A stretch of DNA of 36,123 nucleotides, taken from a virus. Below, in pieces: positions 1 to 36,123 of this stretch (positions are counted from its first letter, which is position 1; every line of letters starts with the position of its first letter). A program made the position numbers and the translations under genes. Below the pieces are notes generated by a model. It had not been told where the DNA came from and made no database searches. It worked only from the letters and a program-made list of their open reading frames with translations. Where the stretch lies: the IMG/VR virus record IMGVR_UViG_3300020172_001959, positions 1-36,123 of that record, one strand, 5' to 3'.

Positions 1-110
1 GCTCTACGCATATCTTCTGGATTTCTAAATGCGCCCCAATTTATTGAGCCAAGTGTGCAGAGTGATATTTTTCCTGGTTCTCGAACCATTTCTTTTTTAA
101 TTAATTTCAT
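1..110 (-). CDS. nrdA: Ribonucleotide reductase large subunit, C-terminal piece (partial, runs off the window)
   Basis: The first 36 residues of this piece are visible. After about 14 non-conserved residues comes ISLCTLGSINWGAF, which matches the class I NrdA segment holding the radical-site cysteine (E. coli C462, in ALCTLSAFN). The start is the ATG at 110-108, preceded by AGGATGATTA, a good ribosome binding site just after the endonuclease stop. The protein must pair with the N-terminal piece encoded at 955-2484, because the catalytic cysteines are divided between the two. It acts in reducing ribonucleotides to deoxyribonucleotides for phage DNA synthesis. This gene-in-pieces arrangement is known from Aeromonas phage Aeh1. 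The rest lies beyond the window edge. Confidence 0.9.
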   Translation of the reverse strand, partial: MKLIKKEMVREPGKISLCTLGSINWGAFRNPEDMRR

Positions 111-119
111 TAATCATCC

Positions 120-908
120 TTAATTTTTTCTTAATAATTCACCGTATTTTACCAGCAAATAACGACTTTTACCTGTTGATTCAATGGCTTCTCTTAAACT
201 ATTATAAATTACACCATTATATTTTATTTTAGGTAATGCTTTTTTTTGTTTTGCTTTTTTAACGGACATACTGTTTATTTGTTTCTTCTCATCATCTGTC
301 ATATATACATATTCTTTATATTCATAAAAAACTGCTCTATTATTAGATAATTTTCTGCATTTATATCCATGATGATGTCCACGTTTTCCACGAGCGACTG
401 AACTCATAGTAGACGGATTTAAATTATTTTCTTTACAAAACTCTAACATATTTCTTATTATAATTACTTCACCTGTTGGTTTACAAATCTCCCAGTCATC
501 TATTGGCACATTTTTCTTTTGTTCTTCTGTATATTTTAATCCCTTGCACCAAGGAGTTCTTTTTCCACTTTTGAATGCTTGTTTATGAGTTTTACTTATT
601 TTCCCACCAGAACCCGTATTTCCACCACATGCAGATGGTGATATATTGTAATACTTTTTACTTGTGGCACAATTCCTTTCATTTAAATAATATTGTTCTC
701 TTTTAAAAATATCATTTTCATCGACAACGTATTCTATTATAGATCGTGAAAATTTATCAATACCATATTTTTTTACAGCATTTAAAAATTTTTTACCACT
801 TCCTGTATATCCATCATCTATTGTTCCTTTATGTGAACCGAGATATTTCATACCTGTTGTCGTATGCGTCCATTCGTAAATAAATCCACTATATTCCATA
901 AATTTCAT
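120..908 (-). CDS. Free-standing GIY-YIG homing endonuclease inserted in nrdA
   Basis: A 262-residue Seg-like protein. The N-terminal catalytic domain shows the GIY equivalent GFIY (residues 8-11), the YIG equivalent YLG (22-24), the arginine in FSRSIIEY (about 55) and the glutamate in REQYYL (about 71). Middle and C-terminal parts look like modular DNA-binding elements: a basic linker with KTHKQAFKSG, a segment around WEICKPTGE, and a last NUMOD1-like helix-turn-helix stretch (YNGVIYNSLREAIESTGKS). The gene lies exactly between the two pieces of nrdA and has its own late-type promoter box upstream (927-934). The likely role is cutting nrdA of rival phages so that the gene spreads by repair. 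It probably does not contribute to reductase function. Confidence 0.9.
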   Translation of the reverse strand: MKFMEYSGFIYEWTHTTTGMKYLGSHKGTIDDGYTGSGKKFLNAVKKYGIDKFSRSIIEYVVDENDIFKREQYYLNERNCATSKKYYNISPSACGGNTGSGGKISKTHKQAFKSGKRTPWCKGLKYTEEQKKNVPIDDWEICKPTGEVIIIRNMLEFCKENNLNPSTMSSVARGKRGHHHGYKCRKLSNNRAVFYEYKEYVYMTDDEKKQINSMSVKKAKQKKALPKIKYNGVIYNSLREAIESTGKSRYLLVKYGELLRKN

Positions 909-926
909 TCCTTTCGTGTAGTGATT

Positions 927-934
927 TATTTATG
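927..934 (-). promoter_or_regulatory. Late-type promoter box for the homing endonuclease
   Basis: The minus strand reads CATAAATA, one mismatch from the T4 late promoter TATAAATA. It lies 18 nt before the endonuclease ATG, giving a short leader. A private late promoter is typical of T4 seg genes. The assignment rests on sequence match and spacing only. Confidence 0.45.
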
Positions 935-954
935 CACGTTGGGATATATTAAAT

Positions 955-2484
955 TTAATATAATAGGTCTATGATATCATCATCTGCTGATAATTCTCTA
1001 ACCTTCTTCTTATCACCATTGGATAATAAAACTTTATGTTGACCGGGTAATATTTTTTCTTCACCATTATCTAAATATATTTTAAATTCTCCTTCGTCAT
1101 CCAATGATGTAAATGGAACAGTGGGAAGAGTTATCTCAGCACACAAATTTGATTGATAAATTGGATGAACTGTTGTATCAAATGGGCCTTGTTTTTGGAC
1201 ATTATCGACATACATTAAGTAGATACGACCGGTATCAGTGCGCTCTTTTAATAACCCGCCTTTGAATACTTCTTCAGCTGAAATGACTTTTTTTCTTAAA
1301 TCTTTACGTTTTTCGTACTTGACATAAAGTTCTTCAAACAAATCAATATTACTATAGAATGACTCGTAAAGATCTGGAACTTCATTTGGGTCAAAAAATG
1401 TAATATTTTCCTTGTTTTTGAATCGTCTCCAGAACAACGCAGAAAGAACAACACCGTAATCCAAGTGGCGAACCCGAGTTTCTTCTGTTCCTTGGTTATT
1501 TTTCAATACAATCAAGTCATCGAATTGGTAATGCCAAATTTGGAAATAAACTGTACACGATGCATTTCTGATACCACCTTGCGAACAAGATTTAAGATCA
1601 CCAAACCATTTTTTCAAGAATGGGATCATGCCGGTATGCATGATTTCACCCCCTCTAATTGGTGAACCTAGTGGACGCAACCTGCCAATTTCTAAACCTA
1701 TACCAGCACGTTTACTGGCATATTTTGCCATCATCTCTCCAGAGGCGAAAATACTATCAAGATCATCGTCACTGCGTATAAGAACGCAACTGCTAAATTG
1801 TTTTGTGGGAGTGCCGAGGCCAGCAAGTACAGGAGTAGCCAGAGTAAAAAGACCATCAGATGCAGCATTGTAGTATTCCTTTATGTATTTCATTCGAGCA
1901 GAGTTTGGTTCTTCTTTGTGGAATACCGTAGCTGCTGCAACCATATATCTGATTTGTGGAGTTTCGTATACTTCTTTAGTAGCGCGATTTCTTAACAGAT
2001 ATTTTTCTATTAATTGTTCAATTGCGGCATAGGAGTATTGTTCATCTTTTTCATGTTCGATAAATGAATCCATTTTATTCCATTCATCTTCTGTATACCA
2101 AACTAATAATTCTGGGGTATAAAGACCAACTGCCACGTTGTTCTTTACAATTGAAAAGAGACTTTGAGGTGTATATTGACCATAAACATCTTTACGAAGC
2201 ATTGATAATCTTTGCTTACCAGCTACGTATTGAGAATTGGTATGTCCGATATCTGGATTTGCTTCTACGTCAATGAGATCAACAATCGCACGTAAAGTGA
2301 TTTCATCAATTTCTTTAGTCGTGATACCGTCATAATAATGAGGTTGACTTTTGATTTCAATCATTGATTGGCTAACATCAGCGATTCCGCTACAAATCTT
2401 AGCGATTTGTTGCTGCCATTTTTCTAGATTTAATGGTTCTCTTGAACCATTTCTTTTAATTACTGTTATTTTATTCATATCCAT
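955..2484 (-). CDS. nrdA: Ribonucleotide reductase large subunit, N-terminal piece
   Basis: This 509-residue piece covers the ATP-cone-type N terminus (ITVIKRNGSREPL) and most of the 10-stranded barrel of class Ia NrdA. The redox cysteine is at C233 (SSCVLI), and N446, C448 and E450 (SNLCAEITLPT) correspond to E. coli N437, C439 and E441. The homologous region stops near residue 468. The last 41 residues are an extension absent from ordinary NrdA, containing KVLLSNGDKKKVREL, and the protein ends just before the cysteine segment now encoded at 1-110. Full NrdA is about 750 residues, so this is two-thirds of the protein. The start could be the ATG at 2484 or the third codon (2478), which overlaps the stop of a small upstream ORF. 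A sigma70-type promoter lies at 2631-2659. Confidence 0.93.
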   Translation of the reverse strand: MDMNKITVIKRNGSREPLNLEKWQQQIAKICSGIADVSQSMIEIKSQPHYYDGITTKEIDEITLRAIVDLIDVEANPDIGHTNSQYVAGKQRLSMLRKDVYGQYTPQSLFSIVKNNVAVGLYTPELLVWYTEDEWNKMDSFIEHEKDEQYSYAAIEQLIEKYLLRNRATKEVYETPQIRYMVAAATVFHKEEPNSARMKYIKEYYNAASDGLFTLATPVLAGLGTPTKQFSSCVLIRSDDDLDSIFASGEMMAKYASKRAGIGLEIGRLRPLGSPIRGGEIMHTGMIPFLKKWFGDLKSCSQGGIRNASCTVYFQIWHYQFDDLIVLKNNQGTEETRVRHLDYGVVLSALFWRRFKNKENITFFDPNEVPDLYESFYSNIDLFEELYVKYEKRKDLRKKVISAEEVFKGGLLKERTDTGRIYLMYVDNVQKQGPFDTTVHPIYQSNLCAEITLPTVPFTSLDDEGEFKIYLDNGEEKILPGQHKVLLSNGDKKKVRELSADDDIIDLLY

Positions 2485-2576
2485 ATGATGTGTACTCTCA
2501 ATCCGTCTACTATCTTAATTCCGTTTAGGTAGTATTTAGTGGGTAGGATTGATGGTTTAAATTTTTTGTAAGTCAT
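2475..2576 (-). CDS. Possible 33-residue leader ORF before nrdA
   Basis: The leader of the nrdA transcript contains an open frame beginning MTYKKFKPSILP and ending IIWI. Its TGA overlaps the third-codon ATG of nrdA in an ATGA arrangement, typical of translationally coupled phage genes. No clear Shine-Dalgarno sequence precedes it and I do not recognise the product. It may be a real micro-gene, a coupling leader, or chance. Confidence 0.3.
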   Translation of the reverse strand: MTYKKFKPSILPTKYYLNGIKIVDGLRVHIIWI

Positions 2577-2577
2577 T

Positions 2578-2617
2578 GAAATAGAACAGTTTCTTATAAA
2601 AGAAGCTGAACTATTTC
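2578..2617 (-). promoter_or_regulatory. Stem-loop at the 5' end of the nrdA transcript
   Basis: On the minus strand the arm GAAATAG..CAG..TTCTT pairs with AAGAA..CTG..CTATTTC across a TTAT loop, with two small internal mismatches. It starts about 13 nt after the -10 box of the nrdA promoter, so it would be the first structure in the mRNA. There is no T-run, so it is not a normal terminator. It may stabilise the transcript. Confidence 0.45.
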
Positions 2618-2630
2618 ATGAATTATATGT

Positions 2631-2659
2631 ATTATACACTAAAAGTTAAGTGTTGTCTA
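2631..2659 (-). promoter_or_regulatory. Sigma70-type promoter of the nrdA operon
   Basis: The minus strand has TAGACA, a 17-nt spacer and TATAAT: five of six bases at -35 and six of six at -10. It lies in the gap between the tailspike gene and nrdA, and suits early or middle expression of nucleotide metabolism genes by unmodified host polymerase. Confidence 0.65.
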
Positions 2660-2667
2660 GTGAAAAT

Positions 2668-4383
2668 TTAACTAATCGATGTATAGGTATAGTGTAAATA
2701 CCCAGCATCGTTTGTAAGAAGATTGGTATAAGTAATGCTTAATGAATACGGATCTTCACCCGATTCAAGTAGCCCACCGTTGATATCTAAGAAAGATACT
2801 TGGAAATCTAGTAATAATGAGTCATCCATCGTTCCTGTGCAACTATAGTCATCTGACAATTGAATATGTTTAGAATTGATATCTACTATTATTGATAATA
2901 CCCCAGACCTAGTATCATTATTTAAATTTTTATAGTAATATTTGATAGTATAAGTAATAGAACCACTTGGAATACCAGAAGACGATACTGATAATGGTAG
3001 TCTAAATAATCCAGTACTAGTAGCATGGTATCCTAATGAAACCCTTGCTGAACCAAACGAACTAAATTCACCATGCCCACTTACTTCTGGGATATATGCA
3101 TATGTAAGTGATGGTTGTGATGATGGTAATGAACGGTCTGATTTAATGTTAGTAATAATATTACCATAATATCTAGAATAAATTTGTGGAAATTCTTGAT
3201 TATTTATATTACCAAAATTATTTCCTACATTATATAATTCTATATTAGAAACGTTATTACCTGTTCCTAAATCTAAAAATATCGCATTCTGTTGTATGCT
3301 GTAAAATTTATAGTTATTAATGATCGTGTCTCTGGAACCATATTGTTGACCGATATCGACCCCATTTGAATTATAACCTAATACAAACCCTTGTTTTACA
3401 TTGGTAATGTATCCTTCATCAAACAGGTTATTTATAATATCGTTATCTGAATACACTCCATAATTAAATCCTGATATATTAATATTTTTAAATATATTGC
3501 GTTCACATGTAACTAATGAAGTAAATCCATATAATGCAATTCCTTTACTTAATTTAGTAAGATCACCAACCCATGCCCCTTGAATAGATAGATCTTCAAA
3601 ACTACTATCTCTAACGGATTCTAATTGTAATACTACTTGATCCATTGTTGAAGTTATGATAGTTAATCCTTTGAAAATAATATGTCGGGGTTGATTGGTG
3701 TATTGAACATCATTCGAATCATTGGTAAAATTACCATCTAAATTGGTATCTATTAGTCTACTTCCCATTCCAATTGGATTACCAGGTGTTGATAAATCAT
3801 TAACAAATCTAAACACTGGTGTAGCTGTTGAATGACTTATAATAGTTTTATTAGCCCCTTCACCAATGATTGTAGCATAGCTTGGAATGAATAAAGAACC
3901 AGTAATTTTATATGTTCCTGCTGGAATTTTTAATGTGATTCTTTTAGTTGAATTATTATATGCGGGTGCTGATGTATTCAAAAATAATTGATCTATTGCT
4001 CTTTGTAATGCAACTGTGTCATCAGTAACCCCATCACCAATTACCCCAAAATCTTTTGTTGATACATAATCATCTAGCCGATCTTGGATAGTACGGAATA
4101 CAGGATGGTTAGCATCAACCCCAGTATGAATATTGGTATTATTGTCTTTATAAACACGTTGAAAAATATTAAGTAAATCGGGGTTATTATTCAGATCTTT
4201 ATAAGTCAGTAACTTTGTATTACCAACTGCAGGTGCTCCTTCAGAAACAGACCCATTTCCTATATATAATTCTTGACTATCAACACACCATGCTAACTCG
4301 CCGCTTGCTAATTGCGGAAGACCTGTACCACTAAATTTTTTACCACGTCTTTGTTGTATTCTACTTATACTGACTACTGCCAT
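2668..4383 (-). CDS. Tailspike with pectate-lyase-type beta-helix
   Basis: A 571-residue tailspike. Residues 1-60 form the short virion-attachment module shared with other fibre proteins here (GELAWCVDSQELYIGNG). Residues about 105-150 carry the signature of the pectate lyase 3 superfamily (DFGVIGDGVTDDTVALQRAID), followed by many short repeats rich in N, I, G and S that fit a right-handed parallel beta-helix (about 150-430). The last 140 residues are a separate C-terminal domain, probably for trimerisation or carbohydrate binding. Such spikes bind and often depolymerise capsule or O-antigen, but catalytic residues cannot be assigned by eye. It is expressed late: an exact TATAAATA box lies 20 nt upstream. 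It stands alone, bounded by a terminator upstream and the nrdA promoter downstream. Confidence 0.85.
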   Translation of the reverse strand: MAVVSISRIQQRRGKKFSGTGLPQLASGELAWCVDSQELYIGNGSVSEGAPAVGNTKLLTYKDLNNNPDLLNIFQRVYKDNNTNIHTGVDANHPVFRTIQDRLDDYVSTKDFGVIGDGVTDDTVALQRAIDQLFLNTSAPAYNNSTKRITLKIPAGTYKITGSLFIPSYATIIGEGANKTIISHSTATPVFRFVNDLSTPGNPIGMGSRLIDTNLDGNFTNDSNDVQYTNQPRHIIFKGLTIITSTMDQVVLQLESVRDSSFEDLSIQGAWVGDLTKLSKGIALYGFTSLVTCERNIFKNINISGFNYGVYSDNDIINNLFDEGYITNVKQGFVLGYNSNGVDIGQQYGSRDTIINNYKFYSIQQNAIFLDLGTGNNVSNIELYNVGNNFGNINNQEFPQIYSRYYGNIITNIKSDRSLPSSQPSLTYAYIPEVSGHGEFSSFGSARVSLGYHATSTGLFRLPLSVSSSGIPSGSITYTIKYYYKNLNNDTRSGVLSIIVDINSKHIQLSDDYSCTGTMDDSLLLDFQVSFLDINGGLLESGEDPYSLSITYTNLLTNDAGYLHYTYTSIS

Positions 4384-4402
4384 AAATATATCCTCTTTGA
4401 TA

Positions 4403-4410
4403 TATTTATA
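4403..4410 (-). promoter_or_regulatory. T4-type late promoter (exact TATAAATA)
   Basis: The minus strand reads TATAAATA, the full T4 late consensus, 19 nt before the tailspike ATG and just after the terminator of the preceding gene. An AGGATAT Shine-Dalgarno-like stretch follows within the leader. Confidence 0.75.
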
Positions 4411-4423
4411 ACATTTTGAACAT

Positions 4424-4448
4424 AAAAAAGCCCTAGGGATCTAGGGCT
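4424..4448 (-). terminator. Intrinsic terminator after the 4459-5019 gene
   Basis: On the minus strand AGCCCTAG pairs perfectly with CTAGGGCT across a 4-nt loop, followed by six T residues. It begins 11 nt after the stop of the virion protein gene at 4459 and isolates that gene from the tailspike transcript. Confidence 0.85.
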
Positions 4449-4458
4449 ATGTGAAAAA

Positions 4459-5019
4459 TTAAGCTACTGTGAATGAAGATGCTGTAGATACTGTTGTTCC
4501 GGTTAAATCAAACCCGATTGTGAAAATGCCACCAGTTACTGATGTACTTGCTGCTTGATTAAGGGTTAAACTAGTTCCAGCGGATACAGAAGAAATAGTG
4601 GTTCCAGGTAAAATACCAGGACCAGTTACTGATGCCCCAACCATAGTTGCTAATGCAGCTGTAGTTGCCAATGTTACAGTACCATTTGTAGTACCAGTAA
4701 TACCTCTAACACCAACAACTCTACGAATACGAGTTCTCAATTCAGTCTCGTCATTTATAGATTTGTCCATAACAACATGTATTTTACCTGATGTATCATC
4801 AGGAGCCCAATACGCTAGAGGACTTATTTCTTTAACAATAGCTTCTAAAACGCCATCTGCCAATTGGGTTGATGCATCGATGTAGCTATCTTCATTTTGT
4901 AAATTGATTGTAGTTCCACCTGCAATTTTTACTGTAATTAAATATAAATTAGAATTTACATTATATAATGTTCCAACTTTTGTAGCTGAACCATTGATTC
5001 TTGGTACTGTTAAAGTCAT
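4459..5019 (-). CDS. Probable virion protein, beta-rich
   Basis: A 186-residue protein. The first 75 residues look like a compact structural domain (MTLTVPRINGSATKVGTLYN). After a basic segment (RTRIRRVVGVRG, about 94-105) comes a Thr/Ser/Gly/Val-rich C-terminal part with TSISSVSAGTSLTL-like repeats of the Ig-like or adhesin type often found on phage capsids and tails. There are no charged catalytic motifs. It is a single-gene unit with a late box GATAAATA 21 nt upstream and a strong terminator downstream, the pattern of an abundant late protein. The exact virion location is unknown. It may be a head decoration or tail-associated protein. Confidence 0.6.
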   Translation of the reverse strand: MTLTVPRINGSATKVGTLYNVNSNLYLITVKIAGGTTINLQNEDSYIDASTQLADGVLEAIVKEISPLAYWAPDDTSGKIHVVMDKSINDETELRTRIRRVVGVRGITGTTNGTVTLATTAALATMVGASVTGPGILPGTTISSVSAGTSLTLNQAASTSVTGGIFTIGFDLTGTTVSTASSFTVA

Positions 5020-5040
5020 TGTTTAAATCTCCGTTTTAAG

Positions 5041-5048
5041 TATTTATC
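5041..5048 (-). promoter_or_regulatory. Late-type promoter for the 4459-5019 gene
   Basis: The minus strand reads GATAAATA, one mismatch from the T4 late box, 21 nt before the ATG. A CGGAG ribosome binding site follows. Confidence 0.5.
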
Positions 5049-5763
5049 AGTTATTCTTGTAATATAATTCCACACGGGTCCACCATCTGTCTTCCCATAA
5101 ATTAAAGTTTTCTGGCTTTAGAATGAATTCTTGGTATTGTGGAATACCCCATACACCAGGTGATATTTCTGGTGGTTTTACACACATTAAAATTACACCT
5201 TTACGAATATTGGTTCCATGAACTTTATTATGTGCTAGTGCATATGCAGTTAATTGTAGATAATAATCTTCAATCCATTCTTCTTTTTTAGGTTTATTAG
5301 ATTGCTTATAATCAAGAATGGCTTCGTCATCTCGATGAATACCCAGCGCGTCTGCAGTTCCAGCATAAAGTTCTGGATAATATAATCCAACTTCTGACCC
5401 CCAAATTTCATTGACGTTGATTAATCCATTATTGATTATAGTATCCGCCATTAAATTGCTTTGTTTGCTATATGGATTTGTGCCGGGTGGAGTTAAAAAC
5501 CCATTAGCAACAAAATCCTCCAGGAATTTATGCATTCGTGTTCCACGTCCTGCAGCTTCCGTAGTTATTTCTTGTGCTTTTGATTCACCGACTGATTTCC
5601 TCCATTTCATGATGGATTCTATCTTTTCTTTTGATTTTGTTTTATCAAGAATGGTTGTTACTGATGGAACTTTCGAACCATCAGGGCAAAGGTATAATCG
5701 TTTGCCTTGTTCTTCATTTCTATTAATTGGTGTATAATTGTATCGTTCTGTTAGTAAAGTCAT
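5047..5763 (-). CDS. PD-(D/E)XK nuclease, MGME1/RecB-like
   Basis: A 238-residue nuclease. Residues 33-55 (VPSVTTILDKTKSKEKI) and AAGRGTRMHKFLEDF (about 70-84) match the RGTxxHxxxE region of the phage and MGME1-like exonuclease family. The catalytic set is E124, D138 (AGTADAL), D151-x-K153 (ILDYK) and Q160 (YYLQLTAY). Such proteins act on DNA ends or single strands in replication and recombination. The start is odd: the ATG sits inside a long inverted repeat (5750-5788) and only 5 nt after the -10 box of a good sigma70-type promoter, which implies a leaderless mRNA. No Shine-Dalgarno sequence is visible. The next in-frame methionine is far inside the domain, so the annotated start is kept. 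Confidence 0.85.
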   Translation of the reverse strand: MTLLTERYNYTPINRNEEQGKRLYLCPDGSKVPSVTTILDKTKSKEKIESIMKWRKSVGESKAQEITTEAAGRGTRMHKFLEDFVANGFLTPPGTNPYSKQSNLMADTIINNGLINVNEIWGSEVGLYYPELYAGTADALGIHRDDEAILDYKQSNKPKKEEWIEDYYLQLTAYALAHNKVHGTNIRKGVILMCVKPPEISPGVWGIPQYQEFILKPENFNLWEDRWWTRVELYYKNN

Positions 5764-5768
5764 ACGAT

Positions 5769-5797
5769 ATTATATGACATTTACTAACAGAAGTCAA
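5769..5797 (-). promoter_or_regulatory. Sigma70-type promoter for the PD-(D/E)XK nuclease
   Basis: TTGACT, a 17-nt spacer and TATAAT on the minus strand. The -10 ends 5 nt before the nuclease ATG, so transcription would start at or inside the start codon. It lies just after the stop of the frameshift extension ORF. Confidence 0.65.
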
Positions 5798-5799
5798 GA

Positions 5800-6162
5800 T
5801 TATTTTGATTTCAATGCATGATTAGCCATTTGTGATACTTGTGAATGATCTTGATCAATGACATCTTGGTTATTAACCATATCAGGTTGTTGATTATCAG
5901 GTACTAATCTAATACCATGTTTATCAAAACTATCACGATTACCGTTTACTATATTATGTAATGGACCAGATGGATCTTCTGAATCATATCTTACTCCAAA
6001 AGAATATTCATCAATACTAGGTTCCCCGAAGTATGATAATGCAGCACTGATTGTATCCCATGTTATTGGTGATGATTGTTTTTCTGGATGAAAGTTTAGA
6101 TCCGCTTGTAATAATTTTAATACTTTAACAAGCGGATCAGATACTTCAACGGCTTCTATTAC
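5800..6162 (-). CDS. 120-residue extension reached by -1 frameshift from the 6159-7100 gene
   Basis: This open frame has no usable start: back to the previous in-frame TGA there is no ATG, GTG or TTG before a methionine at residue 95 of the extension. It begins in the -1 frame at the A9G run ending the preceding gene. Slipping back one base on A-AAA-AAG, the E. coli dnaX-type heptamer, bypasses the UAA and continues VIEAVEVSDPLVKVL. The product looks like real protein: an amphipathic start, then PITWDTISAALSYFG and EYSFGVRYDSEDPSGPLHN, with codon use like its neighbours. It ends at TAA (5800-5802). I do not recognise the family. The predicted long form is about 433 residues, made alongside the 313-residue short form. 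Confidence 0.7.
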   Translation of the reverse strand, partial: VIEAVEVSDPLVKVLKLLQADLNFHPEKQSSPITWDTISAALSYFGEPSIDEYSFGVRYDSEDPSGPLHNIVNGNRDSFDKHGIRLVPDNQQPDMVNNQDVIDQDHSQVSQMANHALKSK

Positions 6163-6171
6163 TTTTTTTTT
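6099..6171 (-). promoter_or_regulatory. Candidate programmed -1 frameshift signal: A-AAA-AAG plus hairpin
   Basis: The minus strand carries nine A residues then G (6171-6162), read TCA-AAA-AAA-AAG-TAA in the upstream gene. The last seven bases are the A-AAA-AAG slippery heptamer, and the stop follows immediately. 23 nt downstream a perfect 11-bp stem (GATCCGCTTGT with ACAAGCGGATC, 18-nt loop) lies at 6138-6099. AGGA lies about 16 nt upstream of the heptamer and could act as an internal stimulator. The spacing to the stem is longer than the usual 5-9 nt. Confidence 0.65.
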
Positions 6172-7100
6172 GAGCTTAACAGCATTCCTAATCTGCGACT
6201 GTAATCAATGCTTTCGCGTTTCATTCTACCTGCTTCTGATGCTGGTAATTCAGCACCTAATTCAGCACCTCCTTCACCACCAATGTCACCGCCTAATTCT
6301 GGAGTACCGGTTTCACCGCCCATTGGAGCACCGCCCATTGGAGCACCCATTGTTTCGCCTTGCTCGCCAGATACGATTGCTAGTCCATTTGATAAACCTT
6401 CACGACCAGCAACCAATGCTGTATAAATGCCTTCTAATGCCTGTGAAACAACCTGGTTAAATTGACCTGAAACTTCACTGCCTTGTTCTGCTCTTATAGA
6501 GTCCAATAATTCTAACAATTGGTCAGCCTTCATAGCAGCGGTATCTTCGATCCAGTTAGTGATTTTTCCAACCATATCTTTAGTTGCTAAGATATTCTCT
6601 GCTTTTTGTTCTTCGCCTTCTAATAGCATCCAACTCGCCTGTGATTCAGATAAGTCATATCTTAATGTTAACTCAGCTGCTAATTCTTGTCTATCAGATT
6701 CGCCTAATTGAATTCTTTTAATTGCATTTTTAATCCAACTTTCTGGTACTGACATTTTTTCAGCACGGTGACGAATAGCAGAGATCATTGCTTCATTGCT
6801 TATCTGTCTATATGGCTGTTCAGCATTTTCTGCTAATTCAGCGGCCTCTTCTCTTTCGAAGATTGCTTGGTTAACAACATCTAGTAATGCACGAGTTTTT
6901 TGATATTTTGAGTTTTCTAAAATATTGTCGTAGCTTTCATTCATTTCCATCTGACTCAATTCTGTACGTAATTTATTACGTACATCTTCTAATTGTACAT
7001 CATTGAATTGTTCTAATTTTAATTTGTAACCGAAAGTCTTAGCCATACTTTCATTTAGTTTTTTACTTGTTACTTTTTGTGATAAATCTTTAATTTGCAT
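6159..7100 (-). CDS. Internal head or scaffold-type protein, short form of a frameshifted pair
   Basis: A 313-residue, acidic, mostly helical protein. It begins MQIKDLSQKV, resembling the short N-terminal tag of T4 internal head proteins. Residues 20-230 are charged helices (KLRTELSQMEM, EREEAAELAENAEQ, AAELTLRYDLSESQ). Residues about 250-290 are low-complexity Gly/Ala/Pro/Met with GAPMGGAPMGG and GGEGGAELGAEL, then a basic tail (AGRMKRESIDYSRRLGMLLSSKKK). Helix plus Gly-rich tail fits a prohead core or virion protein. Similar proteins occur in T4-like cyanophages, though that is from memory. It ends on the AAAAAAAAAG slippery run, so a fraction of ribosomes probably continue into the 120-residue extension. 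An exact TATAAATA late box lies 30 nt upstream. Confidence 0.65.
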   Translation of the reverse strand: MQIKDLSQKVTSKKLNESMAKTFGYKLKLEQFNDVQLEDVRNKLRTELSQMEMNESYDNILENSKYQKTRALLDVVNQAIFEREEAAELAENAEQPYRQISNEAMISAIRHRAEKMSVPESWIKNAIKRIQLGESDRQELAAELTLRYDLSESQASWMLLEGEEQKAENILATKDMVGKITNWIEDTAAMKADQLLELLDSIRAEQGSEVSGQFNQVVSQALEGIYTALVAGREGLSNGLAIVSGEQGETMGAPMGGAPMGGETGTPELGGDIGGEGGAELGAELPASEAGRMKRESIDYSRRLGMLLSSKKK

Positions 7101-7130
7101 GTTAGTTCCTTATAACATTTCTCTATGTTG

Positions 7131-7138
7131 TATTTATA
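7131..7138 (-). promoter_or_regulatory. T4-type late promoter (exact TATAAATA)
   Basis: The minus strand reads TATAAATA 30 nt before the ATG of the 6159-7100 gene and overlaps the last codons of the upstream gene. A short leader with AAGGAACT follows. Confidence 0.7.
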
Positions 7139-7577
7139 TAAAAGTATGTTTAAACAATCTAGAAATAATTTTTTGGTAGTGATCTGATTGGTATGTACTT
7201 TCTTCCAGCCTTGTTAATAATATATGATATTTTTCAGATGATATATCGATTGTATTTTTAAATATCAAGGTATCACTATAATTAGACCAATACCGATTAT
7301 CTAGTTCTTTTATTTCATGACATTTAGCAAATTGTCTATGATTATAAAACTTAGCTGCCATTAATGCACAACTTTTCAAATAATATTGATTGATCAAGTC
7401 CTTATTTAAAACATTAAAAACACCCCAATCACCATTTGGTAGTTTTTTAACTAAAAAATCATTGTATCCAAGAGCACCATTTGGTAAAATTTTTATTGGC
7501 AATTTAGTCTGAAGTTCTTGATCAAAATAATCTGCTAATTCTTTAATTGCTGTTTTTGTTTTCATTTTCATTTGCAA
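7134..7577 (-). CDS. Hypothetical protein in the structural gene run
   Basis: A 147-residue protein with no domain I can name. Residues about 1-20 (MQMKMKTKTAIKELADYFDQEL) are a helix. Residues 28-65 form a likely beta-hairpin region (IKILPNGALGYNDF, KLPNGDWGVFNV). The rest is helical with aromatic residues. Three in-frame methionines (codons 1, 3 and 5) could start it. It overlaps the upstream gene by about 35 bases. Its position between small virion genes suggests a virion or assembly role, but this is inference. Confidence 0.6.
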   Translation of the reverse strand: MQMKMKTKTAIKELADYFDQELQTKLPIKILPNGALGYNDFLVKKLPNGDWGVFNVLNKDLINQYYLKSCALMAAKFYNHRQFAKCHEIKELDNRYWSNYSDTLIFKNTIDISSEKYHILLTRLEESTYQSDHYQKIISRLFKHTFI

Positions 7578-7761
7578 CCACTGATGGATTATTAAATCCT
7601 ATTTTAGAAACCAAATTTTTACGAATCATTGACTGGATTCTAAATTGCTCATGTTCGCTTAAACTACTTAATTTAACAGGGGATTGTAATTTCTCTAATA
7701 ATTTGGATTCCTCATTAGTCATCCAAATCTCCATAGTATTAAATAATTCTTTTAGTTTCAT
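7543..7761 (-). CDS. Small hypothetical protein, probably head-associated
   Basis: A 72-residue protein. The start chosen is the ATG at 7761, whose ATGA overlaps the stop of the upstream gene; a longer frame from 7785 would overlap further and lacks a better signal. It begins MKLKELFNTM, in the same style as several neighbours (M-K-I-K/R-E-I). It is mostly helical, rich in Leu, Glu and Ser, and ends in an Asn/Glu-rich tail. Function unknown. Confidence 0.6.
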   Translation of the reverse strand: MKLKELFNTMEIWMTNEESKLLEKLQSPVKLSSLSEHEQFRIQSMIRKNLVSKIGFNNPSVVANENENKNSN

Positions 7762-8249
7762 CTTAAATTGGCTATGGTAAGCCATCTATTTAATTCATCA
7801 TTTTCTGGTAGTACATCACGAGTACTATTTCCTTTTGAACTCATGCTATTACCTCTAGCGGATCTTTCATATGCTTTATTAACTATTTTGCTAATTAACT
7901 TATCAGTTCGGTCTCCGCCTACATCTCCATTCCCATAATCAACTAAATCTTCTTGATCCTCATCACTAGTTTCACCCATTGTAGTGGATAGTTGTGAAGA
8001 TAAATCGGTTGGTAATTCAACTTCTGCACCAACTTTTGGACCAGATTGTTGTTGATCTGTTGAAGTAGTTTGAGTCATTGCGTTTGGATCTAATGAAAGC
8101 TTGTTTGGATCGTTAGGATCGACTTGGTGAATTGCTGTCATTTTTTCTGGTGGGAGAGTCAACTTAACGCCATCTTGTGCCGTAAGTTCAATACCTTGTG
8201 GACTTGATTGTGTTACTTTATAGTTTTCCATTATTTCTTTAATTTTCAT
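7758..8249 (-). CDS. Probable internal virion protein with capsid-targeting-like N terminus
   Basis: A 163-residue protein starting MKIKEIMENYKV, close to the tag that sends T4 internal proteins into the prohead. The middle is disordered, rich in Gln, Thr, Ser, Asp and Pro (DPNDPNKLSLDPN, TTSTDQQQSG), followed by acidic and basic stretches (DEDQEDLVDYGNGDVGG, KIVNKAYERSARGNS). There is no recognisable enzyme motif. It is translationally coupled (ATGA) to the downstream gene. Confidence 0.55.
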   Translation of the reverse strand: MKIKEIMENYKVTQSSPQGIELTAQDGVKLTLPPEKMTAIHQVDPNDPNKLSLDPNAMTQTTSTDQQQSGPKVGAEVELPTDLSSQLSTTMGETSDEDQEDLVDYGNGDVGGDRTDKLISKIVNKAYERSARGNSMSSKGNSTRDVLPENDELNRWLTIANLR

Positions 8250-8260
8250 TATTATTCCTA

Positions 8261-8512
8261 TTAAAATTTCATTATGATAGTAACAATAGTTGAAAGGATA
8301 CCAGCGATAATAGTTGCAGTAGAACCAATTATGACTTTACTCATACTTGATTTACTTTCTTCAATTTTTCCAGCAAGTGTTTCTACTTTTGTTTCAATTG
8401 TGTGTAATCTAGTTTCTAGATTTTGATATCTTAAAGCACATAATTCAACATGGCTTTCTAGGTTTTCTTTTTCAATATCAGTTGGTTTCAATGATGTCAT
8501 TACGGTCTCCAA
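8261..8512 (-). CDS. Small coiled-coil membrane protein, holin/XhlA-like
   Basis: An 83-residue protein. Residues 1-55 are a hydrophilic coiled coil (ENLESHVELCALRYQNLETRL, with heptad Leu/Ile). Residues 60-82 are one hydrophobic span (KVIIGSTATIIAGILSTIVTIIM) with KF after it. This layout matches haemolysin XhlA-like phage membrane proteins that assist lysis, and is common in T4-like phages. A lysis role is inferred from shape alone. A late-type box lies 23 nt upstream. Confidence 0.6.
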   Translation of the reverse strand: METVMTSLKPTDIEKENLESHVELCALRYQNLETRLHTIETKVETLAGKIEESKSSMSKVIIGSTATIIAGILSTIVTIIMKF

Positions 8513-8535
8513 TCCCTGCTCAAGGGTACATCTTA

Positions 8536-8543
8536 TATTTATT
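8536..8543 (-). promoter_or_regulatory. Late-type promoter box
   Basis: The minus strand reads AATAAATA 23 nt before the start of the coiled-coil membrane protein. It overlaps the last codons of the upstream gene. Confidence 0.4.
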
Positions 8544-8961
8544 GCTTTTTATGGAAAACAATATTCTTGTTTTTACCTTCAGTAACAAATACAGCAAAAT
8601 TCTGTTCTAATAGTTCATCAAGTCCTTCAATATATGGGACTAATTCAAAATCTTCTTTTAAAAATCCTATTTCTTCAATACCATTATCATATACGTCTTC
8701 TCTTTCAGTTCCAAAGTCAAATCGCCATACTCTAATGATTTCATCTGTATCAAACCCAATAAGATTACCTTTCACTTCAGTCATAATAGGATTTTCAAAA
8801 TAAGATAAATTAGCTCTGATTCCTAATGTTTGAAGAATAGTATTAAAATTCTGTTCTTTCCATCTGGCTGTTTCTTTTCCGGGTTCAGCTCTATACTGAC
8901 CAGTATGTGTAATATCAACAAGGGTGTATAATTTATAATTCATACAGTATTTAATAGACAT
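8539..8961 (-). CDS. Hypothetical protein conserved in T4-like phages
   Basis: A 140-residue protein. MNYKLYTLVDITHTGQYR and QNFNTILQTLGIRANLSYF recall a family of unknown function that I associate with T4-like cyanophages. The centre (GNLIGFDTDEIIRVWRFDF) and acidic stretches follow. The start is unsure: the ATG at 8961 abuts the terminator hairpin, while codon 7 (8943) begins MNYKLYTL, where the family usually starts, and is only 4 nt past a TAAATA box. No enzymatic motif is visible. Confidence 0.6.
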   Translation of the reverse strand: MSIKYCMNYKLYTLVDITHTGQYRAEPGKETARWKEQNFNTILQTLGIRANLSYFENPIMTEVKGNLIGFDTDEIIRVWRFDFGTEREDVYDNGIEEIGFLKEDFELVPYIEGLDELLEQNFAVFVTEGKNKNIVFHKKQ

Positions 8962-8993
8962 AAAAAAAAGGAGTTACATTTCTGTAACTCCTT
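8962..8993 (-). terminator. Intrinsic terminator after the 9019-9543 gene
   Basis: On the minus strand AAGGAGTTACA pairs perfectly (11 bp) with TGTAACTCCTT across a GAAA tetraloop, followed by eight T residues. It ends transcription of the virion protein gene 26 nt after its stop. Confidence 0.9.
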
Positions 8994-9018
8994 CTAATTA
9001 CTTATTGATAATTAGTAA

Positions 9019-9543
9019 TTATACTAATGAACCAACAGCAGCACCAACGAAGTTGTTTGCACCAGCTGCAACATCAATTGCAGTAACTGCAACGGTACCA
9101 TTATAAACGAAACCAGCACTACCAACAGGTGTTTTGTTTCCTAAACGGCTAGCTAATGCATCAGTCAATGCTGATTCTAAATCAGACCAAGATTTATCTT
9201 GAACGTTTGCATTTGAACCAGTACCACTGTCATTGCCAGTATCATATGCAACAACTGCGATAAAATCGGTAGCAGTTGGTTGACCAATTGCATAGATTTC
9301 TGCAACTGTTTGAATTGCACGAACTGCAGCTGAATAATAGCTATCGCTGTCAGTATATGAACCAGTATATGCACCAGTTGTCGCACCGGTAACAACATAT
9401 GCTTGTTTTGTAAAATCGATATCGCTATCACCGCCTGTACCGGCATTGATGTTGATGATACGTAGTTGACGTGTGCCAAAGTTTGTGCTTGGGCTAGTTT
9501 TTAAATAATTAGAGGTAACTGTAGTACCGATTAATGATGGCAT
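9019..9543 (-). CDS. Probable abundant virion protein
   Basis: A 174-residue protein beginning MPSLIGTTVTSNYLKTSP. It is rich in Ala, Thr, Gly, Asp and Ser and low in Lys and Arg (AYVVTGATTGAYTGSYTD, DTGNDSGTGSNANV). The composition suggests a beta-rich surface protein of head or tail. It forms its own transcription unit, with a 5' stem-loop, a strong AGGAGA ribosome binding site and a very strong terminator, all marks of high late expression. Family not recognised. Confidence 0.6.
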   Translation of the reverse strand: MPSLIGTTVTSNYLKTSPSTNFGTRQLRIININAGTGGDSDIDFTKQAYVVTGATTGAYTGSYTDSDSYYSAAVRAIQTVAEIYAIGQPTATDFIAVVAYDTGNDSGTGSNANVQDKSWSDLESALTDALASRLGNKTPVGSAGFVYNGTVAVTAIDVAAGANNFVGAAVGSLV

Positions 9544-9565
9544 AATATTTTCTCCTATATGCTTT

Positions 9566-9602
9566 CAACTCACTTACTCTGTGAGCTTGTAATATTATTT
9601 AG
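9566..9602 (-). promoter_or_regulatory. Late-type box and 5' stem-loop of the 9019-9543 gene
   Basis: CTAAATA on the minus strand (9602-9596) is a weak late box. Just downstream CTCAC pairs with GTGAG across AGAGTAA, which would sit near the 5' end of the mRNA. AGGAGA follows close to the ATG. Confidence 0.35.
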
Positions 9603-9624
9603 TGTTTTTTTAGAAAATGGCTTA

Positions 9625-9885
9625 TTAAGCCTTATTTTCTTTGCTTTCTTGAATCTTCTTAATACCACGTTTGAATTTAGAACCATCTCCAGCTCTGATG
9701 CTATTAATAAATCTTCTCTCTAGTTCACCTGCGGTTTCTTCATCGTAGGTTTCTCTAATTGATTCTAATAGATTAATGGCACTTTGAATGATATTTGAAC
9801 CACGGCTTTCGATAATTAAATCGCTATCACGGTTCATGCCAATATTACTTAATTCTTGTAAAATGCTTCTAGTACTCTTACGCAT
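9625..9885 (-). CDS. Small conserved phage protein, possibly internal head protein
   Basis: An 86-residue, highly charged helical protein: SRGSNIIQSAINLLESIRETYDEE, then ELERRFINSIRAGDGSKFKRGI. I associate similar small proteins with structural regions of T4-like cyanophages. The N terminus MRKSTRSILQELSNIG contains ILQE, which fits the (L/I)-x-x-E pattern used by the T4 prohead protease. No function is known. A late-type box is 19 nt upstream. Confidence 0.6.
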   Translation of the reverse strand: MRKSTRSILQELSNIGMNRDSDLIIESRGSNIIQSAINLLESIRETYDEETAGELERRFINSIRAGDGSKFKRGIKKIQESKENKA

Positions 9886-9904
9886 AGTATTATTCCCTAT
9901 ACTG

Positions 9905-9912
9905 TATTTATT
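9905..9912 (-). promoter_or_regulatory. Late-type promoter box
   Basis: The minus strand reads AATAAATA 19 nt before the ATG of the 9625-9885 gene. Confidence 0.45.
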
Positions 9913-9929
9913 GTATTATAAAAATGTTC

Positions 9930-9957
9930 TTGCTTTTTTCATATGATATGCTATAAT
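9930..9957 (+). promoter_or_regulatory. Sigma70-type promoter of the 9995 gene
   Basis: TTGCTT, a 16-nt spacer and TATAAT on the plus strand, about 30 nt before an AGGAG site and the ATG. It runs opposite to the surrounding structural genes. Confidence 0.6.
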
Positions 9958-9994
9958 TACCATTCATAAAAACAGACATACACAGGAGAACACT

Positions 9995-10252
9995 ATGTCA
10001 ACACAACAAAGGGAAGTACTTAAAACACAACCACAAGGTAAAACAGGCTATGATATCAGGACTGACATCTTAATGATGGCAAAAGATATGGCATTAAGAG
10101 AATTTGATGCACAATTTAGGATATATGAATTATATCATATGCTAAGTGACCGTCAAGCATTTGAAAATATACCTATTAAACCAGAATTTCCAACGATGGA
10201 TAAGATTCTCGAAATTGCTAATAGAATGAATGATTTTGTTGGTAAGAAATAA
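9995..10252 (+). CDS. Small early protein, unknown function
   Basis: An 85-residue protein on the opposite strand from its neighbours, as a complete unit: promoter at 9930, AGGAG ribosome binding site 7 nt before the ATG, and a UUCG-loop terminator after the stop. The sequence is helical: TGYDIRTDILMMAKDMALREFDAQFRIYELYH, ending MDKILEIANRMNDFVGKK. I associate similar small proteins with T4-like cyanophages, without a known role. The host-like promoter suggests early expression. Confidence 0.7.
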   Translation: MSTQQREVLKTQPQGKTGYDIRTDILMMAKDMALREFDAQFRIYELYHMLSDRQAFENIPIKPEFPTMDKILEIANRMNDFVGKK

Positions 10253-10256
10253 CTAA

Positions 10257-10281
10257 AAAGGCCCTTCGGGGCCTTTCTTTT
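10257..10281. terminator. Bidirectional intrinsic terminator with UUCG loop
   Basis: AAAGGCCC and GGGCCTTT form an 8-bp stem around TTCG. CTTTT follows on the plus strand and TTTTT on the minus strand. It lies between the convergent ends of the 9995 gene and the peptidase gene and serves both. Confidence 0.9.
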
Positions 10282-10687
10282 ATTCTATCGCCTCATATCC
10301 AAATAATTCTGGGTGTAATTTACCCCACTTTCTAAGGATTATAGCTGCAGTAGAATTTGCAGAATTTTCTTGTGGGCTACCATCTTTGCCACTGTCCGCA
10401 TTTAATTCGCCATTTAGATCTTGTTTATAATGTGTAAGTTCATGTGCAATTGTACGAAGCACGTCCTGTATATGTCTATTAGACATCATAACATTGATAC
10501 TTTTATCAGATGGACTATATCCACCAAATGATTTATGTTCGATACTTATGTGTGAATTAGTGTTTAGAGAAATAGAAGGTAATTCAGCTAACTCTAAATG
10601 GTTTTGTGCAAACTGTATAAATTTTTTAATTATTAAATTTGCTTTATCTTGCGCCAACCCTTCGTTAATTATTTCTCGTATTTTCAT
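10280..10687 (-). CDS. HExxH zinc peptidase with capsid-targeting-like N terminus
   Basis: A 135-residue protein carrying the zincin motif HELTH (82-86, in RTIAHELTHYKQD). A downstream glutamate such as E94 may be the third ligand. The N terminus MKIREIINEGLA resembles the T4 capsid targeting sequence, and IINE-G fits the prohead protease cleavage pattern, so the enzyme may be packed in the head and injected. It is short for a peptidase and consists of little more than the zincin core. The target is unknown. A late-type box is 22 nt upstream, and it shares the bidirectional terminator. Confidence 0.75.
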   Translation of the reverse strand: MKIREIINEGLAQDKANLIIKKFIQFAQNHLELAELPSISLNTNSHISIEHKSFGGYSPSDKSINVMMSNRHIQDVLRTIAHELTHYKQDLNGELNADSGKDGSPQENSANSTAAIILRKWGKLHPELFGYEAIE

Positions 10688-10705
10688 TTTTTAACACCCA
10701 TATTA

Positions 10706-10759
10706 CTAGTATTTATCTATTTTAACTAACTTACACTTATCAAAATGCCATTGTTTCAT
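10706..10759 (-). CDS. Possible 17-residue peptide ORF
   Basis: An ATG preceded by an excellent Shine-Dalgarno (GGAGGAG, 8 nt away) opens MKQWHFDKCKLVKIDKY and then stops. It lies between the fibre chaperone gene and the peptidase, and its last codons overlap the late box GATAAATA. Real translation is plausible because the ribosome site is so strong, but it may be a relic of a longer gene. Confidence 0.3.
   Translation of the reverse strand: MKQWHFDKCKLVKIDKY
10710..10717 (-). promoter_or_regulatory. Late-type promoter of the peptidase gene
   Basis: GATAAATA on the minus strand, 22 nt before the peptidase ATG. Confidence 0.5.
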
Positions 10760-10778
10760 TTGCGAAACTCCTCCTATT

Positions 10779-11234
10779 TTATAACAAAGTAGGCCACTGG
10801 ATATCCCAAGGGAATCCGTCTTGAACGGTAATATCACGCAAGGCTTGTCTGTAAGTAGCCCAAACAGCTTTATCCACAGCCGCATCAGCAACTTGAGTCC
10901 AATCAGATTCTGCCAGTTTTGTATTGCGAGTTTGACGAATTTCCGCTGACTTTGATTCTATTTGTTGAGCTACCTCAGCCTCCGTCATATCACGCACTGT
11001 CCAGACTTGTGTCCAGCGTTGGTCATCGACACTAAACACTGGTGTAGCTTCTTCAAGCACTTGCGTGGTAGTAATCTCAGGTTGCGTAGAAAAGAATACC
11101 CGCATCGCGCCAAAATCCGCCATCACCGCATCACTAATAATCTCAGGGAAGCTAGTGTTTGGATGGCTTACTTTCAAATCCCAAGTGCTGTATGGGTACT
11201 GTTTGACAACGCCATTTTCAATAATTGCAAACAT
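10779..11234 (-). CDS. Tail-fibre assembly chaperone-like protein
   Basis: A 151-residue protein. MFAIIENGVVKQYPYSTWDLKVSHPNTS at the start and ESDWTQVADAAVDKAVWATYRQALRDI followed by GFPWDIQWP at the end are the typical halves of the phage tail assembly chaperone family (Pfam 16778 type). Such proteins help fold or trimerise the distal fibre and usually follow the fibre gene, as here at the end of the fibre cassette. Base composition is more GC-rich than most of the window, so it may have arrived with the neighbouring fibre genes. Confidence 0.8.
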   Translation of the reverse strand: MFAIIENGVVKQYPYSTWDLKVSHPNTSFPEIISDAVMADFGAMRVFFSTQPEITTTQVLEEATPVFSVDDQRWTQVWTVRDMTEAEVAQQIESKSAEIRQTRNTKLAESDWTQVADAAVDKAVWATYRQALRDITVQDGFPWDIQWPTLL

Positions 11235-11237
11235 AAA

Positions 11238-11546
11238 TTAACCTATTTGTTGTTTGATAACAGACAACATGATTTTAGCTTTCTTTTGTTCCAGTTTTTC
11301 TGAAACAAACAAGTCATGCAGTTGGTTGGCAAAAGTAGCTAGCTCTGCCCGTTCATCAGGTGGTAATTTACCTATTTCTTCTAAAGCCAACATGTAGTTG
11401 TCAATGTTAATCTGGTAGTGCATAACTTCTTGTTCACGCGCTTCGAGCGACATCGCCAAGATTTCTTCGCGAGTTTGGGGAGTTTCAATTGTTTTATCTA
11501 TCATAGTATTTCCTTTTTGTGGAGTTTGAATTGTGTTATCTGTCAT
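11238..11546 (-). CDS. Small helical protein of the fibre cassette
   Basis: A 102-residue charged helical protein (TREEILAMSLEAREQEVMHY, then KLPPDERAELATFANQLHDLF). Not recognised; it may assist the fibre chaperone. A 42-bp tandem duplication gives two ribosome sites and two possible starts, at 11546 (MTDNTIQTPQ) and 11504 (MIDKTIETPQ). Both are preceded by AAGGAAATACT, so two forms differing by 14 residues may be made. Confidence 0.65.
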   Translation of the reverse strand: MTDNTIQTPQKGNTMIDKTIETPQTREEILAMSLEAREQEVMHYQINIDNYMLALEEIGKLPPDERAELATFANQLHDLFVSEKLEQKKAKIMLSVIKQQIG

Positions 11547-11557
11547 AGTATTTCCTT
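11479..11557 (-). repeat. 42-bp tandem duplication over a ribosome site and start codon
   Basis: The 37 bases at 11479-11515 recur at 11521-11557 with three mismatches, in a 42-base period. Each copy carries AAGGAAATACT-ATG and about 9 codons, so the gene start has been duplicated in frame. Confidence 0.9.
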
Positions 11558-11561
11558 AAAG

Positions 11562-12464
11562 CTAAGGAGAGAGTGTTTTACCGAAGGCTACGCCATATCC
11601 AATGCCAGTAGGTGGCGTTCCAGGATTTGCGTATTTAGAACCAAACCCTGAGCCAGACCAAGGGTAGGCTGAAACGTTAGGTGACCCATAGTGTGCAACA
11701 GCTATAGCTGAACCGCTAGGGCTAAAGGCTACGCCAAATCCAAGGTCAGTAGGCAAATAAGGGTTAGCATACTTAGTACCAAACCCCGAACCAGACCAAG
11801 GGTAAGCTGAAATATAGGGTGAACTAGCGTGTGCAACAGCTATAGCTGAACCATTAGGGCTAAAGGCTACGCCCTTTCCACCACTAGTAGGTAGAGTTGT
11901 AGGATTTGCGTATTTAGTACCAAATCCGGAACTAGACCAAGGATAAGCTGAAACGTATGGTGAAGTGCCGTGTCCAACAGCTATAGCTGAACTATTACGA
12001 CTAAAGGCTACGCCATATCCATTGCCAATAGGTAGCGTAGTAGGATTTGCGTATTTAGTACCAAACCCGGAACTAGACCAAGGATAAGCTGAAACGAATG
12101 GTGAAGTATCATGTGCAACAGCTATAGCTGAACCATCAGGACTAAAAGCTACGCCAGTTCCACTGCTAGTAGGTGGCGTAGTAGGATTTGCATATTTAGT
12201 ACCAAACCCTGAGCTACTCCAAGGATAAGCTGAAACGAAGGGTGAAAATGCGTGTACAACAGCTATAGCAGAACCATTAGGACTAAAGGCTACGCCATTT
12301 CCAGCGTAAGAAGGTAGCGTAGTAGGATTAGCGTATTTAGTACCAAATCCGAAGCTACTCCAAGGATAAGCTGAAACGTAGGGTGAACTATAGTGTCCAA
12401 CAGCTAAAAACTCAGATGTTATACTTGTCGATACTGCCGCAGACCTAACTTTAGTAGCCAACAT
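11562..12464 (-). CDS. Beta-propeller repeat protein of the tail
   Basis: A 300-residue protein built of six repeats of 46-48 residues. Each repeat reads roughly SPYVSAYPWS, SGFGTKYANP, then GVAFSPNGSAIAVAH. An extra strand (EFLAVG) before the first repeat and a shortened last repeat (GVAFGKTLSP) suggest a six-bladed propeller with ring closure between N- and C-terminal strands. It sits among fibre genes, just downstream of a fibre protein, so host-surface binding is the likely role. The repeats are nearly identical in DNA too, showing recent amplification or gene conversion. GC content is above average for the window. Confidence 0.75.
   Translation of the reverse strand: MLATKVRSAAVSTSITSEFLAVGHYSSPYVSAYPWSSFGFGTKYANPTTLPSYAGNGVAFSPNGSAIAVVHAFSPFVSAYPWSSSGFGTKYANPTTPPTSSGTGVAFSPDGSAIAVAHDTSPFVSAYPWSSSGFGTKYANPTTLPIGNGYGVAFSRNSSAIAVGHGTSPYVSAYPWSSSGFGTKYANPTTLPTSGGKGVAFSPNGSAIAVAHASSPYISAYPWSGSGFGTKYANPYLPTDLGFGVAFSPSGSAIAVAHYGSPNVSAYPWSGSGFGSKYANPGTPPTGIGYGVAFGKTLSP
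11575..12435 (-). repeat. Six tandem repeats of about 141-144 bp inside the propeller gene
   Basis: Segments such as CCAAGGATAAGCTGAAACG and GCTATAGCTGAACC recur every 141-144 bases with few changes. The repeats follow codon frame and encode propeller blades. Confidence 0.85.
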
Positions 12465-12465
12465 A

Positions 12466-13167
12466 TTATGCGTCTCCTACACGAGCGCCATACAGCACTG
12501 CCCCGACTTTCCACAACTGAATTATTGTGTATCCTGTCAAGTTTAGTGTTGGTGCAACACCAGCGTTAGATTTCCATGTCACACTAGGCCAAGTGATTGC
12601 GTAGGCTGTACCGTCTTCAATCATCAACGTAATTGATTGACCCGACTGAAAACCTGTAGCAGTCGGGCTACGGCTTGCCCCAAGTGTCCAAGTCTGCACC
12701 GTACCATTAGCAGGATTCAGGTCAACCGATGCACCATCAACAATGGCGTACACCTCCTCAGTGTAGTTGCCGTCAAACACCACGTTGGTAACGGTTTTGC
12801 CAGTTAATGTTTGTGTGTCAGATGTCCCTACCAAAGCGCCTGTCGGGGCTGCTAGCGATGTCCCCCATGCAGTGCCTGATGATACAGCCACACCAGCATC
12901 AGGATAAACTTGGGCTGTCGCTGTAGCAAAACTTAAATTACCTGCACCGTCAGTTGCGATAACTTGGTTTGCCGAACCATCAGCGGTTGGGTATTTAAGC
13001 CCCGATGGGTTGTTTATTAATCGCGTAACTGTGCCTGATGCATTTTTTGCATACAACACCATATCTGTGTTTGCGATATTAATTGCTAATTCACCATAAT
13101 CTAAATCTGTTGTTAATGGTATTTTTGAAGCAACAGAAGACTTTTTAAGAAGAACTTTATTTGACAT
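12466..13167 (-). CDS. Tail fibre protein with N-terminal attachment module
   Basis: A 233-residue protein. The N terminus (SSVASKIPLTTDLDYGELAINIANTDMVLYAKN) is a variant of the GELA attachment module found in five other proteins here. The middle holds fibre-like repeats (ADGSANQVIATDGAGNLSFATAT, TLTGKTVTNVVFDGNYTEEVY). The C-terminal part (SGQSITLMIEDGTAYAITWPSVTWKSN) is a common phage-fibre terminal domain that ends YGARVGDA. It directly precedes the propeller gene in transcription. Codon use is more GC-rich than the neighbouring fibres. Confidence 0.8.
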   Translation of the reverse strand: MSNKVLLKKSSVASKIPLTTDLDYGELAINIANTDMVLYAKNASGTVTRLINNPSGLKYPTADGSANQVIATDGAGNLSFATATAQVYPDAGVAVSSGTAWGTSLAAPTGALVGTSDTQTLTGKTVTNVVFDGNYTEEVYAIVDGASVDLNPANGTVQTWTLGASRSPTATGFQSGQSITLMIEDGTAYAITWPSVTWKSNAGVAPTLNLTGYTIIQLWKVGAVLYGARVGDA

Positions 13168-13204
13168 ATTTAATCCTATTGAGGAAGGTTCTGCAAGAAT
13201 GCAA

Positions 13205-13243
13205 GGGTAGAATAAAAATCCTACCCAGTTTTATCTATTTAGT
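13205..13243 (-). promoter_or_regulatory. Late-type box and stem-loop before the 12466-13167 gene
   Basis: ACTAAATA (13243-13236) overlaps the stop of the upstream fibre gene and is a weak late box. About 10 nt on, GGGTAG pairs with CTACCC across a 10-nt AT-rich loop (13226-13205), with no T-run after it, so this is a 5' leader hairpin rather than a clear terminator. Confidence 0.4.
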
Positions 13244-14507
13244 ATGTGCCACCATCGATGTCTCCTATCGATAATACCCCCGCCGAATATAATAAACCGC
13301 TACCAGCGATAGTAGATTTTAATTGTAATTCATCAGCAGCAATTTCAATTCCACCGGTTGATGAAACATTCACATTAAACGTTGAGCCTGATAATGTTAA
13401 CCCATCACCGCCTGAATAAGATCCACCACCAGTAAATTGAACCCATTGTTGTCCTGAAAAACTAGTTAAATAATGATTTCCTTGAACCCATCCAGTTTTA
13501 CCATAGGTGGTACCTTCCATAATAAAAACAGATGCACCTTTTAATTCTACATATGCATCGGCATCAGATGATCTAGTTAATGTATAGTTAACCCCGTCAT
13601 CACTATATGTGTACATACCATTATCGGTAGTTGTTGATTGTCCTTTTAATAAAATTCTATATCCATCACCATGCGCCTGAGTTAATGCGTTATGTCCATC
13701 GATAATTAATGTACCAGTTGTACCAGTTAATGTTATATTTGAATCTGCTAATAAATTGGCAGCATCTTTCCATGATAGACCGGTAACGGCATTGTCTACG
13801 TAATCTTTATTAGCAGCATCGGACCCTGCTTGTGGAGTACCTACATTTGTTATTTTTGCGCCATTAACATCAACTGAACCAGTACCATTAGGGTCTAATG
13901 AAATATTACCATCGGTTACGGTGGAAGAAATGATATTTCCATTGATATTTAAATTATCAATAGTTAATTCTGTCAGTCCATCAATTGATGTGGTAGTAGA
14001 TCCAAGTGCAATAGTAGTAGATCCAATAGTTATTGAACTAGCAGTAGGAGCAGTCCAAGAAACAACACCGGCACCATTGGTAGTTAATATATAATTAGCA
14101 CTACCATCCGATCTTGGCAATGTATAAGCTCCTGCGATAGAAACCTTTCCCGTACCGTTTGGAGATAGTGTTAGATTTCCATTATTATCAGTAGTACTAA
14201 TGGTATTGCCATTTAGTTCTATATTATCTACTAATAAGTTATCTATTTTTTTATTTGAGTCTACAATAATTGCTGATGATGCGGTTAATGTACCAGCTGT
14301 ATGATCTAATCTATCAGTAAAAAATTTACCACCAATAACAACATGGTTAACTGCATTTCCTGCAGTTTCGGTGCCCATGCCGATATATAATCTATCACCG
14401 CCATTGCTGCCATTATCTGTCAATCCAGAGTATGCTAATTCCCCAGCACCCAACGTGGTTGGATTGCCAGCAACTTCTGAGCGTTTAATCTTGATTACGT
14501 TTGTCAT
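13239..14507 (-). CDS. Tail fibre protein
   Basis: A 422-residue fibre. Residues 1-50 are the attachment module (IKIKRSEVAGNPTTLGAGELAYSG, DRLYIGMGTE). Residues about 90-230 contain repeated fibre segments (DNIELNGNTISTTDNNGNLTLSPNGTGKV and a second similar copy DNLNINGNIISSTVTDGNISLDPNGTGSV). Then come KDYVDNAVTGLSWKDAANLLAD, a motif common to many phage fibres and collars, and a C terminus ending IGDIDGGTY. The last residues DGGTY recur in a neighbouring fibre. Function is host recognition or fibre structure. Confidence 0.85.
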   Translation of the reverse strand: MTNVIKIKRSEVAGNPTTLGAGELAYSGLTDNGSNGGDRLYIGMGTETAGNAVNHVVIGGKFFTDRLDHTAGTLTASSAIIVDSNKKIDNLLVDNIELNGNTISTTDNNGNLTLSPNGTGKVSIAGAYTLPRSDGSANYILTTNGAGVVSWTAPTASSITIGSTTIALGSTTTSIDGLTELTIDNLNINGNIISSTVTDGNISLDPNGTGSVDVNGAKITNVGTPQAGSDAANKDYVDNAVTGLSWKDAANLLADSNITLTGTTGTLIIDGHNALTQAHGDGYRILLKGQSTTTDNGMYTYSDDGVNYTLTRSSDADAYVELKGASVFIMEGTTYGKTGWVQGNHYLTSFSGQQWVQFTGGGSYSGGDGLTLSGSTFNVNVSSTGGIEIAADELQLKSTIAGSGLLYSAGVLSIGDIDGGTY

Positions 14508-14526
14508 TATTTTTCCTTATTTCACC

Positions 14527-14862
14527 TTAATACTGCCCGGAATCTAGTGTTTGGCCAGTTATCGTTGATGACGATACCCATTTATTAGATATGCTGTTGT
14601 ACATTAATATTGATCCATTCACTAAGTCCGAGGTATCAACATCTGGGATGTCTGATATTGTATTTATTCCTGGATCTCCTTTAACGCCTTGTGGACCTCG
14701 TGTTCCAGATGAATATGGCAAATCATTCCAGTACGTAATGCCATTGCCTATTTTAAATTTATCTGTATCTAACTCTACAGCTAGTTCACCTTCTGCCAAA
14801 ATTGGATTAGCTTCAAACCATTGTTGGGCACTGCCCCGTCTTATCTGAATTTGTACAGTCAT
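14527..14862 (-). CDS. Short fibre protein with Mtd_N-like module and collagen-like segment
   Basis: A 111-residue protein. RRGSAQQWFEANPILAEGELAVELDTDKFKIGNGITYWNDLPY (residues 8-50) is a classic match to the N-terminal domain of the major tropism determinant type found in fibres. Then GPQGVKGDPG is a short collagen-like run. The last 45 residues end TGQTLDSGQY. It overlaps its upstream neighbour by one base (TAATG). It may be a small whisker or a base onto which longer fibres dock. Confidence 0.8.
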   Translation of the reverse strand: MTVQIQIRRGSAQQWFEANPILAEGELAVELDTDKFKIGNGITYWNDLPYSSGTRGPQGVKGDPGINTISDIPDVDTSDLVNGSILMYNSISNKWVSSSTITGQTLDSGQY

Positions 14863-15377
14863 TATATTGTACCCCCATCAATTGCTTGAATCCCGCCATA
14901 TACTGAAAATGGATATCCTCCGTCTAGGTTGCCAGTCATAGCCATTGTGTTTATTTCAACAGTAACTGCATCATTTATTGCAGTCGCAGTAACACCATTC
15001 CCAGTAAAGTTAATACTGTATGTATGAGATGAAATTATAGTGCCATCATTTTCAGATATTAAGTTAGATGTTAACAGATTAGTAGTATCAGTTAATTGAC
15101 TAATATCAGTTGGTGGTGCAGTAACGCTAATAATTCCATTTGTGATTGTAATATTATTACCAATTTTAACACCACCAAGCCTATTTTCTGTTGCAATTGG
15201 TAGGTTATAAGACCCAGACCCAGACCCATTGGATAATAATATACCACCTACTGTTTTTCCATCGCTAACACGTAAATCACCTAGTTTTTCATTATAAAAG
15301 ATCATACCTTTTTCACCGGTAAATTGATCGGCTTCTATGGTATTAACACGACTAGATCTTATTTTCTGAATTGTCAT
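14862..15377 (-). CDS. Short tail fibre protein, paralogue of the large fibre N terminus
   Basis: A 171-residue protein. Residues about 25-50 are a degenerate attachment module (KGMIFYNEKLGDLRVSDGKTVGG). Residues about 57-85 (GSYNLPIATENRLGGVKIGNN) match GSYTLPIATSSSLGGVEIGNN in the 1356-residue fibre next door, so the two share ancestry. It ends QAIDGGTI, like the 422-residue fibre. It overlaps the upstream gene by 4 nt and the downstream gene by 1 nt, so all three are co-translated. Confidence 0.8.
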   Translation of the reverse strand: MTIQKIRSSRVNTIEADQFTGEKGMIFYNEKLGDLRVSDGKTVGGILLSNGSGSGSYNLPIATENRLGGVKIGNNITITNGIISVTAPPTDISQLTDTTNLLTSNLISENDGTIISSHTYSINFTGNGVTATAINDAVTVEINTMAMTGNLDGGYPFSVYGGIQAIDGGTI

Positions 15378-15676
15378 TTTATTAGCCTTAATAATTCGGT
15401 TAACTCATCTGCTTCTTGCATTTGAAATACCTTGATTCTCTCTTCGTCATCATCGGTAATTTCTTGCTGAGTTAAATCATCAATTACATCACTTTCTTTA
15501 CCATTAGCAGCTTTTTTCATTTCTAATTCTTGTTGTAATGGTGATACAAATACTGGATTAGGATCTAATTCACTTGGGTCAGTTTTATCTTGCGATGGCA
15601 TATCAATTTCAGGATCACCATCTCCGTTTATTTTTATGTTAATTGGTACATTGATTGTAAATTCTTTAGCTCTCAT
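15374..15676 (-). CDS. Small acidic virion-associated protein, PLQQ family
   Basis: A 100-residue protein. The start is taken at 15676 (MRAKEFTINVPINIK) because the longer frame would overlap the large fibre gene. PVFVSPLQQELEMKKAANG (about 52-70) matches KFVPPLQQKIELMKKLAG in the 19764-20009 protein on the other side of the large fibre. The rest is acidic (DDDEERIKVFQMQEADELTELL). MRAKEF resembles the capsid-targeting-like starts elsewhere. The start lies only 5 nt after a late box GATAAATA, so the mRNA may be leaderless. Confidence 0.65.
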   Translation of the reverse strand: MRAKEFTINVPINIKINGDGDPEIDMPSQDKTDPSELDPNPVFVSPLQQELEMKKAANGKESDVIDDLTQQEITDDDEERIKVFQMQEADELTELLRLIK

Positions 15677-15681
15677 ATCTA

Positions 15682-15689
15682 TATTTATC
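15682..15689 (-). promoter_or_regulatory. Late-type promoter box close to a start codon
   Basis: GATAAATA on the minus strand, 5 nt before the ATG at 15676. It lies in the 14-nt gap between the large fibre gene and the PLQQ protein. Confidence 0.4.
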
Positions 15690-15690
15690 T

Positions 15691-18600
15691 TTATATCCAG
15701 GTGCCAGCTACGGTATTTGCACCAATTGCACCTAATGGTGTTAATCGTATCCAACTTTGCGGATTTACGGTGACGGCAGTACCGTTGGTTGTAAATCCAA
15801 TATTAGGTATAATTGTCCCACCTGTAGCACCTATATCTATCATTCCGGTGATGCGATGACTGTATTCAGTGCCTTGAACATTGGCACTACTGCAAATGTT
15901 GAACAACGTAGTAGTAAAGTTTGATGTTATCATTTCGTAAACTAACACTGATGTATTATTAGCAGAGTTAGTGCTATCAGCATAGATGCTTATTCTGGTA
16001 GGAGTTGCTCCACCGCTGAACGTAAATAAACTCTGCTTTCCTGAAGGCCCGTTAGCGGTAAACACGAGTTCAAACTCATATCTAGTATTTGCAGTGACTG
16101 TGGCACCAACGCCGAAAATACTATACATAGTGTTAGCTGTGGTATTTCCTATAGTACGAGAAGAATTTAATGCGTAGTATAAAGTACCATTTCCATAACC
16201 TGTATAAGTGTTAGCACTTATTACCCCACCGCTTGCTGTTATAGTTGTACCATCAACTTTAGCAATCCCAAATGTACTAGATGATGCTTTATCTATAGTC
16301 CCGCCTAATGTAATAGTTCCAGTTGTTGTTATAGTGCCGCCTGTTAATGTGATACCACTTACGTTCCCAGACGTTGCTATACTAGTTACTGTTCCAGTAT
16401 TATTTGTTTTACTATTAAATGTGTTCCAATCAGTAGAACTCAGATACCCATTAGAAGTACTGCTTGCCTGTGATATACTAACAGTTGGAGTTGTTCCTGA
16501 TGTAACATTAATAGGGGCGGTTCCACTAACACTTGTAATTTTGTTATTAAAAGTATTCCAATCGGTAGAACTTAAATAACCATTAGTAGTTCCATTTGAT
16601 TGACTAATACTGATAGTCGGGGTAGTTCCACCAGTAGAACTAATTGGTGATGAACCACTTACGCCAGTGATATAAGTTCCAGCTACTTGTGCACCGACTG
16701 TGTGATAGTCTACTGTTATTGCAGAACTGCCATCAAACGTTGAATTAGCACTTGCACCTCCTGCTGTAGCAAATGTTACACTGTGTCTAACATTATTTGA
16801 TGAACCACTGATACTACCAACAATTTGATTAGCAAATGTTGCTGTTCCAGTTTCATCAATATCAACTACATCAGCAGCAATACCATTGACTACAAAATGT
16901 ATATGGTCGCCACCAATAACTAAATCACTTGATATTGAATTTAAATATACTGCATTTGGTAATGTTAAACTGTTGCCGTCACTAGTGAATGAACTTGAGT
17001 TCATTCCAAATTCACCATAGAAGGTAGATGCAGTTCCGTAGTTGTTACTTACAATATAATTGGTGCTAGAATTCGAACCACTACTAGTGTTTTGTAATAT
17101 AATTTGATTGTAACTATTAGCTGAACTGCTAAAGTCAGCCATTATACCTGTGTCGGAATAACTTAAAACACCGTAATTAAATGCACCGTGATTAGATAAT
17201 ATACTTACATTTTGTGTGGCAGTAAAATTCCCAGCATCTAAGCCACCGGTATTATCTCTTAACGCGATAGTATTAGCTGTACTGGCTGATGTAGCATCAG
17301 ACGTAACAGTTACAACACCATTTAATGTACTAGTTGATATATGATTTATACCAGTAACACTTATTACTCCTGTACTTGATATAGTTACATTATTAGTACC
17401 ACTGACAACGATACCAGAACCAGCAGATATACTAGTGACACCATTATTGTTAAGTGTAATGCTACCACCTAATGATACAACTCCGCCGCCACTCATTCCG
17501 GTACCTGCTATAACTGTTATACTACTGTAAGCTAATTTAGAGTTAGTAATACTTCCTATGTCAAGTGTGTTAGTAATATCAGAACTTTGAACATGTACTA
17601 CGCCAGTATAAGCATCGATCCCATCAAATTGTATTGATGAAACCCCTGAAACTGGAGGTATGTATTCCCATTCGGTGCCGTTATATATAATAAAACCACC
17701 TTGATCATATGATTTACTACCGCTTCCTATATCTCTAGTACCAGAAGAACTAATTGAATATTCCCAACCTGCTTGTGCTGTTACCCCACCTGCTGTAGTT
17801 TGTGTTATAACTGGTGTGTTATTAGTTGCATTCCATGTACCTTTATAAACAATTGATTGTGGAATTGGTGCCCAGCTCAGGGTTCCAGTTGTAGTATTTC
17901 CATTGATATCAGTTCCACCTGCAACCCCATCAGTTCTTAAATAGTAACCAATATATCCAGATTGGCTTGGAATAATTGTAGGTGCTGTAATTTGTCTTGT
18001 GCTATCTCTAAAAGTAATACCGCCAGTAGCATTACCTACAAAACTTAACCCAATTGAAGTAATATCAGCAGTAATCGGTTGAATAGTCACCGAATCATTC
18101 GGAGTAGTTTGGAAACGAACTCTCGTTCCTGCTTGTGTATCTGTAAAGTTTTGTGCTGCTTGGATATTAATACGTCCAATAGTGCTGATGTAACCAGTGG
18201 TCCCCCAACCTTGTGTACTAATTCTTAAAAGTGTATCGTTATTAACTGTGGCGGATGGATTTAGAGCAGTTCCATTTGCCTGTCTCGCAGCAATAACTGA
18301 ATATGCACCAGAACCAAAGCTATCCATATTAACACGAGTAGCAACCCCGTCCTTCCCAGCCATCGTTAATAATGTATCTGGAAAGTTTCGCTCCCTAACA
18401 TACCCAGCTGTATTGCCTGTAATAGTTAATGCACTTTGAGTAGTTGTTATAGAACTAGGTGTATTAATTGTTGTTAACCCTACGCGATCCACCTTGAATG
18501 TAATTTGACCAGCTGGACTGTTAACAGCAATTGGTCTATTGAATAGAACACGTCCGGTGGCAGTTGTAATACCAATTTCAATATCTCGTGTTGGATCTGT

Positions 18601-19761
18601 AATTCTAATTTTATTATCACGTAACGTAAATTCACCTACAATAAGACCAGCACCACCCGCAATGTATAAATTGCCATCTCTAGCGCCGATTGCTTGGTCA
18701 TTACCTAATGTTTCGTCTTGTAAGTAAATAGTTCCTGTACCGAACCATATTTCTTTGAATCTATTATTTGGAGAGCCTAAATTCCAGACACCATTAGTAA
18801 ATGGAATAATATCGCTATGTACAACAATTTTACCACCCGGACCAGAATTTAATGTAATATCAGTATTATCGATAGTGGTTATACTTAATCCGGCGTTTGT
18901 TGTATCACGAGCAACGGTAGTAGCTACTGATGTATGACCAGGTTGTCCATTTGTTAGATCAGCGTATGGTCTTGCGGATTGTCCTGAAGGAAAGTTTCTA
19001 TCAGTAATAATAAAATACTTACCAGTATCATCAGTACCTTGATGAATAATAGTACTACCAACAGGAATAGCAGCACCGCCTATAATATCCCCGTTTTGTA
19101 ATATGGGATTTGGAATAGTAGTTAACTGATATACAGTATAAGGAACCCCAGTTATACCGTTGGTTAATCCGTATATTGGTGGAACCAATTCTGCTACATC
19201 TCCATTATCTGTAATAGCAGCTATATAGACATTAGAAATATTGGCTACAATACTACCACTACCTTTAATAATACTACCAACCATTTCATCAGGATGTAAT
19301 AAATCAAGTACACGCATACCATAATTAGCAAATAATCCAGAACCTTTTGGACTTATTACAATATCAGCATTATTAATACTACCGAATATAGATTGAATTG
19401 CGGTTGATGGGGTAGGATTAGTATCTATATATAAGTCACCCAAGTCATTATAATTTGCAAATAAATTATTAACCCAAGTTTCAGTTGCGATCCCAGTGAA
19501 ATCAACACTAATTTTACCATTTACATCTATATTAATATTATTACCGATTTCAACACCACCTAAACTAGATGATGTAGCAATTGGTAAAGTATAACTTCCA
19601 CTACTGCCACCAGTAATAATTATTCCACCCGGTGTAGAACCATCACCGATTCTTAGCGTATTGGTATTACTATCATACCAAATTCTATTAGTATCACCAA
19701 TGCGAGTATTGCCATCATCATAGCCACGATAGCTTGAAAATAAATCTTGAGTAAATGCCAC
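15691..19761 (-). CDS. Large tail fibre protein
   Basis: The largest protein here at 1356 residues. Residues 1-60 are an attachment module (NTLRIGDGSTPGG). Residues about 55-75 repeat a segment shared with the 171-residue fibre. A long middle has fibre repeats, including FRDSTRQITAPTIIPSQSGYIGYYL and VSGVSSIQFDG. Near residues 1090-1200 two copies of NGYLSSTDWNTFN with SVSGTAPINVTSGTTPT-like spacers form tandem stalk repeats. The last 190 residues (from YTGYGNGTLYYALNSSRTIG) are a distinct terminal domain, probably receptor-binding, ending NTVAGTWI. It is Ser/Thr/Asn/Gly-rich, as expected for a long trimeric fibre, with the fibre chaperone gene further along the same cassette. Confidence 0.88.
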   Translation of the reverse strand: MAFTQDLFSSYRGYDDGNTRIGDTNRIWYDSNTNTLRIGDGSTPGGIIITGGSSGSYTLPIATSSSLGGVEIGNNINIDVNGKISVDFTGIATETWVNNLFANYNDLGDLYIDTNPTPSTAIQSIFGSINNADIVISPKGSGLFANYGMRVLDLLHPDEMVGSIIKGSGSIVANISNVYIAAITDNGDVAELVPPIYGLTNGITGVPYTVYQLTTIPNPILQNGDIIGGAAIPVGSTIIHQGTDDTGKYFIITDRNFPSGQSARPYADLTNGQPGHTSVATTVARDTTNAGLSITTIDNTDITLNSGPGGKIVVHSDIIPFTNGVWNLGSPNNRFKEIWFGTGTIYLQDETLGNDQAIGARDGNLYIAGGAGLIVGEFTLRDNKIRITDPTRDIEIGITTATGRVLFNRPIAVNSPAGQITFKVDRVGLTTINTPSSITTTQSALTITGNTAGYVRERNFPDTLLTMAGKDGVATRVNMDSFGSGAYSVIAARQANGTALNPSATVNNDTLLRISTQGWGTTGYISTIGRINIQAAQNFTDTQAGTRVRFQTTPNDSVTIQPITADITSIGLSFVGNATGGITFRDSTRQITAPTIIPSQSGYIGYYLRTDGVAGGTDINGNTTTGTLSWAPIPQSIVYKGTWNATNNTPVITQTTAGGVTAQAGWEYSISSSGTRDIGSGSKSYDQGGFIIYNGTEWEYIPPVSGVSSIQFDGIDAYTGVVHVQSSDITNTLDIGSITNSKLAYSSITVIAGTGMSGGGVVSLGGSITLNNNGVTSISAGSGIVVSGTNNVTISSTGVISVTGINHISTSTLNGVVTVTSDATSASTANTIALRDNTGGLDAGNFTATQNVSILSNHGAFNYGVLSYSDTGIMADFSSSANSYNQIILQNTSSGSNSSTNYIVSNNYGTASTFYGEFGMNSSSFTSDGNSLTLPNAVYLNSISSDLVIGGDHIHFVVNGIAADVVDIDETGTATFANQIVGSISGSSNNVRHSVTFATAGGASANSTFDGSSAITVDYHTVGAQVAGTYITGVSGSSPISSTGGTTPTISISQSNGTTNGYLSSTDWNTFNNKITSVSGTAPINVTSGTTPTVSISQASSTSNGYLSSTDWNTFNSKTNNTGTVTSIATSGNVSGITLTGGTITTTGTITLGGTIDKASSSTFGIAKVDGTTITASGGVISANTYTGYGNGTLYYALNSSRTIGNTTANTMYSIFGVGATVTANTRYEFELVFTANGPSGKQSLFTFSGGATPTRISIYADSTNSANNTSVLVYEMITSNFTTTLFNICSSANVQGTEYSHRITGMIDIGATGGTIIPNIGFTTNGTAVTVNPQSWIRLTPLGAIGANTVAGTWI

Positions 19762-19763
19762 TA

Positions 19764-20009
19764 TTAATCCTCGAATGGGCCGTCATCATCAAATGCTACT
19801 GATGAATGAATACCGGCTAATTTTTTCATTAACTCTATTTTTTGTTGTAATGGTGGGACAAACTTATCAGTATCTAATGCTGATTCAGTACCAGTTGACA
19901 CCGGTGCAGAACCACTATTATTAACATTTACTATAACAGGTGGTTGTTTTTCTTCTTCTGTGGCATCCAATAACTCTGCTATGCTATGTAATATATCACT
20001 CATTTTCAT
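19764..20009 (-). CDS. Small virion-associated protein, PLQQ family
   Basis: An 81-residue protein. It begins MKMSDILHSIAELLDATEEE, similar to capsid-targeting starts. The C-terminal half has FVPPLQQKIELMKKLAG (about 50-66), shared with the 15374-15676 protein, and an acidic end (DDDGPFED). It lies 2 nt from the large fibre start and is probably co-translated with it. The PLQQ motif may bind a common virion partner. Function unknown. Confidence 0.65.
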   Translation of the reverse strand: MKMSDILHSIAELLDATEEEKQPPVIVNVNNSGSAPVSTGTESALDTDKFVPPLQQKIELMKKLAGIHSSVAFDDDGPFED

Positions 20010-20021
20010 TATATAAATCCT

Positions 20022-20282
20022 TTATGCTATCCATGGACGACCTAGTAATAACCCACTTATATTTGGATTATCAATGATTGTATTGCCATTATACTGTGTT
20101 GGCAATTCGGTGATATCATATATATTTCTAGCGCGATAAAACTGTTTTGTAGTATCAGGTCCACTTGCAATAGTGCCGTCAATGTTTAGTGTATAACCCT
20201 GACGTTTTAGTGCTGCTAGGTCTAGTTTAGCTTTCTGTCTAGCTTCCTTCGTAGATAATGTAGAAATTCCGTTTGCTGCCAT
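20022..20282 (-). CDS. Small virion protein conserved in T4-like phages
   Basis: An 86-residue protein: MAANGISTLSTKEARQKAKLDLAALKRQG, then ITELPTQYNGNTIIDNPN and GLLLGRPWIA at the end. I recall similar proteins with the same start and the LPTQY..N.I.DNPN..GL..GRPW end in T4-like cyanophages, with unknown role. It opens the fibre transcription unit, with a TAAATA box 19 nt upstream. Confidence 0.7.
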   Translation of the reverse strand: MAANGISTLSTKEARQKAKLDLAALKRQGYTLNIDGTIASGPDTTKQFYRARNIYDITELPTQYNGNTIIDNPNISGLLLGRPWIA

Positions 20283-20300
20283 AATTTTTCCTCTATTCTA

Positions 20301-20315
20301 TATTTAGCTTAAATA
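20301..20315. promoter_or_regulatory. Divergent TAAATA boxes in a palindrome
   Basis: TATTTA-GCT-TAAATA is an exact palindrome apart from its 3-nt centre. The minus box (20306-20301) is 19 nt from the small virion gene and well placed. The plus box is only 4 nt from the ALAS ATG, so it could only give a leaderless transcript. Confidence 0.4.
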
Positions 20316-20319
20316 CCAA

Positions 20320-21516
20320 ATGATTAACAAAGAACCCTTCAACAAACTTATAGATAATTTAAAAGAAACTGGAAAGTATAGAGTTTTTAATGACATACTA
20401 CGAGAACAAGGTAAGTTCCCAAATGCCATATGGTATGGTCCATATGCAATTAAGAATATTATCAATTGGTGTAGTAATGATTACTTAGGTATGGGTCAGC
20501 ATAAAGTAGTTTTAGATGCTATGCGAACTGCATTAGATATGACCGGAGCAGGTTCAGGTGGAACTAGGAATATATCTGGAACCAGTCATTATCATGTAGC
20601 GTTAGAGCATGAATTGGCATCGTTACACAAAAAAGAACGCGCATTATTATTTTCTAGTGCATATGTAGCAAATGAATGGAGTTTAATTGCATTAAGTAAA
20701 ATAATTCCTAATATTGAATTTATCAGTGATAGTAAGAATCATAATAGTTTAATTGTTGGTATGAGCCATAGTAGAGCACCTAAACAGATATTCAAGCATA
20801 ATGATTTGGCTGATTTAGAAAATTGTTTAATACAAGCAGTTAAAAATGAGAATATCCCATGTATAGTATTTGAAAGCATATACTCAATGGAAGGTGATAT
20901 TAGCCACATTAAAGAAATATGTGATTTAGCTGATAAGTATAATGCAATTACTTATCTTGATGAAGTACATGCAGTTGGGTTATACGGTGACCACGGTGCA
21001 GGTAAGTTAGAAGACCTTGGATTACAAGATCGCGTTGATATAGTTAATGGTACACTCGGTAAAGCTTACGGAGTTCAAGGTGGTTATATAGCCGCTGATA
21101 ATGTTGTGGTAGATGCTATAAGAAGCATAGCTGCTGGTTTTATATTCTCAACTAGTTTGAGTCCAGTGATTTGTGCTGGTGCATTGGCTGCTGTTAAGTA
21201 TTTAAAAGAACATAATGAGTTAAGAGTAAAGCACCAAGAACGAGCTAGAAAATTGAAGCATAGAATGCAAAAAGCTGGTATTCCAGTAATGGATAGTAGT
21301 ACCCATATTATACCTGTATTGATTGGTGATTCAAGACGAGCAAAAGAGATAAGTGATGTTTTGTTGAATGAATATAATATATATGTTCAAGCCATCAATT
21401 ATCCAACAGTTGAAGTTGGTACGGAGCGGTTACGATTTGCACCCGCTCCGTTACACGATGACGGTATGATTGAAGATTTGATTAACGCATTATCTAAAAT
21501 ACTCAAATCTTCGTAA
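20320..21516 (+). CDS. hemA: 5-aminolevulinate synthase (auxiliary metabolic gene)
   Basis: A full-length 398-residue PLP enzyme that condenses glycine and succinyl-CoA to 5-aminolevulinate, the Shemin entry to haem and other tetrapyrroles. Family marks: [12 protein letters not shown] (50-61), [12 protein letters not shown] (81-92), SIYSMEGD (187-193), [12 protein letters not shown] with D214 and H217, the PLP lysine K248 in [12 protein letters not shown], and [15 protein letters not shown] near the end. GTLGKAYG and TRNISGT separate it from related oxoamine synthases such as Kbl and BioF. Typical ALAS is about 400 residues, so nothing is missing. It lies on the opposite strand from its structural neighbours with no clear Shine-Dalgarno. 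ALAS is mainly alphaproteobacterial among bacteria, which hints at the source. Confidence 0.93.
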
Positions 21517-21576
21517 ACAATACCTTCTAAACCGCAGCCAAATTTTGCTAATACATAAAAGATGGCTGTAATCATA

Positions 21577-22380
21577 TTATTTCCCACATTTTGCTTTTTT
21601 AGCATTAGTTAATACACCGTAATCAACCGGCCATAATTGATTTAATGGTAATTCAGTAGCATTAGCTGGATAGGCAAATGTAACACTTGATAATTGTTGA
21701 ATTTGTGCAATTGGTGCACGAACAGTTGTTAAATCGTTGCCTTGACCGCCCTCATGTTTAAACAAGAATCCAGCTACTTCGTTGGTAGTAGAATCGATTA
21801 CAATTTTGAAGAATGCATGTGGAACAACTACTTTATTTGCACCAATAGTTTTATCACCATCGCCATATATAGGACCAGCGTAAACCACAATCGGGTGCTG
21901 ACGCTGAGTTGCCCAACCTCGAACATTCGTCTCCATTAATTTCCAAATTCCACGGTTTAGACCTGGTAACTGAGGAAACATATTGGTTAATAAAAAACTT
22001 TCTTTTTCAAATTGATCAAAACTGCTCATGTCAGCATTTGGTGCAACGTGACCTATATCGTACCCTGATTTAGCATAATCTGCTAATTCTGCTCTACTAC
22101 CTTTTGGTAAGCTTTGGTCTGGTGCAAATCCATTAGAACGTGGAACGCAACCAAGCGCATATTCTGGGTAAAGTGTATAAGATACCCAAACTGGTAATTT
22201 AGCAGCGGTGTCATTTAGAGTAACATATCCAGCACGACAAATTGCTACACCTTGTTTAGTGGTTTGTGGAAATCCATATGGTGATTGAACTTGACATTTT
22301 TCAATTGGGTACGGTGCTGCTTGATCCCATGCTTGCGCTTGCATTGCAAACATAGATAATACTAACAATAGATATTTCAT
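21577..22380 (-). CDS. Secreted DNA/RNA non-specific endonuclease
   Basis: A 267-residue nuclease of the NUC (Serratia/NucA) family. Residues 1-17 are a signal peptide (MKYLLLVLSMFAMQAQA). The catalytic block is GYDIGHVAPNADM, with the metal-binding Asn at N142 and Glu at E150 (LNRGIWKLME). The usual DRGH is DIGH here (108-111): the histidine base is kept but the arginine is lost. Several paired cysteines (29, 48, 78, 265) fit an exported protein. It may degrade host DNA or competing DNA from outside the cytoplasm. A weak late box (TTAAATA) is 17 nt upstream. Confidence 0.85.
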   Translation of the reverse strand: MKYLLLVLSMFAMQAQAWDQAAPYPIEKCQVQSPYGFPQTTKQGVAICRAGYVTLNDTAAKLPVWVSYTLYPEYALGCVPRSNGFAPDQSLPKGSRAELADYAKSGYDIGHVAPNADMSSFDQFEKESFLLTNMFPQLPGLNRGIWKLMETNVRGWATQRQHPIVVYAGPIYGDGDKTIGANKVVVPHAFFKIVIDSTTNEVAGFLFKHEGGQGNDLTTVRAPIAQIQQLSSVTFAYPANATELPLNQLWPVDYGVLTNAKKAKCGK

Positions 22381-22395
22381 AATTAATCCTTTAAT

Positions 22396-22806
22396 TTATT
22401 TAAGCCAGCCGATTCTTTTTCCTAAAGATACTCGACTTTTGTATTCTTCTAAGCTACCTGGAAATCTCCAAGCCCAAATAGCTACTAGAATCATAAATGA
22501 ACCACTACCAATAATGGCTTTAATATTATAAGTGGTAAACCATAATACAATTAATGAGCTTGTCATTACGGCAAGCATCATGTATTTCATTTTTGTTGGG
22601 AATACTTTTTTACCAATCCAATTGGTTAAGAATGGACCAAAGTATTTGTGGTTATATAACCAGGTATGCATAACGGGACTGCCTTTACTAAAACAAAATG
22701 CAGCCCCAACTATGAATGGACTAAATGGCAACCCAGGCGTTATTACACCCAGGTATGCGATTCCAAGTAGTATAAACCCTGTGATTTTCCATAACCAATT
22801 TTTCAT
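22396..22806 (-). CDS. DUF454 (YbaN-like) inner membrane protein
   Basis: A 136-residue membrane protein. The ATG at 22806 is chosen because it overlaps the HNH stop as ATGA. Features of the family: PGLPFSPFIVGAAFCFSKGSP (about 25-45), HTWLYNHKYFGPFLTNW, then two more hydrophobic spans (MMLAVMTSSLIVLW and AIIGSGSFMILVAIWAWRF). Probably three or four transmembrane segments. The function of DUF454 is unknown. In a phage it may alter the inner membrane or block superinfection, but this is speculation. Confidence 0.85.
   Translation of the reverse strand: MKNWLWKITGFILLGIAYLGVITPGLPFSPFIVGAAFCFSKGSPVMHTWLYNHKYFGPFLTNWIGKKVFPTKMKYMMLAVMTSSLIVLWFTTYNIKAIIGSGSFMILVAIWAWRFPGSLEEYKSRVSLGKRIGWLK
22397..22403 (-). 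promoter_or_regulatory. Weak late-type box before the nuclease
   Basis: TTAAATA on the minus strand, 16 nt before the nuclease ATG, overlapping the stop codon of the DUF454 gene. An AAAGGATTAATT ribosome site lies between. Confidence 0.3.
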
Positions 22807-23315
22807 ATGATAAAATCCAACCATTCTTTATGTCTTACGTTGAACGCAAGCCGTTTTCTTTTATTTGATAATTCAAAATAATCTGGTTTATAAGGTTTAT
22901 TACGTGGATTGAATCCGTGTTGTTTATCACCTTTCGCTGAATTACAAGGCCCACATGCAATAACGGTATTATCCCAAGTAGTTTTACCACCTCTTGAAGA
23001 TGGAACAACATGGTCTAGTGTTGCTGTATTTTTGGTCAATTTAGTTCCACAGTATTGACATTCTCCATTATCACGGATAAACACACTAGAGCGACTAAAT
23101 CTAACTGATGTTTTTGGTTTCATATACTCGCGTAGAATCAAAACTGATGGAACATTAGTTTCCAAGTTTGCGGAGCGGATAGTCCAATTTTCATGCCATA
23201 AAACTACATCGGCTTTATCTAAAACCATGTATTTTATAGCATCTTGCCAGTTTATAGTACTAAGTGGTAAAACACTTACTGGCATTCCTGATGCGTTCAG
23301 CAGTAAGCAGTCCAT
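22803..23315 (-). CDS. HNH endonuclease
   Basis: A 170-residue protein of the common phage HNH type. The zinc cysteines C86/C89 (CQYC) and C121/C124 (CGPC) flank the catalytic DHVVPSSRGG (D101, H102) and WDNTVIACGPCNSAKG. The N-terminal 70 residues (LLLNASGMPVSVLPLSTINW) are typical of bacterial and phage HNH proteins, not of intron endonucleases. It may act in DNA processing, host DNA cleavage or homing. The promoter upstream is a host-type one with an operator-like dyad. It is coupled to the DUF454 gene. Confidence 0.85.
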   Translation of the reverse strand: MDCLLLNASGMPVSVLPLSTINWQDAIKYMVLDKADVVLWHENWTIRSANLETNVPSVLILREYMKPKTSVRFSRSSVFIRDNGECQYCGTKLTKNTATLDHVVPSSRGGKTTWDNTVIACGPCNSAKGDKQHGFNPRNKPYKPDYFELSNKRKRLAFNVRHKEWLDFII

Positions 23316-23340
23316 GATAATTTCTCTATGTTAAATGTGT

Positions 23341-23369
23341 ATTATATCACAATGGTGTGATTATGCCAA
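23341..23369 (-). promoter_or_regulatory. Sigma70-type promoter with operator-like dyad, HNH gene
   Basis: TTGGCA, a 17-nt spacer and TATAAT on the minus strand. Within the spacer ATCACA and TGTGAT form an inverted repeat with a 4-nt centre (23346-23361), well placed to bind a dimeric regulator. Confidence 0.6.
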
Positions 23370-23909
23370 TATTTTTTGTGCAAATTCCATACCAGATTTA
23401 TCTAGTGCATTGATCCATTGTTCTTTGTTATCGGTATCAAACACTAATTCTGGATCGCTAGAAGTAATACACCAGCTATTTTTGTGTTTATACGGTAATA
23501 CTCCGTTTATTTCATTCATCAATTGATTTTCTGCCCATCCACACATACCAGCGATCATTCTCCATTCTTTTGGAGTATCGCCACTTGCTAAACGGGTGAG
23601 CATATCTTCTGATGAACTTAGTGAAAATTCACTATTGATTTTTAAGGTATTACTAGTACTCCATTCATTGGAATGAATTATACTAAGACTTTTTGGACTG
23701 ATTGGCCCACCAATATAAACAAATCCAGGTAAATCAATATCTAATCCCAACCGTTCGCCCAGTTCATTTACTGTAACTGGGCTACGTTTATTGATTATCA
23801 ATCCTATACTACCACTTCTATGGTGTTCAGTTACCATTATAACTGTTTTATACCATAAATTTCCTTTTACTACTGGGGGTGCGATTAATAGTTTTCCGAT
23901 TAAATTCAT
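23361..23909 (-). CDS. YqgE/AlgH (UPF0301) family protein
   Basis: A 182-residue protein that matches the family along its length: IGKLLIAPPVVKGNLWYKTVIMVTEH (3-28), GSIGLIINKRSP (33-44), VYIGGPISPKSL (64-75) and MIAGMCGWAENQLMNEI (118-134). Bacterial YqgE is about 185 residues and its role is unsettled. This copy is complete. In a phage it may mimic or titrate the host protein. A TAAATA box lies only 5 nt before the ATG, so a leaderless late mRNA is possible. Confidence 0.88.
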   Translation of the reverse strand: MNLIGKLLIAPPVVKGNLWYKTVIMVTEHHRSGSIGLIINKRSPVTVNELGERLGLDIDLPGFVYIGGPISPKSLSIIHSNEWSTSNTLKINSEFSLSSSEDMLTRLASGDTPKEWRMIAGMCGWAENQLMNEINGVLPYKHKNSWCITSSDPELVFDTDNKEQWINALDKSGMEFAQKILA

Positions 23910-23914
23910 ACAGT

Positions 23915-23921
23915 TATTTAA
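23915..23921 (-). promoter_or_regulatory. Late-type box close to the YqgE start
   Basis: TTAAATA on the minus strand, 5 nt before the ATG (TAAATA-ACTGT-ATG). The same ACTGT/CTGT-ATG context occurs at 8941-8952. Confidence 0.3.
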
Positions 23922-24722
23922 CTATACAAATCTAGATACAGAATTTTTTACGTCGGCAATTGTAAGTGTTCCGTCGTTATTTCTATCTAATCCTCTATTT
24001 TGATTGTATACTGCATGACCATTTGAACTAATAACGTGATTATCATCCTTGCCTAATGCTGCCGGATAGAATACTGCAATATATAAATCACCAACATCCA
24101 TTCCTGGTTTAATTCCAATCATTTTGAAATACTTGTAGACATAATCAAGTTGTTCAACTGCTGACATTCTATGTAAATCTTCAACCGATGTACCAAGTCT
24201 TCTAGCAGTACTAGGCATGAATTGAATCAAACCAGTAGCACCAGATGATTTATTAACTGCTTGTGGATTTACACCTGATTCTTGTTTCATAATTGCAATC
24301 AAGTCATTAGATTTTACACCTAACTCAGATGAAATTTTTTCAAGTTTTTTATTAAAATCTGGATCTTGAATGGTACTAACATCAACATCAACTGATTGAC
24401 CGCTATCTTTAATATCGGCATCGGTACTCTTAGTTAATTTACTTGCTATTTCTGGATTTTCAGCTAATGCAGAATTTAACAAAGAAATAAGTTGTTCATC
24501 TGGTTTTCCGGTAGCTGGTAAATTTAGAGCCGTTTGTGCTTTAGTCAAAGCGGCTCTAGTATATTTCCCTAAAATACCATCAACACCTGGTGGACCAACA
24601 TCATAACCGAATGCTACTAACACTTTTTGTAAGTCAGCAATTTCAGGTGATATCATTCTTGTTGGAAGAGTTAGTGTAAATCCTTCAGCTTCTTTCAATA
24701 TCTTGAATTCGTGAAATCTCAT
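23922..24722 (-). CDS. Peptidoglycan hydrolase: PG-binding domain plus lytic transglycosylase
   Basis: A 266-residue enzyme starting at 24722, where ATG overlaps the upstream TAA. MRFHEFKILKEAEGF is a good capsid-targeting-like tag. Residues about 24-72 are a peptidoglycan-binding type 1 domain (LQKVLVAFGYDVGPPGVDGILGKYTRAAL). After an Asp/Ser-rich linker, residues about 115-220 form a lysozyme-like SLT domain with the catalytic glutamate E138 (IMKQESGVNP) and GATGLIQFMPSTARRLG. Near the C terminus DRNNDGTLTIADV looks like an EF-hand or dockerin calcium loop. A head-packaged or virion murein hydrolase for entry is more likely than an endolysin, given the tag. The calcium loop may regulate it. 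Confidence 0.88.
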   Translation of the reverse strand: MRFHEFKILKEAEGFTLTLPTRMISPEIADLQKVLVAFGYDVGPPGVDGILGKYTRAALTKAQTALNLPATGKPDEQLISLLNSALAENPEIASKLTKSTDADIKDSGQSVDVDVSTIQDPDFNKKLEKISSELGVKSNDLIAIMKQESGVNPQAVNKSSGATGLIQFMPSTARRLGTSVEDLHRMSAVEQLDYVYKYFKMIGIKPGMDVGDLYIAVFYPAALGKDDNHVISSNGHAVYNQNRGLDRNNDGTLTIADVKNSVSRFV

Positions 24723-25075
24723 TAGTTGCCTTTCCATTTTGGTAACGGGCCACCGTAATCACTCGCTTTTACAAGTTTACCTTTAATACTTTTTGGTTTT
24801 TTCTCACCACCAGTTTTGAATTTACGTTTGGTATCACGTTTTCTCAATCCCTGTGCTTTACAAGATGATAATTGACTAGCACCCAATTCTTTATCAGTCT
24901 TTTTCGACAGACATAATTTGCGTGATGCTTTTCCAGCTTCATCTAATTCAATTTCTTCTTCAACCTTATAACGTGCTTCGGTTTCATGTCCACGAGGAGG
25001 GCGGCTCCCTTCTCTTACTTGTCTTTTAGGTTCTACCCCAAATTTGTCTTCTGATAAAATTTCGCTTATACGCAT
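24722..25075 (-). CDS. Basic internal virion protein with capsid-targeting-like N terminus
   Basis: A 117-residue, very basic and probably disordered protein. MRISEILSEDKFG is a clear capsid-targeting-like start, with ILSE-D matching the prohead protease style. The rest alternates RQVREGSRPPRGHE, an acidic patch (KVEEEIELDEAG) and a Lys-rich tail (KRDTKRKFKTGGEKKPKSIKGK). This fits an internal head protein that binds packaged DNA. Its gene is joined to the murein hydrolase gene by TAATG and preceded by a late-type box. Confidence 0.7.
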   Translation of the reverse strand: MRISEILSEDKFGVEPKRQVREGSRPPRGHETEARYKVEEEIELDEAGKASRKLCLSKKTDKELGASQLSSCKAQGLRKRDTKRKFKTGGEKKPKSIKGKLVKASDYGGPLPKWKGN

Positions 25076-25097
25076 GATTAAATCCTTAATATCATGT

Positions 25098-25105
25098 ATT
25101 TATTA
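25098..25105 (-). promoter_or_regulatory. Late-type promoter box
   Basis: AATAAATA on the minus strand, 22 nt before the basic internal protein. It lies in the gap after the epimerase gene. Confidence 0.45.
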
Positions 25106-25915
25106 TATTCCGCGATCAATCCAATCATATACTGATGCCCATTTTCTTTTACCAATGGTTGATTTCAAGAGTGTTAAATCTGCCTTGGTATTATATTGTT
25201 CAGTATTTTTTGGTTCAACTAATTCTAATGGTACTTCTTCTTGACGTGCAATTTCTTCCGCGATATCTAAGTATGAATGAGATAAACCAGTACCAACATT
25301 CCATATACCAGAACCATTAACTACTTTGATGAAATCAATATGAAGTTTACATACGTCACCGACCCATACCCAATCACGTTTTATTCGGTCAGCATTGCCC
25401 CACACTGTTATCTTTCCTTCTGTTCTAGCTTGTTCTCGCCATTTACATATGATGTCAGTATGTTCACCCTTTGTGTGCATGTAACGTCCGTAGACATTAA
25501 AATATCTAAATCCTTGAACATAGATATGGTGTTCCTGTTGAAACACCCATCTATCAAATAAGTATTTTGACCAAGCATATGCAGTTTGTGGATGACATGG
25601 TGCAAACTCAGAGAAATTATTAGAGTTTCCGTAAACAGAGCAAGAACTAGCATACTGAAAGTTTACTTTATTTTTATTACATTCATTAAACAACCATTGA
25701 CTAAATTCATAATTCTTGTGAATAATTGTATCTACATCGGTATCAGTTGTATCAGTGACCGCACCTAAATGGATCACCCATTTGTAATTTTTAACATCGG
25801 GTAAATTATTTGGATCCCAAGACCAAGTGTCTATAATCCAGAATTCTTCTTGATTGAGCCAATCAAGCATATTCCTACCAATAAATCCATTTGTTCCAGT
25901 TACTAATATTCTCAT
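25103..25915 (-). CDS. hldD: ADP-heptose epimerase-like SDR enzyme
   Basis: A 270-residue extended short-chain dehydrogenase. The NAD(P)-binding loop is TGTNGFIG (6-13), the catalytic triad is in SSCSVYG plus Y-AWSK (about 140-144), and FRYFNVYGRYMHTKGEHTD, RDWVWVGDV and GIWNVGTG match HldD (ADP-L-glycero-D-manno-heptose 6-epimerase). HldD makes the heptose donor for the LPS core. It is shorter than the E. coli enzyme (310) mainly in the N-terminal half. The phage may reshape host LPS to block superinfection or support sugar supply. Substrate is inferred from similarity; another nucleotide-sugar epimerase is possible. Confidence 0.78.
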   Translation of the reverse strand: MRILVTGTNGFIGRNMLDWLNQEEFWIIDTWSWDPNNLPDVKNYKWVIHLGAVTDTTDTDVDTIIHKNYEFSQWLFNECNKNKVNFQYASSCSVYGNSNNFSEFAPCHPQTAYAWSKYLFDRWVFQQEHHIYVQGFRYFNVYGRYMHTKGEHTDIICKWREQARTEGKITVWGNADRIKRDWVWVGDVCKLHIDFIKVVNGSGIWNVGTGLSHSYLDIAEEIARQEEVPLELVEPKNTEQYNTKADLTLLKSTIGKRKWASVYDWIDRGI

Positions 25916-25921
25916 ATTTAC

Positions 25922-26560
25922 CTAGTCATTGTTATTATCAAAATCAAATAATGGTGTATCCACTGGCTTTGATTTTTTAGGTTTTGATTCTTTAGGTTTA
26001 GGTTTCTCTTTAGGTTCAGAGTTCTCTTTAGATTTGGCTTTCTCTTCAGGTTCAGGAACAGGTTCTGGATTTATTAGCTGCTCGAAGAATTTATAGTTGT
26101 AAGCAATACCATCCGCACATACAATATTGGTTATACTGCCGTTTACTTCAAACACTGCAGTCACCGCTATATGTTTCCAATCTGCGGGGATATCATCATC
26201 TCTGAGTATTTTTATATCTTCTATTGGGATTAGATATAACCGACTAATACATTCAAGACAATTATCTACCATGATGTCAACACCAAAAATTGTTGATAAT
26301 GCAACATCATGTGTAATTCCATTTTGCATTTTAAGAATCAGTGCAGATACCAAGAACTGACCATCTCCGCACGTTGGATCTAAAAATGTCTTAGATCCAT
26401 TTGAAAATATTTCTTGTGGAAATTTACCTAGTATTTCTTCAACCAATGGTGAAGGTGTAAAGATTTCACCAGTTGACTTGGTTCTATCATTATCTCTATC
26501 CACTCCGGACATATGTTCACGTGAATGGTATTCTTCTAATAATTTATTGAGGATCGTCAT
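25922..26560 (-). CDS. N6-adenine methyltransferase-like protein lacking the catalytic motif
   Basis: A 212-residue protein. It has the approach motif TGEIFTPSPLV (30-40) and SAM-binding motif I FLDPTCGDGQFL (59-70) of N6-adenine methyltransferases of type I/Eco57I style, then IFGVDIMVDNCLE (motif II). The chain leaves the family around residue 160 and has no NPPY/F catalytic motif. The last 50 residues are a Lys/Glu/Pro/Ser-rich low-complexity tail. So it can probably bind SAM but not methylate alone. It overlaps the active methyltransferase gene by 17 nt and probably works with it. Confidence 0.75.
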   Translation of the reverse strand: MTILNKLLEEYHSREHMSGVDRDNDRTKSTGEIFTPSPLVEEILGKFPQEIFSNGSKTFLDPTCGDGQFLVSALILKMQNGITHDVALSTIFGVDIMVDNCLECISRLYLIPIEDIKILRDDDIPADWKHIAVTAVFEVNGSITNIVCADGIAYNYKFFEQLINPEPVPEPEEKAKSKENSEPKEKPKPKESKPKKSKPVDTPLFDFDNNND

Positions 26561-27641
26561 ACGAAATTAACCTTACTGCTTTGATATTAATGAACCCAGA
26601 CCATCTGCAATGTGTTTTCATTATATCAATACATTCAGTCAGTCGTTTAATAATCTGATTTGCTTCATCCATAGTATTAGGGTATATATACAAGTATAGC
26701 CCATAGTCTTTTGTTGAACCAGTTGTTGGCTTTTCATCACCATATAAAATTTCAAATGAATCAGCGGTTAACACACGGGAAACCGGCATACTTACTCGAA
26801 ATACTGATCGATTGCTTTGATCGATTGTAAATAGGCTATCTAAATTCTTAGTAGATGATAGATGTTTTTTAACTGTTTCTATATCACTTTTAGGTAAAAA
26901 ACCCAGACTGGCAACAGAACCATCGGCGAATATCAACCCATTGGTTGATGATTTATCAACAATTGCATAACCGAATGTAGAACCAACACCTGGGAAATGC
27001 TGTTTAATATTGGTAACATCTGCATAGGTTGTATAATCATTAAAAATATCCCATAATCTATTCTTTTTATTGATAGTGTATATACCAACTAAATCACGAC
27101 TAGGACTAGTCCAAGTTGTAGGCGTGATCAACCCAACAACTCCATCATCTTTTGATAAGTCCTTGATTGCAACCGACCAAAATTTAGACCATAAATTGCT
27201 TGCTTTATCTTTTCTTTTACCATCCTTGGTTGTTTCCTGAAATGGTGGATTACCCGCGATTGCGTCAAATTTCATAATTATATCATCCTTGATATGTTGA
27301 AGTCTTTTTCTAAACTCAATGCTATAATTTTGTAAAGAGCTAACGTTCTCAACTGAAAACATCGCTATAAAATCAGTCTCGGTCAAGACTTCATATGAAC
27401 CGACTAACTTGTATTTCTTTATAGCATTATTCATTGCTATTGATGATTTAAAGTAACCGAATGTCGTAGCATGAATCTCATCATCTGATAATCCTGCTTC
27501 TTTTTTCTGTTGTTCAACCATACTAACAAATTGCCCAGTTCCTGCAACTGGGTCTAAAAATGTTCCACGAATGTGCTTTTCATTAAAACCCTTTAATATT
27601 TCCGTAACAAGTGCTTCAAATTGTGTTTTATTGCGTACCAT
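26544..27641 (-). CDS. N6-adenine DNA methyltransferase (Eco57I-like)
   Basis: A 365-residue methyltransferase. SAM-binding motif I is FLDPVAGTGQFV (28-39) and the catalytic motif IV is NPPF (131-134, in IAGNPPFQE), typical of adenine-N6 enzymes. GVVGLITPTTWTSPSR follows (motif V region), then a C-terminal part (from about 200) that may be the DNA-recognition domain, with GVGSTFGYAIVDK. It lies between the helicase-nuclease gene and the second methyltransferase-like gene, so the three look like one modification or restriction locus. It is probably transcribed from the early promoter at 30121. Confidence 0.85.
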   Translation of the reverse strand: MVRNKTQFEALVTEILKGFNEKHIRGTFLDPVAGTGQFVSMVEQQKKEAGLSDDEIHATTFGYFKSSIAMNNAIKKYKLVGSYEVLTETDFIAMFSVENVSSLQNYSIEFRKRLQHIKDDIIMKFDAIAGNPPFQETTKDGKRKDKASNLWSKFWSVAIKDLSKDDGVVGLITPTTWTSPSRDLVGIYTINKKNRLWDIFNDYTTYADVTNIKQHFPGVGSTFGYAIVDKSSTNGLIFADGSVASLGFLPKSDIETVKKHLSSTKNLDSLFTIDQSNRSVFRVSMPVSRVLTADSFEILYGDEKPTTGSTKDYGLYLYIYPNTMDEANQIIKRLTECIDIMKTHCRWSGFINIKAVRLISYDDPQ

Positions 27642-27676
27642 TTATATATCCTTATAATCATGGTATTACTATAATC

Positions 27677-27775
27677 GTATTTCTATCAGCCAACCATGGC
27701 TTGATAAAAATTTCCTGAATCTATCCTGAATCAGGTATGTATTTCTATCAAGTCGTCCTGACTTGATAGAAATAC
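27677..27775. repeat. Palindromic repeats between helicase and methyltransferase genes
   Basis: 27739-27775 is a perfect 16-bp inverted repeat (GTATTTCTATCAAGTC with its complement, 5-nt centre). 27677-27711 is a diverged copy, GTATTTCTATCAGCC with GGCTTGATAAAAAT. The unit TATTTCTATCA thus occurs three times, twice direct and once inverted. Between the hairpins CCTGAATC is repeated. There is no T-run, so a simple terminator is unlikely. They may control mRNA ends or be target sites. Confidence 0.8.
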
Positions 27776-27790
27776 GGGTTTATTTTATCC

Positions 27791-30088
27791 TTACACTTTT
27801 AGGTCTAATAACTCTTTATTAATTACCCCTAGATGAAATAGTTCATCGATTAATTCAAACTCAATTTGATATTCAAGATTAAATTCATTTCTTACTATTT
27901 CATTGTTTCTATAGAAATCTAATGCATCATCGATGGTGTTGATAGCACCGGTGCTATCACACCCATCCACCATAAAATCTATGTTTTCAGCAACACATGC
28001 GATAACTTCTCGCACTTTAGCAATAAGATCTTTTGGGTCAACACTATCATCTGTATCTAGTTTAACCTTTCCAGGGATAGTTACCGGTAGTGATGTTTTA
28101 CCTTTTGCCACCGATGTTGTTTTAGCTAGTTTTAATGCCTCTACATCTCGTATTGCAATTGCAGCAATTTGATCTTCATTTAATAAATCTATATTTGCAG
28201 TTTTCCCAATGATTCTACTTCTACGATTAAAACTAATAAATTGTTCTAAATATTCATCAATTTCAATCTTGATACGTTCACCGTCCTCGGATGATTTATA
28301 AATATCTATGGTTTTCAATACATTACGTAATGCATTTTTCAATCCACCGCCTTTACTTCTAGCTTGGCTCTTGGCGGTTTCTAATATCATTGCATCAAAT
28401 TTATCATCACGATTTGGGTCAAAACTTAATGAAATGATTCTAGCTAATGTTTTATTCATACCAGCTGTTAATGCACGACTAATACGCTGTGTGGTAGTAC
28501 CAGCGTCACCGTTATCATATGCCAAATATAGTTCAGTAATTTCTGGAATAGAAAAACTACGTTGCGCCATTTGTACAGCTACAATTAATAAGTTTTTATT
28601 ATCCATCTTTGCCTTTTCTATATCTTCTTTAACAAATTTTTCGGCATCAGACCCTTTCATACCATCACCACCATAAACCATTGAAATTCTATAACCTGGT
28701 AATGTATCTTCTGCTATTTTGGCTAATTCTTTCAAATTTTTATTTGAGGTGTTATTAGGAAAAAACATCATTGCTACTCTCTTACCTTCATCTGCAGTTC
28801 GTTCAGTAATTAAGTCAACATTTAAATTATCGAATTCACCATCCATAAATAGACTTTTCAAGGTTTTAATAAAAAACCGTTTAGCCTTTATTGGTTTAGC
28901 AACGGTTTTACCCCATGATGGTAAGAATACACCAGCATCATCAAATACATCTGGATCATTAATTCTGGTATCTTCAATAGGACCAGCCAAGTCTAACTGA
29001 TAGAATTCTGCATCAACTACTGCCTTAGTTCTTTCTGGATCAACTGTGAAATATTTTAAGGTTGTATCATACGAATCCCTTACTGTACGTTTCTCTATAA
29101 GTAATTCTGGGTATACAACGGTATCAACGAAATCAAGTTTCCATGCACTTGCTGCTCGGTCAGGATTTGTACCAGTCATCAGTATTACAATATCATCTGG
29201 TTGTTGTGCTTCAATCAATGACATTGCTTGTCCAGAACGATGAGCTCCATAATCAGCTTCATCAATAAATGATAATCTATTAACATCTAATCCATACAGG
29301 TAGTCAATACGATCTTGTCTCATAGCACCTGGACACAATGATAGAAATACAACCACTTGTTTACCTTGTGCTACTGCAGTATCAATTAATGATTGATAAT
29401 TTCTTTCCGATGCTTCTACAAACGCTATATCTTTAAACTGTTCATACCCGGCTAGTTCATTTCTGATACTAGTACCAGCCGTGAGAACATAACTGGTATA
29501 GATGGTTAATGGAATACCAGATTCCTTGACCATTGATGCTGACCAAATTGTTTTTCCGAATCTAGCACAGAATTCAGCTAATAATATTTTTTTACCTTCA
29601 TTGATTTTATCAAGAAACAACTCGGCTTTTTCTGCTTGCAGAATATTCAAGGATGCTACTGGCAATGGTTGCCCAGCATTGTAAAGAAACTTATCTACCC
29701 TGTATTTAATTTCAGCAACTGGTAGATCATGCCATTCCCTTGAGTTTGGTTTAATATGTCCAATACTTGGGCGGATATAATCATCAATATAGATGTGAGA
29801 TTCTCTGAATTTTCCAGTCTTGATAGCAAGATCTGTTACATCCCAGATACCGAAACACCCAGCAGTTCCATTTTTCCATTTATGATGACTAGTTGTCAAT
29901 TGTTCTTTAATTCGATCAGACACCCCTTCTAATGGATTTTCACCGGCTGGAACATATGTTTCACCTACTTTACCTTCTATATCAGGGTTTTCACTGAAAA
30001 TATAGATAAAGATTCGAGGATTCACTACGTCTGTATTAAAGTTGTAGTCTCCAACTCCTTTAACTAGCCCTGTTACTAATTGTGTCAT
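27791..30088 (-). CDS. GIY-YIG-like nuclease fused to SF2 helicase (restriction-type protein)
   Basis: A 765-residue protein. N-terminal residues 25-125 resemble T5orf172-type GIY-YIG nuclease domains: FIYIF (27-31), GKVGETY (39-45), R59, FRESHIYDDYIR-like region (94-106) and REWH (about 117-120). Then a superfamily 2 helicase core: Walker A FCARFGKT (163-170), DEAD (266-269), motif III TGT (295-297), and motif VI QRISRA (524-529). About 235 C-terminal residues are unknown. A nuclease, ATPase translocase and adjacent adenine methyltransferase make a restriction-modification-like set (type III or ISP-like in parts). The gene is driven by a perfect sigma70 promoter with an AAGGAA ribosome site. 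Confidence 0.8.
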   Translation of the reverse strand: MTQLVTGLVKGVGDYNFNTDVVNPRIFIYIFSENPDIEGKVGETYVPAGENPLEGVSDRIKEQLTTSHHKWKNGTAGCFGIWDVTDLAIKTGKFRESHIYIDDYIRPSIGHIKPNSREWHDLPVAEIKYRVDKFLYNAGQPLPVASLNILQAEKAELFLDKINEGKKILLAEFCARFGKTIWSASMVKESGIPLTIYTSYVLTAGTSIRNELAGYEQFKDIAFVEASERNYQSLIDTAVAQGKQVVVFLSLCPGAMRQDRIDYLYGLDVNRLSFIDEADYGAHRSGQAMSLIEAQQPDDIVILMTGTNPDRAASAWKLDFVDTVVYPELLIEKRTVRDSYDTTLKYFTVDPERTKAVVDAEFYQLDLAGPIEDTRINDPDVFDDAGVFLPSWGKTVAKPIKAKRFFIKTLKSLFMDGEFDNLNVDLITERTADEGKRVAMMFFPNNTSNKNLKELAKIAEDTLPGYRISMVYGGDGMKGSDAEKFVKEDIEKAKMDNKNLLIVAVQMAQRSFSIPEITELYLAYDNGDAGTTTQRISRALTAGMNKTLARIISLSFDPNRDDKFDAMILETAKSQARSKGGGLKNALRNVLKTIDIYKSSEDGERIKIEIDEYLEQFISFNRRSRIIGKTANIDLLNEDQIAAIAIRDVEALKLAKTTSVAKGKTSLPVTIPGKVKLDTDDSVDPKDLIAKVREVIACVAENIDFMVDGCDSTGAINTIDDALDFYRNNEIVRNEFNLEYQIEFELIDELFHLGVINKELLDLKV

Positions 30089-30120
30089 ACTATTCCTTGA
30101 TTTTTTATTGTGAAAGCTGA

Positions 30121-30149
30121 ATTATACATTTTCGTCTATGAATTGTCAA
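30121..30149 (-). promoter_or_regulatory. Consensus sigma70 promoter for the helicase locus
   Basis: TTGACA, a 17-nt spacer and TATAAT on the minus strand, all 12 key bases matching. The -10 ends 32 nt before the helicase ATG. Confidence 0.9.
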
Positions 30150-30161
30150 CATTTATTTTGC

Positions 30162-30190
30162 TTGACATCATACTGGCTTACTTGTATAAT
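30162..30190 (+). promoter_or_regulatory. Consensus sigma70 promoter for the small-gene array
   Basis: TTGACA, a 17-nt spacer and TATAAT on the plus strand, again all 12 key bases. Its -35 is 12 bp from the -35 of the divergent helicase promoter. The array begins 28 nt downstream and no other clear promoter is seen within it. Confidence 0.92.
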
Positions 30191-30218
30191 GCACACATTG
30201 TAACACACTTATTTTAAT

Positions 30219-30527
30219 ATGAAAACAAAAATTAAAAAACTAGACAAGCGATATACCGGATATCAACACTTTAATTATACGGCAACTCCGATGTGGCAAT
30301 CTAATTGGAACAGTGTTGATTTAGCTGATACCCAACGATTAATGCGTCAATGGTGTTGGGAGACATTTGGACCAAGTTGCGAGTATGAGGAATACCGTAT
30401 ATTAGCAGGGCATCGTGAATTAAATGAACGATGGTGTTGGGTTGGTGGCGGTCATAAGCATAACTCTCAACGTATTCTCATTAATAATGAAGAAGATAAA
30501 AACTGGTTCGTGTTGAGATGGGCATGA
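30219..30527 (+). CDS. WF-RW family small protein 1
   Basis: A 102-residue first gene of the array. N terminus basic (MKTKIKKLDKRYTGYQHF). Residues 35-52 form the family helix (LADTQRLMRQWCWETFGP), then RWCWVGGGHKHNS and the signature EEDKNWFVLRWA. Eight tryptophans in 102 residues is extreme. No enzyme motif. There is no clear Shine-Dalgarno before this ATG, though the leader is only about 22 nt. Confidence 0.8.
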   Translation: MKTKIKKLDKRYTGYQHFNYTATPMWQSNWNSVDLADTQRLMRQWCWETFGPSCEYEEYRILAGHRELNERWCWVGGGHKHNSQRILINNEEDKNWFVLRWA

Positions 30528-30796
30528 TCAAAGTTAAACTGAAAAAGTATAAGATTTTAGAAGAAGATATCTATTCACCCGAGCAGTATAAGGTTTTAGC
30601 CATTGTTAAAGAAATGAAACAATGGTGTCGTGATACGTATGGTAAAGGATACGACAACAGTACACGTACCTGGTGTTGGCGTAGTGGCATGACATTTGAA
30701 GATATCGACGATGACTATAATAGCTATATGGAATATCCAGTGTTCTACTTTACTAGTGAAGAACATACAAGTTGGTTTTTAATGAGATGGGGGTAA
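30524..30796 (+). CDS. WF-RW family small protein 2
   Basis: A 90-residue protein starting at the ATG that overlaps the previous TGA (ATGA). MIKVKLKKYKILEEDIYS is followed by the helix IVKEMKQWCRDTYGKGY, RTWCWRSGM, and SEEHTSWFLMRWG. It closely parallels member 1 (QWCWETFG against QWCRDTYG). Confidence 0.8.
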   Translation: MIKVKLKKYKILEEDIYSPEQYKVLAIVKEMKQWCRDTYGKGYDNSTRTWCWRSGMTFEDIDDDYNSYMEYPVFYFTSEEHTSWFLMRWG

Positions 30797-30797
30797 G

Positions 30798-30977
30798 ATG
30801 TTATTTAATCTAGAAGATTTTCCAAAAATTATAGATTTTATTGAGGAGAACTCAGATAAAATGTATTATCACGAGGCAATACAATCGATGGGGTACCCAT
30901 CAACCTGTTATCATGACTACCGAAAATGGTATATGGATGATGTTGAATTTACGTGGTTTGTATTAAGGTGGAGCTAA
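30798..30977 (+). CDS. WF-RW family small protein 3 (59 residues)
   Basis: A short member: MLFNLEDFPKIIDFIEENSD, MYYHEAIQSMGYPS, RKWYMDD, ending VEFTWFVLRWS. Preceded by GAGATGGGGG, part of the previous coding end, as a possible ribosome site. Too short for ordinary gene-length cut-offs but it carries the full signature. Its TAA overlaps the next ATG. Confidence 0.75.
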   Translation: MLFNLEDFPKIIDFIEENSDKMYYHEAIQSMGYPSTCYHDYRKWYMDDVEFTWFVLRWS

Positions 30978-31020
30978 TGAAGAAAAAAACATTTTCATTT
31001 TAAGGTGGATGACAGAGTAA
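30976..31020 (+). pseudogene. Relic of a WF-RW paralogue
   Basis: In a frame not joined to any start, the bases encode NEEKNIFILRW, then MTE and a stop. This matches the tail of member 1 (NEEDKNWFVLRW). The relic abuts the end of member 3 at the shared AAGGTGGA sequence, as expected if a gene was lost by recombination between motif-coding repeats. Confidence 0.65.
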
Positions 31021-31029
31021 AGGACTACA

Positions 31030-31518
31030 ATGGACAAGGAAGAACGTAAAAAAGATCGGGAAGATCTATTAAAATCATTAAAAGAAAATGCTGAAAAATT
31101 GATAGTTGGTGATACACCAGCAACAACCGATTCATCATTTTCATCAGTAACGCTACCAATAATTAGGAAAGTAATGCCAGGTCTACTTGCACAACAAATC
31201 ATAGGAGTTCAGCCAATGACTGGTTTATCTGGACTGGTATACGGTATGCAGTCTGGTACTTCGATATTTGATACTGTTTTAACCACACGTATCGAACGAG
31301 TAGATATGTATGGTCAGATGGTTGATTATTTTGCGATTAAAGTACCATATGGTTATTTCTCTAAGCATAATGTTGAATCTGATGAGATCCGTGAATGGTG
31401 TGTAGAAACCTTTGGTAAAGAGTTTGTCGAAGAACGATGGTATATGCGTGGTGCTTCGACATATCTGTTTAAGACAGAAGAAGACCGAAATTGGTTTTTA
31501 TTAAGGTGGAGTTCATGA
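31030..31518 (+). CDS. Fusion of a capsid-protein (gp23-like) segment to a WF-RW domain
   Basis: A 162-residue protein with its own ribosome site (AAAGGACT). Residues 1-35 are a charged helix. Residues 42-74 (LPIIRKVMPGLLAQQIIGVQ, then PMTGLSGLVYGMQS) match the conserved region near the start of the mature T4-type major capsid protein gp23 (RRxMPxLIAxxxxGVQPMTGPTGLIFAM). Residues 100-162 are a complete WF-RW domain: FAIKVPYGYF, EIREWCVETFG, ERWYMRGASTYLF, EEDRNWFLLRWSS. The true capsid gene is not in this window. Fusion of a capsid segment to an early-type small protein is unexpected. It could bind capsid proteins of this or rival phages or satellites, but this is inference. Confidence 0.8.
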   Translation: MDKEERKKDREDLLKSLKENAEKLIVGDTPATTDSSFSSVTLPIIRKVMPGLLAQQIIGVQPMTGLSGLVYGMQSGTSIFDTVLTTRIERVDMYGQMVDYFAIKVPYGYFSKHNVESDEIREWCVETFGKEFVEERWYMRGASTYLFKTEEDRNWFLLRWSS

Positions 31519-31814
31519 CCGAAATTACTCATAGAGTGAATAGTAGTACAAGTAATGGGTTTTTCTATGCACCATATATTCCAATGGTTGATATAGGTAT
31601 GAACCCGTATAAAGTTATAAAAAAAATTCAAGATACTGATGGATGGTGGTATACTATAACCATTACTAATTCAGAAGCAGAAGAATGGTTAATCAATCAA
31701 TCTATCGGTAGTTGGCGTTATTCTGCTAATCCTAACTTTACCTTATGGATCTCGCATAATACGTATGATATACGCGAAGATGTATATAGTTGGTTTATTA
31801 TGAGGTGGTCATGA
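31515..31814 (+). CDS. WF-RW family small protein 5
   Basis: A 99-residue protein starting at the ATGA overlap with the fusion gene; AAGGTGGAG in the previous coding end is the likely ribosome site. MTEITHRVNSSTSNGFFYAP leads to a strand-rich middle (DGWWYTITITNSEAEEWLIN) and the signature REDVYSWFIMRWS. Confidence 0.8.
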   Translation: MTEITHRVNSSTSNGFFYAPYIPMVDIGMNPYKVIKKIQDTDGWWYTITITNSEAEEWLINQSIGSWRYSANPNFTLWISHNTYDIREDVYSWFIMRWS

Positions 31815-32086
31815 AACAAAAATTATCTAACTCTGATTTACAGAACATATGGGTTAAATGGATTGACACCTTCATTGATGAGTACCCATCCGAAGCTAGA
31901 TTTCAATCAAAAGAATATTGGCGCAGATCACGGTATGATAATCAGTATCGATATTATGGATTAGCAGTAAAGTTCGAAGATTGGTTGATGTCATATGGTG
32001 CAGTAGTTAAGCAATTTAAAGGTATACGACACTTGGAATTTATAACCCATGAACAAGCAACCTGGTTTATATTAAAATGGCTATGA
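31811..32086 (+). CDS. WF-RW family small protein 6
   Basis: A 91-residue protein, ATGA start after GAGGTGG. KLSNSDLQNIWVKWIDTFIDE and EYWRRSRYDNQYRYYG precede FEDWLMSYGAVVKQF and the signature HEQATWFILKWL, where lysine replaces the usual arginine. Confidence 0.8.
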   Translation: MKQKLSNSDLQNIWVKWIDTFIDEYPSEARFQSKEYWRRSRYDNQYRYYGLAVKFEDWLMSYGAVVKQFKGIRHLEFITHEQATWFILKWL

Positions 32087-32334
32087 ATATGAAAACATTA
32101 TTATATGCAGATGTAGCAGCTGCAATCATAAAAAGAAACAAATACTTTGAAATATTTAGAGAAATCAGGAATGAACTCTGGAACCAAGGAAATCGCACTA
32201 CTCCATTGTTTGTTGAATATATGCGTTCTACATATGGTATGGATGTAGAAGATCAATCTGGGTATATAACAGCTGATTTTGTTGTAATAAATGAACTAAA
32301 ATATCTACTATTCAAAATAAAGGATGGAATATGA
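32083..32334 (+). CDS. Diverged WF-RW family small protein 7
   Basis: An 83-residue protein starting at the ATGA (32083), although an ATG two codons later is also possible. FVEYMRSTYGMDVEDQSGY matches the family helix (compare EWCVETFGKEFVEE). The end is INELKYLLFKIKDGI, a degenerate signature without tryptophans, so it may have lost or changed its target. Confidence 0.65.
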   Translation: MNMKTLLYADVAAAIIKRNKYFEIFREIRNELWNQGNRTTPLFVEYMRSTYGMDVEDQSGYITADFVVINELKYLLFKIKDGI

Positions 32335-32519
32335 AAACAGTAGACTTAACAAATTTTGACGATCCATGGGAGTTATATATATGGATGTGTCATAACTGGG
32401 GACCACCAGGATTTAACAATGATAGATGGGATTTACGAGATTTGACCTATCTTGACTTAAACAATGAAATGGATTTAACATTTATATTATTAAAATTTAA
32501 GCAAAGGAATGAAAAATGA
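32331..32519 (+). CDS. Diverged WF-RW family small protein 8
   Basis: A 62-residue acidic protein, ATGA coupled on both sides. WELYIWMCHNWGPPGFNNDRW resembles the family helix and strand. The end NNEMDLTFILLKFKQRNEK is a loose signature (F-x-L-L-K-F) with a basic tail. Confidence 0.65.
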   Translation: MKTVDLTNFDDPWELYIWMCHNWGPPGFNNDRWDLRDLTYLDLNNEMDLTFILLKFKQRNEK

Positions 32520-32863
32520 TAAACAGCATAATAACTGACTTCAACAGCAAATATTTGACAGCAACAACCCTTACGAATGGTTCATCCAGTGTTACATCTG
32601 GTTCACTAAGAATGGAAAACGGCATATTAGAAGCATACAATGGATATAGTTGGGTGCCAGCATCCGGTCAATATAGTACTGTGAATTTATCACCATCAGC
32701 TGTACGTATATTAGATTGGGCTGACCAAAAAATGGCAGAAGAAGCTAACGAACAACAATTGATTGAGAAATATCCATCGTTAGGTAGTGCCAAAGGACAA
32801 TATGAAATGATCAAAAAGATTTGTCAAGCAGAAGAGAACCTTGACAACACCAACAGAGTATAA
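32516..32863 (+). CDS. Probable virion-type protein within the array (not WF-RW)
   Basis: A 115-residue protein unlike its neighbours. DFNSKYLTATTLTNGSSSVTSGSLRMENGILEAYNGYSWVPA is a beta-rich start of the type seen in T4-like virion proteins, followed by a helical part (SAVRILDWADQKMAEEANEQQLIEKYPSLGSA). It may be a structural or assembly protein stranded in the array. ATGA coupling to the previous gene. Confidence 0.6.
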   Translation: MINSIITDFNSKYLTATTLTNGSSSVTSGSLRMENGILEAYNGYSWVPASGQYSTVNLSPSAVRILDWADQKMAEEANEQQLIEKYPSLGSAKGQYEMIKKICQAEENLDNTNRV

Positions 32864-32867
32864 TATA

Positions 32868-33215
32868 ATGACTTTTATAATTTTAATAGCATTGCAGGTA
32901 AAACACTGGTATATCGATTTCGTAAATCAGTCCCAAGCTGAGGTAATAAGTAAAGGCCATTATGGTGAACTTACTGGTATTATGCATAGCTTAAAACATG
33001 GCATTGGTACAGGACTTATTTTTCTTTTAGTTGATCCATATCTTGCCTTATTAATTGGTGTATTAGATTTTATTCTACATTACCATATCGATTGGGCTAA
33101 ACGAAACTTCGGTAATCAAGATATCCAAGATAAAAGATTTTGGCGTGATCTTGGACTTGACCAAATGGTACATCAATTGTGCTATATTGGATACGTAGCG
33201 ATGGTGGTAATATGA
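32868..33215 (+). CDS. DUF3307-like membrane protein
   Basis: A 115-residue protein starting at 32868 (MTFIILIALQVKHWYIDFVNQ). HYGELTGIMHSLKHGIGTGLIFLL and LIGVLDFILHYHIDWAKRNFG, with conserved histidines, match the DUF3307 family of phage and bacterial membrane proteins. It has about three hydrophobic segments. The role is unknown; metal binding through the histidines is possible. Confidence 0.75.
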   Translation: MTFIILIALQVKHWYIDFVNQSQAEVISKGHYGELTGIMHSLKHGIGTGLIFLLVDPYLALLIGVLDFILHYHIDWAKRNFGNQDIQDKRFWRDLGLDQMVHQLCYIGYVAMVVI

Positions 33216-33478
33216 TACAATCTAAAACTCATGGGGATGATTGGTATAGGGTTGGATATGATGCTATATATGGCGCTTCTATAAATAACCCATTTACTGA
33301 TAATTTGCAGGAGTTATTAGTCGAATGGTGTAATGAACAATCCAGTCAAACATCATATTGTTTTGTACCTCCACGGATTATTCTCGACCCTAGAACATTT
33401 CAACCAATTCCAGTAGGTGGGGAAATATGGTTTGAAGTTCAAGAAATGGCAAATTGGTTTACTTTACGATGGTCGTAA
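33212..33478 (+). CDS. WF-RW family small protein 9
   Basis: An 88-residue protein starting at the ATGA with the DUF3307 gene. DNLQELLVEWCNEQSSQTSY is the family helix, followed by CFVPPRIILDPRTFQPIPVG and the signature VQEMANWFTLRWS. Confidence 0.8.
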   Translation: MIQSKTHGDDWYRVGYDAIYGASINNPFTDNLQELLVEWCNEQSSQTSYCFVPPRIILDPRTFQPIPVGGEIWFEVQEMANWFTLRWS

Positions 33479-33479
33479 T

Positions 33480-33791
33480 ATGCTAAAATTAAATTTACAA
33501 ATACGAAATCCGTTTTTCAAGGATAGTGAGTTCAAAAATTTATGGTTCAGAAGTGGATCATTTAACCTACATAAGCAGTGGGAATTACAACTGATGTGGT
33601 ATGATTGGAATATGTTTGAGTTAAACTTAAACATTAGTTGGAAAGGCGAGGATCATGCTGGTCCAAAATTTGATATTGGCATTTTTGGATATCAATTCAC
33701 GGCATCAGTATATGATAGTAGACATTGGAATTTTGAAAATAATACATGGGAAGTATATGACAGAGAAGAAAACGAGAGTACCGAAAGCTGA
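33480..33791 (+). CDS. Hypothetical beta-rich protein (not WF-RW)
   Basis: A 103-residue protein. LNLQIRNPFFKDSEFKNLWF, KQWELQLMWYDWNMFELNLNISWKGEDHAGPKFDIGIFGYQF and YDSRHWNFENNTW recall a widespread phage protein of unknown function with DHAG and D-x-RHW motifs. Preceded by GATGGTCGT and overlapped by the next gene for about 35 bases. Confidence 0.7.
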   Translation: MLKLNLQIRNPFFKDSEFKNLWFRSGSFNLHKQWELQLMWYDWNMFELNLNISWKGEDHAGPKFDIGIFGYQFTASVYDSRHWNFENNTWEVYDREENESTES

Positions 33792-34032
33792 ACCAGAACA
33801 TAAAGACATTATTGGTCGTACTATTAATGTTGGTGATTTTGTAAGTGTAGTCATATCTAACAGTTTACGTATAGCTAAGGTAGTGAAATTGAATCCTAAA
33901 ATGGTTAAGGTTAAGATCTTAAATGCCAAGACCAGTAATTGGTACTCAGGTGAACACAACAAGTATTCGTATGATATGGCTCTTATTGACGGGGAATATT
34001 TAACAATGTATATTTTAAAAACCAGTGCTTAG
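33757..34032 (+). CDS. Small hypothetical protein with SH3/KOW-like core
   Basis: A 91-residue protein from the ATG at 33757. It is basic at the start (MTEKKTRVPKAEPEHKD). RTINVGDFVSVVISNSLRIAKVVKLNPKMVKVKIL resembles a small beta-barrel (KOW or SH3-like). It may bind nucleic acid. No WF-RW signature. Confidence 0.6.
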   Translation: MTEKKTRVPKAEPEHKDIIGRTINVGDFVSVVISNSLRIAKVVKLNPKMVKVKILNAKTSNWYSGEHNKYSYDMALIDGEYLTMYILKTSA

Positions 34033-34255
34033 AAAAAACGTTAAAGACTTATCTGGGTTATATTCCCAGGATGCTGCCGAGTTAGTTTACTGGTTAGTAA
34101 AAAATCTTGGCCCGGTAAGATATAGTACTCGAAAGCATATACTAGGTGAATCATGGAGTTTGAGTCGTGGGCTTCTTAGTTATTATGTAGAATTCGATGC
34201 TAGAAAAGTAAAAAGAGAACAGATGACTTGGTTTAGATTAAAGTGGGCGAAATGA
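34025..34255 (+). CDS. WF-RW family small protein 10 (GTG start)
   Basis: A 76-residue protein with a GTG start overlapping the previous stop. SQDAAELVYWLVKNLGPVRY is the family helix, SWSLSRGLLSYYVEFDA a strand pair, and REQMTWFRLKWAK the signature. The end (AAAGTGGGCG) is a likely ribosome site for the next gene. Confidence 0.75.
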   Translation: MLRKNVKDLSGLYSQDAAELVYWLVKNLGPVRYSTRKHILGESWSLSRGLLSYYVEFDARKVKREQMTWFRLKWAK

Positions 34256-34575
34256 AACCTGTTACCATATCCAAAGAAAATTGGCATTTATTGTTGATTG
34301 AATTACAGAAGGAATATCCGTTTAGTGTGGTTGCGATTAAAGAAAAGTCTAAACGAGTCTTGGGATTTACATCGCGTGAGCATACAATATGGACTAAAAA
34401 TAAAAACTATGATGCTGAATATGCCGAGTACGAAAAACAATTAAAAGACGACAACTTATGGTTCTTGTCTATCGAGCCAGCAAAAGGAAAAAGTCGAAAA
34501 GTAATTCAGCTTGATTTTTACGATGAAGTTAAACGAACATTTTTTTTAATCAAATATAGCGAGTTTTTGAAATGA
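34252..34575 (+). CDS. Diverged WF-RW family small protein 11
   Basis: A 107-residue protein, ATGA start. It is one of the longer members, with a basic N-terminal half (WHLLLIELQKEYPFSVVAIKEKSKRV) and an aromatic middle (HTIWTKNKNYDAEYAEYEK). VIQLDFYDEVKRTFFLIKYSEFLK is a loose signature with FF for WF and KY for RW. Confidence 0.65.
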   Translation: MKPVTISKENWHLLLIELQKEYPFSVVAIKEKSKRVLGFTSREHTIWTKNKNYDAEYAEYEKQLKDDNLWFLSIEPAKGKSRKVIQLDFYDEVKRTFFLIKYSEFLK

Positions 34576-34718
34576 GAGAATTGATTTTAAAACGAATTGC
34601 AGACCATTGGGATGATAGTCTTGAACAAATATTTGACATTACATTACCGGATGTGTATAATTTGTCAGATAACGATTTACTTAACCTTTATAACTCAATT
34701 TTTGAATTAGGAATTTAA
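34572..34718 (+). CDS. 48-residue hypothetical protein
   Basis: A very short gene with ATGA start: MRELILKRIADHWDDSLEQ, IFDITLPDVYNLSDNDLLN, LYNSIFELGI. It is acidic and helical and unlike the WF-RW family. Coding is supported by its tight fit between two genes and its codon use. Confidence 0.6.
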   Translation: MRELILKRIADHWDDSLEQIFDITLPDVYNLSDNDLLNLYNSIFELGI

Positions 34719-34719
34719 T

Positions 34720-34938
34720 ATGAAACACGTACAAGTTGGTATGTTTAAATTACCCGGCCTTTCTTTTGACCGCGATGAAATGTCAGATGAATTACGAGAT
34801 GAAATGGTCGAATGGGCAGAGAGTTCAAATTGTGGTATTTTTATGACTGATCGCCTTTGGTCGTTCAAGTCAGAAGGACATCGTGATTTCTTTTTATTAA
34901 GATGGGCTGAGAGGGTTCCTAAAAAAGATAAAGAATGA
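34720..34938 (+). CDS. WF-RW family small protein 12
   Basis: A 72-residue protein. VGMFKLPGLSFDRDEMSDEL and RDEMVEWAESSNCGIFMTD form the N-terminal strand and helix; its start is similar to residues 100-120 of the capsid fusion (FAIKVPYGYF..SDEIREWC). The signature HRDFFLLRW is followed by ten more residues (AERVPKKDKE), unusual because most members end at the motif. Confidence 0.8.
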   Translation: MKHVQVGMFKLPGLSFDRDEMSDELRDEMVEWAESSNCGIFMTDRLWSFKSEGHRDFFLLRWAERVPKKDKE

Positions 34939-35138
34939 GTAAATTCCGATATTATGTAATTGATTCTGCCGAAATCGACGATGGGTATACATGGTATAGT
35001 ATTCATTCGCGTGATATGGAACTGTGGCAATGGATTGCTCAGCAATCGCCAACGATGTGGCAGAATATCAAAGGTGTGTCAGCGTTTGATATCCGTGCAG
35101 ATTTATATACCTTTTTAACAATAAAATTCGGAAGATAA
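34935..35138 (+). CDS. Diverged WF-RW family small protein 13
   Basis: A 67-residue protein, ATGA start. DDGYTWYSIHSRDMELWQWIAQQ is the family strand and helix. The end RADLYTFLTIKFGR is a weak signature in which F replaces W. Confidence 0.7.
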   Translation: MSKFRYYVIDSAEIDDGYTWYSIHSRDMELWQWIAQQSPTMWQNIKGVSAFDIRADLYTFLTIKFGR

Positions 35139-35410
35139 TGAAAAAAGTAGAGTTAACACTTGGACAATATGAGCGACTGATCGAATTGCGTGATTATGAA
35201 AATAAATCAATACCTGCGATGTCCATCACCGAGTTTGTAAGAACACGTTTCAATGCAAAAATACATCATAAGGCATGTACTGAACGATACAATTATTATA
35301 ACAGTCTTGGAATGTCTACCGAGTACCCGTATAGTTATCGTGGATTTAAGTATACTGTTACCTTTGAACATGAGGATGAACGTTTTACATGGTTTATGTT
35401 GCATCTATGA
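35138..35410 (+). CDS. WF-RW family small protein 14
   Basis: A 90-residue protein, TAATG start. MKKVELTLGQYERLIELRD, SITEFVRTRFNAKIHH, a Tyr-rich loop (YNYYNSLGMSTEYPYSYRG), then FKYTVTFEHEDERFTWFMLHL, where H-L replaces R-W at the end. Confidence 0.75.
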   Translation: MKKVELTLGQYERLIELRDYENKSIPAMSITEFVRTRFNAKIHHKACTERYNYYNSLGMSTEYPYSYRGFKYTVTFEHEDERFTWFMLHL

Positions 35411-35616
35411 TTACCATCGATATTGATAAATTAAAATCACCATATTACGATATTATTGTAAATTTTTATAAAATGAATCTTGAGTTGCCTAATAAGGAAT
35501 ACATTGAAAAATTTGAGAAAGAATTTCGATGTAGAGCATCTGCGAGAGACGATGGTGGATGGGATATGATTTTTAAAGATGAAGACTACACTTGGTTTTT
35601 AATGAGGTCTGTATGA
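35407..35616 (+). CDS. WF-RW family small protein 15
   Basis: A 69-residue protein starting at the ATGA with the previous gene. MITIDIDKLKSPYYDIIVNF, then YIEKFEKEFRCRASARDDGG and the end FKDEDYTWFLMRSV, with S-V in place of the final W-S. Confidence 0.75.
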   Translation: MITIDIDKLKSPYYDIIVNFYKMNLELPNKEYIEKFEKEFRCRASARDDGGWDMIFKDEDYTWFLMRSV

Positions 35617-35825
35617 GTGTTAGAGTAGCAGATACCAAGTTAGGTTTCGAATTAACCAGATTTAATGAGTATTGTAAACGGCATGATGGTAAAGTAACCT
35701 ATCAACAATACTGGGATAATGTAAATGCAGAATTAGCAAAATTTCATGCATTTGTTAATGAAGATCGTGTTATAACTTTTGAATCAGAAGTTTATTTTAC
35801 ATGGTTTGCAATGAAGTGGAGTTAG
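35613..35825 (+). CDS. WF-RW family small protein 16
   Basis: A 70-residue protein, ATGA start after GAGGT. MSVRVADTKLGFELTRFNEYC, TYQQYWDNVNAELAKFHAFV, ending SEVYFTWFAMKWS, a good signature. AGTGGAG at the end would serve the next gene. Confidence 0.78.
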   Translation: MSVRVADTKLGFELTRFNEYCKRHDGKVTYQQYWDNVNAELAKFHAFVNEDRVITFESEVYFTWFAMKWS

Positions 35826-35826
35826 A

Positions 35827-36051
35827 ATGAACGCAGATTATATGGTTGAAAATGGATTTGCCATCTTTGATGGTCTTAAATATTCAGGGGTTACTATTTC
35901 AATATGGTGCAAGGATAGAGGAATGGTGTATGGAAAAGATTACAAATGGCATAGCAGACGTGTTAATGCTGGTGAGAAAGTAAGAACTGAAATTATCTTT
36001 CAGTTCAAAGATCCAAAACAAGCAACACTTGCAATGATACAGTGGAGTTAG
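35827..36051 (+). CDS. WF-RW family small protein 17
   Basis: A 74-residue protein, one base after the previous stop. MNADYMVENGFAIFDGLKYS, GVTISIWCKDRGMVYGKDYK, ending FKDPKQATLAMIQWS, in which L-A replaces W-F. The form with DPK-ATLA-x-x-W-S looks close to an ancestral phage small-protein motif. Confidence 0.75.
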   Translation: MNADYMVENGFAIFDGLKYSGVTISIWCKDRGMVYGKDYKWHSRRVNAGEKVRTEIIFQFKDPKQATLAMIQWS

Positions 36052-36052
36052 C

Positions 36053-36123
36053 GTGAACATATCAAATAAAGATGCTGTGGTGGAAATCACAGGAGACCGA
36101 TATACTGCAATAGAAATTGCCAA
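36053..36123 (+). CDS. Next array gene, partial at the window end (GTG start)
   Basis: A GTG two nt after the previous stop, with GTGGAG as ribosome site, opens MNISNKDAVVEITGDRYTAI and runs off the window. It looks like the N terminus of another array member, but the signature is not visible. Confidence 0.5.
   Translation, partial: MNISNKDAVVEITGDRYTAIEIA

Follow-up and report, generated by a model that had tools for sequence, protein, structure and literature searches.

Transcriptional slippage is known from dnaX of Thermus and from some IS elements. The dnaX gene is recoded by the ribosome on A-AAA-AAG in E. coli and by the polymerase on A9 in Thermus, and in the split dnaX of Chlorobi the longer product comes from a shift and a stop codon follows the run (PMC3711429, PMC5009743). 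The heptamers A-AAA-AAG, A-AAA-AAA and A-AAA-AAC are all proven slip sites in bacteria (PMC4066793). Sites of −1 shifting with a stop codon directly 3' are known as well, and there is evidence that slippage can occur while that codon occupies the A site (PMC4373837). The threshold for slippage of bacterial RNA polymerase is usually nine nucleotides (PMC1088944; PMC5009743), its occurrence in Thermus has been linked to the possession of two tRNA-Lys (PMC5009743), and orthologues that shift in two directions are held to point to transcriptional realignment (PMC3711429). Among phages, T7/T3 gene 10 (10A/10B), the head protein of Lactobacillus phage A2 and the structural proteins of Listeria phage PSA have a minor, C-terminally extended form that is made by a shift near the end of the virion gene, and the lambda-type tail assembly chaperones (G/GT) join a first protein to a frameshifted extension with group-wide conservation (PMC5009743).

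A gene with a similar design is present in a large freshwater bacterial virus. The window that we analysed is a 36-kb IMG/VR virus fragment (36,123 nucleotides), and its recoding features all lie on the minus strand. We think it rather likely that programmed −1 recoding lets this one gene yield a putative virion protein with two alternative C termini, a ribosomal shift being the most likely route. The initial annotation described a 313-residue gene ending AAA-AAA-AAG-TAA, a −1 frame that lacks a start and runs for 120 codons and, downstream, a perfect 11-bp stem, and each of these elements is present. The short-form ORF (6159-7100, minus strand; 313 codons) ends ...AGC TCA AAA AAA AAG TAA, which gives S-K-K-K as the end of the protein. 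The slip site AAAAAAAAAG (A9G; 6162-6171, minus strand) is read as xxA AAA AAA AAG in the zero frame and contains two overlapping in-frame heptamers, A-AAA-AAA and A-AAA-AAG; the zero-frame TAA (6159-6161, minus strand) is directly 3' of it. The −1 frame is open from 5800 to 6204 (minus strand) and reads KKK-VIEAVEVSDPLVK... The extension proper (5800-6162, minus strand) begins with the GTA codon at 6160-6162, ends with the stop codon at 5800-5802 and adds 120 codons beyond the last Lys codon, for 433 residues in all. ATG, GTG and TTG are absent from this frame from the previous stop through codon 20, which rules out an independent start for the extension in the window. An Rfam search of positions 5700 to 7200 gave no relevant match. 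The A9G sequence occurs once in the window, where 0.55 occurrences are expected by chance, so the run by itself means little and it is conservation that lifts it above the chance level.

Relatives of the short form were collected by scans of IMG/VR down to about 41% identity (homologues 41-96% identical), and removal of identical junctions left a set of 168 distinct ones. The end [T/C/A]CA-AAAAAAAA-[G/A/C]-stop, which we call canonical, is found in 137 of the 168, whose −1 frames are about 105-127 codons long. The split frame of the window is conserved in related phages. These canonical junctions have a run of A9 (122) or A10 (15), with the stop directly at the run, and that stop is TAA in 134 of the 137. 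In about 20 further junctions the A9 run is kept and the stop is shifted by a few codons. The last base of the slip site varies among relatives (G, A or C). The codon preceding the lysines ends in A in all 76 nonredundant relatives, even though TCA accounts for only 31% of Ser codons. Outside the junction, runs of A9 or longer are avoided: related loci with a total of 802 kb have one on the coding strand, compared with about 43 expected.

The −1 product is homologous throughout the aligned sets of relatives, and the extension outside the hairpin is under strong purifying selection (pooled pN/pS 0.10, 19 close pairs). The initial annotation had named frames joined without a slippery run as evidence against recoding, and no such junction was found among the 168. 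Together, the canonical junctions, the further junctions with A9, the low pN/pS of the extension and the lack of joined frames make it nearly certain that this family uses programmed recoding at the A9 run to yield a short and a long form. The selection on these elements argues that the slip site is used, and the run appears to be retained to give some copies of the protein an additional 120-residue domain. Conservation of the site, stop, extension frame and hairpin and purifying selection on the extension are direct observations, whereas production of the long form, the ribosomal and transcriptional shares in it, the ratio of the two forms and the role of the extra domain are inferred.

Downstream of the stop codon, the arms GATCCGCTTGT/ACAAGCGGATC (6128-6138 with 6099-6109, minus strand) form a hairpin of 11 bp with an 18-nt loop (6099-6138). 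The stem of the window starts 23 nt past the run, and the local fold is more stable than expected (z = −4.4 compared with dinucleotide shuffles and −4.8 compared with synonymous-codon shuffles). For 49 nonredundant relatives, the first 60 nt past the run have a z of −3.3 relative to synonymous shuffles that keep the same protein and codon usage, and values elsewhere in the gene are near 0. In a larger canonical set, z is below −2 in 81 of 115 relatives. A hairpin of −8 kcal/mol or better is present in 69 of 76, and it mostly starts 9-16 nt past the run. The pairing in one register of an ungapped 48-sequence alignment is maintained in 69% of cells, compared with 31-50% when the partners are slid. 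The covariation score of this alignment was reached by 0 of 500 shuffles, although kinship of the sequences inflates the score. Sequence and register of the hairpin vary by subclade (for example GACCCCUUAGU/ACUAAGGGCUC, GGUGCGGAU/AUCCGCAUC, GGGCCUG/CAGGUCC and CUAUUGGUGGC/GCCGCCGAUAG). Its strength also follows the last base of the slip site, with C strongest and A weakest (Kruskal-Wallis p = 0.015-0.028 for small groups uncorrected for kinship). In the clade of the window, selection on the hairpin 3' of the stop goes further than the encoded protein requires (mean z about −3). One marine clade lacks a selected hairpin (mean z +0.2, with 1 of 23 at −2).

Several groups of relatives depart from the canonical junction. 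The marine clade, about 20 mostly related sequences, keeps A9, which is phase-shifted in L272 and L305, and has its stop one to a few codons further on. Within this group, three sequences (L286, L318 and L300) combine A9 with another A-AAA-AAG of only six or seven A's that directly precedes the moved stop. The run is GGA-A8 in L296 and L303, and A8G in L310. The direction of the shift is −1 in all relatives except one small lineage of four contigs (L326, L330, L331 and L333, the L141/L185 lineage), which has A10 or A11, keeps the hairpin and has the extension in the +1 frame. The zero frame of this lineage reads TSKKKSNRSH followed by a stop. In these contigs, and also in L141 and L185, a −1 ribosomal shift would yield the short form. 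It cannot reach an extension in the +1 frame, so the long form requires another event, such as the loss of one A in transcription or a +1 or −2 shift.

In three other relatives (L251, L293 and L297) the run is lost and the extension is a separate gene started by ATG. This start overlaps the stop as ATGA in L251 and lies 12 nt past the stop in L293 and L297. The separate genes are clearly homologous to the extension (E = 1e-27 to 5e-38 in a four-sequence test). An additional sequence, L261, has A6G plus an ATG in the hairpin loop, and the L026-L030 group has TAATG. The separate-gene relatives fall among the run-bearing ones in the tree, whose rooting is unreliable: L251 lies within a run-bearing clade (support 0.998), and L293 is apart from the L261/L297 pair. 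Just past the zero-frame stop of L293, L297 and L261, a small hairpin (GGATAC-AAAATGAAG-GTATCC is one example) has the start codon in its loop or close to it and may control translation of the separate or potential extension gene.

We consider a −1 shift of the ribosome to be probably the main route in the clade of the window. The main product would be the 313-residue form that ends KKK at the TAA. As the stop enters or occupies the A site, the Lys-tRNA or tRNAs on A9 could slip back by one base while the hairpin just downstream slows the ribosome. Reading would then continue K-K-K-V-I-E, and the minor product would be a 433-residue form with an extra small domain. The usual spacing puts the hairpin about 6-13 nt past the stop, a distance that would be suitable for a ribosome paused with the stop in its A site. 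Three features favor ribosomal −1 frameshifting: the hairpin, the added A-AAA-AAG at the moved stop and the compensation between hairpin strength and the last base of the slip site. Because it lies 3' of the run, the hairpin cannot act on an RNA polymerase that is still at the run. The second heptamer (A6G/A7G) is too short for polymerase slippage and, like the A8G of L310, hints at an event at the level of the ribosome. The bacterial precedents for all three heptamers (PMC4066793) and for sites with a stop directly 3' (PMC4373837) speak for the same route.

Other features fit a ribosomal shift less well. Nine A's are kept where a heptamer would do, and the 23-nt spacing in the window is long for a stimulator. 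The only anti-SD signal, 9-15 nt before the run, is weak, and there is no clear internal Shine-Dalgarno that could serve as a 5' stimulator. The marine clade with A9 and a moved stop has no selected hairpin, and the +1 lineage places the extension out of reach. Genes for tRNA-Lys(CUU) and tRNA-Lys(UUU) are adjacent in the tRNA arrays of four sister contigs (L231:11000-11163, L202, L203 and L204), and a phage tRNA-Lys(CUU) beside tRNA-Lys(UUU) should lower slipping on AAG. The proposal of the initial annotation, a programmed −1 frameshift at a dnaX-type heptamer, stands for the recoding, the short and long forms and the selected stem. The heptamer alone is insufficient: it accounts neither for the retention of nine A's nor for AAC or AAA in place of AAG in some relatives, nor for the one lineage with the extension in the other direction. 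A tRNA array of the 259-kb sister contig G003, a jumbo phage, includes a tRNA with a CUA anticodon (L231:1194-1268), which ARAGORN calls as tRNA-Pyl and which is possibly a UAG suppressor.

The strongest alternative is that RNA polymerase slips on A9. Some mRNAs would then have ten A's, their normal translation would give the 433-residue fusion, and the hairpin would serve some other purpose, for instance protection of the mRNA behind the stop. Nearly all relatives have at least nine A's, a count that includes the wobble A of Ser, Pro or Thr, and the scarcity of such runs elsewhere fits the nine-nucleotide threshold (PMC1088944; PMC5009743). With a polymerase as the agent, the last base could also vary among G, A and C, as it does. 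It would tolerate the phase-shifted A9, the GGA-A8 and the A10/A11 lineage that shifts in the +1 direction, and it would account for a clade that has A9 and no hairpin. Moreover, these phages encode two tRNA-Lys, as is the case where Thermus uses polymerase slippage. However, polymerase slippage has no use for a stop exactly at the run. It also leaves unexplained a strongly selected and covarying hairpin 3' of the run whose strength tracks the last slip-site base, the second short heptamer at the moved stop and the A8 of L310. We therefore judge it rather unlikely as the whole explanation. The strict run length, the lineage with reversed direction and the hairpin-less clade nonetheless favor a contribution from the polymerase. 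Its slippage on the strict nine-A run may well be an added source of the long form beside the ribosomal shift, and possibly the main source in clades with A9 and no hairpin.

Polymerase and ribosome might also slip together on the same A9 run. Both sets of features are present, and no single mechanism explains the run length as well as the hairpin, but this combination is less economical and we think it unlikely. A broader model, which we put forward tentatively, is that one A9 tract works at the two levels, with the stop placed inside the slip signal and the strength of the hairpin adjusted to how slippery the last base is. Lineages might then switch between fusion by slippage and a separate gene, and the hairpin could be a stimulator or, with an ATG in its loop, a gate for translation.

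Two further alternatives carry little weight. The extension could be a separate gene that is translated by reinitiation past the stop rather than as a fusion. This is the arrangement in L251, L293 and L297, where the run is gone and the extension starts at an ATG, and it is also suggested by TAATG in the L026-L030 group and by a small gene with its own ATG at the same place in phages SCTP-2, Phosso and Atu_ph07. However, 40 of 76 nonredundant relatives, among them the window, lack any ATG, GTG or TTG in the extension frame between the preceding stop and codon 20, and a start with an SD-like sequence is present in only 4 of the 76. The run is lost where a start codon appears, which indicates that the start stands in for the run. 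Translation as a separate gene is thus very improbable as a general account, and an independent start holds for those three relatives. Homopolymers are prone to sequencing error, but an error or the decay of a formerly single gene is ruled out by the recurrence of the junction in 137 distinct sequences from many metagenomes, by the pN/pS of 0.10 and by the absence of any relative joined in frame through A10G (0 of 168).

The protein itself is putatively a virion protein of T4-superfamily jumbo phages. Its sole family match is a weak one to phrog_14154, "virion structural protein" (E = 7e-9, residues 157-248 only; 14 of 14 members match). This link runs through gp044 of Atu_ph07, which its record names as a virion structural protein, and the Atu_ph07 paper reports that virions of this phage were analysed by mass spectrometry. 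The suggestion of the initial annotation that this is a head or scaffold protein was not borne out, as the family match is the only clue and the T4-type head module of sister contigs is over 200 kb away. Related contigs of 259-372 kb have T4-type gp23 and gp21 genes. The T4-type head module of the sister contigs consists of a gp21-type protease, a 364-residue helical protein in the scaffold position and a gp23-type capsid protein. In one of them (G001), the 364-residue gene is between the gp21 and gp23 types at about 86-87 kb, and the homologue of the short form is at about 301 kb. The scaffold slot is thus filled by another gene about 215 kb away, and on location the short form is rejected as the gp22-type head scaffold.

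AlphaFold predicts that the short form is all-helical, with long helices at 163-244 (a helical hairpin), a disordered Gly/Pro-rich linker at about 251-295 and a conserved C-terminal helix at 297-309. The extension is predicted to be a small mixed folded domain (its residues 13-92, pLDDT about 88). Fold searches of PDB and BFVD with both parts gave no confident relative. The best PDB match to the extension has Z = 3.8 (rmsd 3.7, 73 aligned), and several weak matches are to DNA-binding domains of winged-helix-like fold. For residues 163-247 of the short form, helical-hairpin matches reach Z of about 10 (rmsd 3.0, 81 aligned), which is common for long helices. In BFVD the best match to the extension is an unnamed 117-residue phage protein (E = 0.016). 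The short form matches unnamed phage proteins there with E down to 6e-9, and Atu_ph07 and RaK2 at E of about 0.03. Searches of genome contigs and solved structures found no relative, nor did tblastn of the window's own proteins against cultured phages. With the proteins of the relatives as queries, tblastn against cultured phages reached no more than the core domain, in Phosso, in Atu_ph07 and weakly in SCTP-2; a further match in a Vibrio phage was insignificant. An IMG/VR scan that was queried with the Phosso homologue gave no match.

The gene directly downstream of the extension (5047-5763, minus strand) encodes a PD-(D/E)XK-type exonuclease by family match (phrog_298). Sister contig L063 and Salicola phage SCTP-2 also have this gene on the downstream side. 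Elsewhere in the window, the largest gene is a 1356-residue ORF (15691-19761, minus strand) without a PHROG match. Adjacent ORFs of 365 and 212 residues with a 17-nt overlap (25922-27641, minus strand) both match DNA methyltransferase families (Eco57I / N6_Mtase) and are perhaps a split or two-part methylase.

This recoding trick is known in other phages, and literature searches of an open-access library found no report of it for this gene family. A large and deeply sampled family that is widespread in aquatic T4-superfamily jumbo phages thereby joins a short list of phage genes with conserved recoding. Ordinary gene callers probably overlook the extensions of these proteins, about 110 residues long, because most of them have no start codon. 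The natural variants (A9G, A9A, A9C, A10/A11, A8, a moved stop, presence or absence of the hairpin, and the replacement of the run by a start codon) make the choice between ribosome and polymerase testable with small reporters.

The nearest described homologues, Atu_ph07 gp044, Phosso 458 and SCTP-2 gp8 (phrog_14154), share the core helical domain. Their gene order is similar, with a small gene just downstream and, in SCTP-2 and Atu_ph07, an exonuclease nearby. They differ at the gene end, which has no slippery run, and the small downstream gene has its own ATG. This small gene encodes 122-132 residues, and its first residues, MR-[IL]-x-[DE]-[IL], resemble those of the separate gene in L297. 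Comparison of the sequences did not establish its homology to the extension, for which the resemblance is only suggestive. It is reasonable to suppose that the two proteins are able to act as independent chains, and that in most lineages a limited quantity of the fused form is produced instead. The lambda-type chaperones share the plan of a first protein with a frameshifted extension, but neither sequence nor fold gave a significant match to G/GT, the extension compares with chaperone and tape-measure families at chance level, and three sister contigs have a T4_baseplate (PF12322) gene elsewhere. T7/T3 gene 10, A2 and PSA differ from the present gene in protein family, slip sequence and stimulators: here the stop immediately follows A9, the product is a putative virion protein rather than an established capsid protein, and the extension is not a recognised Ig-like domain. 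The slip sequences are those of dnaX, and the longer product of a shift at a run followed by a stop recalls its split form. What sets this family apart from dnaX is that it is a phage gene, that it has a covarying 3' hairpin and that A9 is kept with or without this hairpin within one family.
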